Below, in pieces: positions 1 to 64,000 of a stretch of 64,000 nucleotides of DNA (position 1 is the stretch's first letter; every line of letters starts with the position of its first letter). The notes below the pieces were generated by a model. It saw only the letters and a list, made by a program, of their open reading frames with translations. It searched no databases and was not told the DNA's origin. The DNA is taken from positions 186,001-250,000 of the forward strand of contig NZ_ARYL01000001.1 of NCBI RefSeq assembly GCF_000685295.1, read 5' to 3'. The translations under genes were made by a program, and so were the position numbers. Origin of the DNA: Hyphomonas oceanitis SCH89 (GTDB lineage: Bacteria; Pseudomonadota; Alphaproteobacteria; Caulobacterales; Hyphomonadaceae).

Positions 1-2200
1 CGACGAGTTCATGGCTGCCCCATTCGAGGCCGCTGACCTTGATTTCGGCTGTGCCGCCCGCAGTTGTCGAGACAACACCTTCATTCACCTTGGTCACGGT
101 GCGCGACCGGCGCCAGCGCCACTCGTCGCCGTCGCGATACCAGTCATAATGATAGTCGATCGCCAGCATTTTCCAGGCGAGGCGCTGGGCCACAGCGGCG
201 CCATCGGAATTGACCGCAACAACCTGATAGACCGTGTCACCGCCCTCTTCGACGGAGTCATCGAAGCCGGGTTTGAGACCAATATAAAGGCTTTCCGGGC
301 GATACGGGATCCGCACGCTGTCTGTCACCGCGCGGCCACCGGGCTCCAGAACGCTGACGACCGTATTGATCCGCAGCGGACGGCCTGCATTGCTGCCGGC
401 ATTGCCGGGCGCAACCCGCACCGTCGCGGCCCCTGCCCCGTCCGTTGTCTGGTCGGGCAGTTCGATGATGCGCTCCTCAAATGTCGCGTCAAAGCGACCG
501 AAGGCAAACCCGTCAAAGGCGGGGAAAGGTTTTGGCTGCGGCTCAAGCCGCGCTTCGGCCTTCACCGTCAGGCCAGCGCCGGGCGCGCCATAGAGGAAGC
601 GCGAGGCGACGCTGATTTCGCGCGTGCCGCCAAGTTTCATCGCCGTCTTGTCGTCGGCCTTCAGGTCAACCGCGATACGCTGGGGAACGAAGTCCTCCAC
701 CGCAAAGGTGGCCGCGCCAGACGTTTCCGCCAAGCCGTCAATCTCGATGGCTGCGCGCCACTGGCCGCGCGAGGCGCCCTTGGGCAGCTCGAAACTGTCG
801 AGGACGGCACCGGAATCAGGCGCATCAAAACGCACCTTTTCCGCGACCAGCCCGTTCGGGCGATAGATCACCAGATTACCGGCACGCTTCTCGACCTGGC
901 GTCCCGCACGGTCGCGCAGCAGTGCCGAAATCTCAACCGTCTCACCAGGGCGATAGATGCCGCGCTCGGTATAGACATAGGCGTCAACGATGCCCGGCGT
1001 GCGGCGCCCGCCGGCAACATGTTCGGACAGGTCGACCGGCGCGCGCGCCAGGTCCAGCGCCGCGAGTTCGCCCTTGGCGCTATAGGCCAGGATCATTTTC
1101 GGGGCGAGATTGCCGGCGCCATTGATCAGCGGCCCATCAAAGGCAACACGGCCCTGCTCATTGGAGCGCGTCTCGGCGAGGATTTCATTGTTCATCGCCA
1201 CAAGCTGAACCGTCGTGTCCGGCACGGGCTTGCCGTCCTGCAGCGAGCGCAGGGTGACATCGAGGCCATCCTCGCCCTGATAGGCGGTGATCGCCAGATC
1301 AGTCAGCATGATCCAGCGACTGGACGAGGCTGGCGGGCCTTCCTGAGGATCAAGCTTGGCCGCGTCCTCAATGCGCACATAATAGGCGCCGGGCTCCATC
1401 GTGCCGATCACGTCCTGCAACGGGAAGACCGAGATCACCGGCGCATTCTGTTCGGCCGTAATCTCCATTGTCCCGGACCAAAGCTCGGTTTCAACTTCGC
1501 TCGGGCTGTCTTCGCCCCAGGAATAGGAATAACGGCCCTGCGCCGTGGTTTCGCCTTGCGTGATGCTCTTGAAGGCGAGCGCACGGTCATTGATGCGTGA
1601 GACCTTTATGGTCACCTTGTCTACATTGACGGTCTCGATTGGCAGGCCGTCAGCATCCTCGCGCGGCAGGATCACACCTGCGCCCTTGAAGCCGACATAA
1701 GGCGGCCGGTCGGCAAAATCGATCGGCACGCTCTCTTCACGCTTCAGCGTGCGCCCGTCAGCGGAAGGTAGGCCGGACAGGATGGTCGCCGTGCGGCTGG
1801 TGCCGAAGGTCAGGCCACCAATGCACAGTTCGCGTCCCTCGACGCTAAGCGCAGGCCGGAAGGCCGGGCGGAATTCAACATAGGGCGAATAGTCGGCCTT
1901 GGGGTCGAGCGCAGCGGAGAAGACGAGACAGGCGAGCGGCTGCTCACCCGAGGTGTCGATGCGATAGCGAAAATAGGAGAATTCCTGCTCCTGCGCAGCG
2001 AGGGCCTTCTGGCGGCGCTGCTCACGCTGGCGGGCGGCGACCTGGTCCTTGGGCGAGCGCTGGACGACTTCGCCGGCCATGCTGGCATCATCTGCCGGCT
2101 TGTCCTTGCCTCCGCCCCCGCACGCCGCAACCAGACCGAAGAGCAAGGCTGCCATGACAGCCTTGTACTTGCCTCGAGTGCCCGTTCCGAACTGCGCCAT
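1..2200 (-). CDS. Alpha-2-macroglobulin family lipoprotein, N-terminal part (truncated by window edge)
   Basis: The reading frame stays open from an ATG at 2200 to base 1, so about 733 N-terminal residues are visible and the C-terminus lies outside. The protein starts with a lipoprotein signal: a hydrophobic stretch ending VAAC followed by a glycine-rich linker. Around window positions 950-1000 it has the MG2-type motif YVYTERGIYRPGETV, typical of bacterial alpha-2-macroglobulins. These large periplasmic lipoproteins are thought to trap proteases and often work with a PbpC-type peptidoglycan synthase. The CxEQ thioester motif and bait region would lie beyond the edge, so trapping activity cannot be judged. 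The gene is divergent from the DUF454 gene, sharing a 158-base gap. Confidence 0.9.
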   Translation of the reverse strand, partial: MAQFGTGTRGKYKAVMAALLFGLVAACGGGGKDKPADDASMAGEVVQRSPKDQVAARQREQRRQKALAAQEQEFSYFRYRIDTSGEQPLACLVFSAALDPKADYSPYVEFRPAFRPALSVEGRELCIGGLTFGTSRTATILSGLPSADGRTLKREESVPIDFADRPPYVGFKGAGVILPREDADGLPIETVNVDKVTIKVSRINDRALAFKSITQGETTAQGRYSYSWGEDSPSEVETELWSGTMEITAEQNAPVISVFPLQDVIGTMEPGAYYVRIEDAAKLDPQEGPPASSSRWIMLTDLAITAYQGEDGLDVTLRSLQDGKPVPDTTVQLVAMNNEILAETRSNEQGRVAFDGPLINGAGNLAPKMILAYSAKGELAALDLARAPVDLSEHVAGGRRTPGIVDAYVYTERGIYRPGETVEISALLRDRAGRQVEKRAGNLVIYRPNGLVAEKVRFDAPDSGAVLDSFELPKGASRGQWRAAIEIDGLAETSGAATFAVEDFVPQRIAVDLKADDKTAMKLGGTREISVASRFLYGAPGAGLTVKAEARLEPQPKPFPAFDGFAFGRFDATFEERIIELPDQTTDGAGAATVRVAPGNAGSNAGRPLRINTVVSVLEPGGRAVTDSVRIPYRPESLYIGLKPGFDDSVEEGGDTVYQVVAVNSDGAAVAQRLAWKMLAIDYHYDWYRDGDEWRWRRSRTVTKVNEGVVSTTAGGTAEIKVSGLEWGSHELV

Positions 2201-2358
2201 GAACTTCTCCTGCATTTTCTGTTGGTATCCATACACCGCTTGGGCACGGCGCCAACAGGGCGCGATTGGGTCAATTCAAAGGAATATTGCGATATTGTCA
2301 GGAAGCTGCCCCGACGCTGCAGTCTTTATCTACCTTGCCAGCCGCCGCATTGCGCCCG

Positions 2359-2778
2359 ATGTATGCCAGCATGTGGGCCTGGCGCATCCTTGGAATATTC
2401 GCTTTCGCGCTGGGGGCGATTGGCGTGGTGCTGCCCGTCATGCCGACGACCATTTTCTGGATTGTCGCCGCCTTTGCCTTTGTCAGGTCCGACCCGCGCT
2501 GGGCCGCGTGGATTTATGCCCGACCCGGCATAGGCCCCCAGATCCAGACCTTCGTTGAGACCGGCCGGATCGGCATGCGCAGCAAGGCTGCGGCGCTGGC
2601 CGGCATGGCGCTCGCCGCCGCCGGGACGATCTTCCTCTTCTGGAAACACCCCTGGCCCATGGCCGGCAGCCTCGGCTTCCTCGCCATTGGCGCCGCCTTC
2701 GTCATCAGCCGCAAGGCGCCGCTGGCCGCTGCGCCACAACCACCTCAAGACATACAAACAAGAAAACAGGGAGAATAA
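2359..2778 (+). CDS. DUF454 (YbaN-like) inner membrane protein
   Basis: A 139-residue hydrophobic protein. The N-terminal pattern RILGIFAFALGAIGVVLPVMP followed by TTIF and AAFAF, then a later two-helix hydrophobic block, matches the DUF454/YbaN family of small membrane proteins of unknown function. The frame is open further upstream (to 2266), but that extension looks non-coding, so the ATG at 2359 is preferred; ATG 2371 (MWAWRI) is an equally good start. It ends three bases before the SDR gene, so the two are probably co-transcribed. The C-terminal tail is Pro/Gln-rich and variable. Confidence 0.8.
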   Translation: MYASMWAWRILGIFAFALGAIGVVLPVMPTTIFWIVAAFAFVRSDPRWAAWIYARPGIGPQIQTFVETGRIGMRSKAAALAGMALAAAGTIFLFWKHPWPMAGSLGFLAIGAAFVISRKAPLAAAPQPPQDIQTRKQGE

Positions 2779-2781
2779 GTC

Positions 2782-3555
2782 ATGGATCTCGGTCTGAAGG
2801 ACAAGGTCATCTTCGTCGCTGGCGCCAGCCGCGGCATCGGCCTCGGTATTGTCGAGGCTTGCCTCGCTGAGGGTGCCAAGGTTGCTATCGCCGCCCGCGG
2901 CGCTGAAGCGCTTGAGGAACAGCGCGCCCGGCTCGCCAGGCAATATGGCGAAGACAAGCTCTGGGCCCGCGCCGGCGACCTGCGCGATTCCAAGACCATC
3001 GATTCCATGATCGACGCCATCGAGACCGAGTTCGGCCCACTCTGGGGCGCCGTCGCCAATGTCGGGCTTCACCCCTGCCCTCCCGGATTTGAAGTTGATG
3101 ACGAGACCTGGGATGGCGGCATCAGCCAGAACCTGGATTCCGCCTTCAAGCTTGCCCGTTCAGCCTTGCGCCGCATGACCCCGCGCGAGGAAGGCTCAGT
3201 CCTGATGATCACGTCCATCGCAGGCCTCGGCGCGCTCGGCACACCCGTCACCTACGGCACGTCAAAGGCGGCAATGAACCACCTCGCCAAGGAACTTGCC
3301 CGCGTGGCCGGGCCATCGGGCGTGCGAGTCAACGCGATTGCCCCCGGCAATATCATCTTCCCGGGCGGTGACTGGGAAACCCGCTCCGAAGGCGAGCGCG
3401 GAGATTCCTGGAAGAAATGGATCCGCCGCGAAGTGCCGCTGCGCCGGTTCGGCAAGCCGGAGGAAATCGGCTCGGCCGCCGCCTACCTGCTCAGCCCACT
3501 TGCGAGTTTCGTCACGGGGGCCGTCTTGCCGGTCGATGGCGGACAAACGAAATAA
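2782..3555 (+). CDS. SDR family oxidoreductase
   Basis: A 257-residue classical short-chain dehydrogenase/reductase. Visible motifs: the cofactor-binding glycine motif GASRGIG at about residues 14-20, an NVG variant of the NAG motif near residue 93, the catalytic Ser in ITSIAG, the catalytic YGTSK (YxxxK) near residue 160, and the C-terminal VLPVDGG typical of FabG-like SDRs. An arginine after the second beta strand (AARG) suggests NADP(H) preference. Substrate is not predictable. The shortened Asn motif (NVG instead of NAG) is the only odd point. An AGGGAG Shine-Dalgarno sits inside the end of the DUF454 gene. Confidence 0.85.
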   Translation: MDLGLKDKVIFVAGASRGIGLGIVEACLAEGAKVAIAARGAEALEEQRARLARQYGEDKLWARAGDLRDSKTIDSMIDAIETEFGPLWGAVANVGLHPCPPGFEVDDETWDGGISQNLDSAFKLARSALRRMTPREEGSVLMITSIAGLGALGTPVTYGTSKAAMNHLAKELARVAGPSGVRVNAIAPGNIIFPGGDWETRSEGERGDSWKKWIRREVPLRRFGKPEEIGSAAAYLLSPLASFVTGAVLPVDGGQTK

Positions 3556-3601
3556 AGTCCGCCCACGTTCATTCTGGACATTACCCAAGCGTAACAGTTT
3601 C

Positions 3602-3620
3602 ACCTGCAACCATTACAGGT
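3602..3620. promoter_or_regulatory. Imperfect inverted repeat upstream of the PfpI-like gene (candidate operator)
   Basis: ACCTGCAA - CCA - TTACAGGT forms an 8-bp dyad with one mismatch, about 100 bases before the PfpI-like start at 3720. It is not followed by a T tract, so a terminator is unlikely. No regulator is assigned. Confidence 0.25.
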
Positions 3621-3719
3621 TCCGGGCATTGATTAGGCACAGGGATATTCCTGAAGCGGCGCAGACCTCTCGCGTGGTCTGCTGACGCACCAGAACACTA
3701 GAAGCAAGGAGACATACTT

Positions 3720-4295
3720 ATGACTCAACGCGCTCAAGGACGAAAACTCGCTATCCTCGCCACAGATGGATTTGAACAGATCGAGCTGACCTCACCGAAG
3801 GAAGCCATCGAGAATGCTGGCGGCGAAACAACAATCGTTTCGCTGAAGCACGGCACGATCCAGGCGAACAAGCACCGCGAACACGGCGATACATTCAAGG
3901 TCGACATGATTCTGGATGATGCAAAGGCCGATGACTTCGACGCCCTGCTCATTCCCGGCGGCCTGTTCAGCCCGGATACGCTGCGCACCAACCAGAAAGC
4001 CAAGGATTTCACCTCGGCCTTCTTCCGCCAGATGAAGCCTGTCTTCGCGATCTGCCACGGCCCACAAGTGCTGATCTCGGCCAACCTCGTAAATGGTCGT
4101 GAAGTGACCGGTTATCCGGCCATCCAGCAGGACCTCAAGAACGCAGGCGCCCGCGTGCTCGACCAGTCAGTCGTCGTCGATTCCGGCCTCGTGACGTCAC
4201 GCTCGCCAGACGACCTGGGCGACTTCAACGCCAAGATCGTCGAGGAAATCTGCGAAGGCAAACATGCCGAACAGCGCGAGTCCGTCACCGCGTAA
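3720..4295 (+). CDS. DJ-1/PfpI family protein (type 1 glutamine amidotransferase-like)
   Basis: A 191-residue single-domain DJ-1/PfpI protein. It has the nucleophile elbow FAICHGPQ (cysteine near residue 108) and the upstream DALLIPGG strand with a conserved acidic neighbour, as in PfpI/YhbO/YajL stress proteins. Family members act as general-stress chaperone, glyoxalase or deglycase-type enzymes; the specific reaction cannot be told from sequence. A strong AAGGAGA Shine-Dalgarno precedes the ATG. The gene is a single-gene unit with a clear terminator just downstream. Confidence 0.88.
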   Translation: MTQRAQGRKLAILATDGFEQIELTSPKEAIENAGGETTIVSLKHGTIQANKHREHGDTFKVDMILDDAKADDFDALLIPGGLFSPDTLRTNQKAKDFTSAFFRQMKPVFAICHGPQVLISANLVNGREVTGYPAIQQDLKNAGARVLDQSVVVDSGLVTSRSPDDLGDFNAKIVEEICEGKHAEQRESVTA

Positions 4296-4341
4296 GACTA
4301 ACCGCATCACTCCAAAGGGAGTGAAACGTAGAGTAAGCCTA

Positions 4342-4372
4342 GCGCGCCCCTTCCGGGGTGCGCTTTTCTTTT
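4342..4372 (+). terminator. Rho-independent terminator after the PfpI-like gene
   Basis: GCGCGCCCC (4342-4350), loop TTCC, GGGGTGCGC (4355-4363), followed by TTTTCTTTT. The stem is GC-rich with one G-T pair. Confidence 0.85.
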
Positions 4373-4424
4373 GGGAGGTGCGCGCTACCTAATTGAATTT
4401 ATTAACATAATGTAAATTTTCAGC

Positions 4425-4453
4425 TTGACCCCCAATATTGGCACGCATAGGTT
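4425..4453 (+). promoter_or_regulatory. Predicted sigma70-type promoter with a palindrome in its spacer
   Basis: TTGACC (4425-4430), 17-base spacer, TAGGTT (4448-4453), in an AT-rich gap 21 bases before the ATG at 4474. The spacer contains the perfect palindrome CCAATATTGG (4432-4441), which could be a repressor site. Confidence 0.45.
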
Positions 4454-4473
4454 GCGAATTATTGGGGGAAATC

Positions 4474-5097
4474 ATGCGATCTGTATTGTTTGCTACGGCT
4501 GCAGCCGTTGGTGCGCTCGTGTTTGCGCAGAGCGCTTGTGCTGATGATCTGGAAACGCTGCAGGCTATTCCGATTGCCGCAGTGGACCTCAGTGTCGATG
4601 ATTCCGACAGCCATTTCATGGTCGTCTATGAACGCATGGGTGAAACCGCCACAGCCGCAGTCTTCGCTGGCATTATCGGGGCCGGGATAAACTCCGCGAT
4701 CAATGCTGATCAGGATGCAGACCTGGCCAAACCTTATCTGGAAGCGGCCAATGCGCTCCCGCTCAGAGACATTATAGAAAGCAGCATCCGGTCAACACTG
4801 GAAGCCAAAGGCATGGAGCTGGCGGATGCTGCAGAGGCGAGCCACCTGTTGCGCGTTGAGATCAAGGACTGGGGCCTTCTGCGCAACTCGTTCGACGGCA
4901 CTCAGCTCACCACATTCCTCAAGCTCCACCTCATCATGAAGGACGGGAAGGAGCGGGTCTGGGACGTCTACCAGAAAGAGGTGGGGAAACAGGCGGAAAA
5001 TATTGAAAACATCACGCCCGAAAGCCTTTCGGCTGCGATGGAAAAGCTTGCGGCAAAGTCCGGCAAGCGTGTCGCGTATGAAATCATTTACAGGTAA
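4474..5097 (+). CDS. Secreted protein of unknown function
   Basis: 207 residues beginning with a Sec signal peptide (MRSVLFATAAAVGALVFAQS, cleavage after ACA). The start ATG at 4474 is chosen because GGGGGAA lies just upstream and the signal peptide begins there. The mature part contains a Gly/Ala-rich segment (AGIIGAGINSAINA) and a mixed alpha/beta region with LLRVEIKDWGL. I do not recognise a family with confidence; the alternating pattern resembles the YajG/transport-accessory lipoprotein fold of the next gene. It is followed 11 bases later by that lipoprotein, so the two probably form a small envelope operon. Confidence 0.7.
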   Translation: MRSVLFATAAAVGALVFAQSACADDLETLQAIPIAAVDLSVDDSDSHFMVVYERMGETATAAVFAGIIGAGINSAINADQDADLAKPYLEAANALPLRDIIESSIRSTLEAKGMELADAAEASHLLRVEIKDWGLLRNSFDGTQLTTFLKLHLIMKDGKERVWDVYQKEVGKQAENIENITPESLSAAMEKLAAKSGKRVAYEIIYR

Positions 5098-5108
5098 AAG
5101 GAAACACC

Positions 5109-5780
5109 GTGTTCAAGACATTCTGGATCGCCCTTGGCGCACTCTCGCTTTCAGCGTGCGCAACCGGCACAACAAATCTTTCTCTTGGTCTCGCTGACGA
5201 TGCCGCGAAACCAGCCTTGCTCTCGGAGGTGTCGCCGGAAGTCCTGGTGCTGAAAGAAGTCAAAGACAGCCGTAAGGCAGAAGAGACTGCCCGTATCGGC
5301 GACAAACGGAACGGCTATGGCATGGTAATGGGTGCCATCGGAACGAAGACAGCACCGACCGATACAGTCGCCGATGTCATCACCAAGACGCTTGAGGCCA
5401 ATGGCCATACCGTCACGACCAAGCCCGACGGAAAGTCGCTCGAAGTCTCTGCAGAACTCACCCGTTTCTGGCTCGACTACAAAACCGGCTTTGTGACGGT
5501 TGAATTCTTCGGTGACGTCCAGATCAACTTCTCCCTTACAGATCCTGCCAGCGGTGAAGTCGTCTTCACTGACCAGTTCAAAGGCTATTATTCCGACAAG
5601 ACCGGTGGTGGCCTGAGCAAGACCTGGACGCGCGTCATGGATGCGGCCCTTGCTGACATGTCCAAGGAGATCAGCATGTCGGCTGAACTCATGGAAGCAC
5701 TTGATGAACATGAGGCTGCTGGCGAGACAGCAGCTGATGTCACGTCACAGGCCGCTGAAGGCGACGAAGCGGGCGCCTGA
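5109..5780 (+). CDS. YajG-like lipoprotein
   Basis: 223 residues with a lipoprotein signal ending in lipobox LSAC (Cys near residue 17). The mature part has the strand pattern VLVLKEVKDSRK ... RIGDKRNGYG followed by a region on alternative tails (VADVITKTLEANGHTV), which resembles the YajG/Lipoprotein_16 family of periplasm-facing lipoproteins. Function unknown. The C-terminal 30 residues are acidic and Ala/Glu-rich, probably disordered. Second gene of the two-gene envelope operon and followed by a strong terminator. Confidence 0.68.
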   Translation: MFKTFWIALGALSLSACATGTTNLSLGLADDAAKPALLSEVSPEVLVLKEVKDSRKAEETARIGDKRNGYGMVMGAIGTKTAPTDTVADVITKTLEANGHTVTTKPDGKSLEVSAELTRFWLDYKTGFVTVEFFGDVQINFSLTDPASGEVVFTDQFKGYYSDKTGGGLSKTWTRVMDAALADMSKEISMSAELMEALDEHEAAGETAADVTSQAAEGDEAGA

Positions 5781-5804
5781 TCGCCTGCACCCCTGCACTA
5801 ATTT

Positions 5805-5842
5805 AAAGGCGATCCCGCAACAGCGCCGGGATCGCCTTTTTT
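5805..5842 (+). terminator. Rho-independent terminator after the YajG-like gene
   Basis: AAAGGCGATCCC (5805-5816) pairs with GGGATCGCCTTT (from 5828), with an 11-base loop and a T6 run. Strong and typical. Confidence 0.88.
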
Positions 5843-5947
5843 AATGGCCGCCCTTGGCCACCGATCAGCGCCGCGAGGCCTTGCAAGTCACGCTGACAGG
5901 GTGGATCAGGCTTGCCTTGCAGGGCCCGGCTGCTGCATAGGCCAGCG

Positions 5948-7156
5948 ATGCCAGTCATGCCGCCTTCCCCTTATGATGCCATCATTCTCGGCGCAGGTGC
6001 AGCCGGCCTCTTCTGTGCCGGGCGCATGGGACAGGCAGGACCTAAAGCCATCGTGCTCGACCATGCGTCAAAGCCTGCGGAAAAGGTGCGCATCTCCGGC
6101 GGTGGCCGCTGCAACTTTACAAATATCCATACGGCCGCAGACAGGTTCATTTCGCAGAACCCCCATTTCGCCAAGTCAGCCCTCGCGCGCTACACGCCGG
6201 CCGACTTTATCGACCTTCTCGCACTCCACGGCGTCACCTGGCATGAGAAGACACTCGGCCAGCTCTTCTGCGACCAGAAATCCGGAGCCATCATAAAGAT
6301 GCTGCTGGACGAGATGGAAGCGTCCGGCGCCGAGTTGCATCTCAACACAGAGATAAAGTCCGTTACCCATGCCGATGGCTTGTTCACGGTAGACACATCG
6401 GGCGGCCTCTTGACCGCGCCGAAGCTCGTGGTCGCCACCGGCGGGCTCTCCATCCCGAAAATGGGCGCGACGGGTCTCGCTTATGACATTGCCCGTCAGT
6501 TTGGCCATGACGTCATTCCCACCCGCCCTGCCCTTGTGCCCTTCGTCTTTACCGGCGCGGACCAGGAAGACTTTGCGTCCATCTCGGGCGTGGCCTGCGA
6601 TGTCCGCGCCCAGGCGGGTACTGCCAGTTTCGACGAAGCCATGCTGTTCACCCATCGCGGCCTTTCGGGGCCGGCCATCCTTCAGGTCTCCTCCTACTGG
6701 TCGCCGGGCGAGCCGGTGACGCTTTCCCTCCTGCCAGGCACCGACATTGCCGAAGCCCTGAAGGCGGCCAAGCGCGAGCGGCCGATGCAGACGCTTGGCT
6801 CCGCCTTGGAGACGCTTTTTCCCAAGCGCCTGGCCGAACTGGTCCGGGAATGGTCCGGGAATACCCACACTTTACGCCTGGCTGACACATCCCACGCCAC
6901 TTTGGAGGCCCTTGCGGGGGCGCTGAAGGACTGGAAAGTGCGCCCCGCAGGCACAGAAGGCTGGCGCACAGCAGAGGTGACGGCCGGTGGGATAGACACG
7001 TCCGGCCTGTCCTCCCGAAGCATGGAAAGCCGCCACCTTGCCGGACTCTATTTCATCGGCGAATGCGTGGACGTGACGGGCTGGCTCGGCGGCTATAATT
7101 TCCAATGGGCCTGGGCAAGCGCTGCTGCGGCTGCAGAGGGCGCAGCAGCGGCATAA
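5948..7156 (+). CDS. NAD(P)/FAD-dependent oxidoreductase, BaiN/HI0933 family
   Basis: 402-residue flavoprotein. The N-terminal dinucleotide fold reads YDAIILGAGAAGLFCAGRMG; then come the family-specific ISGGGRCNFTN, ATGGLSIPKMGATG and the C-terminal signature ECVDVTGWLGGYNFQWAWAS. These define the BaiN / HI0933-like oxidoreductases (PF03486); physiological substrates are mostly unknown. ATG 5948 (MPVMPPSPYDAII) is preferred over an upstream in-frame start at 5912 because the FAD motif normally starts within 10 residues. No strong Shine-Dalgarno. The divergent/previous gene is separated by a terminator, so it has its own promoter. Confidence 0.88.
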   Translation: MPVMPPSPYDAIILGAGAAGLFCAGRMGQAGPKAIVLDHASKPAEKVRISGGGRCNFTNIHTAADRFISQNPHFAKSALARYTPADFIDLLALHGVTWHEKTLGQLFCDQKSGAIIKMLLDEMEASGAELHLNTEIKSVTHADGLFTVDTSGGLLTAPKLVVATGGLSIPKMGATGLAYDIARQFGHDVIPTRPALVPFVFTGADQEDFASISGVACDVRAQAGTASFDEAMLFTHRGLSGPAILQVSSYWSPGEPVTLSLLPGTDIAEALKAAKRERPMQTLGSALETLFPKRLAELVREWSGNTHTLRLADTSHATLEALAGALKDWKVRPAGTEGWRTAEVTAGGIDTSGLSSRSMESRHLAGLYFIGECVDVTGWLGGYNFQWAWASAAAAAEGAAAA

Positions 7157-7212
7157 GCGCGATGCATCGCGCCGCTTGACGCACGGGCGCACTGGTTCCA
7201 TTCGATGCGCCC

Positions 7213-7956
7213 ATGAGTGAGATGGACAAGACCGCCAGCCAACCAGCCCGCAGGACATTGCTCCTCGGCGGAGCCCTGCTGGTCGGTGTCGCCATCCTCT
7301 TCGCCCTCGGCAAACTCGGCATCATGCCGAGCGAGAAAGCGCTCAATGCCTGGATGGAAACCGTCGCCGGCAGCCCATGGGGCCTGCCTGCCATCATTCT
7401 CGTCTTCTGCGTCGCCGCCTTTCTGGGCGTGCCCCAATTCGCATTGATTGCAGCAGCTGTCGCAGTGTTCGGCCCCTGGCTTGGCTTTGCCTATGCGTGG
7501 ATTGCCAACATGTTTTCCGGCTCATTGGCCTTCTGGCTCGGCCGTCTGGCAGGCGAACAAATGTTCCGCCGCTATGCCGGGGCAACCGCCAATCGCCTGT
7601 CGAGTTTTGTCGGCCGCAATGCCTTTGCCACCAGCGCGCTGATCCGCAATGTCCCGACGGGGCCAGCTGTCATGGTGAACATGGCATTCGGCGTCAGCTC
7701 GGCGAAATACACCAACTTTGCACTGGGCATGGCGCTGGGTATCCTACCTAAAATCGCGCTGATCGCCTTTGCCGGACAGAGCCTGTTTGCCGCCATGAAA
7801 GGCAATCCGGGCCTTGCCATCGTCGCGGCCTTCATCGCCGCCGCGATCTATGCCGCCATCGCGCTTTATGCCCGGACGCGCATGGGTCCGAAGGGGCAAT
7901 CTGTCCCTTTGATCCGCGACAACCCAGTTGACACGGGGCCGAAACAAGATGATTAA
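7213..7956 (+). CDS. VTT domain (TVP38/TMEM64, DedA-like) membrane protein
   Basis: 247 residues, mainly hydrophobic, with one N-terminal helix (LLLGGALLVGVAILFAL) and a VTT/SNARE-associated core: FLGVPQFALIAAAVAVFGPWLGF ... AFWLGRLAG, then RNVPTGPAVMVNMAFGVS. This fits the TVP38/TMEM64 family, whose bacterial members are membrane proteins linked to lipid or small-molecule handling. ATG 7213 is used; ATG 7222 is an alternative. Its stop region overlaps the start codon of a leucine-rich leader peptide (ATGATTAA), so read-through into leuA is possible. Confidence 0.82.
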   Translation: MSEMDKTASQPARRTLLLGGALLVGVAILFALGKLGIMPSEKALNAWMETVAGSPWGLPAIILVFCVAAFLGVPQFALIAAAVAVFGPWLGFAYAWIANMFSGSLAFWLGRLAGEQMFRRYAGATANRLSSFVGRNAFATSALIRNVPTGPAVMVNMAFGVSSAKYTNFALGMALGILPKIALIAFAGQSLFAAMKGNPGLAIVAAFIAAAIYAAIALYARTRMGPKGQSVPLIRDNPVDTGPKQDD

Positions 7957-8026
7957 ACCAGCCATGTGCAAGATTTTGCCCCTTTGCCTCCTGCTTACCG
8001 GCCCCTGGCCGGAGCCGACCGCCTAG
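7949..8026 (+). CDS. Leucine-rich leader peptide of leuA (attenuator peptide)
   Basis: A 25-codon frame with the core LPLCLLL (7976-7996: TTG, CTT, CTC, CTG and CTT leucine codons, five in seven codons) ends at TAG 8024-8026, 73 bases before leuA. Its ATG overlaps the stop of the VTT gene; an internal ATG at 7964 would give 20 residues. No strong Shine-Dalgarno is visible. The position and codon content match leader peptides of amino-acid biosynthetic operons. It is too short for routine gene callers. Confidence 0.6.
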   Translation: MIKPAMCKILPLCLLLTGPWPEPTA

Positions 8027-8074
8027 GTAACAGGCAGTTGCGCGGCCAGGGGAATGCTTCCAGCCCCCCTTTTT
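7998..8074 (+). promoter_or_regulatory. Predicted transcription attenuator of leuA
   Basis: Mutually exclusive pairings are visible. CCGGCC/GGCCGG (7998-8003 with 8007-8012) forms inside the leader frame. Bases 8002-8011 are perfectly complementary over 10 bp to 8043-8052. The second strand of that pairing (GGGG at 8049-8052) is also used by a downstream hairpin GGAA-TGC-TTCC (8051-8061) that precedes C6T5 (8064-8074). This is the 1:2 / 2:3 / 3:4 logic of ribosome-mediated attenuation. The terminator arm is weak by eye. Confidence 0.5.
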
Positions 8075-8099
8075 CTCATTAAGCAGAGCCGCAAACATC

Positions 8100-9632
8100 A
8101 TGACTGCCAATCCACATATCCGTATTTTCGACACAACCTTGCGTGACGGCGAGCAATCGCCCGGCGCCTCCATGACCCATACAGAAAAGCTCGAACTCGC
8201 GAGCCTGATGGAAGACATGGGCGTCGATGTCATCGAAGCTGGTTTCCCCGCAGCATCCGACGGCGACTTCGCCGCCGTCAGCGCCATCGCCGCCCAGTCC
8301 AAGAGCGCCATAATCTGCGGCCTCGCCCGCTCCACGCCGGGCGATATCGAACGCTGCGCCGAAGCGGTCAAAAAGGCGGCCCGCCCCCGCATTCACACAT
8401 TCATCTCCACCAGCCCCGTGCACATGAAGCACAAGCTGAAAATGGGCCCGAATGCCGTGCTCGAAGCCGTCGGCCGTTCCGTCGCGCAGGCCCGCAACCA
8501 CACAGACGATGTCGAATGGAGCGCCGAAGACGCGACCCGCACCGATTTCGACTTCCTGTGCAAATGTATCGACGTCGCCATCGCCTCTGGCGCCACGACG
8601 ATCAATGTGCCCGATACGGTCGGCTATTCGCACCCCGATGAATATGGCGCCCTCTTCCGCCGCCTGATCGAGAACGTACCGAATTCCGACAAGGCCATCT
8701 GGTCGGCCCACTGCCACAATGACCTCGGCCTCGCCGTCGCCAACTCCATCTCGGCTGTCGCCAATGGCGCCCGCCAGATCGAATGCGCTATCAACGGCCT
8801 CGGCGAACGCGCCGGCAATGCCGCGCTGGAAGAAGTGGTCATGGCGATGAAAGTGCGTGAGGACACCCTGCCTTATGCGACCGGCATCAATCCGATCTAC
8901 CTGTCGCGCGCTTCGGCCATGGTGAGCCGAATCACCGGGTTCCCGGTGCAGTACAACAAGGCCATCGTTGGCAAGAACGCCTTCGCGCATGAAAGCGGCA
9001 TCCACCAGGATGGGATGCTGAAGAATGCCGAGACCTACGAGATCATGAAGCCGGAAGACGTCGGCGTCGCGAAAACTTCGCTTGTCATGGGTAAGCACTC
9101 CGGCCGCCACGCCTTCCGCGACAAGCTGGAAAGCATGGGCTATTTCCTCGAAGGCGACGCCCTGAATGACGCTTTCAAGCGCTTCAAGACGCTGGCCGAC
9201 AAGAAGAAACACGTCTTCGATGACGACATTGCTGTTCTGGTTGACGACCAGCTGGCCGCCGAAGGCGAGCGCATCGTGTTCAAACGCCTGCGCGTCGTCT
9301 GCGGTACGGATGGCCCGCAGACGGCCGAGATCGACCTGACGGTTGAAGGCGAAGAGAAATACGCCATCGCGCGCGGCAACGGCCCCGTGGACGCCGTCTT
9401 CAATGCCATCCGCGAAATCGTCCCGCATGACAGCGTGCTGGATCTCTACCAGGTCCATGCTGTCACCGGCGGTACCGATGCACAAGCGACCGTCTCGGTC
9501 CGCCTGAACGGTGAAGGCATAATGGCGACGGGCCGGTCATCTGATCCGGATACGCTTGTCGCCAGTGCGAAGGCCTACCTCCATGCGGTGAACAAGCTCG
9601 AAGCCCGCAAGGCCAAGCGCAAGGCCGCCTAG
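8100..9632 (+). CDS. leuA: 2-isopropylmalate synthase
   Basis: 510 residues. Condenses acetyl-CoA with 2-oxoisovalerate, the first committed step of leucine synthesis. The HMGL-like TIM barrel starts with IFDTTLRDGEQSPGASM (metal-binding Asp and catalytic Arg), and has SAHCHNDLGLAVANS (metal-binding His pair) and the HESGIHQDGMLKN motif that marks IPMS. The C-terminal 130 residues are the LeuA regulatory dimer domain (allosteric leucine feedback), so both feedback and the predicted attenuator would answer to leucine. Length matches the short, bacterial LeuA type. No leuB/C/D next to it. Confidence 0.95.
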   Translation: MTANPHIRIFDTTLRDGEQSPGASMTHTEKLELASLMEDMGVDVIEAGFPAASDGDFAAVSAIAAQSKSAIICGLARSTPGDIERCAEAVKKAARPRIHTFISTSPVHMKHKLKMGPNAVLEAVGRSVAQARNHTDDVEWSAEDATRTDFDFLCKCIDVAIASGATTINVPDTVGYSHPDEYGALFRRLIENVPNSDKAIWSAHCHNDLGLAVANSISAVANGARQIECAINGLGERAGNAALEEVVMAMKVREDTLPYATGINPIYLSRASAMVSRITGFPVQYNKAIVGKNAFAHESGIHQDGMLKNAETYEIMKPEDVGVAKTSLVMGKHSGRHAFRDKLESMGYFLEGDALNDAFKRFKTLADKKKHVFDDDIAVLVDDQLAAEGERIVFKRLRVVCGTDGPQTAEIDLTVEGEEKYAIARGNGPVDAVFNAIREIVPHDSVLDLYQVHAVTGGTDAQATVSVRLNGEGIMATGRSSDPDTLVASAKAYLHAVNKLEARKAKRKAA

Positions 9633-9697
9633 GGAACCATCCCATCCCTGACGCGATTCATGTGTGCAGACACATCGGATCGCGTTAGGAAGCGGGC

Positions 9698-10291
9698 ATG
9701 GCCAAGGTAAATAACCTGGAATCGCTCCTTGCGAGCCTCAGCGAGCAAACGGCTGGCGAAGACGTCAGCGTGCGCGAAATGCTGAACGCCGTTGGCAGGC
9801 GGTCCTATGGGCCTATCCTGCTGCTGCTTGGCTTTATCGCAATCTCACCGCTGACGATCATTCCGGGCACGAGCTGGCTGGTTGCCCTGGTCATCCTGCT
9901 GATCGCCGGACAGATCGTGCTCGGACGGGCTTTCCCGTGGGTGCCAAAGCGTATTCTCGATTTCTCATTTCCCCGGTCGGCGCTTGTCACGGGTGTGGAG
10001 AATGCGCGCCAATATGCCCGGCCCGTGGACAAGGTGCTCAAACCGCGCCTCGCCTTCCTGTCGCGGCCGCCCTTTATCAGCCTTTCGGCGCTCGTCTGCA
10101 TCGCTGCCGCGCTGATAATGTTTCCGCTGGGATTGATACCCTTTGGACCAGTCCTGCCCAGTCTCGCCGTATTACTCTTCGGCCTTGGCCTGACAGCACG
10201 TGACGGCCTTCTGCTGATTGCGGCAGGCCTCGGCCTTGCGGGCGCAATATATCTTCTCATGCGCGTGTGGTCTGCCCTGCCCTTCGGCTGA
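9698..10291 (+). CDS. ExoD-like exopolysaccharide synthesis protein
   Basis: 197-residue integral membrane protein with at least four hydrophobic helices. The N-terminal cytoplasmic part VSVREMLNAVGRRSYGPILLLLGF and the PLTIIPGTSW turn match the ExoD family (PF06055), first linked to exopolysaccharide production in rhizobia. AGGAAGCGGG precedes the ATG. No polysaccharide genes are nearby, so its role here is open. Confidence 0.82.
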   Translation: MAKVNNLESLLASLSEQTAGEDVSVREMLNAVGRRSYGPILLLLGFIAISPLTIIPGTSWLVALVILLIAGQIVLGRAFPWVPKRILDFSFPRSALVTGVENARQYARPVDKVLKPRLAFLSRPPFISLSALVCIAAALIMFPLGLIPFGPVLPSLAVLLFGLGLTARDGLLLIAAGLGLAGAIYLLMRVWSALPFG

Positions 10292-10384
10292 TCAAGGCAG
10301 ATTCCCGTATCAGGACACTCGGCTTGCACCGCTTTGCCGCACGCTGTTACATGACACAGCGCAGAATGCGCCGGGATCGGGATA

Positions 10385-11524
10385 ATGGCCACTTTCAGCC
10401 TCTTGGAAAAGCGAACGGAGTCGCGACGCATCCGCTACCGGTCGGCCCGGCGCCTGCCTTTCATGCCCTATGGTTTCGTGCCCGCCTTCGGCCTGCTTGT
10501 CCTCCTCTGGATCGGCATGGGTCCTTTCGCGAAATATGTCATCGAACAGTCGGTCATCCGCTCAACCGAGCAGGTGATTGAAACGAATGATGCGGGATGG
10601 GCGCAGGCCGTGGTTTCGGGACAGCAGGTCTGGCTGGAAGGCCAGCCCGCAACGCCAATGGAAGGCGAACAGCTCGTTTCCCTGGTGCGTGCGGCGCGCA
10701 TGCCTGCCCTGTTTGGCGACGAGCGCCCGGTGACCCGCGTGCGCGCACGCTATGGAGCGCCCATTACGTCGACAATCCCGACCCGCAAGCCGGAATGGAC
10801 CTTCAGGGTGTCGGACGGCATCCTGAAACTCGAAGGCAACGTGCCAGATGAAGTGACCCGCAGCTCGCTCGCTGCCGCCGCCGAAGGCCTTGTCGATGGA
10901 CAGCACATCACACGCGTTGATGATTTGCTGACGGTTACGCACGTTGCCGACAATCCGGCCTATGCCGAAGTCGCCCTCAAAGGCATCTCGGCCGTTGGCC
11001 AATGCGACCAGGGCGTTGCGACTTTCCTCAATGAAGAGTTTTCGCTCCGCTGCGAGTTGCCGAATGACGGCGTGGCCCGCATTCAACAGCTCATCGCCCA
11101 GCCCCTGCCCGTCGGGCGTCTTGGCAATGTCGACATCCTGCCGAATGAAGCCGTCGCAACATGCGACAGCTCGCTGGCAGACCTGCTGAGCGGGACGCAT
11201 ATCGAATTTGCACTCGCCAGCGCCGCGATTGACCCGTCGAGCAATGACCTGCTGCAGTCGGTGGCAGACGCCGCCGCGAACTGCCCCGGAACCCTGCGAA
11301 TTGAAGGTCATACCGACAGCATGGGCAGTGCGAATGCCAACGAACTACTCGGTGATGCCCGTGCCGAAGCCGTGCGCGAGGCGCTGATCGAGCGGGGCAT
11401 TCCTGCTGAGCGCCTGATCGCCCAAGGCTTTGGTGCCCGCCGCCCCATTGACGACAACACTACGGCCGAAGGCCGCGCCCATAACCGCCGGATCGAAATT
11501 CGCGTCGTCCGTGCATCTGATTGA
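10385..11524 (+). CDS. Membrane-anchored BON/OmpA-like peptidoglycan-binding protein
   Basis: 379 residues. One transmembrane helix (FVPAFGLLVLLWIGMGPF, residues about 36-55), a periplasmic region containing a BON-like segment (FRVSDGILKLEGNVPDEVTR, about 140-190) and a C-terminal OmpA-like domain: IEGHTDSMGSANANELLGDA ... AHNRRIEI. The OmpA domain binds diaminopimelate in peptidoglycan, so this should tether the inner membrane to the wall. The architecture resembles mycobacterial ArfA-type proteins. It lies 45 bases upstream of the coiled-coil gene and is probably co-transcribed with it. Confidence 0.8.
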   Translation: MATFSLLEKRTESRRIRYRSARRLPFMPYGFVPAFGLLVLLWIGMGPFAKYVIEQSVIRSTEQVIETNDAGWAQAVVSGQQVWLEGQPATPMEGEQLVSLVRAARMPALFGDERPVTRVRARYGAPITSTIPTRKPEWTFRVSDGILKLEGNVPDEVTRSSLAAAAEGLVDGQHITRVDDLLTVTHVADNPAYAEVALKGISAVGQCDQGVATFLNEEFSLRCELPNDGVARIQQLIAQPLPVGRLGNVDILPNEAVATCDSSLADLLSGTHIEFALASAAIDPSSNDLLQSVADAAANCPGTLRIEGHTDSMGSANANELLGDARAEAVREALIERGIPAERLIAQGFGARRPIDDNTTAEGRAHNRRIEIRVVRASD

Positions 11525-11569
11525 CCCAAGCCGCCCGATCGGGCCTTCTGGAATCCCGAGTTCAAAACC

Positions 11570-13192
11570 ATGTTCTTTCTTCTTGCCCAGATTTTCCCTC
11601 TCCTGCTCCTGGCCGCCGTGCTGGGCGCCGTCCTTGCCTATTGGTGGCTGAAGAACCGGCAAATGGACGTTACCGAGTCCTATGAGCTGATTACTGAGCG
11701 TCTCGCGGCGATCGAGGCTCGCCCCGAACCTGCGGCCCGTGAAGACTATGAAGCCGGGATGGCGCTGATCTCGTCGGCAGTCCGCTCGCTGCGCATGCCG
11801 GACATGGAACCGGTCAACCAGCGTCTGGCGGCGCTCGAAGCGTCCGTCTCCGGCTTTACCGTGCCGGAAACAGATCTGGCACCGCTGCATGGCAAGTTTG
11901 ACGGCGTGGATGCAAACCTCTCCGGCATCGCCTCACGCCTCACAGACATCGAGGGCCGCATGACCGCGCAAGACCCGCGCCTTGCCGCTCTGGACGAGCG
12001 CCTGTCAGGGCTGGGAACACGGTTTGCCGATGTCGACCCGCGTTTCACCAAACTCGAGGACCGCCTGACTGCGCTTGATGCGGCTGTTGCCTCCATCGCC
12101 AGCGCCGTCAGCGAGCTGCGCAATACCGATCTTCAGCCGGTCGAAGCCCGCTTCGGAAAGATCGAGGAAACGCTGTCCGCGTTCAAGATTCCCGAGGTCG
12201 ATCTCGGCCCGCTGCACAGCGGATTGGCCCGTCTCGACCTGACAATTGCCGGCCTTGACCGCCCTGCGACCGACCTTGGCCCGGTCCAGACTCGCCTCTC
12301 GGAGTTTGAGACCCGCCTGAAGCAGCTCGGCGAACGGCTCGAAGCGGCCCAGAAGCGCGACATGGACAAACTGTCTGCGGACATCACGGCCGTCGCCTCG
12401 GGCGTATCCGGTATCGAAATGCCGGACATGGGCGCTGTCTACCAGCGCCTCGTCAGCGTTGAACATGCGATAGCGACCTTCACCATCCCAGAACCAAACC
12501 TCGCGCCGATGTACGAACGCCTTGCCGCGCTGGAAGAAACCGTGGGTGCCATCCGGTCAGCCATGCCGGGAACGCCGGACTTCGCCCCGGTTGAACGCCG
12601 CATCGCCAGCCTGCAGGAAGCCTTTCTCACGCAGACGCCGACAGACTTCACGCCTGTGCTGGACGCCGTTCAGGCCATTGAGGGAAATCTCGACCTTGAG
12701 GCGATGGAGAACCGGCTCAACGCTATCGAATATGGTCTCGCAGCCATCCACCATACACTCCGGGCGCGACCTGAACCGGCCGCGCCGAAAACAGAGCGCG
12801 CATCGAGAACACGGACAGCGCCTGCTGCGGTCTCGCCCTCACCTGCCGTTTCCGCCACGCCCGTCGCGCCCCCTCCCCCGCCGCCACGCGAACTCGACCC
12901 GATCAACGAGGCACGGCGTGAAGATGACGAGGCCAACCTGCTCGTTGAGGCCGCCTTCGGTGACGCCGATGACCTTGAGCGCATCAACGGCGTTGGTCCC
13001 ATGTTGTGCGAACTCCTCCACGAAGTCGGTGTGTTCTATTTCTGGCAGGTGGCCGAATGGAGCCCGCAGGACATCGAATGGGTCGACGGAAAGCTGCAGC
13101 ACTTCAAAGGCCGCATCACACGCGATAGATGGGTGGAACAAGCCCGCGACCTGGCTATGCTGCCGGATTCGGCGCGCCGCCCTGGCTCATAG
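11570..13192 (+). CDS. Membrane-anchored repetitive coiled-coil protein with C-terminal helix-hairpin-helix-like domain
   Basis: 540 residues. One N-terminal membrane helix (FFLLAQIFPLLLLAAVLGAV), then about 330 residues made of a degenerate repeat built on P-(D/E)-x-x-P-V-x-x-R-L-x-x-L-E, e.g. MPDMEPVNQRLAALEASV and MPDMGAVYQRLVSVEHAI, with strong heptad character. A proline-rich linker (VAPPPPPPRELDP) leads to a C-terminal domain, DDLERINGVGPMLCELLHEV, that looks like the H3TH-type domain also found at the end of NuoE-like proteins. Function unknown; the layout suggests a spacer or scaffold in the envelope whose globular tip faces the cytoplasm or periplasm depending on topology. Confidence 0.75.
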   Translation: MFFLLAQIFPLLLLAAVLGAVLAYWWLKNRQMDVTESYELITERLAAIEARPEPAAREDYEAGMALISSAVRSLRMPDMEPVNQRLAALEASVSGFTVPETDLAPLHGKFDGVDANLSGIASRLTDIEGRMTAQDPRLAALDERLSGLGTRFADVDPRFTKLEDRLTALDAAVASIASAVSELRNTDLQPVEARFGKIEETLSAFKIPEVDLGPLHSGLARLDLTIAGLDRPATDLGPVQTRLSEFETRLKQLGERLEAAQKRDMDKLSADITAVASGVSGIEMPDMGAVYQRLVSVEHAIATFTIPEPNLAPMYERLAALEETVGAIRSAMPGTPDFAPVERRIASLQEAFLTQTPTDFTPVLDAVQAIEGNLDLEAMENRLNAIEYGLAAIHHTLRARPEPAAPKTERASRTRTAPAAVSPSPAVSATPVAPPPPPPRELDPINEARREDDEANLLVEAAFGDADDLERINGVGPMLCELLHEVGVFYFWQVAEWSPQDIEWVDGKLQHFKGRITRDRWVEQARDLAMLPDSARRPGS

Positions 13193-14200
13193 GTCGTTGC
13201 GCGGGTCCCAAGCCTGAGGCGAGTTGCGCGCGCTGGCGAGGGCGCGGATGGTCAGGGTTGCATTGTCCTTGGTCTCAGACACTTGCAGGTTCACCACATC
13301 GCCGTCCCAGAGTGGTGTGGACTTGCAGATCTCTGTCAGCTTCTCGCGCATTTCCTTCACGGGCGCGCGGTAGTCGACATACCAGAAGACGCTGCCGATG
13401 ATTGATGCCGATTGCCGCGTCCAGTTCTGGAACGGCTTCTCAATAAAATAGGACACGGGCACAACCAGGCGGCGCCAGTCCCATATCTTTACGACGACAT
13501 AGAAAAGTCCGATCTCCTCAATCCAGCCCCACTCGCCTTCGACCACGACGGCATCCTTGATGCGGATAGGCTGTGTAAACGCGATTTGCAGCCCTGCGAT
13601 CAGATTGCCTAGCACCGGCCGCGCCGCGAGACCGATCGCCAGACCGGCAATGCCTGCAGAGGCAAACAGGCTAACACCGAACTGTCTGACGCCCGGGATA
13701 ACTGTCAGGGCAGCAGCGACGGAGACAATGGCACCTATGACCACCCAAACGCGCCGCGTGACGTCCAGCCGGGTCGCCAGCTTGCGCGCTGTCAGGTCAT
13801 CCGGCTGGTCCATTTTCAGCATGGAAAGGCGGCGCTTTATCAGCGCATCCACCGTCGTGGTTATCGCCCAGCCAATGGCGCCGACGATGAAGACGCTGGA
13901 GAGCACGGACAGCGTGCTGACGATGACAGGCGGAAGAGCAATGTCTTCTGGCAGGAAATGCGGGCCCGCGCCGCATGCGACTGCCAACAGCGCAAACACG
14001 ACCGGCGGCCGGAAGCGTTTAATCCAGCGGGTCTTATGCTTGAAAGTCTCTTGTGGTGCGATCTGGCTAGCCTTCTCTGTCTTCGATCTACGGTTACGGT
14101 CCCAATCGGGTTCCAACAGGTCAACAAGGTCAGGGCAATTAAGGCGCCACGACGGGGTTTCAGCGCAGTAGCGCCCAAGCCTTGGGCACAGCAAAGCCAC
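13187..14200 (-). CDS. MscS-family mechanosensitive channel
   Basis: Two or three N-terminal helices ([51 protein letters not shown]) lead into the MscS pore helix and beta domain: [40 protein letters not shown] and [20 protein letters not shown]. These are diagnostic of small-conductance mechanosensitive channels that vent solutes in osmotic downshock. The start is uncertain because no ATG exists in the N-terminal region: GTG 14200 is used here; TTG 14116 or TTG 14281 are alternatives, and 14281 would overlap murB. The C-terminus overlaps the end of the convergent coiled-coil gene by 6 bases. Confidence 0.82.
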
Positions 14201-14243
14201 CGCCCGCTTGACAGGCGGCCAAGTTCCGGCGACGCCAGAGCCC

Positions 14244-15188
14244 GTGAAGACCGCTGTTTCCCTCCCCCCCGTTCGTGGCAAACTTATCGCGCAGGCGATC
14301 CTTGCCCCCTATACATGGTTCCGCGTTGGCGGACCGGCCGACTGGCTGTTCCTGCCGGCCGACGCCGATGACCTTGCTGAATTTCTGAAGCAGCTGGACC
14401 CCGCCATTCCCGTCACGGTTCTGGGTGTTGGCTCCAACGTGATCGTGCGCGATGGCGGCATCGAAGGCGTGGTCGTGCGCCTGATGGGCAAGGCCTGGGG
14501 CAACGTCGAGGCCGAGGACGGTATCTCACTTTCAGCTGGCGCTGGGGCGCTGGACCTGTCTGTCGCGAAGGCCGCCGCAGAAAACGGCATCAAGGGACTG
14601 GAATTCCTGTCAGGCATTCCGGGATCGCTGGGCGGCGCCACGCGCACCAATGCGGGCTGCTATGGCAAGGAATTGCGCGATGCGCTTGTCAGCCTGCAAG
14701 GTATCCGGCGTGACGGCAGCCGTATTGTCTATCGCGGCCCAGGGCGGCCCGGCGCGCTGCCGGAAGCCCACTTTTCCTATCGTCACACCGACTTGCCGGA
14801 CGACCTGATCGTTACGCGCCTGCTGCTCGAAGGCAATGACACCGGCGCTCCGGCGGACATTCTGGCAGATATTGAAGCTCTGCAGAAACGCCGCTCAGAG
14901 ACCCAGCCGATACGCGAAAAAACATCCGGGTCGACTTTCGCCAATCCAGATCCGCCCGGTACGCCGAACCAGCGATCTGCCTGGAAACTGATCGACGCTG
15001 CCGGATGTCGCGGGCTTCGCGTCGGCGGCGCGCAGGTCTCCGAGCTGCACTGCAACTTCCTGATCAATACGGGCGACGCGACAGCTGCCGATCTGGAAAC
15101 GCTTGGCGAGACCGTTCGCACCCGCGTGCTGGATCACAGCGGTGTCCAGCTGCGCTGGGAAGTGCGCCGCATCGGGCGGCCTGCCTAG
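14244..15188 (+). CDS. murB: UDP-N-acetylenolpyruvoylglucosamine reductase
   Basis: 314 residues. NADPH-dependent FAD enzyme making UDP-MurNAc for peptidoglycan. The FAD-binding half shows [26 protein letters not shown] and [20 protein letters not shown]; the C-terminal half has SGSTFANP (catalytic serine) and [24 protein letters not shown] 14244 is chosen because MurB proteins usually begin a few residues before [11 protein letters not shown] 14208 is the other option. In related alphaproteobacteria murB is directly followed by ddl; here a TonB receptor on the other strand separates them, and the two genes share the CTAG at 15185-15188 tail to tail. Confidence 0.93.
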
Positions 15189-17241
15189 AATGTACCTTTC
15201 AGCTTGAAGGAGACGATCGGTCCGAAGTCGCGCGAGCGCGCTTCACGGGTAAGCAGAGCGCCAAGCCGATTGGGCGCATAGGTCTCGCGCCAGTACCAGT
15301 CATGCTGGTTCAGAATATTGCCAAGCGTCAGGGTGCCTGTCATGCCGAGCAGGTCCTTGTTCTCGACATAGACATAGGAAAAGGCTGGCTGATTGCCCTG
15401 ATGGGTCACTTCGTCGAGGCGATACACCTTATTCTCGTTATAGGATTCGAGGAATATCCCGACAGCCCAATCCGTCTCGGGAATATCCCGCCTCAGTTCG
15501 GCATTTAGAGAGTAGATGGTGTCACCGTTGATTGGCCGGTCCACGCCGGTCAGTGGGTCGGCGACACGGGAGTCACGCCATTCGCCATGAAAGGTCAGCT
15601 GCGTTCCGGTGAGTCCCAGCTTGGCAAATTTCACCGTCGCGTCGAGGTCGGCACCGACCCGCCATGCAGAATCGAGATTACCGGCCCGTCGCCTGCGCCA
15701 ATCGGCACACGGTCGACAATGTCTTCGATGTCCGAGCCGAACACGGTCAGCGTCGCCGCCCCCCAATCCCGGAAATCCTTCTCGGCCGAGAGGCTAACCT
15801 TCCAGGATTGCTCCGGAACAATCTCCGAATTGCCTTGGCTGCCATTCCCCTGGTTCAGGTTCACCGAGGATATGAAATCGAAGAAATCGAGCTGACCAAC
15901 TTCGCGGTCAATCCGCGTAACCAGCTTCAGGGACGGGTCGACTTGCCAGGACAGGCTGGCAAAGCCCTTGGGCCGGGTAAATGTACGAACGTTCTCGGCG
16001 TCCCCTGTCTGGGACAGTTCAGACATTTCAGCGCCTAAGGAAACCTGAAGACTGACACTTTTTGACAGGGCACGGCCATGTGTCACAGTCAGCTCACCGC
16101 GCTGTTCCTCGACGCGCGAGTTTGCATTGGGCAGGAATATCTCGGCCAGCGGCGCCCCGCCTTCCGATGCGAACAATTGGGATTGGGCCTCAAGGAAGTT
16201 GAATGCCCCCTCCAGCGAGACCTGCCAGTCACGGCCGGGCGCCGGCACCCATGCATATTCTCCTCGCAGGATATATTCGCCTTCATAGACTGTCTGGTTG
16301 AAGAGGGAGTCGAATGCATTGGCGCCATCGAGATTGCCCCCCCGCACCCGATCTGTCGTCGGACTTTCCTCGCGGCGCGCCAGCGTAATCGTCTTCAGGC
16401 GCCCCGGTCCGAGGTCGAAGGCATAGTCGGCGCTCAGCTCCGCTGTCTTCTCGTCTTCAGACCCCTGGAACAGGCGTCGCCCTTCAAGGCCGCCGACGGG
16501 AAACAGCTTCGATATCTCCTTGTCGTCCGGTTCGTAGGTGCCAATCTTTGCGCTGAGGTTCGCGATGTTGCCACCCACCGGCTTCCAGGCGAGCGATCCG
16601 GCGAGAGAGGCATATTCGGCCGCATGGGTATAATCTTCCTTGCGGGTTTCTATTAGAGCGCCCGTTGCGTCGGTTATGCGTTCGGGCCCGGCGTCCGCAC
16701 CGCGCTCAGGCGCGCTTTCTGCTTCCGCCGTCCAGCTGACCGCGCCCTTTCCGCCAGACAGGCTTAGCGCCATGTCATTATAAGTGGGCGGCAGGTTTTC
16801 CCGCACCCGGCCCTTCCAGTGCCATGTGCCGGAAACGCCGCCCGTCTCCCGTGTGATCACATTGACCACCTGGCCTGACAGGCCGGGAATGCCCAGCGCC
16901 GTTCCGTCGAGCAATTCAACGCGCGCCACGTTGGCGATCGCGATCCGGCCGAGCGCGGATTCCGCTCCGTTCGACTTGCCGGAAACGCGCTGTCCGTTGA
17001 TCAGGACGTTTCCGGTCGCCTGCCCGAAGCCGCGAGACCCGTCATCATCATCGTCGATTGAGAAACCCGGAATTCGCTCGACCATTTCAAGGGCGGTGCG
17101 CGGCGCGAACTGGGCAAAATTCTCTGGTGTGTAGACCGTCGGCGTCTCACCCGTGTTCGCTTCAACCGCCTCGGCTGCGATTGCATTGGGCGCTGCCAGT
17201 GCAAGGAAGACGCTTGCGCAAATCGGAACCGGGTGTTTCAT
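15185..17241 (-). pseudogene. TonB-dependent receptor, disrupted by a one-base frameshift
   Basis: A signal peptide (MKHPVPICASVFLALAAPNA), a plug domain with VLINGQRVSGKSNG and ARVELLDGTALGIPGLSGQV, and a beta-barrel ending in phenylalanine (VSFKLKGTF) mark an outer-membrane active-transport receptor. The first frame (17241 to about 15688) leads into a nonsense tail ending at 15631; the barrel continues in another frame from about 15685 to 15185. Adding one G to the G3 run at 15685-15687 (minus strand) restores one 685-residue protein reading ...GDGAGNLDSAWRVGADLD. This is either a real frameshift, a phase-variable run or a sequencing error. A BlaI-type operator lies 76-105 bases upstream. 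Ligand unknown. Confidence 0.85.
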
Positions 17242-17316
17242 GTGAGCGTGTTTCCTGGCATAATTTGTCTTGGGGACGCATGCGGCGCTAGGGATCAGGT
17301 CGTATCGTAATTCGAT

Positions 17317-17346
17317 AACACATGACTACATATGTAGTCATGTGTT
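17317..17346. promoter_or_regulatory. BlaI/MecI-type operator between the TonB receptor and ddl
   Basis: A perfect 30-base palindrome centred on 17331/17332; its inner 16 bases are GACTACATATGTAGTC. The TACA/TGTA dyad is the hallmark of MecI/BlaI/CopY-family operators, and the 12-base core CTACATATGTAG is identical to the site in front of the blaI gene at 35690-35705. It lies 76 bases upstream of the TonB receptor ATG and 139 bases upstream of the ddl ATG, so it could control either. Confidence 0.75.
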
Positions 17347-17484
17347 GGCAATCCCCTCTTGGTGACTTTTTCGTAACTTGAGCCGGAGCATGATCCGGTT
17401 TCGCCTGACTCATGCCGCTTTCGTGCGGCATAGGCGGTGGCAAGCGGCAGAAAACCCGCACTCAACTTGCAAGAAGGACAGGCC

Positions 17485-18393
17485 ATGAAGCGCGTAGCAG
17501 TCATTTACGGGGGCTGGTCTTCCGAACGCGAAGTCTCGCTATCATCAGGCAAACAGATGGCAGAGGCTGCGCGCGGTGCAGGATATGATGTCGTCGAGAT
17601 TGATGCCGGGCGCGATCTGGCTGCACAACTTAGCGAAGCGAAACCCGATGTCGTGCTGAACGGCCTGCATGGCCCCTGGGGCGAGGATGGTTGCGTACAG
17701 GGCCTGCTCGAAGTGATGGGCCTGCCCTATTCTCATTCCGGCGTGCTCGCTTCGGCCCTGGCCATGGACAAGCTGAAATCCAAGGCCGTTTACCGGGATG
17801 CCGGCCTGCCAATCGCCGCTGACAAGCGCGTTACCCGCGCGGAAGCCGCCGCAAGCCACCCGCTAAAGCCCCCGTATGTCGTCAAACCGGTCGCGGAAGG
17901 GTCCAGCTTTGGTGTGCTGATCGTGCGCGAAGGGGCCAATAGCCCGCCGCAGGAATTGCTCGGCTCCGGCTGGCACTATGGCGACAATCTGATGGCCGAA
18001 GAATTCATCCCCGGCCGCGAACTGACAGTCGGCGTTTTGGGCGACCGGGCCCTCGCTGTTACCGAGATCACGACCTTAAGGGACTATTACGATTTTGATG
18101 CGAAATATCAGGCTGGAGGATCGCAGCATGTGATCCCGGCAAACCTGCCTGCTCACGTGACCGAAGCCGCGATGGACGCAGCTCTCAGGGCACATCAGGC
18201 GCTCGGCTGCCGGGGCGCGACGCGATCCGATTTTCGCTATGACGACAAGAGAGACCGCCTCGTGATCCTGGAAACAAATACACAGCCCGGCATGACGCCC
18301 ACCTCGCTTGTCCCCGAACAGGCCGCTTTCGTAGGCATGTCCTTCGAAGCGCTTGTCGCATGGATGATCGAGGATGCTTCATGCCAAAGGTAA
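17485..18393 (+). CDS. ddl: D-alanine--D-alanine ligase
   Basis: 302 residues, ATP-grasp enzyme that makes the D-Ala-D-Ala dipeptide of peptidoglycan. Motifs: [19 protein letters not shown] (glycine-rich ligand loop), [20 protein letters not shown] with [26 protein letters not shown] (ATP loop), [13 protein letters not shown], and the metal-binding [23 protein letters not shown] 17485 is preferred over an upstream in-frame codon because AAGGACAGG precedes it and the Rossmann strand starts there. First gene of ddl-ftsQ-ftsA; overlaps ftsQ. Confidence 0.95.
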
Positions 18394-19250
18394 ACCGGAA
18401 CCAGTCTGTCCCCTCCCGTTCGCGCCGCCGCCCCGCCACCATCGTAGATGAGTCGACGGGCGAAGAGATCCGCGTCTCGTCCATCCTGTTCGGGCTGGTC
18501 ATGCTGATCGCCATCATTGTGGCAACGGCTGCCTGGATGGGCGGATCGCTGTCGCAGATCGAAACGCGTTTTGGCGGCTTCATGGATGACACGGCCCGTA
18601 TGGCGGGCGTGTCGGTCAATGATGTCTCCGTGCTCGGTCTTGAGCAGAACCCGGCACTGGCCGACGATGTGCGCGCCGCCGCCATGATCGAACCCGGCGA
18701 GAACATGTTCCGCGCCGACCCGAAACTGATCCGCCACCGCGTCGAGGGCACCCGCAAGGTGCTCAACGTGCGTGTCCACCGCCTGTGGCCCGGCCAAATC
18801 GTGATCATCGCAGATGCGGCAGAGCCGGTTGCCCTCTGGCACGATGGCAAGGAATGGACTGTTGTCGACGGCCTCGGCCGCATCCTGCCGGACGCCAATG
18901 CCGATGACCACAAGACCCTCGTGCGCCTGGCCGGCCGCGGCGCGCCGCTTGCCGCGCCTGCGCTCGTCAAAGCCCTTAAGGAGGCGCCAGACGTCGCCGC
19001 CCGGCTCGCCATCGCCACGCGCGTTGCTGATCGCCGCTGGGATGTGCGCCTCGTGAATGGCGCCACGGTTCGCCTGCCGGAAGACACCGGCATGGAAAGC
19101 GCCCTCGCCCGCCTGACAAAATTGCAAACGCGCACTGCCCTGTTGCAGCGCCCGGTCACCATGATCGACCTGCGCAACAAGGGCCGCGTCTACCTGTCAC
19201 CCGCGCTTGAAGGCGGCGCAATCAAAGTTGCAGAGGCAGCCCGTTCCTGA
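18381..19250 (+). CDS. ftsQ: Cell division protein FtsQ
   Basis: 289 residues. Bitopic divisome protein: basic cytoplasmic N-terminus (SRSRRRP), one transmembrane helix ([20 protein letters not shown]), a POTRA domain ([19 protein letters not shown] ... [14 protein letters not shown]) and the FtsQ beta domain (DGLGRILP ... YLSPALEGG). It links the cytoplasmic ring to FtsL/FtsB and septal synthases. ATG 18381 has CGAGGA 9 bases upstream; ATG 18360 is possible. Overlaps ddl at its start and ftsA at its end (TGATG), so translation is probably coupled. Confidence 0.93.
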
Positions 19251-20542
19251 TGGCAAATGTACAGTCCAGACGCACCGCCATGAATGGCTCCCGCAGTGGC
19301 ACAGTGGCTGCGCTGGACATTGGCTGCTCCAAGATCACCTGCCTGATCGGCCGCAATGATGGCAGCGGCCCGCGCCGTTTCCAGATTCTCGGCGGCGGCC
19401 GCCAGCAATCGCGCGGCTTCAATGGCGGGGCCATCACCGACATGGAAGGCCTTGAGCGCTCCATTCGCCTCGCCGTGGAAGATGCCGAGCGTGAAGCCGG
19501 CGAGCAGATCAGCGAAGTCATCCTCGGCATTACCGGCCCGAAACTCGCCTGCACACTGGTAACGGCCGCTATCGAGATTGGCGGACGTTCGATCACGCAC
19601 AAGGAAATTAAGCGCCTGCAAGCGCTGGCCCTTTCCAAAGCGCCCTCCAAGGGCGTCGATGTTCTGGCCGCATGGCCTGTCGCCTATCGCGTCGATCAGC
19701 AGGAAGGTGTGCGCCAGCCCGCGGGCATGTATGCCGAACAGCTCGGTATTCTGCTGTCTGTTGTCACGGCCCCTCGCCCCATCATCAAGAACCTCGTCGA
19801 ATGCGTCGGCCGCGCCCATCTCGGCGTCTCGGCCCTCGTGCCCTCTTCCATCGCGAGCGGCGCCGGCACGCTGATTGATGACGAGATTGAGAACGGCGCC
19901 ATCTGCATCGACATGGGCGCAGGTGTTACGGCCGTATCGGTCTATCTCAACGGCTCGCCAGCATGGCTTGGCCTGGTGCCCACAGGCGGGACACATGTCA
20001 CCAGCGACATCGCGCAGGGTATCGGCACGACATTTGCGGCCGCCGAGCGGCTCAAGTCCGTCTACGGCACAGCCAATCTGGAAGGCCCCGGCCTTGCTGA
20101 ACGCATCGAAGCCCCACGCCTTGGTGATGATGGCCGCCTGCAGGGCATGCGCATGGAAAAAGGCGCCATTGCCGAAATCATCGCGCCACGTATCGAAGAG
20201 ACATTCGAGCTCGTACAGAAAACGCTGGATGCCAGTGGTGTGCGCTCGGTCCTTCCCCGCCGCATCGTTCTGACCGGTGGCGCGAGCCAGCTATCGGGCG
20301 TGCGCGACGTGGCTTCCCGTATCCTCAACGCACCTGTTCGGCTCGGCCGCCCGACAATTGCCGAATTTCTTGGCGAAACACTGGGAACGCCTGCTTTTTC
20401 CACAGCCTCGGGTCTGCTACTGTATTCGGAGTTGGGATTCGTGGACGCAGCTGGGGCAGGCGTCGCAGTGAAGGATTATGGGACCGAAACAGGCAGCGGA
20501 GCAGTGAACAAGGCATTCCATTGGCTCAGAGAAAATTTCTGA
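19250..20542 (+). CDS. ftsA: Cell division protein FtsA
   Basis: 430 residues. Actin-like ATPase that tethers FtsZ to the membrane. Phosphate 1 motif VAALDIGCSKITCLIG near residue 20, phosphate 2 ICIDMGAGVTAVSVY, adenosine motif RIVLTGGASQLSGV, and the 1C subdomain (ITDMEGLERSIRLAVEDAER). The C-terminal segment VNKAFHWLRENF is the amphipathic membrane-targeting helix. Start codon overlaps the ftsQ stop. Confidence 0.95.
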   Translation: MANVQSRRTAMNGSRSGTVAALDIGCSKITCLIGRNDGSGPRRFQILGGGRQQSRGFNGGAITDMEGLERSIRLAVEDAEREAGEQISEVILGITGPKLACTLVTAAIEIGGRSITHKEIKRLQALALSKAPSKGVDVLAAWPVAYRVDQQEGVRQPAGMYAEQLGILLSVVTAPRPIIKNLVECVGRAHLGVSALVPSSIASGAGTLIDDEIENGAICIDMGAGVTAVSVYLNGSPAWLGLVPTGGTHVTSDIAQGIGTTFAAAERLKSVYGTANLEGPGLAERIEAPRLGDDGRLQGMRMEKGAIAEIIAPRIEETFELVQKTLDASGVRSVLPRRIVLTGGASQLSGVRDVASRILNAPVRLGRPTIAEFLGETLGTPAFSTASGLLLYSELGFVDAAGAGVAVKDYGTETGSGAVNKAFHWLRENF

Positions 20543-20558
20543 CACCATTTGCCCTCAC

Positions 20559-20573
20559 TTAACTGTCTTTTAG
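20559..20573 (+). promoter_or_regulatory. CtrA-like binding site upstream of ftsZ
   Basis: TTAA (20559-20562), seven bases, TTAG (20570-20573): one mismatch to the CtrA consensus TTAA-N7-TTAA. It lies 58 bases upstream of the ftsZ start. In Caulobacter CtrA directly represses ftsZ, so the position is meaningful. A 7-bp inverted repeat (CCCTCAC 20552-20558 / GTGAGGG 20576-20582) flanks it. Confidence 0.5.
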
Positions 20574-20631
20574 CCGTGAGGGGCCAAGGTGCTCTTCATA
20601 CCGGTTCCGGAATGTTGATTGAGGTACGCGA

Positions 20632-22065
20632 ATGACACATGAACTCACGCCCAGGATTCTCGTCTTCGGTGTTGGCGGCGCAGGCGGAAACGCTGTCGAC
20701 AACATGATCGAGGCCAACCTGCAAGGCGTCGAATTCATCGTCGCCAACACAGACTCTCAGGCGCTCAACCGCTCCAAGACAGAGCAGCGCATCCAGCTTG
20801 GCCCTGAAACGACGTCGGGCCTTGGCGCAGGTGCGCGGCCTGAAATCGGCGCGAAAGCGGCCGAAGAGTCGATCGCCGAGATAAAGGAATACCTGACAGA
20901 CGCCCATATGGTGTTCATCGCTGCCGGCATGGGCGGCGGCACGGGCACGGGCGCAGCCCCTGTCATCGCCCGCACGGCGCAGGAAATGGGCATCCTCACG
21001 GTTGCCGTCGTCACCAAGCCATTCGGCTTTGAAGGCGCCCGCCGTATGGCTCTTGCAGATCAGGGCCTGATCGACATTCGCAAGCATGTCGACACGATGA
21101 TCGTGGTGCCAAACCAGAACCTCTTCCGCATCGCCAATGACCGCACGACCTTTGCCGAAGCCTTCCGCATGGCCGACGACGTGCTCTATTCCGGCGTTCG
21201 CGGCATCACGGACCTGATGGTCATGCCCGGCCTCATCAACCTCGACTTTGCCGATGTCGGCTCGATCATGCGCGGCATGGGCACAGCCATGATGGGCATG
21301 GGCGAAGCTGAAGGCGAAGGCCGCGCCCTTGAGGCCGCCCGTTCCGCCATCGACAACCCGCTGCTCGACGAAGTCAGCCTCAAAGGCGCCAAGGGTGTTC
21401 TGATCAACATCACCGGCGGCTATGACATGACGCTGTTCGAACTGGACGAAGCGGCCAACGAGATCCGTCGCGAGATCGACCCGAACGCCAATATCATTCT
21501 CGGCTCGGCCTTTGACCCGGAACTCGAAGGCAAGATCCGCGTGTCAGTGGTTGCCGCTGGTATTGAATCCGCCGACGAAATCAAAGCTGAACCGCAGCCT
21601 GTTCGTGAAACTGTTCGCCAGCCAATCGCCGCGCCGATTGCAGAAGAAGTCGAAGCCAAGTCTGAAAGCGCCGCAGAGGGTGAAGAGCGTCCCGTGGTGA
21701 TCACTGGCCATACGTCGCCGATGCGTTCGGAAGAGAGCGACCCACGGTCCGACTTCAAGGGCCAGCCCCTGCCAGCGGACCATTATGAGGGCGCCGAGGG
21801 CGAGGATGAAGTGACCGCAGACGCCGTTTTCGGATCGCGCAAGGAAGCCCCTGCCCCGGACAAGGCACGTCCTGAACAGGGTGCGTCAGGCTTCTCCCAC
21901 CTGTTCGGCTGGCGCCGCAATCCGCAGGGCGAGAATGACGACGCGCCTGAAGCGCACGTTCCAGCCCAGATCATCTCTTCGCCGGACGACCACCCTGAAG
22001 CTGCACCGTTCGATGATGCAGACCTCGAAATCCCGGCCTTCCTGCGCCGCTCGGCGAACCACTGA
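20632..22065 (+). CDS. ftsZ: Cell division protein FtsZ
   Basis: 477 residues. Tubulin-like GTPase forming the Z ring. N-terminal [15 protein letters not shown], the GTP-binding [15 protein letters not shown] near residue 105, and the T7 loop region NLDFADV. Residues 320-460 are a long, acidic, probably disordered linker typical of alphaproteobacteria, ending in the conserved FtsA-binding peptide [10 protein letters not shown]. Preceded by GAGG and by its own gap with a CtrA-like site, so it can be transcribed independently of ftsA. A strong terminator follows. Confidence 0.97.
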
Positions 22066-22126
22066 TCCGGCCATAAAATACAGGGTCTGGCCAGCCAGAT
22101 TGTTTCAAAATAAATACAACAAATAC

Positions 22127-22157
22127 AGGGCCGTGATGCAGATCACGGCCCTTTTTG
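22127..22157 (+). terminator. Rho-independent terminator after ftsZ
   Basis: AGGGCCGTGAT / ATCACGGCCCT, 11-bp perfect stem with loop GCAG, followed by T5. Separates the division operon from lpxC. Confidence 0.9.
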
Positions 22158-22246
22158 TAACACGCCGAAACAAGGCGTGTTTTGTACTTGTGGCCCAGCC
22201 CCTCCAGATTGCAGGCTGAAGTGACGAGTCGATAAGGTTAAGTAGC

Positions 22247-23158
22247 ATGCAGATGCAGCAGACAATTGAACGCCCGGCGGTTTGTGCCGGGATCGGCGTT
22301 CACAGCGGCGAAAAGGCCCGGCTTGTCCTGAAGCCTGCTCCTGTTGGCACCGGCGTCGTGTTTCGCCGGACAGACCTTGATGCCAGCGACATCACCATCC
22401 ACGCTCATGCTGACGCCGTGTCTGACACGCGCCTTGGCACGACGATGACAAATGAGGCGGGAGTCTCCGTTGCAGTGGTTGAACACCTCATGGCCGCGCT
22501 CGCTGGTATGGGTATCGACAATTTGATCATCGATATTGATGGGCCCGAAGTGCCGATCATGGACGGCTCATCGGCTGTTTTCTGCGAGTTGCTGCTTCAG
22601 GCCGGCCTGAAGAAACAGTCTGCCCCGCGTCGCCGCATCCGCATTCTTGAGACTGTCGAGATTATCGATGGCCCGAAACGCGCAACGCTGTCACCCTCCG
22701 ATGATTCCGTGCTGACGCTTCGCGCCCGTATCGAATACGACGATTCCGTCATCGGCATTCAGCAGATGGCGCTGCGTCTGGCGCCGGGCATGTTCGCTCG
22801 CGACCTTGCCTTCGCCCGCACTTACGGTTTCGCGCGTGACGTGGAAATGCTGCGCGCCAATGGCTTGGCCCGCGGCGGTTCGCTCGATAATGCGGTCGTC
22901 CTTGAAGACGGCGCCGTGATGAATCCTGAAGGCTTGCGCGCCGAAGATGAATTCGTGCGCCACAAGATGCTGGATGCCGTCGGCGACCTGATGCTGGCCG
23001 GCGCCCCGATTGCTGGCAGCTATGACGCTGTCCAGCCCGGTCACGCGCTCAATAATGCGCTTGTGCGCAAGCTTTTGGCCACGCCGTCCGCCTGGTGCTG
23101 GGAAACGGACGCCGATATCGAGGCAGAAATGCCCGTGCGCGCCCGCGTTTCGGTATAA
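22247..23158 (+). CDS. lpxC: UDP-3-O-acyl-N-acetylglucosamine deacetylase
   Basis: 303 residues. Zinc deacetylase, committed step of lipid A synthesis. Motifs: GIGVHSGEKARLVLKPAP near the N-terminus, zinc-binding VVEHLMAALAGMGIDN (His near residue 80), the IMDGSSAVFCELL segment, and EFVRHKMLDAVGDLMLAGAPI with the second zinc His and Asp. ATG 22247 is used; ATG 22253 two codons on is possible. Own promoter region after the ftsZ terminator. Confidence 0.96.
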   Translation: MQMQQTIERPAVCAGIGVHSGEKARLVLKPAPVGTGVVFRRTDLDASDITIHAHADAVSDTRLGTTMTNEAGVSVAVVEHLMAALAGMGIDNLIIDIDGPEVPIMDGSSAVFCELLLQAGLKKQSAPRRRIRILETVEIIDGPKRATLSPSDDSVLTLRARIEYDDSVIGIQQMALRLAPGMFARDLAFARTYGFARDVEMLRANGLARGGSLDNAVVLEDGAVMNPEGLRAEDEFVRHKMLDAVGDLMLAGAPIAGSYDAVQPGHALNNALVRKLLATPSAWCWETDADIEAEMPVRARVSV

Positions 23159-23285
23159 GGTAGCCCCGTCTGCCGAAGCTTCATTGCGACCACTTAACAC
23201 GCCGCATGACAATGATCCTTGGAAATCCGGTACAGATCAGGCTAATCAAGCTGAAGACATTCACAGCTGAAAGTTCCCGACCGGC

Positions 23286-24119
23286 ATGTCCCTTCTGAAA
23301 CTCCGCCCAAGCCTTCTGATCCTGGCCACTGTAGTCGCCATTTCAGGCTGCCAGTCCGGTAGCAAGCGCAAGCAGGAACTCGCCTATGTCGAGCGTCCGG
23401 TTGAACAGCTATACAACGCCGCTGCCGTCCAGCTGGACAAGCGCAATTATCCTCGCGCCATTCTGCTGTTCAATGAAGTCGAGCGCCAGCACCCCTATTC
23501 TGAGTGGGCGCGCAAATCCATGGTCATGACGGCCTATGCCAACTACCAGGCGCGCGACTATGACGAGGCCATATCGTCGGCCCAGTCCTATCTCAGTCTG
23601 CACCCGGGCGGGTCTGAGGCAGATTACGCCTATTACCTCATCGCCTGTTCCTATTTCGACCAGATCGTCGATATCGGCCGCGACCAGCGCACGACCGAAC
23701 TGGCATTGGCCGCCCTTCAGGACGTGACACGCCGGTATCCTGACAGTTCCTATGCGCGCGATGCCAGCATCAAGATCGACATGGTCAACGACCAGCTCGC
23801 GGGCAAGGAAATGGAGATTGGCCGCTGGTACCTGCGCTCGAACCAGACCCTTGCTGCAGTGAACCGGTTCAAGACCGTGGTGACGACCTATGACACCACG
23901 TCCCACACGCCCGAGGCCCTTCACCGCCTTGTAGAATCCTACCTGACACTGGGCCTGCGCGATCAGGCACTCGCAGCGGGCGCCACGCTCGGTTACAACT
24001 ATCCGACCAGCGTCTGGTACAAGATGAGCTACAGCCTGCTGACCAAGGAAGGCCTTGATCCTGAGGCCGTCGCGCCGAAACGCACCCTGATACAGAAAAT
24101 CCTTCCGGGCGGAAAATAG
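23286..24119 (+). CDS. bamD: Outer membrane assembly lipoprotein BamD
   Basis: 277 residues. Lipoprotein signal ending in lipobox ISGC (Cys near residue 22), then TPR-like repeats (YNAAAVQLDKRNYPRAILLF, VERQHPYSEWARKSMVMTAY, AISSAQSYLSLHPGG). This is the essential BamD/ComL subunit of the BAM complex that inserts outer-membrane barrels, fitting the neighbouring lpxC. The C-terminus is converged on by ligA with three bases between the stops. Confidence 0.93.
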   Translation: MSLLKLRPSLLILATVVAISGCQSGSKRKQELAYVERPVEQLYNAAAVQLDKRNYPRAILLFNEVERQHPYSEWARKSMVMTAYANYQARDYDEAISSAQSYLSLHPGGSEADYAYYLIACSYFDQIVDIGRDQRTTELALAALQDVTRRYPDSSYARDASIKIDMVNDQLAGKEMEIGRWYLRSNQTLAAVNRFKTVVTTYDTTSHTPEALHRLVESYLTLGLRDQALAAGATLGYNYPTSVWYKMSYSLLTKEGLDPEAVAPKRTLIQKILPGGK

Positions 24120-24122
24120 GCC

Positions 24123-27925
<3,803 letters not shown>

Positions 27926-27929
27926 GCCT

Positions 27930-27948
27930 GTTCCAATACCATTGGAAC
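27930..27948. repeat. Inverted repeat in the recN leader
   Basis: GTTCCAAT - ACC - ATTGGAAC is a perfect 8-bp dyad starting 5 bases before the recN start codon and overlapping one half of the LexA box. Role unknown; it could hide the ribosome-binding region when transcribed. Confidence 0.4.
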
Positions 27949-27959
27949 AAAGCAAGAAC
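27945..27959 (-). promoter_or_regulatory. LexA (SOS) box upstream of recN
   Basis: On the minus strand the sequence reads GTTC-N7-GTTC, exactly the direct repeat recognised by alphaproteobacterial LexA. It sits 20-34 bases before the recN ATG, where it would overlap the promoter. Confidence 0.8.
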
Positions 27960-27982
27960 AATACGCTTTTTCGTTAACGCGA

Positions 27983-29794
27983 TCAGATCACTGCGCAGGC
28001 CTGTTCAAGCCACGCCTTCACATCGCCCTCAAGCCGGCCCGACAGGATCTCCTGCACCCGCGCGTGATAGGCGTTGACCCAGTCCCGCTCGGCTTCCGAG
28101 AGCATATCGACCACGATCAGGTCTCGCGCCAGCGGCGCCCATGTCAGGCATTCGAAGCCCATCATGTCGATCTCTCCGCCCGGAATGGGGGCTGGCGGCG
28201 TGATGTATTGCAGGTTTTCGATACGGATGCCGTATTGGCCTTCGCGGTAATAGCCGGGCTCGTTCGACACGATCATGCCGGGTGCGAGCGGCACGGCGTT
28301 CCATGGCTTTGCGATGCGGTGCGGCCCTTCGTGGACGCCGAGATACACGCCGACGCCATGGCCGGTGCCATGCTGGTAATCCAGCCCGGCCTGCCAGAGC
28401 GCGTGGCGCGCGAGCACATCAAGGTGCGTGCCGGTGGTGCCTTTCGGGAAGCGCACGGCGGCGAGCGCGATATGGCCTTTGAGCACGAGTGTGTAGTGCT
28501 TGCGCATGTCATCGCTCGCCTTACCGATGGCCACGGTGCGCGTGACGTCCGTCGTGCCGTCGAGATACTGGCCGCCGGAATCCACGAGGAAGAGGGAATT
28601 CTTTTCCAGAACCAGATTCGACGCGGTCGAGACGCGGTAGTGCGGGAGCGCGCCGTGCGGGCCTGCGCCTGAGATGGTCGGAAAGGAGAGGTCGTTCAGG
28701 CCGGAATATTCCTCGCGGAAGGCTTCCAGCTTCATGGCGGCTTCGATCTCGGTGACCTTGCCGCTCTGGGCTTCGGTATCGAGCCAGTGGAGGAACTTGG
28801 TCAGGGCGACGCCGTCGCGATTGTGCGCCGCAGTCGTGCCGGCAATTTCTGCCGCGTTCTTGCAGGCCTTTGGCAGGGCGACCGGATCGCGCTGCTTGAG
28901 CACTTTGGCACCTGCGGCTTCCAGCGTGTCGAAGAACCAGGCCGAGGCAACGTCCGGGTCGACACTGACGGTCTTGCCCTTCAGGTCTTGCAGGCCCGCT
29001 TCGAGTTCAGACAGCGGGCGCAGCGTGACGCCATTGCCAAGATGGGTGCGCAGGGCGTCGCTGACCTTCACTTCGTCGAGGAACAGCTCGGCTGATCCGT
29101 CGGCGCGCACGATGGCGCGGCCAAGCGGCAGCGGCGTGCAGCTGACATCGCCGCCGCGAATATTGAACGCCCAAGCCACTGATGCAGGGGACGTGATCAC
29201 CGTCGCGTCGGCCTTGTCGGCCTTCAATGCCTTGCCGAGGCTCACGCGCTTTTCGGCATGCTCCACGCCCGCATAAGCGACATCATGGGGCACGACTGGC
29301 GCGGTTGGCTGCTCCGGGCGGCCTTCCCAGGCGCGGTCGATCGGGTTTTCGGCGACCGCGACAAGATTGGCGCCTGCGGAAGTTGCAGCGGCTTTGAGCT
29401 GAGCCACCTCGTTCGGGCTGATGAGGCGTGGATCATAACCGATTGTCTTGCCTGCCATGTCCTGCTGGGCGAGCCAGCCAAAGGCGCCGGGCTCGGGAAT
29501 GCCCTGGACCTCGAACAGGTTCGGGTCGGTCTGGTCGGCGGCCTGAAGCGTGTAGCGGCCATCAGCGAACAGGATGGCGCGATCGGTGAAGACGAATGCG
29601 TTGCCGAACGAGCCGGTAAAGCCGCTGACCCATGCGAGGCGCTCATTCGCGTCCGGCAGGTATTCGTTCTGGTATTCATCATCGTGCGGCACATAGAGGC
29701 CGTCGAGATTCATTGCGGAAAGCGCCTTGCGAAGGAGCGGCAAGTGGGTGCGACCGTCTTGCGGCCCGCCCTTGATATCAAATGTCTGTCTCAT
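27983..29794 (-). CDS. M24B aminopeptidase P family protein (Xaa-Pro aminopeptidase)
   Basis: 603 residues, the long three-domain form. Two creatinase-like N-terminal domains precede an M24 'pita-bread' catalytic domain with all five metal ligands in view: LVDSGGQYLDGTTDVTRT (two Asp), GTGHGVGVYLGVHEGP (His), VSNEPGYYREGQYG (Glu) and IRIENLQYI (Glu), plus the extra C-terminal domain of this subtype. Removes N-terminal residues before proline. No signal peptide, so cytoplasmic. It sits alone between recN and prmA. Confidence 0.9.
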   Translation of the reverse strand: MRQTFDIKGGPQDGRTHLPLLRKALSAMNLDGLYVPHDDEYQNEYLPDANERLAWVSGFTGSFGNAFVFTDRAILFADGRYTLQAADQTDPNLFEVQGIPEPGAFGWLAQQDMAGKTIGYDPRLISPNEVAQLKAAATSAGANLVAVAENPIDRAWEGRPEQPTAPVVPHDVAYAGVEHAEKRVSLGKALKADKADATVITSPASVAWAFNIRGGDVSCTPLPLGRAIVRADGSAELFLDEVKVSDALRTHLGNGVTLRPLSELEAGLQDLKGKTVSVDPDVASAWFFDTLEAAGAKVLKQRDPVALPKACKNAAEIAGTTAAHNRDGVALTKFLHWLDTEAQSGKVTEIEAAMKLEAFREEYSGLNDLSFPTISGAGPHGALPHYRVSTASNLVLEKNSLFLVDSGGQYLDGTTDVTRTVAIGKASDDMRKHYTLVLKGHIALAAVRFPKGTTGTHLDVLARHALWQAGLDYQHGTGHGVGVYLGVHEGPHRIAKPWNAVPLAPGMIVSNEPGYYREGQYGIRIENLQYITPPAPIPGGEIDMMGFECLTWAPLARDLIVVDMLSEAERDWVNAYHARVQEILSGRLEGDVKAWLEQACAVI

Positions 29795-29855
29795 GGCTGC
29801 AGTCTTACCGCCGCGCTGGCCCCTTGGAAAGCCGCTGGCAGCTCACAGAGCCATG

Positions 29856-30713
29856 TCAGCCCGGCTTGCGGAAGACCAGCGTGGACCAGCCATCCCGCTT
29901 GATGCGGTGCTGAAAGTTGAGGCCGCGCGCGGCAAAAGCACTGCGCACAGGGCCTGCCTGATGGTGCAGCAGGCCTGACAGGATGATCGTGCCGCCGGGC
30001 GCCGTGAGCGGCGCTATGGTCGGCGCAAGGCCGATCAGCGGCTTCATCAGGATATTCGCGAAGACCGTGTCATACGGCCCGCCCTGCCGGATACGCGGTG
30101 TATTGGCGCCGGTAATGTGCAGGGCCGTGAAGCCGGACACATGGTTCTTCTCGGCGTTCTCGTTGGCAACGCGCACGCTGTCAAAATCGATATCAGTGCC
30201 GATGGCAGAATGGGCACCGCCCTTCATGGCTGCGATGGCGAGTACGCCCGAGCCCGTGCCGAGATCCAGCACCTTGCCGATGGCGCGGTTACGGCGCACT
30301 TCGTCCAGCGCCAGAAGGCAGCCTAGCGTTGTGCCGTGGTGTCCGGTGCCGAAGGCGGGGCCGGCTTCGATCAGGACAGCGATCTTGCCGGGCGATGTGC
30401 GCGCCAGGGCATGGCTTCCCGCAACAATGAACGGGCCCGCTTCAACCGGCGGCAGGCCTTCGAGTGACAGCGTGACCCAGTCGCGGTCCTGCAGCTCTTC
30501 AATGCGCGCGATCAGTTCAGGCGAGGCTTCGGTAATGATCTCGACGCATTCCTCGGCCTCTTCCAGCGTCTCGCAAAAGGCATCGAGGCGCCAGGCGAGC
30601 CGGCCATCTTCCTTGGCATCCACGGCACCTGCAGGCGACGGATCGGCCCAGGCGAGCGCGTCCCATGCAGTTTCGATTGGCGCGCGGGCGCCTTTAGCGG
30701 TTATCTGGTACAT
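29856..30713 (-). CDS. prmA: Ribosomal protein L11 methyltransferase
   Basis: 285 residues. SAM-dependent methyltransferase for L11. The AdoMet motif I reads VLDLGTGSGVLAIAAMKGG, preceded by FGTGHHGTTLGCLLALDE and followed by NILMKPLIGLAP (NxxxxP-type motif IV region). ATG 30713 (MYQITAKG) is chosen; the 50 residues upstream in frame look non-coding and would run into the divergent cyclophilin gene. Confidence 0.9.
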   Translation of the reverse strand: MYQITAKGARAPIETAWDALAWADPSPAGAVDAKEDGRLAWRLDAFCETLEEAEECVEIITEASPELIARIEELQDRDWVTLSLEGLPPVEAGPFIVAGSHALARTSPGKIAVLIEAGPAFGTGHHGTTLGCLLALDEVRRNRAIGKVLDLGTGSGVLAIAAMKGGAHSAIGTDIDFDSVRVANENAEKNHVSGFTALHITGANTPRIRQGGPYDTVFANILMKPLIGLAPTIAPLTAPGGTIILSGLLHHQAGPVRSAFAARGLNFQHRIKRDGWSTLVFRKPG

Positions 30714-30769
30714 GGCGCAGGCGCTTAGCAGCCAAGCGGCAACTGCGCCAGAGGTCTGATTGAAAGGGG

Positions 30770-31699
30770 ATGCAGAGGATGCGGTGGATTGGTGCAGTCG
30801 GAGCGGCGTGGGCCCTGATGGAGTGCGCCATGGCGCAAACAGGCGATATGGGCGCGCCGGCATCTGAATGGCGCCGCGTCGATCCCGAAAACCTTGTTAT
30901 CCTCGAAACAACAACAGGCCCGGTCGCCATTGAACTGGCCGCCGATGCCGCGCCTGCACACGTTGCCGAATTCCGGCAGGCGGTACGTGCCGGAACCTAT
31001 GACGGCGAATACTTCTATCGGGTCATTGAGGGCCACGTCGCGCAGGCGGGCCTCGAATTCGAACAACGGCTGGGCGACTGGCCGCTCCTGCCGCTGGAGG
31101 CAGAGCTCACCGTTCCTGCGGAGGGCTTCACGACGCTGGGCAATGCAGACCTGTTTGCTGAAACAGCTGGCCATCGGGACGGTTTCGCGGTCGGGCGCGA
31201 GGGCGAGCAGGAATGGCTGCTGAACTGCCCCGGCGCCCTAGGCATGGCGCGCGATACAGGCCCTGACACGGCCTCCATCGAATTCTTCATTCCGCTGGCG
31301 CCGCGCCGCTATCTTGACCGGAATTATACCGTTTTCGGCCGCGTGATTGACGGCATGGACAATGTACACCGCCTGAAGCGGGTTGATCCCGTAGACGAGG
31401 CGAACATTCCGGATTTCTTCGACAAGGGCGAAGACGCGGCAAAAGACGCCTTTGCAGCACGCGCTGACCGTCTCGCAGGGAATGAAATCCTGAAGGCCTC
31501 GCTGGCGGCGGATCTGCCCGAAGCGTCCCGTCCGGTTTATGAGGTGATGGCAACGCCGAGCCCTGAATGGGAGGCGCTCAAGCTATCCAAGCGGGACTAT
31601 TCCGGCATCCCGGCCGTCGTGCATGTGCCCCCTATGGTGCTTGATGTGTGCAGCCTGCCCGTCCCTGCCCGCCGCGTTGAAGCCGAGCCAGCCCGATGA
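30770..31699 (+). CDS. Peptidylprolyl isomerase, cyclophilin type, exported
   Basis: 309 residues. Signal peptide (IGAVGAAWALMECAMAQ) followed by a cyclophilin-like core: LVILETTTGPVAIELAADAAPAHVAEF, GEYFYRVIEGHVAQAG, ASIEFFIPLAPRRYLDRNYT with VFGRVIDGMD. The normal F-H-R catalytic pattern is partly kept (FYRVI), but the family's Q-G-D segment is altered, so activity is uncertain. The C-terminal 100 residues have no clear domain. GAAAGGGG precedes the ATG. Its stop overlaps the pgeF ATG. Confidence 0.78.
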   Translation: MQRMRWIGAVGAAWALMECAMAQTGDMGAPASEWRRVDPENLVILETTTGPVAIELAADAAPAHVAEFRQAVRAGTYDGEYFYRVIEGHVAQAGLEFEQRLGDWPLLPLEAELTVPAEGFTTLGNADLFAETAGHRDGFAVGREGEQEWLLNCPGALGMARDTGPDTASIEFFIPLAPRRYLDRNYTVFGRVIDGMDNVHRLKRVDPVDEANIPDFFDKGEDAAKDAFAARADRLAGNEILKASLAADLPEASRPVYEVMATPSPEWEALKLSKRDYSGIPAVVHVPPMVLDVCSLPVPARRVEAEPAR

Positions 31700-32466
31700 G
31701 CGCCGGCATCCCGTTCACGACAAGCGAGGCGCTGTCGGGCCTGCCCCGTGTCACGCATGGATTCTTCGGCCGCCAGGGCGGCGTCTCAAGCGGGCTCTAT
31801 GACAGCCTCAATGTCGGCGAAGGCTCTGGCGACAAGCCGGACAATGTGGCCCGCAATCGCACCTTGGTGGCCGCAACGCTTGGCGCGCGGCAGCTGCTTT
31901 CCTGCTACCAGGTGCATTCGGCCAGCGTCGTTCCGGTCGAAACACCCTGGACAGAGCGCCCGCAGGCGGATGCCATGGTGACCGACAGACCCGGGATTGG
32001 GCTCTGCATCCTGACGGCAGATTGCACGCCTGTGCTTTTTGCTGATGCAGAAGCCGGCATTATCGGCGCGGCGCATGCCGGCTGGAAAGGCGCTTTGGGC
32101 GGCGTACTCGAAGCAACTGTTTCGGCCATGACGCGCATGGGCGCTGAACGCGCACGCATTCATGCGGCCATCGGCCCGACCATCGGACAGGCAAGCTATG
32201 AAGTCGGCCCGGAATTTCGTGACACGTTCATGGCTGGATCGCCGGGCAGCGAAGTTCTGTTCCGCCCGGGAATCGGCGACCGGTTCCAGTTTGACTTGCC
32301 CGGCTTCGTTCGTCAGCGGCTCGACGCCGTGGGCATTGGCGGGGTTACCGATATCGGCCACGATACGTGTGCGCTGGAAGACATGTATTTTTCCAACCGG
32401 CGCCGGAATAATCGCGGCGAGGCAGACTATGGCCGCAACGGCTCGGTCATTATGCTCGCGGGCTGA
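31696..32466 (+). CDS. pgeF: Peptidoglycan editing factor PgeF (YfiH/laccase-domain family)
   Basis: 256 residues. Cu-oxidase_4/YfiH fold with metal-binding motifs YQVHSASVV, LTADCTPVLFAD and GAAHAGWKGALGGV, and C-terminal CALEDMYFSNRR ... ADYGRNGSVIML. Family members hydrolyse wrongly built UDP-MurNAc-Ser and also show purine nucleoside phosphorylase activity. Start codon overlaps the cyclophilin stop (ATGA); likely one operon, with prs 145 bases downstream on its own promoter. Confidence 0.9.
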   Translation: MSAGIPFTTSEALSGLPRVTHGFFGRQGGVSSGLYDSLNVGEGSGDKPDNVARNRTLVAATLGARQLLSCYQVHSASVVPVETPWTERPQADAMVTDRPGIGLCILTADCTPVLFADAEAGIIGAAHAGWKGALGGVLEATVSAMTRMGAERARIHAAIGPTIGQASYEVGPEFRDTFMAGSPGSEVLFRPGIGDRFQFDLPGFVRQRLDAVGIGGVTDIGHDTCALEDMYFSNRRRNNRGEADYGRNGSVIMLAG

Positions 32467-32610
32467 CGCGCAACCTGTAGGGGTGTCGCATTCACCCTGC
32501 GAAGTCTTTCTGGCGACTCAATGCAAAATCAACCGCGTTTGCCGGTTGCGACTCGCGGGGCTTTGTTACAAAAGCGACACGGGTGGCGGGTAATCAAGGC
32601 TGATAGATTC

Positions 32611-33546
32611 ATGAAACTACTGTCGTGCAATGCAAACCGCCCTTTGGCTGAGGCCATCGCCGACTATCTGGACATGCGCCTGACGCGGTCCGAGGTGAAA
32701 TCCTTCGCTGACCAGGAGATCTTCGTCCGTATCGACGAGAATGTCCGCGGCGAAGATGTTTTCGTGATCCAGTCGACCTCTTATCCCGCCAATGACAATT
32801 TGATGCAGCTCCTGATCTGCATGGATGCCCTGAAACGTGCCTCGGCCCGCCGCATCACGGCTGTCATCCCCTATTTCGGCTATGCCCGCCAGGACCGCAA
32901 AACCGACGGCCGCACGCCCATCTCGGCGAAGCTTGTCGCCAACCTCATCTGTTCGGCGGGCGCTGACCGGGTGCTGACCGTGGACCTGCACGCAGGCCAG
33001 ATTCAAGGCTTCTTCGATATCCCGACCGACAACCTGTTCGGCGGACCGGTCATGGTCGATGACATCAAGGAACGGTTCCACAAGGACAAGATCATTGTCG
33101 TGTCGCCCGATGTCGGCGGTGTGGTGCGCGCACGCTCGCTCGCCAAGCGGATCGACGCTGACCTTGCCATCGTCGACAAGCGCCGCCCTGAAGCCGGCAA
33201 GTCGGAAGTGATGAACATTATCGGCGAAGTCAAAGGCGCCCGTTGCATCATGCTCGATGACATGTGCGACTCGGGCGGAACCCTCGCAAATGCGGCAGCG
33301 GCGCTGAAGGACCACGGCGCCGTTTCCGTTTCCGCCTATGTCACGCACGGCGTGCTGTCGGGTGAAGCGGTCAAGCGGATCGAAGGCTCAGTGCTCGACG
33401 AACTGGTCATGACCGACACGATCCAGCCTTCGGCACTCGCCCTGAAATCCAAGTCGATCCGCGTTCTCCCGATCGCCCCCCTCCTCGGCGAAGCCATCCG
33501 CCGCATCGCCAATGAGGAAAGCGTCTCGAAACTCTTCGACCGCTAG
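32611..33546 (+). CDS. prs: Ribose-phosphate pyrophosphokinase
   Basis: 311 residues. Makes PRPP from ribose-5-phosphate and ATP. Type I phosphoribosyltransferase-like fold: [31 protein letters not shown] (ATP site), [22 protein letters not shown] and the PRPP loop [17 protein letters not shown] 32611 is the standard start (MKLLSCNAN); an in-frame upstream extension is ignored. Ends 10 bases from the convergent lipoprotein gene with no terminator in between. Confidence 0.96.
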
Positions 33547-33556
33547 GGACACATCC

Positions 33557-33853
33557 TCATTTGCAGGTGAGTCGTATCGACACTTCCTCGATAAGGGGCA
33601 CGTGTGCCGGGTTGGCAAAACTCACCCACCAGACGCCCGGCTCTGCAGAGCGGCTTTCCGTGACCACGAATAATCCATTCGTTTTGTGGCGGGCAGAAAC
33701 GCCCAGTTCGCCGGGCGGGCAATCCACCCTAAGGGTCGCCTCCGCGCCCCCTTCGAGGCGCATGGTCTGGTGACGAACGACTTCCTGCGCTCTGTTGGGC
33801 ATGGCGGCGCAGCCCGCCATCAGCCCGCCGATCACCAACCATCCCCGCTTCAT
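33557..33853 (-). CDS. Small lipoprotein in the blaI-blaR1 operon
   Basis: 98 residues. Lipoprotein signal ending LMAGC (Cys near residue 15), then about 80 residues rich in beta strands with two cysteines (RVDCPPGELGV and RLTCK at the C-terminus) that could form a disulphide. No family recognised. ATG 33853 overlaps the blaR1 stop (TGATGA), so it is tightly coupled to the M56-TonB gene and may be a partner of it. Confidence 0.7.
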   Translation of the reverse strand: MKRGWLVIGGLMAGCAAMPNRAQEVVRHQTMRLEGGAEATLRVDCPPGELGVSARHKTNGLFVVTESRSAEPGVWWVSFANPAHVPLIEEVSIRLTCK

Positions 33854-35280
33854 CACTCGATGCAGAATTGCAGCGGATAGCGCTGGCCCTTGACCACCAT
33901 CGAACGGCCATTCGGACCGATATGGGGCTTGAAGCGCGCACCCGACATTCTAGCCGCTTCCTCCACAAAGACCGGATCGGAGCACTCTGCCATCATGTCC
34001 CTTGGCAGTCCGTCGGTGCCCAGATCGAACATGACCTCACAGGCACCGCTGATCTTGTCTTTCGCCGCAGCGACGGGATAGCCTGGCTGCGGGTTGGTCA
34101 CTTCTTCGGGAACCCAGTTCTGACCGAGGTTCAGGCCAGCTTTCTGGTTGTCCTGTTGCGAGGCCTCAAGACGCGCCATCCAGAAAGCAGATGGCTGGCG
34201 ATCCGCCCACCAGGTATTGTAGGGGCTGCAGGCCTCCTGTACGGTTTGCGGCGCCACGACAAGGTCTGGCGCAGGCGTTACCGGCATATCTTCTGGCGCT
34301 GGCGTCGGCGCGCCCGGCGCGGCGGCGGCGCCCTTGATCAGCATGCCCTGCGCAAGGGCGAGCGGCGCAGCGCAGGCCAGCGCGGCGGCCATGACGAGGC
34401 CGAGACGGCGGGGCCGGGTTTTTTCGGTCAACAATTGGTTGAGTCGCATTTTCAGGTTTCCTTTCTTCCTGAGTATGAATGCCGCCACAGGCAGCACTGC
34501 CGCATCGCGCGAGATGCGCGCCGCAGACGTCAGGGTTCGGGCATAGGCGATCCGGTCGCCCGTTAATTCGACTGTGTCATCGTCCACCACGGCCTCTCGC
34601 CAGAAGTCGAGCTGGTCGCGTATTACCCAGGCAAAGGGTGAGAACCAGAGCAGGTCTGCCACGATCCGCTCCAAGGGCCTGGCGATCAGGTCGCCGCGTT
34701 TCAGGTGCACCAGTTCGTGCACGATCACTTGCTGGGCGCCCTCCCCCCGGATCAGAGCCGATGGCACGTAGACGGATCGCCTGAACACGCCCGCCAGAAA
34801 AGGCGACCCGCGCGGTATGACACGGATTTCCGGCACGCGGGAGAGGCCGAGCGCTTCGGCCCAGTGACCGACCGGCCGGTTCGTTCTCAATGCGCGCACC
34901 TTGATGCGCTGCAGCCGCACCTGACTGACCAGCCACAGAACGAAGCGCACCAGCCAGCCCGCGGCCAGCACGCCGAGCACCAGCGTGCCAATCTCCGGCA
35001 AATTATAAGCCGACACCGGGGCGGAGACGGCCACGCCCCCTTCCGGCCCAACCATCAACGGCTCCAGCATCGGTACATCCGTCAGCGGGGCGACACCCAT
35101 CATGGACAGGCCCGGCACAAACAGTGAGGCAGCAAACGGCGCAACCAGCATGAGCGCCGCGCCACGCCAGATTGCCTGCGCCAGCTTCGGCGTGGGCTTC
35201 ATCCGGCAGATCAGGCTGGCACCCGCCCAGACAACGGCGCTCCAGCCAAGGGCGAGCAAGACCAGACCCAACGGGCTCAT
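33853..35280 (-). CDS. M56 (BlaR1-type) metalloprotease with C-terminal TonB domain
   Basis: 475 residues. N-terminal membrane helices, then the cytoplasmic gluzincin domain with HELVHLKRGD (HExxH) and the downstream FWREAVVDDDTV glutamate. A further membrane helix (LGLVMAAALACAAPLALAQ, about 290-310) leads into a periplasmic Pro/Ala linker. Where BlaR1 has a penicillin-binding sensor, this protein ends with a TonB C-terminal-like domain: NPQPGYPVAAAKDKISGACE ... FKPHIGPNGRSMVVKGQRYP. BlaR1-type proteases cut BlaI repressors; TonB domains touch outer-membrane receptors. Start overlaps the blaI stop (ATGA). Confidence 0.85.
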   Translation of the reverse strand: MSPLGLVLLALGWSAVVWAGASLICRMKPTPKLAQAIWRGAALMLVAPFAASLFVPGLSMMGVAPLTDVPMLEPLMVGPEGGVAVSAPVSAYNLPEIGTLVLGVLAAGWLVRFVLWLVSQVRLQRIKVRALRTNRPVGHWAEALGLSRVPEIRVIPRGSPFLAGVFRRSVYVPSALIRGEGAQQVIVHELVHLKRGDLIARPLERIVADLLWFSPFAWVIRDQLDFWREAVVDDDTVELTGDRIAYARTLTSAARISRDAAVLPVAAFILRKKGNLKMRLNQLLTEKTRPRRLGLVMAAALACAAPLALAQGMLIKGAAAAPGAPTPAPEDMPVTPAPDLVVAPQTVQEACSPYNTWWADRQPSAFWMARLEASQQDNQKAGLNLGQNWVPEEVTNPQPGYPVAAAKDKISGACEVMFDLGTDGLPRDMMAECSDPVFVEEAARMSGARFKPHIGPNGRSMVVKGQRYPLQFCIE

Positions 35281-35660
35281 GCCTTGTCGCCTTTCTTGTC
35301 CTCTGCGGCATTGATTATGGCATCCAGCTCGTCTAGCTCGGCATCTGAGAGATGGGGGCTTTCGGCAAAAAGCGCGGCCGGGATCGGCCCGTCCATGTCC
35401 AGCACCTGTCGGGCGAAATGGCGGACCAGGCCGCCCAGCGTCGCGGTGCGGTCAAGGGTGGCAGTGTACACCGCCATGCCGTGAACGTCGGCACGGGCAA
35501 CCCAGCCTTTCTCTTCCATGCGGGCAATCACGGTGCGCGTGGTGGAGGGCTTCCATCCCTGCCCCGGTCCAACAGCGTCGTGCACCTGGCGGGCGCTTTG
35601 CGGGCCACCTCTCCAGAGGTGTTTCAGAACCGCAAGTTCGGAAGAGTTGGGTTGGGACAT
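35277..35660 (-). CDS. BlaI/MecI/CopY family transcriptional repressor
   Basis: 127 residues, typical length. Winged-helix domain: SSELAVLKHLWRGGPQSARQ then WKPSTTRTVIARMEEKGWVAR, followed by the dimerisation region. BlaI-type proteins repress promoters until cut by a BlaR1-type protease, here encoded by the next gene with overlapping stop/start. ATG 35660 is chosen over upstream in-frame codons because these would cross the operator. A perfect BlaI-type operator lies 30-45 bases upstream, so autoregulation is expected. Confidence 0.92.
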   Translation of the reverse strand: MSQPNSSELAVLKHLWRGGPQSARQVHDAVGPGQGWKPSTTRTVIARMEEKGWVARADVHGMAVYTATLDRTATLGGLVRHFARQVLDMDGPIPAALFAESPHLSDAELDELDAIINAAEDKKGDKA

Positions 35661-35689
35661 AAGTGCCTCACTGCGCTTGTCACACTCTA

Positions 35690-35705
35690 CGCTACATATG
35701 TAGCG
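35690..35705. promoter_or_regulatory. BlaI-type operator upstream of blaI
   Basis: CGCTACATATGTAGCG, a perfect 16-base palindrome with the TACA/TGTA dyad, 30 bases upstream of the blaI ATG. The core CTACATATGTAG is also found at the TonB receptor/ddl gap. Confidence 0.8.
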
Positions 35706-35732
35706 CATGCGTGTCAAGAGTAGCGAAAAACA

Positions 35733-35761
35733 AAACGGCCTGCGTTGGAAGCAGGCCGTTT
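35733..35761 (-). terminator. Terminator of the small membrane protein gene
   Basis: AAACGGCCTGC (35733-35743) and GCAGGCCGTTT (35751-35761) form an 11-bp stem. Read on the minus strand it is followed by TTTTGTTTTT, so it ends transcription of the gene at 35790-36068 before the blaI promoter. Confidence 0.8.
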
Positions 35762-35789
35762 GTTCAATTTATCATTTGCGTGGGTACGT

Positions 35790-36068
35790 CTATTCAACGG
35801 TCCAGCCGCGTGGCGTGCGGCGCGCTTCGAGCGTCAGGGGTTCACCCTCGGTGCGAGGGCGCATCGTTGGCGTGCTGCGGGCACCGGCAAAACGCATGAC
35901 CAGAGCCGCGCCCGCGAGGATGAGGCCCGCAAAGGCCGTCATTACGGCGAACATGCCGGCAGCGGCCAGAAGGACCATGCCGATCATCACCTGGATGAAT
36001 AGCGCCATCCCGCCGCGCGCAGCGCTGGCGAGCGTGAAGGGAAACAGGCCTGATGCATTTTGTGTCAT
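35790..36068 (-). CDS. Small membrane protein of unknown function
   Basis: 92 residues with two adjacent hydrophobic helices (GGMALFIQVMIGMVLLAAAG and FAVMTAFAGLILAGAALVM) and a charged C-terminal tail. No family recognised. It has its own terminator downstream and no partner on the same strand within 90 bases. Confidence 0.6.
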   Translation of the reverse strand: MTQNASGLFPFTLASAARGGMALFIQVMIGMVLLAAAGMFAVMTAFAGLILAGAALVMRFAGARSTPTMRPRTEGEPLTLEARRTPRGWTVE

Positions 36069-36160
36069 GACAGATCCTTTTATCGCTTACCAAGATGGCG
36101 TCATCATGGCGGCACGTCAATCGCGCTTACTGCGACCATGATGCCAATTTCGTGAACTGC

Positions 36161-36862
36161 CTAGTCGGGCCGCACCAGGAGGCCCCGTTCCGTACGGATC
36201 TGAGCATAGGCCGCCGTGATCGAGGCGGCCTTTGCATGGGCCGCATCTTCGAACTCACGCGGGGCACCGATATGGACCACACGGTCAGGATGGTTATCGG
36301 CCATTAACTGGCGATAGGCCGCGCGGATAAACTTGAACTCCGCATCATGGGGCACGCCGAGGATATGGTAGGGATCGTCGCGATCAGGCCCGAGATGGCT
36401 CGCCCGGATGCGGCGGAACGTGGCATCGCTGAAACCGAAAGCCTCAGCCACCGTGGCGAGAAACTGCATTTCAGGATCGGTGATAACCCCGTCTGCGCCA
36501 GCGATCTGGAACAGGCCATCCAGCACGCCTTCCAAGAGGCAGGGACGATTCTTGTATTTCCGACCAATGCGGCGCGCATAGCTTTCATAGCCGCGAACCG
36601 TCTGGCGGGCGATATTGAAGACGCGCCTGACATTGTCGGCGTCTTCCGGCGCGGCGCGGAAGACGCGCGAGAAGACCATGATTTCCCGGTCCGTCACCGC
36701 ACCATCCGCCATGGCCAGCTTGGCCCCCAGGCCGACGACAGCGGCGGTGAAGCCGACATCATTGGGATCGGGCGCGCAATCATTGCCTTCGGGTTCGGGA
36801 TCGGACGAATCCGGTTCAAACGGGCGGTGTCCGCCCTCCAGCAGTCGAGACCATAGATTCAT
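36161..36862 (-). CDS. TerB/DjlA-like protein with C-terminal J domain
   Basis: 233 residues. A TerB-like helical domain (AAVVGLGAKLAMADGAVTDRE ... LFQIAGADGVITDPEMQFLA, with paired acidic motifs) is followed by a C-terminal J domain, DPYHILGVPHDAEFKFIRAA, with the DnaK-activating tripeptide in NHPDR. This is the DjlA arrangement without an obvious N-terminal membrane helix. It probably recruits DnaK to a membrane or stress substrate. Confidence 0.85.
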   Translation of the reverse strand: MNLWSRLLEGGHRPFEPDSSDPEPEGNDCAPDPNDVGFTAAVVGLGAKLAMADGAVTDREIMVFSRVFRAAPEDADNVRRVFNIARQTVRGYESYARRIGRKYKNRPCLLEGVLDGLFQIAGADGVITDPEMQFLATVAEAFGFSDATFRRIRASHLGPDRDDPYHILGVPHDAEFKFIRAAYRQLMADNHPDRVVHIGAPREFEDAAHAKAASITAAYAQIRTERGLLVRPD

Positions 36863-36950
36863 CCTGCCCTCTTATAGCAGGAATTGCGCAGAATGTGAGT
36901 GAGCAGGGCTGACATATGCGTGAAGCAAAAGCGCGCAGCTTGACGCAGGG

Positions 36951-37832
36951 TTAATGCTCGCGCGTCTCAACAGCCTGTTTCAGTTCTGCAATCTCGGCAC
37001 GCAGGGCGGTCAGAAGCTTAATGATATCACCGCGCTGGCCTTCCGCTTCGTCGAACTCCTCTTCGATTTCTTCCTCGATATCGTGAATACCCTCTTCCAG
37101 AAGCGCTTTTTGCTCCGAGGCAAGAGCGTCAACGACCAGGGCGATGAACAGATTGAGAATGGCAAAACTGGCGATGAAAATGAAGATAATGAAGAAAATC
37201 CACGCATAGGGATTGCCGTCGTCGATCACCTTCTGGACCACTTCAAACCGCCAGCCATCCATCGTCATGACCTGAAACAGGGAATAGGCCGATTTCGGCA
37301 GGTCGCCGAAGAGGAGCGCAACGTCTGGATCATCGGTCTCGCCAAACATATTGGTGGCCATGACCGCGCCAACATATGTGACGAGCGCCAGAACAGCGAA
37401 AATGGCACCCATACCGGGCAACGCTTTCATCAACGCCTCGGTTATGCGCTTCATCACCGGCACGATGTGCAAGAGGCGCAGGATACGCAGCACCCGCATG
37501 GCCCGCAGAACGCTGAACGTAGCGCCACCGGGGGCCATCGATACGCCAACGACAACGAAATCGAACCAATTCCAGCCCGACTTGAAGAATTGCATCCGAT
37601 AGACGACGAGCTTCAGGCCAATCTCCACGACAAAGACCCAAGTGACCGCATGGTCGAAGATTTCCATGGCCATCACGGCGCCGCGCGGCAGCTGGGAATG
37701 GTAGGTCAGCACGCCGAGAACGACCGCGTTGATAACGATGAGCACAGTGATCAGATGGCGAAACCACGGCCGCTCGATCTCGCGTTCGAGCTGGAAGTTG
37801 CTGGTCTCGTTATCAAGTGTTGCGCGCTTCAT
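36951..37832 (-). CDS. Voltage-gated-type cation channel (bacterial NaChBac-like)
   Basis: 293 residues, one six-helix subunit, so a tetramer is expected. S4 carries regularly spaced arginines (VLRAMRVLRILRLLHIVP). The pore loop reads YSLFQVMTMDGWRFEVVQ: the selectivity filter TMDGWRF keeps the Thr and Trp of bacterial Nav channels but has Asp for Glu, Gly for Ser and Arg after the Trp. S6 is followed by an acidic stretch and a coiled coil (IIKLLTALRAEIAELKQAV) as in NaChBac-type channels. Ion preference is therefore open. Confidence 0.85.
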   Translation of the reverse strand: MKRATLDNETSNFQLEREIERPWFRHLITVLIVINAVVLGVLTYHSQLPRGAVMAMEIFDHAVTWVFVVEIGLKLVVYRMQFFKSGWNWFDFVVVGVSMAPGGATFSVLRAMRVLRILRLLHIVPVMKRITEALMKALPGMGAIFAVLALVTYVGAVMATNMFGETDDPDVALLFGDLPKSAYSLFQVMTMDGWRFEVVQKVIDDGNPYAWIFFIIFIFIASFAILNLFIALVVDALASEQKALLEEGIHDIEEEIEEEFDEAEGQRGDIIKLLTALRAEIAELKQAVETREH

Positions 37833-37899
37833 GCGTGACTCTCCGTCCCCACAGGCGTTTTTGCCTGCATTGACGCGTCATGCAAATGCGGAATCTGAT

Positions 37900-38379
37900 T
37901 CAGTCGGCGGAAGTGGTCGTATCGGACACGATGAGCCACTCGCCATCTATCTTGCGCATGACCAATGTATAGAGGCCGGACGGCCGGTCGCCATCGCGCT
38001 CCAGCATCCAGGCGCCATGGGCAATCGCGGCGTCTGGGGACAGGATAACGATCTCATAATCCGTCGTGGTCAGCATGCCCATCAGTTCCGGCGTGCCATA
38101 GACACGGTGATAACGGGCGTTCGTTTCGTCCCAGCCACGCGTGATATTGCCGCCAGAGGCAAAGCGCAGCTCGGGCGAGCGCCAATAACCATCCATGAAG
38201 GCGTCGATATCGCCCCGGTTCCAGGCCGTGTCCTGTGCGTTGAGAACGGCAACAATTGCGGCCGTCTCCGCCGCTGCATCAACAGCCTCGACCACAGGAG
38301 CCGACGCAATTGGCGCAGTCGGCGTTGCGCAGGCCGCGAGGGGCAATGAAAGGGCCAATGCGGCCATCAGGTATTTCAT
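37900..38379 (-). CDS. Lipoprotein with SnoaL/DUF4440-like (NTF2-fold) domain
   Basis: 159 residues. Lipoprotein signal with lipobox LAAC (ALALSLPLAAC), then an NTF2-like domain: IVAVLNAQDTAWNRGDIDAFM, YWRSPELRFASGGNITRGWD, and GLYTLVMRKIDGEWLIVSDT. DUF4440/SnoaL proteins bind small ligands in a cone-shaped pocket; no substrate can be named. ATG 38379 chosen as start of the signal peptide. Confidence 0.8.
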   Translation of the reverse strand: MKYLMAALALSLPLAACATPTAPIASAPVVEAVDAAAETAAIVAVLNAQDTAWNRGDIDAFMDGYWRSPELRFASGGNITRGWDETNARYHRVYGTPELMGMLTTTDYEIVILSPDAAIAHGAWMLERDGDRPSGLYTLVMRKIDGEWLIVSDTTTSAD

Positions 38380-38440
38380 GTGATCTCTCCTCAGCGCAGC
38401 GGCATTCGCTTGAAGCACCTTATTCCTATTCCGCAAACGT

Positions 38441-38478
38441 AAAAGGCCCGGCCCACGTTGAAAAACGCGTGCCGGGCC
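38441..38478 (-). terminator. Terminator of the acidic secreted protein gene
   Basis: GGCCCGGC (38445-38452) pairs with GCCGGGCC (from 38471); on the minus strand the stem is followed by TTTT (38444-38441). It lies between the acidic protein gene and the SnoaL-like gene. Confidence 0.65.
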
Positions 38479-38534
38479 GCTCATGACGAGCCTGCAGGGG
38501 TGGACGCAGCTCGCCTGAGGTCGGGAGGGTCGAG

Positions 38535-38918
38535 CTATTGCTTGTCAACTTTCAGATCGAGGTGGGAACTAATGTCCAGATCGGGTTCCGGCTCGAATTC
38601 ATTGTCGATCTGAGTGTCGATCTCGGCATCAGCATCGCCATGGGCTTCAGCGTCTGCAGCCGCTTCGGCTTCCGCATTGGCCTCGGGTCCAGAAATGGCC
38701 ATTCCGGCCTCTTCGCGCGTCTCAATATCCATCACATCATCAGGGTAGGGCTCGCCGTCAGCCATGATGTCAGCACCGGTTTCCATGGCCGGCGGGTCTA
38801 TATCAATCGAGGCGTCTGTTGACGGTGTGGTGGTCGTGTCGATGCCGGAAACCTGCGCATAGGCAGGCATGGCAAGAAGGGCCATGATGGCGGCAGTTGC
38901 GGTGAGTGTGCGTTTCAT
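38535..38918 (-). CDS. Secreted highly acidic low-complexity protein
   Basis: 127 residues. Clear Sec signal peptide (MKRTLTATAAIMALLAMPAYA, cleavage before QVSG). The mature part is very rich in Asp, Glu and Ala (ANAEAEAAADAEAHGDADAE) and has no basic residues over long stretches, so it is probably disordered; it may bind cations. No family recognised. Own terminator downstream. Confidence 0.65.
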   Translation of the reverse strand: MKRTLTATAAIMALLAMPAYAQVSGIDTTTTPSTDASIDIDPPAMETGADIMADGEPYPDDVMDIETREEAGMAISGPEANAEAEAAADAEAHGDADAEIDTQIDNEFEPEPDLDISSHLDLKVDKQ

Positions 38919-39025
38919 GACGAGGCTCCGTTTGCTGGTCCTGAGCAACTGACGCCCAAGTGACCGCTACGGTTCCTGCTGCCTGTAAAATGCCCCGAAA
39001 CCGCCCCGTTTCGCCCTTCAGGCGA

Positions 39026-39814
39026 TCAGTGCAATTCAGCCTCTTTGGCGACTGCATCGTCGGGAGTCGCTGTAACTTCATCGTCATCTTCCTCGATAAC
39101 GACTTCATCCACGTCCTTGTCCACTTTGCGGCGCCAGAGCGGACCGCGTATATCGGCATGCCTGTCATATTGCATATTGTAATATTCATGCGCCGTGTGG
39201 GTCAGCGGTTGAGGCGTCAGATGCAGGCCATAGGTGCGCAGGCGTTCGACCACTTCATCGCGCAAATACATGCCTGGCAGGGCATCCTGCGTGAATCCAT
39301 GGCTCTTCATCCAGTCGCGAACGTGCCAGCTGCGCACAGTGCCGGCATCGGAGGGACGGGCGCCGTTATGGACTTCCCACATGTAGAGCGTGGCAATGCC
39401 GTTGATCACCGCGTCCATGGCATCATCAAGCGCTGCGGCGGGATCGCGCCCTTGTGCGAGAACCGCGCGGAGGCTCATCTTGCGGGCTTCAAGCTCCTGA
39501 TAGGTCGCCCCGACAACCGCAATCGCGTTGCGATTGGCGCGGATCATGGTGGAGTTGACGCCATCGAGCTGGGGATGGCGGATCGGCAAGAGTGCGTCCG
39601 GGCCAGCCTCATGGTTGGCGGCGAGCTGGGCAACTTCCGTGACCATGCGCTGCAGGTTGATGCGCAATTCGTGGCTGACACCCTCGAGCGCAGACTTGGC
39701 GCCCTCGCGTTCGTCATCCCGGACACGCCAGAGCTGCCAGGCGATCAGCAGCGCAGCGGCAATCAGCAGACCGAGGCCGCCGGTGAAGAAGGTATAGAAA
39801 TCCGACTCGCTCAT
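39026..39814 (-). CDS. Membrane-anchored protein of unknown function
   Basis: 262 residues. One N-terminal transmembrane helix (FFTGGLGLLIAAALLIAWQLW) then a cytoplasmic or periplasmic helical domain (ELRINLQRMVTEVAQLA; AALDDAMDAVINGIATLYM) and an acidic C-terminal tail (VVIEEDDDEVTATPDDA). No domain recognised. ATG 39814 starts right before the helix; longer starts upstream are glycine-rich and unlikely. Next gene upstream is mtnP with a 66-base gap. Confidence 0.65.
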   Translation of the reverse strand: MSESDFYTFFTGGLGLLIAAALLIAWQLWRVRDDEREGAKSALEGVSHELRINLQRMVTEVAQLAANHEAGPDALLPIRHPQLDGVNSTMIRANRNAIAVVGATYQELEARKMSLRAVLAQGRDPAAALDDAMDAVINGIATLYMWEVHNGARPSDAGTVRSWHVRDWMKSHGFTQDALPGMYLRDEVVERLRTYGLHLTPQPLTHTAHEYYNMQYDRHADIRGPLWRRKVDKDVDEVVIEEDDDEVTATPDDAVAKEAELH

Positions 39815-39880
39815 TCTGAGGTCCCCTTCAATCGTCCCGCCGCCTCCCAAGGCCAGCCATTGGTCAATTGAAAGGAAACC

Positions 39881-40759
39881 TTAACCTTGCAGGGCGCGCC
39901 CTGCAATCACTTGAAGTTTTGCGAGCAATTCAGGGTCGCGAGCGGAAGGCGCCGTGATCAAGGCATAGTCGAGGCATGTATCGATGCCGTCGGGCGACGG
40001 GGTACGCTCCGTTCCGCTCAGGCTTTGGGCCAGTTTCACCACGGCCTGACGGGCAATCGCGCTGTTCTTTCCCATGATTTCCAGCACATTGGTCACGCTG
40101 ACCGCCTCTTCTTCCTCGCGCCAGCAATCATAGTCCGTGACCATGGCGAGCGTGGCATAGGGCAGCTCTGCCTCACGGGCGAGCCTGGCTTCGGGCATGG
40201 CCGTCATGCCGATAACGTCGCAGCCCCATTGGCGATAGAGCTTCGATTCCGCCAGCGACGAGAATTGCGGGCCTTCCATGGCGAGATAGGTGCCGCCGCG
40301 GTGCATTTCGGCGCCAACAGACGCGGCAGCATCGGCCGCAAGCGTCGACAGACGGGAGCATACCGGGCGCGCCATGGAGACATGCGCGACCATTCCCGGA
40401 CCAAAGAAGGTGGATTCCCGGGCCACTGTGCGGTCAATGAACTGGTCGACGGCGACGAAATGGCCCGGAACATACTGTTCCTTCAGGCTGCCGCAGGCCG
40501 AAATGGACAGGACGTCCGTCACACCGGCCCCCTTCAGGGCTGCGATATTGGCGCGGTAAGGAACGCTTGTCGGCGTGAGGCGGTGGCCCTTGCCGTGACG
40601 CGGCAGGAAAACCAGCTCGACATCGCCTATGCGACCACGCACCAGCGTATCAGACGGCGCGCCCCAGGGCGTCTCAACCGTCTCTTCGCGGCGGTTCTCA
40701 AGGCCTTCGATCTCGTAGAGTCCGGAGCCGCCGATTATGCCGAGTGTCCATTGGGTCAT
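39881..40759 (-). CDS. mtnP: S-methyl-5'-thioadenosine phosphorylase
   Basis: 292 residues. Cleaves methylthioadenosine to adenine and methylthioribose-1-phosphate (methionine salvage). PNP-superfamily type 2 motifs: LGIIGGSGLYEIEGL, FLPRHGKGHRLTPTSVPYRA (phosphate-binding), and YLAMEGPQFSSLAESKLYR with GMTAMPEARLAREAEL. Its ATG overlaps the GNAT stop (ATGA), placing it at the end of the bc1 operon. Confidence 0.93.
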   Translation of the reverse strand: MTQWTLGIIGGSGLYEIEGLENRREETVETPWGAPSDTLVRGRIGDVELVFLPRHGKGHRLTPTSVPYRANIAALKGAGVTDVLSISACGSLKEQYVPGHFVAVDQFIDRTVARESTFFGPGMVAHVSMARPVCSRLSTLAADAAASVGAEMHRGGTYLAMEGPQFSSLAESKLYRQWGCDVIGMTAMPEARLAREAELPYATLAMVTDYDCWREEEEAVSVTNVLEIMGKNSAIARQAVVKLAQSLSGTERTPSPDGIDTCLDYALITAPSARDPELLAKLQVIAGRALQG

Positions 40760-41265
40760 TTATCAGTCCTGAAAATCTTGCGCATGCCGAAAGGCGGCGG
40801 GGAAAGCGGGTTCGGTGTCGTCAGCACAACATCATCTGCGGGCCTGTAATCAAGCGCCTGATAGAACACGATCAGGCGAGGCTGATCCGCCCTGATGGCG
40901 AGCTGCGCACCTTCAGCCTTTCGCGCACGGCCCATGCGTTCCAGTTCATCAAGAATGACGGCGCCAAATCCTTGCTTCTGAAAGCCCGGTAGGACACCGA
41001 TCCGCTTGATCTCGATCCAGCTGCCCTGCCCGCCGGGGCCCGGAACGGGCACGAACCGGCCCGAGCCGATCGGTTCACCGTCGACTTCAAGAATAACCCC
41101 GCCGCCCTTGGCAAGCTGGGCAGCAACGCTCTCAGGCGTTTCGCGAAAGACGGTGGATTCGGCGCTGACACGGCCGGTCCAGATGCGGCGCGTCAGGGCT
41201 TCAATCAAAAAGCCGTCCGCCACGGTCGCGTGGCGGACGGCTGAATTGTGTGCCTTTGCCGGCAA
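40756..41265 (-). CDS. GNAT family N-acetyltransferase
   Basis: 170 residues. GNAT fold: first strand VRHATVADGFLIEALTRR, central strand with KRIGVLPGFQKQGFGAVILDEL (acetyl-CoA-binding Q/R-x-x-G-x-G/A region), and FYQALDYRPADDVV near the end. No ATG is available; TTG 41265, 4 bases after the petC stop, gives the full first strand and is chosen. Substrate unknown. It lies between petC and mtnP with overlapping junctions, so it is part of the bc1 transcript. Confidence 0.72.
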   Translation of the reverse strand: MPAKAHNSAVRHATVADGFLIEALTRRIWTGRVSAESTVFRETPESVAAQLAKGGGVILEVDGEPIGSGRFVPVPGPGGQGSWIEIKRIGVLPGFQKQGFGAVILDELERMGRARKAEGAQLAIRADQPRLIVFYQALDYRPADDVVLTTPNPLSPPPFGMRKIFRTDK

Positions 41266-41270
41266 GGTGC

Positions 41271-42314
41271 CTAGTGCTCGACCTTGCGCCAGATGCGCTT
41301 GTAGGAGAACCAGAGCAGGACCGACAGAATGCCCAGATAGATCATGACCGGCAGGCCAAGCGACTTGCGGGTGATCTGCTTCGGCTCGCTGGCCCATGCC
41401 AGGAACTGGGCCACGTCATGGGCCATCTGTTCCGTTGTCGCCTCGGTGCCATCAGCGTAGGTGACGCGTCCCGGGGTCAGTTGCGGACCCATGGCGAGGA
41501 AACCGCCGGGAGGTGACTGGCGCGGATCGCCGATATATTGCGGGGTCGTGTCGCCTGCCATGTAGGGATTGTAGTACTGGCCAGCAGGCTGGATCAGCAG
41601 GCCGGCATCGCCGTGCTCGCCTTCAGCCGCTTCGTGACCTGCAACATGGACCTTCGACATGTCGATGATCGTCTGCATTTCGGCAGGCGTCGACACTTCA
41701 GCGACGTCGTCGCTTGGGTCATCCGGCGTGCCATTGTCCGACGCAGGTGTCGTCACGGCTGCCGGGGTAACTTCACGCGTGCTGATCGCATCTTCGTGCG
41801 GATAGCCGGAGAGCAGGCTGTAAACATAGCTGGCGCCGCCATGACGGGCCTTGACGATAACCGAGAGATCCGGTGGGGCCGCACCATTATTCGCGGCGCG
41901 GGCAGCATTCACGTTCGCATAAGGGTCACGGAATGTGTCAGCAGGCATTGCAGGACGGAAATCATAGTCGCCAACCTCATTCGGTGTCGGACTCTGGATT
42001 TCGACATCAGCGGCGAGCGCCTTGACGAACGGATTGTCGTTCGGGTTCGGATAGTCCGAATCGTAGAACGGACCGCCGGCCTCACCCAGGTTACGATAGC
42101 TCAACAGCTTCATCGAGTGGCAGGACGAGCAGACTTCCCGGTACACCTGATAGCCGCGCTGAAGGGATGGCATATCGAACTGGCCGGTGATGCCGTCGAA
42201 TGGCCAGCCACCTTCAGGCTCATGCGGGTGCGCTGCGGCGCCACCTTCGGCGTGCGCCATGGCGGCGAGGCTAAGACCGGCAAGACCGGCAGCGAGGATG
42301 CGGAACGCTTTCAT
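41271..42314 (-). CDS. petC: Cytochrome c1 (bc1 complex)
   Basis: 347 residues. Signal peptide (LAAGLAGLSLAAMAHA), the heme c motif VCSSCHSMKLLSYRNLG (CxxCH), the sixth-ligand Met region FLAMGPQLTPGRV, and a C-terminal membrane anchor (LPVMIYLGILSVLLWFSYKR). Electron acceptor from the Rieske protein to soluble cytochrome c. A 60-residue acidic, Thr/Pro/Asp-rich insertion (about residues 180-240, e.g. SDNGTPDDPSDDVAEVS) follows the YSLLSGYP core motif and is longer than in most family members. Confidence 0.93.
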   Translation of the reverse strand: MKAFRILAAGLAGLSLAAMAHAEGGAAAHPHEPEGGWPFDGITGQFDMPSLQRGYQVYREVCSSCHSMKLLSYRNLGEAGGPFYDSDYPNPNDNPFVKALAADVEIQSPTPNEVGDYDFRPAMPADTFRDPYANVNAARAANNGAAPPDLSVIVKARHGGASYVYSLLSGYPHEDAISTREVTPAAVTTPASDNGTPDDPSDDVAEVSTPAEMQTIIDMSKVHVAGHEAAEGEHGDAGLLIQPAGQYYNPYMAGDTTPQYIGDPRQSPPGGFLAMGPQLTPGRVTYADGTEATTEQMAHDVAQFLAWASEPKQITRKSLGLPVMIYLGILSVLLWFSYKRIWRKVEH

Positions 42315-42333
42315 GGAATTCCCTCGAGGCTCC

Positions 42334-43794
42334 CTATTCGGCCGGAACGGCGGTTGCTGTCGACGCCTTGTGGCGCTTGAGCACGGATTTGTGGATGGAT
42401 TCCGGCAGTTCCTTCGGCTTCTCGGTCAGACCGATGAAGAAGAGCATGAAGAAATAGCCGAAGTAGCAGATCGTCAGGATCAATGAGAGCTGAGCGAACT
42501 GGAAGGTCGGCGCTGCAACAGCAGCCAGCGACGGATTGGCATCTTCCGGCAGGCTGGCCATGAAGCGCTTCGCGTCAAGATAGGCTTCGCCGCCGCCCTT
42601 GTATTCGCTGGTCGCTTCCTGACCGTTCTCCGTATAGCTGACGACGAGGACCTTATCGCCCTGGAGCGCCGGGATCACAGCCGCGTCAGGCGCCTTGGCA
42701 CCGCACCAGCCGAGCAGCAGGCAGACCACGACAAAGCCGAAGAAGAACTGACGGGCAACCGGACGGTAGCGCATCGACTTCACTTTCGACGTGTCGAGCC
42801 ATGGCAGCACGAAGAGGATGGCGATGGCCGCGAACATGAAGATCACGCCGAGCAGCTTGGCCGGGATCGGGCCGAGATCGAACGTAATGGCGCGAAGAAT
42901 GGCGTAGAATGGCAGCATGTACCATTCGGGCACGATGTGCGCCGGGGTAACCAGCGGGTTCGCTTCGATGGCCTGGTCGGCGTGGCCGAGGGCATTCGGA
43001 GCATAGAACACGAAGGCAGCAAACAGCATCAGGTAGAGCGCAATCGCGAAGCCGTCCTTGATCGTGTAATACGGGTGGAACGGCACGGTGTCCTTTTCCA
43101 CGTCCTGGACTTCAACGCCGGTCGGGTTGTTGTTGCCCGGCACGTGAAGCGCCCAGATGTGCAGGATCACGACAGCGGCGATCATGAATGGCAGCAGGTA
43201 GTGCAGCGAGAAGAAGCGCTGGAGCGTCTGGTTGCCGATGGATGGTCCGCCGAGGATCCATGTCTGAAGGCTTTCACCGATCAGCGGGATGGCGCCGAAC
43301 AGCGACGTGATGACGTTGGCGCCGTGATAGGACATCTGGCCCCATGGCAGCATGTAGCCGAGGAAGGCCGTTGCAATCATGAGCAGGAAGATGACGCAGC
43401 CGAGGATCCAGAGGACTTCGCGCGGGGCCTTGTACGACCCGTAATAGAGACCGCGGAACATGTGGATATAGACGGCGAAGAAGAACATCGAGGCGCCGTT
43501 GGAGTGGATATAGCGCAGCAGCCAGCCAAATGGCACGTCGCGCATGATGCGCTCGACCGAGGCGAAGGCGCCGTTGACGTTCGGCTCGTAGTGCATCGCC
43601 AGGATGACACCTGTCAGGATCTGGACCACGAGGCAGATCGCGAGGATCCCACCGAATGTGTACCAGTAGTTCAGGTTTTTCGGCGTCGGGAACGTGATTG
43701 CCGTGTCATTCGCAAAGCGGATGATGGGCAGGCGCTTGTCGAGCCATTTTTCGAAGCCGGTATTGGGCGTGTAGGATGATTCATGTCCGCTCAT
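42334..43794 (-). CDS. petB: Cytochrome b (bc1 complex)
   Basis: 486 residues. Eight-helix quinol-oxidising subunit. Heme b ligand histidines lie in [20 protein letters not shown] and in [27 protein letters not shown]; the Qo-site PEWY motif is in [18 protein letters not shown]. The C-terminal part (residues about 370-470) contains an extra periplasmic loop ([20 protein letters not shown]). Lies between petA (15-base gap) and petC (19-base gap). Confidence 0.96.
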
Positions 43795-43809
43795 CAGAGG
43801 TATCCTTCC

Positions 43810-44382
43810 TTAGAGGGAAATGTTGACTACGGTTGCCGACACATACGTGTAGTTCGGAACCGGGAGATTCGTTGGGGCCGGGCCTTTGCGGATGCGGCCG
43901 GATGTATCGTATTGCGAGCCGTGGCACGGGCAGTACCAGCCGCCATACTCACCCACATTGCCTTGCGCAGGACCGACCGGCACGCAGCCGAGGTGGGTAC
44001 AGGCGCCTGACGTGATCAGGATGGCGCGGTTCAGCTTGCCGTCCTGCATCGGGCGGAGGCGCTCGTCATCGGTTTCAGGATCGCGCAGCGTGGCAACGTT
44101 GACGTTCTCGGCGGCGGTAATCTCTGCCGGCGTACGGTGACGGATGAAGAAAGGCTTCCCGCCGATCAGAACGCGAATTTCGCTGCCGAGTGGCACTTTG
44201 GAGATATCGACATCCAGCGCCGACGCGGCGCGCGTATCGGCAGCGGGGTTCCACTGGTCGACAGCTGCGATCGCGAAGCAGGCGACACCGCCAAAAGCCA
44301 CAGCGCCCGTAGCGATGTGGATAAAATTGCGGCGATCTTCGTCGACGGCATCGTCATGGGAATGTGCAGTTTGATCAGTCAC
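43810..44382 (-). CDS. petA: Rieske iron-sulfur protein (ubiquinol-cytochrome c reductase)
   Basis: 190 residues. Twin-arginine-like N-terminal anchor ([20 protein letters not shown]) and the 2Fe-2S motifs CTHLGC and CPCHGSQYD with [10 protein letters not shown]. Carries electrons from quinol to cytochrome c1. GTG 44382 is chosen: it gives the usual short charged N-terminus and has AAGGAC-GGG 9-15 bases upstream; the in-frame extension to 44463 lies in the divergent promoter region shared with hemF. Confidence 0.93.
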
Positions 44383-44566
44383 GCTGTACCCGTCCTTCAA
44401 GGCAGAATCTTGGCCCCGTATTACACAAGCCGCCCTCCCCTGCCCATTGCGGCAAGGCGACACGGGAAGCCCGGTAAAACACTTATCCGACGCGCGTTAT
44501 CCTGACTTGTGGCCTGTGACAACAGTGCGCTTGTCGCAGGCGCGCCAACAGCGCATCAAAAGCAGC

Positions 44567-45451
44567 ATGACCGATAGCGATCTCAATACCCGCCAGACCC
44601 TTGCCAGCGCATGGTTCAAATCCCTTCAGGAGCAGATCTGCGCCCGCTTTGAAGCACTCGAAGATGCGGCCGGCCCACCCCTTTATAAGGGCTCCGCAGG
44701 GCGGTTCGAACTTACCGACTGGGCCCGCGGAGATGGCACGGAAGACTTGGGCGGGGGCCGTATGGGCCTTATGCGGGGCCGGGTGTTCGAGAAGGTCGGT
44801 GTCCATTTTTCCCTTGTGCACGGGACATTTTCGGAAGCTTTCGCCGCCCAGATACCCGGCGCGGACCAATCCGACGGACGATTCTGGGCCAGCGGCGTCA
44901 GCCTGATCGCCCACCCGCGAAATCCGCATGTGCCTGCTGCGCACATGAACACGCGCATGCTGGTCACCAGCGACAGCTGGTTTGGCGGCGGCGGCGACCT
45001 CAATCCCCTGCTCGATTACCAGCGCGATCAGGCGTTTGAAGATTCTGTGGATTTCCATGCCGCGATGAAGGCGGCGTGCGATTCTTATGACGGCGCAGAT
45101 TTTACCGCCATGCGGGATCATTGTGATTCCTACTTCCACCTCGCCCACCGCAACGAGCCGCGCGGCACCGGCGGCATATTTTACGACCGGTTCAATTCGG
45201 GCGACTGGGATGGCGATTTCGCGTTCACGCAGGAGGTTGGTCGCCAGTTCGCCGATATCTACCCGAAACTGGTTGCCCGTCGCATGAACCGTCCGTGGAG
45301 CGAAGCCGAGCGGGAGGAGCAGCTGATCCAGCGCGGGCGCTATGTCGAGTTCAACCTGCTCTATGACCGGGGCACCACATTCGGGCTGAAAACCGGCGGC
45401 AATGTCACCAGCATTCTCTCAAGCATGCCGCCCGTGGTGAAGTGGCCCTGA
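44567..45451 (+). CDS. hemF: Oxygen-dependent coproporphyrinogen III oxidase
   Basis: 294 residues. Converts coproporphyrinogen III to protoporphyrinogen IX with O2. Signatures: [56 protein letters not shown] and the C-terminal [24 protein letters not shown] 44567 preferred; the in-frame extension upstream to 44447 sits in the petA-hemF divergent gap. Heme supply next to the cytochrome bc1 operon is a sensible pairing; tspO follows. Confidence 0.95.
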
Positions 45452-45546
45452 GGCAATCCTGCCCTGCGCAATGCAGCATCGCGAAATAATCCCTGTTTTC
45501 AACGATCTGTCATGACGGATGGCCATTAGGCGCGTACAATCACCCT

Positions 45547-46047
45547 ATGGTGGTGGTACGCGAATATCCCTTTCCGTGGGCAAGCGGGGTTCTGGTCGTG
45601 GCCAGCGCTGTGGTGGCGTGCGGCCTTGGCCTGATGGTGGTCAGCGGTGCATCCCTGGAATGGTATGCGGGCCTCGCAAAGCCGCCGCTCGTGCCGACCG
45701 GAACAGCCGTGATGGCCGCCTGGCCTGTGGCACTGATTACAGTCGTAGCTGGCGCGCTCATGGTTTCGAAATCGGCCGGAAGCTTCCGGGCCGCGAGCAG
45801 CGCGCTTGGCCTCTATTTCATGCTTCTCGGCGTGGGAATGATCTGGAATCTCGCCTTTTTCGGGCTTGAGGATACAGGGCTCGCCTTCTGCATCATGGCC
45901 GGCTTGTTGCTGCTGGCCTTTGCGATGGTGCGCGAGTTTGATCGGCATTCACGCACGGCAGCCCTGATCCAGCTGCCCTATCTGGGTTGGCTGCTGTTCG
46001 CGTCGTACATGACTGCGTCGCTCTGGGGCGCTAATCCGGGCGCTTGA
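45547..46047 (+). CDS. tspO: TspO/MBR (translocator) family protein
   Basis: 166 residues, five hydrophobic helices. Family motifs: EWYAGLAKPPLVPTG in the first loop and the C-terminal LIQLPYLGWLLFASYMTASL with conserved aromatic ligand-site residues. TspO binds porphyrins and cholesterol-like ligands and in alphaproteobacteria tunes tetrapyrrole gene expression. It lies 95 bases after hemF. The C-terminus overlaps the convergent CCA-transferase gene by 17 bases. Confidence 0.88.
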   Translation: MVVVREYPFPWASGVLVVASAVVACGLGLMVVSGASLEWYAGLAKPPLVPTGTAVMAAWPVALITVVAGALMVSKSAGSFRAASSALGLYFMLLGVGMIWNLAFFGLEDTGLAFCIMAGLLLLAFAMVREFDRHSRTAALIQLPYLGWLLFASYMTASLWGANPGA

Positions 46048-47254
46048 TCAGGGCGAGCAATTCTGTGCGCCCCATCGTGAAATCACTATCGATCCAGGCC
46101 GCTTCTGCCGCACGCAGGGCCTCACCGATTTCTGGGCCAATCAGTCCGGCGGCCAAGGCGTCATCCCCGCCAACCGGAAAGACAGGACGCCTCCAGTCGT
46201 CAATAATTTCAAGGTGCGCGGCCAGATAACCAGTCCGCTCTGTCTGCGCCGCCTCCAGCACAGCCCTATCCGCCACAGCTTCAGGTCCATAGGCATAGAT
46301 CGCCGCATGCAGGTCCTGCGGGGCGAGGCCTTCGACATGATCCATGCCTGCGCTGGCCCAGGCTGACAGACGCCGGTGTTCCTCATTCGAGAGCTTCAGG
46401 CGCGCGGCCATCGCATCCACTTCCCGCCCGCGCCGTGGCAATAGGGCCATGACGCGGCGCATCGGGTCTGCGCTGAGGTCGGCCCGCTTTTCTGCCTCGC
46501 ACAGCGCGACAAGACCGCCCGCCTCGGTGCCCGGCAGCACCTGTTCCAACACGCCCGATTCTTCCATGGCCAGCACAGCCGCAGAGGGGTCAGGCGCCGT
46601 GAGGAGCTTTTTCAGCTCTTTCCAGATGCGCTCAGCCGCAATCTTGTCGAGACCCTGCATCTGGCGCGCACAGGCGGCGAGACCGTCCGGGTCAATCGTC
46701 TCGCCATACCAGGCGTTGAAGCGGAAGAAGCGAAGGATCCGAAGATAGTCCTCGCGCAGGCGTTCATCCGCATCCCCTATGAAGATGACGCGGCCTGACA
46801 GCGCATCAGAAACGCCCTGGGCAATCGGCTCGAATACCTGACCATTGAGGTCGGCATAAAGGGCATTCAGCCGGAAATCGCGGCGCGCGGCGTCTTCCGC
46901 CCAGTCCTCAGTGAAGGCGACGACCGCGCGGCGCCCGTCCGTCTCGACGTCACGGCGCAGCGTGGTGATCTCGAATGGGCGGGACTTGTAAATGGCCGTG
47001 ATCGTGCCGTGCTCGATGCCGGTTGGGAGGGCGCGGATGCCCGCGGCCTGAAGCGCCGCCATGGTTGCGGGCGGCTCCAGCTGCGTGGCGATATCAATAT
47101 CGTCGTCATCCTGCGTGGTGCCACGAAACACATTACGCACGCAGCCGCCAACAAAGCGCGAGCCGCCGGGACGCGCGGCTTCGAGCGCCGCCATGACGGC
47201 CTGCGTCCCCTCCCCGCTCAGCCAGGAGGGCGAAATCGGGTCAATCGGGGTCAT
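46031..47254 (-). CDS. cca: CCA tRNA nucleotidyltransferase / poly(A) polymerase family
   Basis: 407 residues. Class II nucleotidyltransferase head: RFVGGCVRNVFRG with TTQDDDDIDIATQLEP (catalytic acidic pair), EHGTITAIYKSRPFEITTLR, and ARRDFRLNALYADLNG; then LREDYLRILRFFRFNAWYG and a helical tail. Adds or repairs the CCA end of tRNA. ATG 47254 overlaps the end of the upstream small membrane gene, so it is the last gene of the DUF1285 operon. Confidence 0.92.
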   Translation of the reverse strand: MTPIDPISPSWLSGEGTQAVMAALEAARPGGSRFVGGCVRNVFRGTTQDDDDIDIATQLEPPATMAALQAAGIRALPTGIEHGTITAIYKSRPFEITTLRRDVETDGRRAVVAFTEDWAEDAARRDFRLNALYADLNGQVFEPIAQGVSDALSGRVIFIGDADERLREDYLRILRFFRFNAWYGETIDPDGLAACARQMQGLDKIAAERIWKELKKLLTAPDPSAAVLAMEESGVLEQVLPGTEAGGLVALCEAEKRADLSADPMRRVMALLPRRGREVDAMAARLKLSNEEHRRLSAWASAGMDHVEGLAPQDLHAAIYAYGPEAVADRAVLEAAQTERTGYLAAHLEIIDDWRRPVFPVGGDDALAAGLIGPEIGEALRAAEAAWIDSDFTMGRTELLALIKRPD

Positions 47255-47657
47255 CTGGGCTGTCGGATTCAACGGTTTCCGGATAGCGCGCCTGGATTTC
47301 CGAAGGATCATGCGAATCGGACGGGCCATCAGCGCCCTGAGGCACGATGCCCGGATCACGCTTCAGCGGGACACCCACATCGCGTACATTCTGTTCGCAC
47401 GGATAATCGCGCGCAGGAATGATCTCACCATTCTCGAACCGGGCGGGCTCGTGGCAAACATCGCGCTCTTTCTTTTCCAGCAGGATCAACAGGAACCAGA
47501 CCGCCGTCGCCAGAACCAAACCGATCAGGAACAGGATCTGGATCGGCCATTTGCGGCGCCCCTCGACTTCCGCATTGGTCGTGACCAGCACGTAGAGCCC
47601 GAACACGAGGAACGGGATCGAAAAGATAAAGAGCTCAAAAACGAGTCTGCCAGCCAA
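47241..47657 (-). CDS. Small membrane protein, DUF6111-like
   Basis: 138 residues. Two N-terminal membrane helices (FELFIFSIPFLVFGLYVLV and IQILFLIGLVLATAVWFLLIL) and a soluble, acidic C-terminal tail. The context, between a CoA-pyrophosphatase and the CCA-transferase, matches DUF6111 proteins in related bacteria; the call rests mainly on that. Starts at TTG 47657, supported by GGAGGGG 5 bases upstream. Confidence 0.6.
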   Translation of the reverse strand: MAGRLVFELFIFSIPFLVFGLYVLVTTNAEVEGRRKWPIQILFLIGLVLATAVWFLLILLEKKERDVCHEPARFENGEIIPARDYPCEQNVRDVGVPLKRDPGIVPQGADGPSDSHDPSEIQARYPETVESDSPDDPD

Positions 47658-47716
47658 AAGTCCCCTCCAATTCAGGTCTCTGTCTAGATAAGCCCCTAAA
47701 CGCTCATTCCAAACCC

Positions 47717-48343
47717 CTAATCGCCCCCTTCATATAGCGTCTGGTAGAGACGGCGGATAATCCCGGCCGTGACACCCCAGATACGATAGCCGTTATGGGG
47801 CATCTCGTAATACTCACGCTTCTTTCCCTTGTACGTGGCGTGGCCCATCGTGTGGTTCGCCGTGTTCATCAGGAATTCGAGCGGGGTTTCGAACACATCG
47901 GCCACTTCCGTCGGGTCTGGCACGGGAACAAAATCGGCCGGAAGCACGCCCAGCACAGGCGTGATGCGAAAGCGCGTGCCGGTCACATAGGGCGCCGCCT
48001 TGCCGATCACTTCCACGTCCTCGGGTACGACACCGACCTCTTCTTCTGCTTCACGCAGGGCGGCGGCGACCTCGTCCACGTCAATCGGGTCGACCTTGCC
48101 CCCCGGAAAGGCGACCTGCCCCGGATGGGAGGCCATCGTTGTCGGGCGCACAGTGAGCAGGGCCGTGGCGCCACTCTTTCGCGGGATGATGCCGATCAAT
48201 ACGGCCGCAGGGCGGATGATGGCCACTTCTTCCGGCGTCAGGAAATCCAGGTCGCCGGTGTCCTGCAGCGTCATTTCGTCCATGGGCGGCGTCAACCGGG
48301 CAGCGGCGCGCGTCAGGAAATCATCGAGATTGGTATACGGCAT
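47717..48343 (-). CDS. CoA pyrophosphatase (NUDIX hydrolase)
   Basis: 208 residues. The NUDIX box is GGKVDPIDVDEVAAALREAE followed by EEVGV, and the CoA-specific upstream block is LLTVRPTTMASHPGQVAFPG (UPF0035 signature). Cleaves CoA to phosphopantetheine and 3',5'-ADP, a housecleaning role. The box spacing equals that of E. coli NudL. Second gene after DUF1285 with a 5-base gap. Confidence 0.92.
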   Translation of the reverse strand: MPYTNLDDFLTRAAARLTPPMDEMTLQDTGDLDFLTPEEVAIIRPAAVLIGIIPRKSGATALLTVRPTTMASHPGQVAFPGGKVDPIDVDEVAAALREAEEEVGVVPEDVEVIGKAAPYVTGTRFRITPVLGVLPADFVPVPDPTEVADVFETPLEFLMNTANHTMGHATYKGKKREYYEMPHNGYRIWGVTAGIIRRLYQTLYEGGD

Positions 48344-48348
48344 CCGGC

Positions 48349-48936
48349 TCAGGCTGCCGCGCCAATGGGAAAGAATACGCCCTGGCTCCAGACACCGAGC
48401 ACCGTTTCGTCTTTCGGATCAGCCTCTGCCATATCGACCAGCTCATAAAAGGCCGGTCGCGCGATCTTGGCCTCCAGCCGTCCGCGCACCAGGACATAAG
48501 GCGCAGGTTCGCCGGTCTCGGCATCGGTTTCGACGCGGATCGGATTGTCCGGCCCGGCCACGGCTACATCGCCGACATTGGTGAGGAAGGCGAGCGCCTG
48601 CTGCGGCCCTGCCTCGCCTGCGCGATCAACGCGCACGGCAATGAAGGGCGCATCCTCAACATCCACGACGACTTTTTCATAGGGCGTGACGAGATAGGTT
48701 TTCCCGTCTTCATCCTTGCGCAGGATGCGCGAGAACATTTTCACCATGCGCTCGCGATTCATGCGGCCGCCTTCATGCCACCAGCTGCCATCGGCGCGGA
48801 TGGCCATGTCGATATCGCCGCAATTTTGCGGATTCCACGAATCCACAGGCGGCAGCTTCCCGGACAGCTTGCCATCCGGCAGGATAGCCTTAAGCGTCTC
48901 CTCTAGGCTCAATGTGTTGTCGGGACTGGATTTCAC
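48349..48936 (-). CDS. DUF1285 family protein
   Basis: 195 residues with the compact DUF1285 pattern: WNPQNCGDIDMAIRADGSWW, HEGGRMNRERMVKMFSRILR and YLVTPYEKVVVDVEDAPFI. Function unknown; found in many alphaproteobacteria next to the NUDIX-CCA genes as here. Starts with GTG 48936. Divergent from moxR across 74 bases. Confidence 0.85.
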   Translation of the reverse strand: MKSSPDNTLSLEETLKAILPDGKLSGKLPPVDSWNPQNCGDIDMAIRADGSWWHEGGRMNRERMVKMFSRILRKDEDGKTYLVTPYEKVVVDVEDAPFIAVRVDRAGEAGPQQALAFLTNVGDVAVAGPDNPIRVETDAETGEPAPYVLVRGRLEAKIARPAFYELVDMAEADPKDETVLGVWSQGVFFPIGAAA

Positions 48937-49010
48937 GTCTCACTCCGCCATGATGACGCCTTAGACATAGGTTTGTTTACCAGATACGTGAAGCCGGAGG
49001 CGCTCTTTAT

Positions 49011-50009
49011 ATGGCCGATACTGCAGTCGATACGAATGACATAGTTGCCGAGGCCGAGGCCGCAACCGAGACCCTGCGTCAGGTGAAGGCCGAAATCGGC
49101 AAGGCTGTCTTCGGGCAGGAGCGCGTCATCGAGCTGGCTTTGGCCGCTGTTTTGGCAGGTGGTCACGCGCTGTTGATCGGCGCGCCGGGCCTTGCCAAGA
49201 CGCGCCTCGTCGAGGCGATGGGCACAGCGCTCGGCCTGTCAAACCAACGAATCCAGTTCACGCCGGACCTGATGCCATCCGACATCCTCGGCTCGGAAGT
49301 CATGGACGAGACCGCCGAAGGCCAGCGCAGCTTCCGCTTCCTGCGCGGCCCGATCTTCACCCAGCTGCTGATGGCCGACGAAATCAACCGCGCCTCGCCC
49401 CGCACGCAGTCTGCCCTGCTTCAGGCCATGCAGGAGCGTCATGTGACCGTTGCAGGCATGCGCCATGACCTGCCCGCGCCCTTCCACGTGCTGGCCACCC
49501 AGAACCCGATCGAGCAGGAAGGCACCTATCCCCTGCCGGAAGCCCAGCTCGACCGTTTCCTCTTGAAAGTGGATGTCGCCTATCCTGACCTCGATACCGA
49601 GCGCCGCATCCTGATCGAGACGACTGGCGGCGCCGAAGGCACCGTGCGCGCGGCGCTCGATGCGGACCATCTCATCGCCATTCAGGCCCTCGTGCGCCGC
49701 ATGCCGGTTGGCGAGAAAATCGTCTCGGCGATCCTCAGCCTGATCCGCGAAGCGCGGCCCGAGCAGACCTCTGACGCCCGCGTTCAGCGCCTCGTCGACT
49801 GGGGCCCAAGCCCGCGCGCCGGGCAGGCACTGATGCTGGCGGCACGCTCGCGCGCGCTGCTGCGCGGACGCCTCGCGCCATCGATTGAAGATGTCGAAGC
49901 GCTCGCCGAACCCTGCCTCGGCCACCGCATGGCCATGCGCTATGACCCGACCGGCGAAGCGCCGAGCCTGACCGACCTGATCAACGACCTCGCGCGGAAG
50001 GTGGCGTAA
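49011..50009 (+). CDS. MoxR family AAA ATPase
   Basis: 332 residues. AAA+ core with Walker A LLIGAPGLAKTRLVEAMGTA, Walker B LLMADEINRASPRTQSALLQ, sensor 1 FHVLATQNPIEQEGTYPLPE and the lid domain. MoxR ATPases act as chaperones for vWA-domain partners, and this one sits in front of the DUF58 gene and two further envelope genes, a conserved alphaproteobacterial operon. The gene order is broken only by the small AT-rich gene that follows. Confidence 0.94.
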   Translation: MADTAVDTNDIVAEAEAATETLRQVKAEIGKAVFGQERVIELALAAVLAGGHALLIGAPGLAKTRLVEAMGTALGLSNQRIQFTPDLMPSDILGSEVMDETAEGQRSFRFLRGPIFTQLLMADEINRASPRTQSALLQAMQERHVTVAGMRHDLPAPFHVLATQNPIEQEGTYPLPEAQLDRFLLKVDVAYPDLDTERRILIETTGGAEGTVRAALDADHLIAIQALVRRMPVGEKIVSAILSLIREARPEQTSDARVQRLVDWGPSPRAGQALMLAARSRALLRGRLAPSIEDVEALAEPCLGHRMAMRYDPTGEAPSLTDLINDLARKVA

Positions 50010-50011
50010 TT

Positions 50012-50449
50012 TTGTTCAAGCGATTGAGTGTAACCTTGGCGATGCCGATCCTCTTCGGCCCTTTCCTAGCGCAAGCTCAAGAGCAAAGAGAATTATTGGA
50101 TTGCCTAGCCGCCAAAATCGTCGCCCACCAATTTGAAATAAAAAAGGAAAATATGCGGTACGCTGAAGACCCTCTTGGATTAAAGCCTAAGTCCTGGACT
50201 TTTGCTACCGAAAGTGGGGTTGTGCTTTTTGAGCGTGAGCTTTCAGGCAAACCTTCGACCTACAAGGCAACCAACGAAACTTTCGAAATAGTGCTTCCAA
50301 ATGAAAATGACCAAACCTACGTCTTAGAGAAATACGAAGAATTAGCCGTCCCGGCACAAAAAGCCTTAGACAATAAAGATTGGAATGCACTTCGTGATCT
50401 TAGAGGAAGTGCAAGTCGCTGTCCGATACGAGCGCGCGACAATAAATGA
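50012..50449 (+). CDS. AT-rich secreted protein of unknown function inserted in the moxR operon
   Basis: 145 residues starting at TTG 50012 with GGAAGGTGG 9-10 bases upstream; ATG 50042 is an alternative. A signal peptide (LAMPILFGPFLAQA) is followed by about 120 residues with many Lys, Glu and Asn and a C-terminal cysteine pair region. No family recognised. Base and codon use (AAA, GAA, TTA, AAT) is clearly more AT-rich than in both neighbours. Its TGA overlaps the ATG of the DUF58 gene, so it is translationally joined to the operon although it is absent from the usual gene order. Confidence 0.65.
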   Translation: MFKRLSVTLAMPILFGPFLAQAQEQRELLDCLAAKIVAHQFEIKKENMRYAEDPLGLKPKSWTFATESGVVLFERELSGKPSTYKATNETFEIVLPNENDQTYVLEKYEELAVPAQKALDNKDWNALRDLRGSASRCPIRARDNK

Positions 50450-51312
50450 TTCCCTTCTCCGATCTTCGCGCTGAAGCCGAGGCGCTGGCCCGCCAGCTGC
50501 CTAACCTGAACTTCAAGGCCGAGGCCTCTGAAGCTGCCCATATCGGCAGCGCAGGGCGTCGCCGCGCGGGCACGGGAGAGCAGTTCTGGCAGTATCGCCA
50601 CCACACGCAGGAAGACGCCGCCGACCGGGTCGACTGGCGCCGGTCGGCCAAGGGCAACGACCTGTTCGTGCGCGAGACAGAACTCGAAACCGCGCGCACG
50701 GTGCTGTTCTGGTGCGACCCGCATCCGGGCTTCAACTGGAAGGGCGAAGGCGACATCCGCACCAAGGCGGATGAAGCACGCCTCCTGATGCTGGCGCTTG
50801 GCCTGATGATGTCCAAGGATGGCGAGCGTATCGGCGCGCTTGGCGCTGGCCGCACGCCGAGCTTCGGCAAACGCGCGGTTGATCGGCTGTCGGAGGATAT
50901 TTCCAATGGCGCGGGCCGCCCCTTCCCGCCGCCGCCACGCACATCGGCCACCCTGGTGATTGCGTCCGATTTCTATGATCCAATCCCGGAATGGCAGGCG
51001 CGCCTGAAGCCGCTCGCTGCCAAATGCCCCGAAGGGGTTCTGTTGGCGGTCGCCGCGCCCATCGAACTCGATTTTCCGTTCCAGGGCCGCGTCAAGCTGC
51101 ACCGGCCCGGCGCCATGGTTGACCGCATCCTTGGCCGCGCCGAAACGATGCGCGACGAGTACAAGCGCAAGTTTGCCGAACAGCGCGACGCCTTGCAGAC
51201 ACTCACCACCCAGATCGGCTGGCGCCTTGTCACACATACGACCGCCACACCCAGCCTGCATGGCGCCGCCCGCCTGAAAATGGCGCTTGAGAGTTTCGGG
51301 GCGCGCGGATGA
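50446..51312 (+). CDS. DUF58 domain-containing protein
   Basis: 288 residues. DUF58 signature: QFWQYRHHTQEDAADRVDWR, RSAKGNDLFVRETELETART, and a vWA-like core ATLVIASDFYDPIPEW. These proteins are the usual partners of MoxR ATPases. Part of the moxR operon; start overlaps the previous stop and its own stop overlaps the next gene. Confidence 0.9.
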   Translation: MIPFSDLRAEAEALARQLPNLNFKAEASEAAHIGSAGRRRAGTGEQFWQYRHHTQEDAADRVDWRRSAKGNDLFVRETELETARTVLFWCDPHPGFNWKGEGDIRTKADEARLLMLALGLMMSKDGERIGALGAGRTPSFGKRAVDRLSEDISNGAGRPFPPPPRTSATLVIASDFYDPIPEWQARLKPLAAKCPEGVLLAVAAPIELDFPFQGRVKLHRPGAMVDRILGRAETMRDEYKRKFAEQRDALQTLTTQIGWRLVTHTTATPSLHGAARLKMALESFGARG

Positions 51313-54233
51313 CAGCACTGGGCCCATTCCTCTTCGGCGCACCACTGGCGCTGTTCGCGCTCCTGGCGCTGCCAATCATCTGGTGGGTGCTGCGGGCAAC
51401 GCCGCCTGCGCCAAAGGATGTCGAGCTGCCGTCACTGCGCCTGCTCGAAGGCGTCGAGCCAAAAGAAGAAACACCTGCCCGCACGCCCTGGTGGGTCTGG
51501 CTGATCCGCACGCTGGCCGCAGCCGCCGCCATCGCCGGCCTATCCCAGCCCGTCTATGCGCCCGGCGCGAAGAATGAGGCCGCCGATGCCGGCGGCGCAT
51601 TGCTGGTTGTCGTGGACAATGGCTGGCCTTCGGCGCCGCGCTGGAGCGAGCTGGTGGACGCCGCAACCGCAACGCTCGATACGGGCGGGCGCGATGCTCC
51701 GGCGCATCTCCTGCTGACCGCGCCGCAGACACTGAATGCCGATCCCGCAACGCGCCTGTCGCGCGCCGACATGGCCAAGCGCCTGAATTCGCTTCGTCCA
51801 CAGCCTTGGGGCACAGACCGGACCGAGGCGCTGAAACGACTGAAAGACTCCGGCCTGAAACCGGACCGCATTTTCTGGGCAAGTGATGGCGTTGAGGATG
51901 AAGGCGGGCGCGCCTTTGCCGCCGCGCTAGCTGCGATGGCGCCGCTCTCGGTCTATGCTGCGCCGCCCACCGGCCCTGCTGCCATCACCGGAATCTCCTC
52001 GCAGACAGACTCGGTGTCTGTCACCGCGCGCCGCGTCCAGCCGCGCGGCGAGGAGCGCAGCTTTGTGTCCGCCCTCACGCTGGATGGTTCCGCCCTCGCC
52101 ACATCGGAAGTCGTGTTTGCGGACGGCGAGCGCGAGGCCACTGCCAGCTTCACCATCCCCGCCGCAGCCCTCTCGCGTGTGGCGCGTTTCACCGCGACAG
52201 GCCGTCAGGGCGCAGGCACGGTCTGGCTCTGGGATTCATCTGACAGGTCGCGCCGTGTGGGTCTCGTCGATGCAGGCGCTGCCGCGCAGCCGCTTCTCTC
52301 CGATATGCACTATGTCCGTAAGGCACTCGAACCCTTTGCCTCGATCACCGAAGGCAGCATTGAATCGCTGGTCGCCACATCGCCCGATGCGATCATCCTG
52401 ACAGACATTGGCCAGATCCAGCCGGAAGACGCGAAACGCCTGACAGAATGGGTGGAGCAAGGCGGCGCGCTGATCCGCTTTGCCGGGCCGCACCTTGCGT
52501 CTCAGGGTGATGACCTGCTTCCCGTGGCGCTGCGCCGATCCTCCCGCGCGCTGGGTGGCGCACTCGCCTGGGACGAACCACAGGCCATGGCGCCCTTCCC
52601 CGCAACATCGCCCTTTGCGGGCCTGCCCATTCCATCAGACGTGCGCATCCGCCAACAGGTGCTCGCGAAGCCTGCACCGGATCTCGGACGCAAGACATGG
52701 GCCCGCCTCGCCGATGGCAGCCCGCTGGTGACATCGGACTCGCGCGGATCAGGCACGCTGATCCTGTTCCACATCACCGCCGGGCCGGACTGGTCGAACC
52801 TGCCCTATTCCGCCACGTTCGAGCAGATGCTGCGCCGCTCCATTGCGGCCGGACGCGGGGAAGCGGTCAGCGACGCCGAGGGCGCCTACACGCCGCAACT
52901 GGTGCTTGACGGTTACGGTCGTCTGGCTGCAGCGGGCGCCAGTGCGGCGCCCCTTAAAGCTGGCGATTTCGACACGGTAAAACCATCCGAAGCCCATCCG
53001 CCGGGCCTCTATCAGGGGCCTTCAGGCACCCTTGCGCTCAATGCTGGTGCCGACGCCAAACCAAACCTGATCGATACATGGCCGATGTCAGCGCGCCTGC
53101 TGGGTGATGCAGAGGCGCGCTCGCTGCGGCTTGCCGGGCCGTTGCTTGCGATTGCCGCCATCCTGCTCGTGCTGGACCTGTTCATTGCCCTCCTTGTGGC
53201 CGGTCACCTGCCCCGACTGGGGCGCTCGGCAAAGGGCGCAGCGGCCCTGCTCCTGATCTGCGCCATGGCCGCCACCCTGCCGCAAGGCGCCGAAGCCCAG
53301 TCCTATCGCTATCAGCAGATGCCGGACGGCTCCTTCCGCCGCGTCTCGACAGCGCCGCAGGTTGATGCGCTTCCGCGCACCGGCAATGCGACTCAGAAGG
53401 AGATCGACGCGGCCCTGACAATGCGCTTCGGCTATGTGGAAACCGACAATGGCGCCCTCAATGAGCGCACCCGCGCGGGCCTGTCAGGCCTCTCCTCCGT
53501 GCTCAGCTTACGCACGTCCGTCGAGCCCGCCGAGCCAGATGCCCTGAACCTCGAGACGGACGCGCTGGAACTCTATCCACTGATCTACTTCAACGTCTCC
53601 GACCACGCCCCGCCGCTGTCAGACATGGCCATTGCGCATCTCAACACCTATCTCCGCTCTGGCGGCGCGCTGATTATCGACACGCGTGCAGGCGGAACGG
53701 TTGGCACGGACACGAGTGTGGCTCCGCTGGAAAAATTGCTTGAGGGGCTCGATGCCCCGCCCCTGCAACCGGTGCCAGCCAATCATGTCCTCGCACGCAG
53801 TTTCTACCTGCTTGACGATTTTCCCGGCCGCTTTGCAAACCGCCGCCTGTGGATCGAGAAAACCGGCGGCCCCAACGCTCCGCGCGGCGACGGCGTCTCG
53901 CGCCTGTTTGTCGGGGATGCAGACTGGGCGTCCGCCTGGGCGGTGGATGACCGGGGCCGCGACCTCTATTCCGTTGATGGTGGCCCGCAGCAACGCGAAA
54001 TGGCGCGCCGCTTTGGCGTCAATCTCGTGATGTATGTCCTGACCGGCAACTACAAGGACGACCAGGTTCACCTCCCAGCCCTTCTCGAACGCCTCGGCGA
54101 GGGCGAAGGCGAAATCAGCAACACGGGCGCCGAGGATGGCGGCGCCATCGCGCCGAACGATTTGCGTGGCACCGCTCCCGGGAATGACCTGAGCGACGTA
54201 TTGGGCCCGTCGCCTGAAAGAGACCCGCAATGA
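51309..54233 (+). CDS. Large membrane protein with N-terminal BatA-like and C-terminal DUF4159 domains
   Basis: 974 residues. N-terminal BatA/Aerotolerance helix pair (PLALFALLALPIIWWVLRA, later WLIRTLAAAAAIAGLSQP), a vWA-like middle part, two central membrane helices (LLAIAAILLVLDLFIALLVA; GAAALLLICAMAATLPQG) and a periplasmic C-terminal DUF4159 domain (LTMRFGYVETDNGALNERTR ... ALELYPLIYFNVSDHAPPLS). This is the standard third protein of the moxR-DUF58-DUF4159 operon; function unknown. Both ends overlap neighbours. Confidence 0.88.
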   Translation: MTALGPFLFGAPLALFALLALPIIWWVLRATPPAPKDVELPSLRLLEGVEPKEETPARTPWWVWLIRTLAAAAAIAGLSQPVYAPGAKNEAADAGGALLVVVDNGWPSAPRWSELVDAATATLDTGGRDAPAHLLLTAPQTLNADPATRLSRADMAKRLNSLRPQPWGTDRTEALKRLKDSGLKPDRIFWASDGVEDEGGRAFAAALAAMAPLSVYAAPPTGPAAITGISSQTDSVSVTARRVQPRGEERSFVSALTLDGSALATSEVVFADGEREATASFTIPAAALSRVARFTATGRQGAGTVWLWDSSDRSRRVGLVDAGAAAQPLLSDMHYVRKALEPFASITEGSIESLVATSPDAIILTDIGQIQPEDAKRLTEWVEQGGALIRFAGPHLASQGDDLLPVALRRSSRALGGALAWDEPQAMAPFPATSPFAGLPIPSDVRIRQQVLAKPAPDLGRKTWARLADGSPLVTSDSRGSGTLILFHITAGPDWSNLPYSATFEQMLRRSIAAGRGEAVSDAEGAYTPQLVLDGYGRLAAAGASAAPLKAGDFDTVKPSEAHPPGLYQGPSGTLALNAGADAKPNLIDTWPMSARLLGDAEARSLRLAGPLLAIAAILLVLDLFIALLVAGHLPRLGRSAKGAAALLLICAMAATLPQGAEAQSYRYQQMPDGSFRRVSTAPQVDALPRTGNATQKEIDAALTMRFGYVETDNGALNERTRAGLSGLSSVLSLRTSVEPAEPDALNLETDALELYPLIYFNVSDHAPPLSDMAIAHLNTYLRSGGALIIDTRAGGTVGTDTSVAPLEKLLEGLDAPPLQPVPANHVLARSFYLLDDFPGRFANRRLWIEKTGGPNAPRGDGVSRLFVGDADWASAWAVDDRGRDLYSVDGGPQQREMARRFGVNLVMYVLTGNYKDDQVHLPALLERLGEGEGEISNTGAEDGGAIAPNDLRGTAPGNDLSDVLGPSPERDPQ

Positions 54234-56269
54234 TCGATGCGACACGCCTCAACTTTGAGCCATTCCTCGGCTGGCCGGTCTTCTGGCTGGTCGTCGCCGT
54301 CGCTGTACTAGCGTGGGGCGCCTATGTCGTGCTGCGTGGCAGGGCCGCGCTGACACGCGGACTGGCTTTGACATTGCTCGCGGCCGCCCTCTCCAATCCG
54401 TCTCTCGTGGAAGAAGAACGCGAGCCCTTGCCCTCGGTGGCCGCACTCATCCTCGACCGATCCGAGAGCATGCAGTTCGGCGACCGGGCGAGCGCCGCCA
54501 ATGCCGCCTTCATAGAGCTGAAGTCAAAACTTGAGGCCGACACGTCGCTGGAAGTCCGCATACTGGAATCCGACCCGCATGATGATGGCACGCATCTCTA
54601 TGGCGCGCTGGAAGGTCTGATGGCGGATGTTCCTCGCGACCGGATTGCGGGCGCGATATTTGTGACCGATGGTCAGGTCCACGACCTGCCAACCGGCGCG
54701 GACCAGGGCAGGGCCATCGGGCCGGTTCATGGGCTCGTCGTGGGCGATCCTGATCGCGGCGACCGGAGGGTCCGGATCGTCGACGCTCCTAATTTCGGGA
54801 TTGTTGGCGAAACCGCAAACCTGATCGTGCGCGTCGATGACCCGGATGGCGGCGAAGTTGAACTCAGTGTGTCGCTGAATGGCGGACAGGCCGAACGCGT
54901 AAAGGTGAAGGCCGGCGAGGATACGCCGCTGCCGATTGAGATCGAGCGGCGGGGCGAGAATGTGATTGTCGTCGAAGTTCCGCCGGGCCGCGAAGAGCTG
55001 ACATTGGCGAACAATCGTACCGCCTCGACGCTGGCAGGCGTGCGCGACAGGCTGCGCGTGCTTCTTGTCACCGGCAAGCCAAACCAGGCCGGACGTGTCT
55101 GGCGCGACCTCTTGAAATCCGACCCCTCGGTCGACCTCGTTCACTTCACCATCCTTCGCCCCCCCTACAAGACCGATTACACGCCGACCGACGAACTCGC
55201 GCTGATCGCCTTCCCGACAGAGGAATTGTTCGAGGACAAGCTGAAGGATTTCGACCTCATCATCTTCGACCAGTATGAGCGCCGGGGCGTCATCACCCAG
55301 TCTTACCTCGCGAACATGGCCCGCTATGTGACCGATGGCGGGGCGCTGCTGATTGCGGCAGGCGAGCCCTTCGCAGGGCCGGGAAGCCTCGCCCGCTCTC
55401 CCCTCGCCGCCGTTCTCCCCGCCTCCCCGACCGGGCGCATCCGTACGGGCGAGTTCATCCCGAAACTCACTGAAGTCGGCAAGCGCCACGCCGTGACGGC
55501 GCCGCTTGATGGCCAGAAATGGGGCGGCTGGATGCGCTATATCGAGGCCACTGCGCAGGCGGGCGACGTGCTGATGAGCGGGCCGGACGACAAGCCGCTC
55601 TTTATTGTCGACCGCGTCGACAAGGGCCGCGTGGGCATGCTGATGTCCGACCAGATCTGGCTCTGGGCACGTGGCCATGATGGCGGCGGCCCCTTCTCGG
55701 AATTGATCCGGCGCACAGTCCACTGGATGATGAAAGAGCCGGAACTAGAAGAGCGCCGGCTCAGCCTCGTGGCTGAAGGCGATACCGCCAAGATGGAGCT
55801 GCGCACCCTGCTCGATACTGCGCCGCCGCTCCAGCTGGAAACACCGGAAGGTCGCATCCTTGAACCCATCTGGAGACAGAAGGCCCCCGGCATCTTCACG
55901 GCCGAAGCGCCTATCGACCAGTTGGGACTCTACCGGGCCGAAGCTGGCGGGCTGGAAGCGGTGGCCCTGAACGGTCCCGCCAATCCGAAGGAATATGCCG
56001 ACCTTCAGTCCAGCACCGAGATAATGGCGCCTTTCTCGAAACAGACCGGCGGCGGCGTCTTCCGACTGAATGCGGCGGGTACGGATATTCCTGATATACG
56101 CCGCGTCAGCGCACGCGGTGCGGCGGCTGGCAATAACTGGCTGGGCCTGCGTGAGCGCGGCGCCTATGCGGTTCGCTCGTCCACGAGCCAGCCGCTGCTG
56201 CCAGGCATTCTTGCAGCTGCGCTGCTGGTGATCCTGTTGATTTTGGCGTGGCGGCGTGAGGGTCAATAA
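54230..56269 (+). CDS. Membrane protein with vWA-like and glutamine-amidotransferase-like region
   Basis: 679 residues. Two N-terminal membrane helices (WPVFWLVVAVAVLAWGAYVV; RGLALTLLAAALSNP), then a vWA-like segment with a MIDAS-type motif VAALILDRSESMQFG, a central region (DLIIFDQYERRGVI, GALLIAAGEPFAGPG) and a C-terminal membrane helix (LPGILAAALLVILLILAW). Same layout as the last protein of the moxR-DUF58-DUF4159 operon in related bacteria. Function unknown; the partner role with MoxR is inferred from context. Confidence 0.82.
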   Translation: MIDATRLNFEPFLGWPVFWLVVAVAVLAWGAYVVLRGRAALTRGLALTLLAAALSNPSLVEEEREPLPSVAALILDRSESMQFGDRASAANAAFIELKSKLEADTSLEVRILESDPHDDGTHLYGALEGLMADVPRDRIAGAIFVTDGQVHDLPTGADQGRAIGPVHGLVVGDPDRGDRRVRIVDAPNFGIVGETANLIVRVDDPDGGEVELSVSLNGGQAERVKVKAGEDTPLPIEIERRGENVIVVEVPPGREELTLANNRTASTLAGVRDRLRVLLVTGKPNQAGRVWRDLLKSDPSVDLVHFTILRPPYKTDYTPTDELALIAFPTEELFEDKLKDFDLIIFDQYERRGVITQSYLANMARYVTDGGALLIAAGEPFAGPGSLARSPLAAVLPASPTGRIRTGEFIPKLTEVGKRHAVTAPLDGQKWGGWMRYIEATAQAGDVLMSGPDDKPLFIVDRVDKGRVGMLMSDQIWLWARGHDGGGPFSELIRRTVHWMMKEPELEERRLSLVAEGDTAKMELRTLLDTAPPLQLETPEGRILEPIWRQKAPGIFTAEAPIDQLGLYRAEAGGLEAVALNGPANPKEYADLQSSTEIMAPFSKQTGGGVFRLNAAGTDIPDIRRVSARGAAAGNNWLGLRERGAYAVRSSTSQPLLPGILAAALLVILLILAWRREGQ

Positions 56270-56330
56270 GCAGCCGCTTCAACTCGCATCAAACAATCGA
56301 TTGGGAGAATGGGTCTCATAAAGGGGCAAA

Positions 56331-56360
56331 TGCCAGGCAGCGGGGATACACTGCCTGGCA
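56331..56360. terminator. Hairpin between convergent genes (likely bidirectional terminator)
   Basis: TGCCAGGCAG / CTGCCTGGCA, a perfect 10-bp stem with a 10-base loop, lying in the 240-base gap between the moxR operon and the convergent LysR gene. T-rich stretches follow on both strands (CCTTTT and TTTGCCCCTTT). Confidence 0.6.
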
Positions 56361-56509
56361 AAGTGCCTTTTAGCCGTGATGCGGCTCTGGGTGGGGGACG
56401 CGCCACATCACAAAGACCAAGGTCAGTTACGACAGCACACTCCTGAGTACAATTGAGTAATTGTTGCTTATTTGTGCGCAACAGTCTCAAGTTAACCTTT
56501 GAGGGGAAT

Positions 56510-57439
56510 TCACGATAACTCTTTCAACCGTTGAGCATTTTCGCGGCTGAGTGTTCGTCCAACGGAATCAACACACCCCAGAAGATCGCGAATATGGGGC
56601 TCCTGTTCCGCCTCTCGCCGGAAGCCCAGCCCCACGCGATAGTCGGGTAATCCCGGAAGCCGCTTTCCTGCGAGGCGGCCGCTATCGAGATTGGCCTGCG
56701 CCAGAGACACCGGAACAATCGTCAGGATATCTGACATCATCGAGAGGTTCATGCAGGCGGTCGGGCTGTAGAGCGTATATTGCGGCGCATCCGCACCGGC
56801 CAGGGCTTCCGCCATTCCGTCCGGCAGCTGGCCATCGAGATAGTCGAGATACCCGGGGAAGGCCCATGGAAAAGCCAGCAGCGATTCAAACTGGTTGTCC
56901 ATGTCCATGATCGGATGGTTTGGCCGGAACACCATGATGTAGGGCTCAGACATGATCTCATTGAACCGCAGTCGGCTGGCGTGCGGCATGGCCTGCAGGG
57001 TCGACATGTTGAAAATAACCACGTCAGCGTGTCGTTGCACCAGCGCTTCAACAGCGGCGTGGGGTGACATCACATCGGCCCGAACACGCATGCGCGGCGC
57101 GACCTGTCGATAGGCATTGATGACGGTCGGCAGGAGGATGTCATAGGCGATAGGCCCACCGACAATCTTTAGCTCCCGGTCGCCGGACACGGTCTCGCGC
57201 ATCACAGTCGCTGAAAAGGCCAGCAATTCCACCGCCCGCGGATAGAGGCGCTCACCCGCCTCTGTCGGTACAACAGAGCGCGTTGTGCGATAGAAGAGCG
57301 GTGTGTCCCAGGCGTCTTCGAGGGCCTTGATGGCGCGCGTAACGGCCGAGTGCGTCAGATGCAGTTCCTCGGCGGCCTTGGAAAAACTCAAAAGCCTGTA
57401 GACGGCTTCGAAATACTGGATCAGGCGGAGATCCGTCAT
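56510..57439 (-). CDS. LysR-type transcriptional regulator
   Basis: 309 residues. N-terminal winged helix RLIQYFEAVYRLLSFSKAAE with LHLTHSAVTRAIKALEDAWD, then a periplasmic-binding-protein-like effector domain (VGGPIAYDILLPTVINAYRQ). Divergent from the MORN lipoprotein gene across 135 bases, so that gene may be its target. Effector unknown. Confidence 0.88.
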   Translation of the reverse strand: MTDLRLIQYFEAVYRLLSFSKAAEELHLTHSAVTRAIKALEDAWDTPLFYRTTRSVVPTEAGERLYPRAVELLAFSATVMRETVSGDRELKIVGGPIAYDILLPTVINAYRQVAPRMRVRADVMSPHAAVEALVQRHADVVIFNMSTLQAMPHASRLRFNEIMSEPYIMVFRPNHPIMDMDNQFESLLAFPWAFPGYLDYLDGQLPDGMAEALAGADAPQYTLYSPTACMNLSMMSDILTIVPVSLAQANLDSGRLAGKRLPGLPDYRVGLGFRREAEQEPHIRDLLGCVDSVGRTLSRENAQRLKELS

Positions 57440-57535
57440 TTGTCACCCCCATGCACAAGACGCCCTGATTGGTAACTAAAGCGCGCAGGCAAGCTTGGCA
57501 ATCAAGCGCTCGAGCGGATGTGTCGCCCAAGTCCA

Positions 57536-57550
57536 CAGTGTGGTACACTG
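57536..57550. repeat. Inverted repeat just upstream of the MORN gene
   Basis: CAGTGT - GGT - ACACTG, a perfect 6-bp dyad 25 bases before the MORN gene start and inside the LysR/MORN divergent gap. Candidate operator; a second short dyad GCTTG/CAAGC lies at 57493-57507. Confidence 0.35.
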
Positions 57551-57574
57551 GCAACGCATCACAAGGAGGCCGCC

Positions 57575-58048
57575 ATGCCATATTCCCGAACGACGCTCGC
57601 CAGCTTGGTCGCGATAATGTGTGTTGCCTGCGGCCCTCGCGCGCCAACGCCGCAGGATCCGGTCGCTCCGGTTCCGGAGTCAGACAGTGCAGCCCTGCCT
57701 GAAGCCCCTACCCCAGACCAGCTCGCCGCGCGCGCGGCTGAAGCCAGAGCACTTGAAGTCGCTGCCGCTTATCCGCCAATCGAGCAATATGCCGATGATA
57801 TCTATGAAGGCCCGGCCCTTATGGCGAGCTATCAAGGCAAGACCAATGATGGCGTCTATGAGGGCTATGGCGTACTCACACTTCCCGATAGCGGCGTCGT
57901 CATGGCGGGCCTGTTCGCGAGGGGCTTCCTGAACGGCCCCGGCACCGCGCGCGACATGCAGGGCGAACTGTTCCACGAGGGCATGTATCTTGACGGCGTG
58001 CCGGCGGAATATTCCCTGCCTCTGGATCAACGTCCCAAGAAGGGCTGA
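57575..58048 (+). CDS. MORN-repeat secreted or lipoprotein
   Basis: 157 residues. Signal-like N-terminus ending ...VACG (the lipobox is imperfect, with Cys at -3), a Pro/Ala/Glu-rich linker, then MORN-type repeats: YEGYGVLTLPDSGVVMAGLF and FLNGPGTARDMQGELFHEGM. MORN repeats mediate membrane or protein contacts. Strong AAGGAGG Shine-Dalgarno before ATG 57575. Divergent from the LysR gene. Confidence 0.75.
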   Translation: MPYSRTTLASLVAIMCVACGPRAPTPQDPVAPVPESDSAALPEAPTPDQLAARAAEARALEVAAAYPPIEQYADDIYEGPALMASYQGKTNDGVYEGYGVLTLPDSGVVMAGLFARGFLNGPGTARDMQGELFHEGMYLDGVPAEYSLPLDQRPKKG

Positions 58049-58057
58049 GCCCTCTCT

Positions 58058-58549
58058 CTAGAGCGCCGTGACCAGACCTGCGAGCTGGCTCGCATCACCC
58101 GCGAGGCTTTTTACCATGACGCGGCCCTGATCTTGCGGACCCGGGAAAACAAGCTGCCCGCGCGGGGTGACTTCAAAACCGATCTCACAAAAATAGGCTG
58201 GCGCACCGATGAGCACAGCCGCTGGCCAGCCTTGAGCTTCACCCGCCTCAAGCGCAGCCACTGTCACAGCCTGACCAAGCCGGCTGCCGCGCTGTTCCGG
58301 TGTCACGGCGACCGGTCCGTAAAACAGGGCCCGCGTTCGGGCCTCCCCGACCACAAGCGGCCACACACGGCATACAGCGACAATCTCGCCATCTAACACA
58401 GCCACGCGGCTGATCGCCGGGAGGGAGTGAGAGAATTCGCGCAGACGCTCGGCGGTCTTGGCGAAGTGGCCCGGACCGAATGTGACATCGAACAGAGACT
58501 CGATGGCGACGGCGTGGAGAGCGGGCGTTTCAGGAATGATTTCAAGCAT
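58058..58549 (-). CDS. GNAT family N-acetyltransferase (YhbS-like)
   Basis: 163 residues. GNAT core: YGPVAVTPEQRGSRLGQAVT (acetyl-CoA binding Q-R-G-x-R-x-G) and VLIGAPAYFCEIGFEVTPRG near the end, as in YhbS-type enzymes. Convergent with the MORN gene 10 bases away. Substrate unknown. Confidence 0.85.
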   Translation of the reverse strand: MLEIIPETPALHAVAIESLFDVTFGPGHFAKTAERLREFSHSLPAISRVAVLDGEIVAVCRVWPLVVGEARTRALFYGPVAVTPEQRGSRLGQAVTVAALEAGEAQGWPAAVLIGAPAYFCEIGFEVTPRGQLVFPGPQDQGRVMVKSLAGDASQLAGLVTAL

Positions 58550-58613
58550 GGCGAGCGCGTCTAGAGCGCATCGCAGGCAAGTTCAAGTGAAGCTTGCCAC
58601 CAGTGCGGCAACG

Positions 58614-59516
58614 TCAGGGCCTAAAGGCAGCGTCGGCGTTCTTCAGAAGGTCATAAGCGACATGATGCTTCAGTTTTTCCGTCAGCGCACCGGCATCGCC
58701 GTCAAGGCTTGCCGGGTCGATCAACTGGCCAAATGTCATGCTGAATTTCGAGCCGCGCTTGTTCAGCAATTCATGAAAGAGCGTAATGTCTCGCAACTCA
58801 TCATTGAGGTCGCAGAACAGATAGTAGAGCGCAGAATTCCGGGCATCCACATTGAGCGGCAGGATAGGCGCCTTCTGCTTGCGTGCGAGACCAATGACCG
58901 TGGAGAACCAGTCCTTTTCCTGCAACGTACCATCGACACGCCGGGCAAGCCGGCCGGAGGGGAAGATGACGACACATTTCTCATCACTAAAAGCCTCAGC
59001 CGCGCGCTTTAATGTCTCACGGGTCTTCGCGGGTGTGCGCTTGGCCGCAACCCATTCGACCGGGATGATGACATCCTCGAACTTCGGGTTCACCCGCACC
59101 GCGTCAGCATTGGCAAAGAAGATGATGTCGTCGCGCACCTGTTTCAGCAGGTCCCAGACGGCGACGCCGTCAGCTAGGCCCGTCGGGTGGTTGGCCGCCA
59201 CAATAAGTCGGCCGGTTTTCGGCATGCGCTGGATACCATCTATCGTGAGATCGAAGGAAAGCTGCTCTGACAGGAGATCAAAGGACTGACGGCCATTCAG
59301 CTGAACAATCTCGTCGGCCATGCGACGGGCCTTGCCATAACCGAGCACCTTGTAGAGGGCCGGACGCACCAGCGGCCACGACCAGTGCTCCCGGATACGC
59401 GGGCAGCGCTCCTCGATCAGCACGTCGACAATATGCTTGTCAGCCTCGCTGTCATCGACATGGAAGGCCGATACAGGCGGCACCTTGGTGGCCGGTGGCA
59501 GGATTTCGTCTGTCAT
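58614..59516 (-). CDS. Lysophospholipid acyltransferase family protein (PlsC-like)
   Basis: 300 residues. Acyltransferase motif I NHPTGLADGVAVW (His and Asp of the H-x4/5-D box) and a phosphate-binding block CVVIFPSGRLAR, followed by ILPLNVDARNS. This resembles the hemolysin/OlsB-like subfamily. Start is uncertain: ATG 59516 is preferred, but ATG 59570 upstream has AAGGGGAG nearby and would add a Lys-rich extension encoded by two A tracts of 8 and 7. Confidence 0.8.
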   Translation of the reverse strand: MTDEILPPATKVPPVSAFHVDDSEADKHIVDVLIEERCPRIREHWSWPLVRPALYKVLGYGKARRMADEIVQLNGRQSFDLLSEQLSFDLTIDGIQRMPKTGRLIVAANHPTGLADGVAVWDLLKQVRDDIIFFANADAVRVNPKFEDVIIPVEWVAAKRTPAKTRETLKRAAEAFSDEKCVVIFPSGRLARRVDGTLQEKDWFSTVIGLARKQKAPILPLNVDARNSALYYLFCDLNDELRDITLFHELLNKRGSKFSMTFGQLIDPASLDGDAGALTEKLKHHVAYDLLKNADAAFRP

Positions 59517-59772
59517 GTATTTTTTTTGCTTTTTTTCTTCGCATGCGTTTCCCTGCCCCTCAGCATACATGAACTCCCCTTACGGGAAAGCGGATGCGGC
59601 AGGTTTGGAGGGGCCAAAAAACTTTCCCGGAAATGCCGATCTGTTGAGATTTCAACACTTCGGAAAGTTCTGCTTTACCAAGCTGTAAGGCCCCGGTGGC
59701 AAGGTCATCTTCAGACGGGCGCAGACACACACAGACGCTCAGGCAGCAATAACCTTTACGGGGTAGAGTAGT

Positions 59773-60204
59773 ATGAAAGTTCTTTGGGTTGAAGATCACG
59801 AGCCGGTTCGCGACATGTTGGCGATTGCCGCCGACAAAGCCGCCCGCTCGCGCATTCAGGTGGATCTCGTCCTGGCGCCGACACTGATGGCCGCCGAGGC
59901 ACGCCTCCGTCTCGAGCGCTTCGACCTCGTTGTCCTCGACCTCGGCCTGCCAGACAGTGTCGACCCGGACATGACAATCGCGCGCGTCGCCAATATGGGC
60001 AAATATCGCATCGCGGTTGTCTCCTCGATGGACACGCGCGACCAGGTTGTGGAAGCCGCGCTGCGTTGCGGCGCCAATATCGCGCCAAAGGCCGTTTTCA
60101 AGGCCAGCCTGCCCTTCAATCGCTTTATCCAGCGCCCGGATACGTTCGAGGACTTCCTGCTTGAGCAAATGCCTGCTGCTGCTGCCCCAGCCCGGGCCGC
60201 CTGA
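59773..60204 (+). CDS. Stand-alone response regulator receiver protein
   Basis: 143 residues, a single receiver domain: acidic pair WVEDHE (Glu7, Asp8), phospho-acceptor Asp56 in DLVVLDLGLPDS, Ser in AVVSSMD and a Lys in IAPKAVFKAS. There is no output domain, so it may act as a phosphate sink or a protein partner. An Ala/Pro-rich tail ends the protein. No sensor kinase is next to it. Confidence 0.83.
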   Translation: MKVLWVEDHEPVRDMLAIAADKAARSRIQVDLVLAPTLMAAEARLRLERFDLVVLDLGLPDSVDPDMTIARVANMGKYRIAVVSSMDTRDQVVEAALRCGANIAPKAVFKASLPFNRFIQRPDTFEDFLLEQMPAAAAPARAA

Positions 60205-60256
60205 GCGAATACACCTCACGGGAGCTTGTGCTTGCAGACTCCCCAATGACCTTGCT

Positions 60257-60289
60257 AAGCCGCCCGGGTTAACCCTTCGGGCGGCTTTG
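60257..60289 (+). terminator. Terminator after the receiver gene
   Basis: AAGCCGCCCG (60257-60266) and CGGGCGGCTT (60278-60287) form a 10-bp stem with the inner dyad GGTTAACC; a short T stretch follows. Confidence 0.7.
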
Positions 60290-60297
60290 CCCATTTG

Positions 60298-60927
60298 ATG
60301 GATCAGAACGCCATGGACGCCCTGCTCGTCTACCCTACCACACTTGTGCTGATCGCCCTGAATGTGATCGCCAGCGTCCTGGCGTTCAACAATCGCGACT
60401 TGTTCGACCGGTATTGTTTCTGGATCAAGCCGATCCGGGAAGGCGAGGAATGGTTCCGCTTCGTCACGTCGGCCTTCCTGCACGTCAATGGCATGCACCT
60501 CTTCATCAACATGTACGTGCTCTACACGTTCGGGAAGATCCTCGAAGCCTATGTAGGCTCCGGCGGCTTCCTGATCCTGTACGCGGCTTCCATGCTGGGC
60601 GGGAATGTCTGGGAATATGCCGACAAGCATAACCAGCCGAACTACCGCGCCGTCGGCGCCTCGGGCGCAACATCGGGCGTGATCACGGGCTTTTGCCTCT
60701 TCTATCCCTTTGCGATGCTCTACCTCTTCTTCGCTATCCCCATGTGGGCCATCGTTTTTGGCGTGGGTTTCATCGTGATCAGTTTCATCCTCTCCCAGCG
60801 CGACCAGACCATGGTGGCGCACGGCGCCCACCTCGGCGGCGCGCTGACCGGACTCGTCATCGCAATGCTGCTGCGTCCGGCTGCCTGGCGGGAACTGGTC
60901 GAACAAGTGGCGCACCGCATTGGCTGA
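60298..60927 (+). CDS. Rhomboid family intramembrane serine protease
   Basis: 209 residues, six membrane helices. The catalytic serine lies in VGASGATSGVITGF (GxSG) and the histidine in VAHGAHLGGALTG; HLFINMYVLYTFG is the conserved rhomboid H-x-x-x-N helix. Cleaves membrane proteins within the bilayer. ATG 60298 chosen; ATG 60313 is possible. zapE follows 7 bases later. Confidence 0.9.
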   Translation: MDQNAMDALLVYPTTLVLIALNVIASVLAFNNRDLFDRYCFWIKPIREGEEWFRFVTSAFLHVNGMHLFINMYVLYTFGKILEAYVGSGGFLILYAASMLGGNVWEYADKHNQPNYRAVGASGATSGVITGFCLFYPFAMLYLFFAIPMWAIVFGVGFIVISFILSQRDQTMVAHGAHLGGALTGLVIAMLLRPAAWRELVEQVAHRIG

Positions 60928-60934
60928 TGACAGC

Positions 60935-62062
60935 ATGATCTCGGTACTGGACCGCTACGAGGCGCGGATCGCCGAAGGCCTGATTGATGCTGATAGCGCG
61001 CAGGCCAAGGCTGCCGCGCGCCTTGATGACCTCGCCCGTCGACTGGCCAATAAGGGTAAAGGCGGCTGGTTCTCCAAGCCCGCGCCCGTCCATGGTCTCT
61101 ACATGTGGGGCGGCGTCGGGCGCGGTAAATCCATGCTGATGGACCTCTTCTTCGAGGCGGCCCCTGTCACCTCCAAGCGCCGGGTTCACTTCCACGAATT
61201 CATGGGCAGCGTGCACGACATGCTTGGCGAGTGGCGCAAGCTGGACGCAAGCGAACGCAAGCGATCCGAATGGCGCGTCAAGGGAGCGGGCGACGACCCG
61301 ATCGCGCCAGCCGCGAACCGCATCGCCTCAGGCGCGAGCCTGCTTTGCTTCGACGAATTCCAGGTGACGCAGATCGCCGACGCGATGATCCTGTCGCGCC
61401 TGTTCGAAGCCCTTTTCGACGAGGGCGTCACCGTCGTGGCAACCTCCAACCGCCACCCCGACGACCTCTATACCGATGGCATCAACCGTCCCCTCTTCCT
61501 GCCCTTCGTGGATATCCTGAAGGCCAATTGCGACGTGTTCGAGTTGAGCTCCGACCGGGATTATCGCCTCGACCGCCTGAGCGAGGCGCCCGTCTGGTAC
61601 GCACCACTTGGGCCCGAGGCAGACGCTGCGCTGGACAAGGCGTGGCACCGGCTGACGCTTGGCGCAACGCCGCAGCACTGCACGCTCAAGGTCAAAGGCC
61701 GAAAGCTGGAAGTGTCGCGCGAGGCAGCGGGCACGGCCCGCTTCACCTTTGAAGAATTGTGCGCCCGCCCGCTCGGTGCCCGCGACTATCATACGATCGG
61801 CGCCCATTTTCACGCGGTGTTCCTTGAAGGCATCCCCCTGCTCTCGCCTGAGAACCGCAACGAAGCCGCTCGCTTCGTGATGCTGATCGACGAGCTCTAT
61901 GAAGCGAAGGTGAAACTCGTGGCGAGTGCCGCCGCCGAACCGGATGCGCTTTATCCGTCCGGCGATGGCAGTTTCGAATTCCAGCGTACCGCCAGCCGCC
62001 TCCACGAGATGCGCTCAACCGAATATTTCGCCGAGGCACATAAACAGGTCACCGACGTCTGA
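60935..62062 (+). CDS. zapE: Cell division protein ZapE (AFG1-like ATPase)
   Basis: 375 residues. AAA-type ATPase: Walker A GLYMWGGVGRGKSMLMDLFF, Walker B LLCFDEFQVTQIADAMILSR, sensor and SNRHPDDLYTDGINRPLFLP. ZapE/AFG1 proteins bind FtsZ in E. coli or act as mitochondrial Lace1 homologues. ATG 60935 (MISVLDRYEA) is chosen over TTG 60920. The C-terminus overlaps the convergent LysR gene by 14 bases. Confidence 0.92.
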   Translation: MISVLDRYEARIAEGLIDADSAQAKAAARLDDLARRLANKGKGGWFSKPAPVHGLYMWGGVGRGKSMLMDLFFEAAPVTSKRRVHFHEFMGSVHDMLGEWRKLDASERKRSEWRVKGAGDDPIAPAANRIASGASLLCFDEFQVTQIADAMILSRLFEALFDEGVTVVATSNRHPDDLYTDGINRPLFLPFVDILKANCDVFELSSDRDYRLDRLSEAPVWYAPLGPEADAALDKAWHRLTLGATPQHCTLKVKGRKLEVSREAAGTARFTFEELCARPLGARDYHTIGAHFHAVFLEGIPLLSPENRNEAARFVMLIDELYEAKVKLVASAAAEPDALYPSGDGSFEFQRTASRLHEMRSTEYFAEAHKQVTDV

Positions 62063-62996
62063 CCGGCCGGCCTGCAGGCCGTAGCGCCTCTGACTCAAGA
62101 ATATCCATCGCCACATCGCGGAAGACAAGGCCAAGCGCTTCAATATCCCGGCCTAGCGGCGAGCCTGTGCGCCAGATCAGGCTGACATCACGGGTCGCCA
62201 GCAGATGGCGCAGCGGCCGCACGACCTGGCCGGGGTCACGCTGCGCTTCAACGACGGCGTAAAGATTGGGCAGGATGGCAACGCCGGCCCCCATGGCTGA
62301 CATCTGCCTCACAGCGTCCAGCGACGTACCTTCATATTCCGTACTGACATGCGCGCCCGCTGCATCGGCGAGCATCTGGATCACGACGCTGAGCCGGTGA
62401 CCGAAACCAAGGCTGAGCAATTCCCTGCCCTGCAAGGCACTGATATCAACCGGACCTTCGCCTTGCGAGAGCTCATCATCGGACGCGGCACATATGAAAA
62501 GTGTCTCCTGGAACAGCGACATGCTTTCGCTATTCACATGGTCTTCCGGCGTCGAGATGATCATGTCGAGGCGGCCGTCATTGAGCTTCTCCTCCAGGTC
62601 GATCGTGCGCTCCTCACGGACGCTCATGCGCAGGTCCGAGAACAGGCGGTGGAGTTCCTTCACAGCGCTCGGCAGCAGGTAGGGCCCGATTGTCGGCACC
62701 GTGCCGAGACGGTAGCGGCCGGCGACACGCCCTTCGGTTTGCCGGGCAACGGTCTTCAGGTCTTCCAGCTGTGTGAGGATTACGCGTGCGCGCCTAACCA
62801 CTTCCTCTCCCGTGGGCGTCATGATCGCGCCATTGCGCCCGCGTTCGATCAGCACGGCGCCCAGTTGCGCCTCGGCCGCAGCGATCTGGGCCGACAGGCT
62901 GGGCTGAGAGACGTTGAGGGTTTTCGCCGCCTCGTGGAATTTTCCGGTCTCGGCCACGGCGACGATATACTGTAATTGCCGCAACGTAGGACGCAT
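62049..62996 (-). CDS. OxyR-like LysR-type regulator lacking the peroxidatic cysteine
   Basis: 315 residues. N-terminal DNA-binding domain MRPTLRQLQYIVAVAETGKF, HEAAKTLNVSQPSLSAQIAA and an OxyR-type effector domain (VPTIGPYLLPSAVKELHRLF; DVSLIWRTGSPLGRDIEALG). At the place of the redox Cys in E. coli OxyR (LEDGHCLRDQ) this protein reads LGFGHRLSVV, so the sensing cysteine is replaced by arginine; the only cysteine of the region is in LFICAASD. Peroxide sensing by the classic disulphide is therefore unlikely. An OxyR-type site lies 32-48 bases upstream. Confidence 0.88.
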   Translation of the reverse strand: MRPTLRQLQYIVAVAETGKFHEAAKTLNVSQPSLSAQIAAAEAQLGAVLIERGRNGAIMTPTGEEVVRRARVILTQLEDLKTVARQTEGRVAGRYRLGTVPTIGPYLLPSAVKELHRLFSDLRMSVREERTIDLEEKLNDGRLDMIISTPEDHVNSESMSLFQETLFICAASDDELSQGEGPVDISALQGRELLSLGFGHRLSVVIQMLADAAGAHVSTEYEGTSLDAVRQMSAMGAGVAILPNLYAVVEAQRDPGQVVRPLRHLLATRDVSLIWRTGSPLGRDIEALGLVFRDVAMDILESEALRPAGRPVRRR

Positions 62997-63027
62997 CAGG
63001 GTTTCCTTTGGTTGAAGCCGACACTTT

Positions 63028-63044
63028 GATAGACTTTGACTATC
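63028..63044. promoter_or_regulatory. OxyR-type binding site in the OxyR-like/carbonic anhydrase gap
   Basis: GATAG-ACTTTGA-CTATC contains ATAG-N7-CTAT, the half-site geometry bound by OxyR dimers, 32 bases upstream of the regulator start. The 288-base gap also serves the divergent carbonic anhydrase gene. Confidence 0.55.
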
Positions 63045-63284
63045 GAAACAAGAGTGTTTTCGTATTGGAACTATGTATTGGAAGCCCCGAAATACCGACT
63101 GTGCGAACGAACCGGAGCGTCCCTTTAGTGCCAGCGACAGACCTTAAAAGCCGAAGTGCTTGCCGCTGCTACAGCGAGGTAACCCGCTCAGCTGTGGATC
63201 CGCCGCGCGATACCTGAGACGCCCACCGCGTCATACCTGACATCCTATCCAGCTTTCCTCCCACGCATCGAAAAGGAGTTTCGC

Positions 63285-63953
63285 ATGCCACGCTTTGCTG
63301 CGGGCGTCGTCCGCTTCCAGAATAACGTTTATCCCGGTAAACAGGACCTGTTTGAAGAACTTAGCCAGGGCCAGTCGCCCGAAGCACTGTTCATCACCTG
63401 CTCCGACAGCCGTATCGAAACGGCAATGATTACCCAAACCGAACCCGGTCAATTGTTCCACGCGCGCAATGCCGGGAATATCGTTCCACCACATACCGAG
63501 CATACCGGCGGCATGACAGCGGCCATCGAGTATGCAGTAGCAGTTCTGAGAGTGCCGCATATCGTCGTGTGCGGACATACTGGCTGCGGTGCCATGAATG
63601 GCGCGATGCACCCGGATGGCCTTGAAGGGCTGGACCATGTTCGCAAATGGCTGGCCTATTCCAAGTCAGCAGTCGATATCGTCGACGAGCTGGCTCCGAA
63701 CGGCACACCGGAAGACCGGATGCAGATGCTTATCGAGCAGAACGTTCTCGTCCAGCTGCAGCACCTGCGTACGCATCCAAGCGTCGCGCGTCGCCTCGCC
63801 AAGGGCGATCTCGAACTGCACGGATGGGTCTACGACATCCGCACAGGCGACGTGTCCGCCTTCGACGCCAACCAAAACACATTCATCCGGGTAGATGCGC
63901 ATTATGCCAGCCAGATTGCCGAACTTGCCGGCGATCACGACTGCGCGGCCTGA
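63285..63953 (+). CDS. Beta-class carbonic anhydrase
   Basis: 222 residues. Zinc-binding motifs ITCSDSRIETAM (Cys, Asp, Arg), VVCGHTGCGAMNGAM (His and Cys) and ARNAGNIVPP; typical plant-type beta-CA. Hydrates CO2 to bicarbonate. Strong AAAAGGAG Shine-Dalgarno before ATG 63285. Divergent from the OxyR-like regulator; a possible transporter gene follows. Confidence 0.93.
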   Translation: MPRFAAGVVRFQNNVYPGKQDLFEELSQGQSPEALFITCSDSRIETAMITQTEPGQLFHARNAGNIVPPHTEHTGGMTAAIEYAVAVLRVPHIVVCGHTGCGAMNGAMHPDGLEGLDHVRKWLAYSKSAVDIVDELAPNGTPEDRMQMLIEQNVLVQLQHLRTHPSVARRLAKGDLELHGWVYDIRTGDVSAFDANQNTFIRVDAHYASQIAELAGDHDCAA

Positions 63954-63976
63954 CCCCCAGACAACGGAAAAAGTCT

Positions 63977-64000
63977 ATGACAACACCCCAGACAGGGGCG
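63977..64000 (+). CDS. Start of a following gene (truncated by window edge)
   Basis: An ATG at 63977 follows GGAAAAAG and opens a frame reading MTTPQTGA to the window end. Only eight codons are visible. A SulP-type bicarbonate/anion transporter often follows beta-CA genes, but nothing here proves it. Confidence 0.3.

Follow-up and report, generated by a model that had tools for sequence, protein, structure and literature searches.

Switches made of a BlaI repressor and an M56 protein are known above all from antibiotic resistance. In the Gram-positive systems BlaI/BlaR1 and MecI/MecR1, a small winged-helix repressor of the Penicillinase_R type acts on a TACA/TGTA dyad, its gene is followed by one for an M56 protein, and it regulates its own expression together with that of a beta-lactamase or a penicillin-binding protein. 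CopY proteins carry metal-binding cysteines. For these proteins the available text of PMC7253601 describes the TACANNTGTA core as necessary, not sufficient, with the flanking bases also mattering for binding, and Table 3 of that paper indicates that related CopY proteins bind many, not all, of one another's operators. The accessible portions of other papers report a response of Gram-positive BlaI and MecI to a peptidoglycan fragment as well (PMC3305447), list a BlaI/MecI/CopY-type gene and an M56 gene in tables of hemin-dependent changes in Porphyromonas gingivalis (PMC10470040), and place BlaI and BlaR1 on Clostridioides difficile plasmids (PMC6807378). Among the matches listed for the titles and abstract openings of open-access literature, none could be recognised as describing a TonB receptor under a BlaI-family repressor, and the whole word BlaI is absent from PMC12864828, PMC10754441 and PMC7200025.

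The locus described here lies in a 64,000-nucleotide stretch of Hyphomonas oceanitis SCH89 DNA (the window; Table 1) and shares with BlaI/BlaR1 and MecI/MecR1 the Penicillinase_R repressor, the TACA/TGTA dyad and the M56 gene that follows; autoregulation, known from the Gram-positive systems, is predicted for Hyphomonas as well. Besides the window repressor, BlaI1, the same genome (G000) encodes a second strong Penicillinase_R protein, BlaI2, outside the window (G000:C4:159745-160104), with an M56 gene behind it. Both pass the curated cut-off of 22.6 for PF03965, BlaI2 with 117.8 bits and BlaI1 with 71.8 bits, and two further hits in this genome fall just over it (25.5 bits, on contig C35) and under it (21.6 bits). 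The closest solved relatives are MecI (1okr, 1sax) and a penicillinase repressor (1sd4, 1xsd). The putative recognition helix, placed by alignment to MecI and by what we take to be the fold of these proteins, reads S-T-T-R-T in 49/49 distinct BlaI1-type sequences and R/K-T-V/I-K-T in 60/60 distinct BlaI2-type sequences scoring at least 120 bits.

Two differences from the described systems concern the proteins, and a third the predicted target. The two M56 proteins of this genome score 74.8 and 167.5 bits for the M56 domain (PF05569) and carry the HEXXH motifs HELVH and HELTH, respectively, but unlike in BlaR1 and MecR1 a Pfam scan of both found no transpeptidase-type or extracellular penicillin-binding sensor domain; the C terminus of the window protein resembles TonB_C weakly, with 21.1 bits where the cut-off is 24.6. 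Neither BlaI1 nor BlaI2 contains a cysteine, so the metal-binding cysteines of CopY are absent, and the CopY_TcrY model gives BlaI1 39.3 against a cut-off of 121.95. The predicted target is a TonB receptor, whereas BlaI and MecI act on a beta-lactamase or penicillin-binding protein.

Table 1. Positions in the window of the predicted operators and of the genes around them
Feature	Position	Strand	Basis or remark
murB	14208..15188	+	receptor lies between this gene and ddl, on the minus strand
TonB-dependent receptor, 536-codon open frame	15631..17241	-	domain scan; C-terminal part continues in another frame
Perfect 30-bp palindrome enclosing the receptor operator	17317..17346		conservation does not extend to the outer 7 pairs
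Predicted receptor operator for BlaI2, class B: GACTACATATGTAGTC	17324..17339		class B flanks in 37/39 receptor-bearing Hyphomonas genomes
ddl (D-alanine--D-alanine ligase), divergent neighbour	17485..18393	+	domain and profile scans
M56 (BlaR1-type) membrane metallopeptidase	33853..35280	-	HEXXH present; no penicillin-binding domain found
blaI1, window BlaI/MecI-family repressor	35277..35660	-	71.8 bits for Penicillinase_R; the scan began at the TTG at 35663
Predicted autoregulatory operator of blaI1, class A: CGCTACATATGTAGCG	35690..35705		flanks and upstream survey

The site next to the receptor gene is, as originally predicted, an exact palindrome of 30 bp (AACACATGACTACAT / ATGTAGTCATGTGTT; 15-bp arms, 100% complementary, spacer 0), for which the chance expectation at equal base frequencies is about 6e-5 per 64 kb (64000 x 4^-15). 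Its 12-bp core CTACATATGTAG was likewise correctly said to occur exactly twice; the copies are at 17326-17337 and 35692-35703, a search of the window with up to two mismatches gave no further place, and the whole assembly (4,280,175 bases) holds the same two exact copies, no copy with one mismatch and 21 with two. Domain scans bear out the neighbours named in the original prediction, a TonB receptor, ddl and a Penicillinase_R gene about 18 kb away, and the distances of 76 and 139 bases given there are right to a base, with 75 bases from the palindrome to the receptor ATG (17241) and 138 to the ddl ATG (17485). Of the outer seven palindrome pairs a mean of 2.39/7, a figure taken with no shuffled baseline, is kept in 36 other Hyphomonas receptor sites, and 3/7 in the nearest relative among the genomes searched (G039). 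These pairs are not conserved, so the conserved element is the inner 16 bp, and a functional role for the outer arms was rejected on the same ground. A sigma-70 consensus scan of 17200-17520 returned 0 promoters.

The original prediction also held that the receptor site matches the one at blaI1, which is true of the 12 core bases only. Immediately outside the core the receptor site has GA..TC and the blaI1 site CG..CG, two bases to a side, and this difference is kept in relatives; sites are accordingly described here as class A (as at window blaI1) or class B (as at the receptor). Upstream of blaI2 in the same genome lie GACCACGAATGTAGTC and GACTACGGGTGTAGTC, 25 bp apart. Both the 16-bp length and the importance of the flanks recall CopY/CopR, and the receptor site GACTACANNTGTAGTC fits the consensus RNYKACANNTGTMRNY published there (PMC7253601, available text); class A departs from it by its C at position 1, and the blaI2 half-sites GACCAC by their C at position 4.

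Conservation of the two classes was surveyed in 42 Hyphomonas genomes, of which 39 yielded the receptor, 40 blaI2 and 22 blaI1; a hit was scored as blaI1 from 80% identity to the window protein upwards, and weaker hits, mostly at blaI2 places, were left out. Neither G051 (92% complete) nor G068 (84% complete) yielded blaI2, though both have the receptor site. With up to two core mismatches, a TACA/TGTA-type dyad lies upstream of every blaI2 (40/40) and every blaI1 (22/22), and we infer that each such site is the operator of the repressor it precedes. All 40 blaI2 genes have two class B sites, spaced by 24 bp (10 genomes) or 25 bp (30 genomes), and all four class B flank bases are present in 80/80 of them; by the same four bases 21/22 blaI1 sites are nearer to class A and that of G040 is tied. 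At the receptor, a site nearer to class B is found in 37/39 genomes, with all four flank bases in 36 of these, while G060 and G071 have no site within 200 bp of their best-matching receptor copy and the second receptor copies of G050 and G067 have none. The TACANNTGTA core is complete in 10 of these 37 sites, with one mismatch in 22 and two in 5. A sorting matrix trained only on sites upstream of repressor genes, with the genome in question left out, returned 22/22 blaI1 sites as class A and 80/80 blaI2 sites as class B, and it placed 37/37 receptor sites in class B with log2 odds of 4.6 to 24.6 (14.0 for the window site).

Whole-genome searches gave short lists of sites. In G000 the pattern GACYACRNNYGTRGTC has three matches, the receptor site and the two at blaI2, and its reversed control has 0. 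In a set of 18 Hyphomonas genomes that we picked from the 42 (15 with the receptor, 3 without), it has 50 matches, 36 at blaI2 (two in each of the 18), 12 at the receptor and 2 elsewhere, against 3 for the reversed control; the pattern misses the receptor site in three of the 15 receptor-bearing genomes (G057, G067, G072). GACYACRNNYGTRGTC groups the receptor with blaI2 and not with blaI1. Allowing at most one mismatch, GACTACANNTGTAGTC has matches in 62/105 genomes of the family, which in G000 are only the receptor site and the proximal blaI2 site. Among the matches listed, extra class B sites were seen just upstream of an S15/X-Pro dipeptidyl-peptidase gene in G041 (L118), just upstream of a small exported-looking gene with no Pfam hit in G049 (L121) and, with one mismatch, between a DUF2807 gene and an alpha/beta-hydrolase gene in G016 (L129). 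For the class A pattern the reversed control outnumbered the pattern matches in most genomes. One candidate second target of BlaI1 in this genome (class A, 1 mismatch; G000:C26:31332) was taken as chance because it lies inside a 454-codon open frame whose sequence resembles a membrane transporter. Extra class A-like sites were seen in G043, G048, G066, G073 and G074, and in other genomes BlaI1 may have targets beyond its own promoter.

Very probably the receptor is controlled from a genuine BlaI-family operator at this site, the repressor being the paralogue encoded outside the window, and the sequence comparisons lead us to favour, at a probability of roughly 0.83, binding by BlaI2 with relief through the M56 protein. 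BlaI2 is preferred over BlaI1 on the flanks, the whole-genome site lists and the natural absence of blaI1 from some genomes; one regulator for both window sites was rejected on flanks and co-occurrence together. In the proposed mechanism, BlaI2 dimers would bind GACYACRNNYGTRGTC, and repression would act through a tandem pair of sites, spaced by 24-25 bp, at their own operon and through a single site at the receptor; by analogy with BlaI/BlaR1, an envelope signal would act through the M56 protein to inactivate BlaI2 and so turn on both its own operon and the receptor. BlaI1 would recognise CGCTACANNTGTAGCG-like sites, and its own promoter appears to be its one clear target in this genome. BlaI2 is kept without the receptor in G059, G063 and G064, and the receptor thus cannot be the sole reason for BlaI2.

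Binding of the receptor site by both repressors, with BlaI2 the stronger, is unlikely. The CTACATATGTAG core is common to both window sites, the partial exchange of operators among CopY proteins (Table 3 in the available text of PMC7253601) offers a precedent, and one receptor, that of G087, has a site of each class; against this, the flank classes at the repressors' own promoters stay apart throughout the survey, save for the tie in G040.

The receptor gene is embedded in a cell-wall and division cluster (window 14208-18393; L230-L263). Within the sequence examined, 31 of 83 receptor loci have ddl and murB, 5 have ddl alone and 47 have neither. Four records titled as Acidobacteria or Candidatus Sulfopaludibacter (L247, L249, L254, L256) encode receptors 54-60% identical to that of the window; since this is within the Hyphomonas identity range and ddl and murB adjoin, the record titles look wrong. 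The original prediction extended control by the operator, with a perhaps, to the ddl-ftsQ-ftsA operon; a reading in which ddl and with it ddl-ftsQ-ftsA-ftsZ are controlled is in keeping with the 138-base distance and with the divergent orientation of ddl in 61/64 rows (some genomes have more than one row; the other three have no ddl in the sequence examined). We consider it improbable. A gene reading as a formate/nitrite transporter, called by Pfam on the G020 copy and by N-terminal likeness in G006 and G007, lies between ddl and the receptor in these three genomes, and the class B sites of G006 and G020 are found near the receptor (88 bp and 85 bp upstream, respectively) and more than 1 kb from ddl, which leaves control of ddl unsupported. 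The receptor site of G007 is A-like.

In the window the receptor gene itself is atypical. Its open frame has 536 codons, compared with 685 in G039 and about 680-740 in most Hyphomonas rows, the frame breaking at 15600-15720 with C-terminal sequence readable in another frame, so that either the gene is broken or the draft is misassembled. The broken copy still scores 31.8 bits for the plug (PF07715) and 27.7 bits for the beta-barrel (PF00593), and of these two domains the plug alone passed E 0.001 in the protein of G039. With the frame broken, regulation in this strain may have no working target.

Control of the receptor by the window repressor, BlaI1, which was the original reading, is very improbable; the original prediction is supported as regards the family of the repressor and not supported as regards the protein. 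An identical 12-bp core in the same region speaks for BlaI1, as do the A-like receptor sites in two of three g4 (Hirschia) genomes and the 10/14 Henriciella receptor sites placed in class A by the matrix trained on Hyphomonas sites, but the window site and 37/37 Hyphomonas receptor sites have class B flanks, and many genomes have the receptor site yet lack blaI1. No match of at least 80% identity to blaI1 was found in 20/42 Hyphomonas genomes, and the class B site of the receptor occurs without blaI1 in 16 of the 37 site-bearing genomes, 10 of these 16 being at least 96% complete. Among 29 genomes at least 96% complete, blaI1 presence changes at least five times on the receptor tree. In H. chukchiensis (G039), the region at window 33550-35789, which holds blaI1 and its M56 gene, is replaced by 128 bp within one contig (L208 5875-6002), the window flanks on both sides align at 90%, and the receptor site is identical over 16 bp despite the missing cassette. 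One genome scored as blaI1-negative, G066, may hold a truncated copy, since a class A-like site lies at the end of one of its contigs. That the palindrome arose by chance and has no regulatory role, as the lack of conservation in its outer arms might suggest, can practically be dismissed given a 16-bp element kept in 37/39 genomes while the receptors diverge to 55% identity, and a very low whole-genome background.

Outside Hyphomonas the receptor sites differ. The four Henriciella sites placed in class B are those of G004, G006, G015 and G020, and three of the ten class A calls (G016, G017, G021) have odd flanks. Five more first copies were read, two CG-flanked (G012, G018) and three with GTTTACA..TGTAACA. 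Upstream of the G087 receptor (L330) there is one A-like and one B-like site, as expected of a transitional or dual-controlled state; G089 has a B-like site and G002 another, degenerate site. No receptor site was found in G003, G088, G077, G090 or G092, nor at the second copies of G018 and G024. In the three Hirschia genomes BlaI2 has no match at E 1e-12 and blaI1 is present, and the receptor sites are A-like in G034 and G035 and missing in G033. The A-type receptors of Hirschia and Henriciella may have a window-type BlaI as their regulator.

Core-like sites were found in 35/76 named loci with enough upstream DNA, where base shuffles predict 2.25; the first 35 loci (Hyphomonas, Henriciella, Hirschia and kin) account for 29 of them and 41 more distant loci for 6. 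On a receptor tree of 67 rows, made by a quick method with no bootstrap and with several long branches, the four class B Henriciella rows form a supported clade inside an A group, and the tree requires a minimum of two A/B changes when 13 unassigned rows and G087 are left out. blaI1 is present in 12/12 A-labelled and 25/41 B-labelled genomes (Fisher p 0.01, related genomes not being independent).

The class A majority in Henriciella, set against class B in Hyphomonas, suggests that the receptor passed between paralogous repressors during evolution. A fuller chain of events is unlikely: one of two paralogous BlaI/M56 envelope sensors would have handed the murB-ddl-embedded receptor to the other through changes at two base pairs beside each operator half, repeated loss of the freed cassette would have followed, and the receptor would take up fragments of the cell wall while a cell-wall-sensing repressor controls it. 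This whole chain is less likely than the hand-over by itself. Import of cell-wall fragments is put forward on account of the response of Gram-positive BlaI and MecI to a peptidoglycan fragment reported in the available part of PMC3305447.

Hyphomonas has a Gram-negative BlaI/M56 pair with no detected penicillin-binding sensor domain and with a very small, readable set of predicted targets that includes a TonB receptor. A site cannot be assigned to a regulator from the common TACANNTGTA core alone. For operator specificity the two paralogues are a natural experiment: one and the same receptor gene has GA-flanked sites in Hyphomonas and mostly A-type sites in Henriciella, and a small binding matrix would therefore test the transfer of a target between sister repressors.
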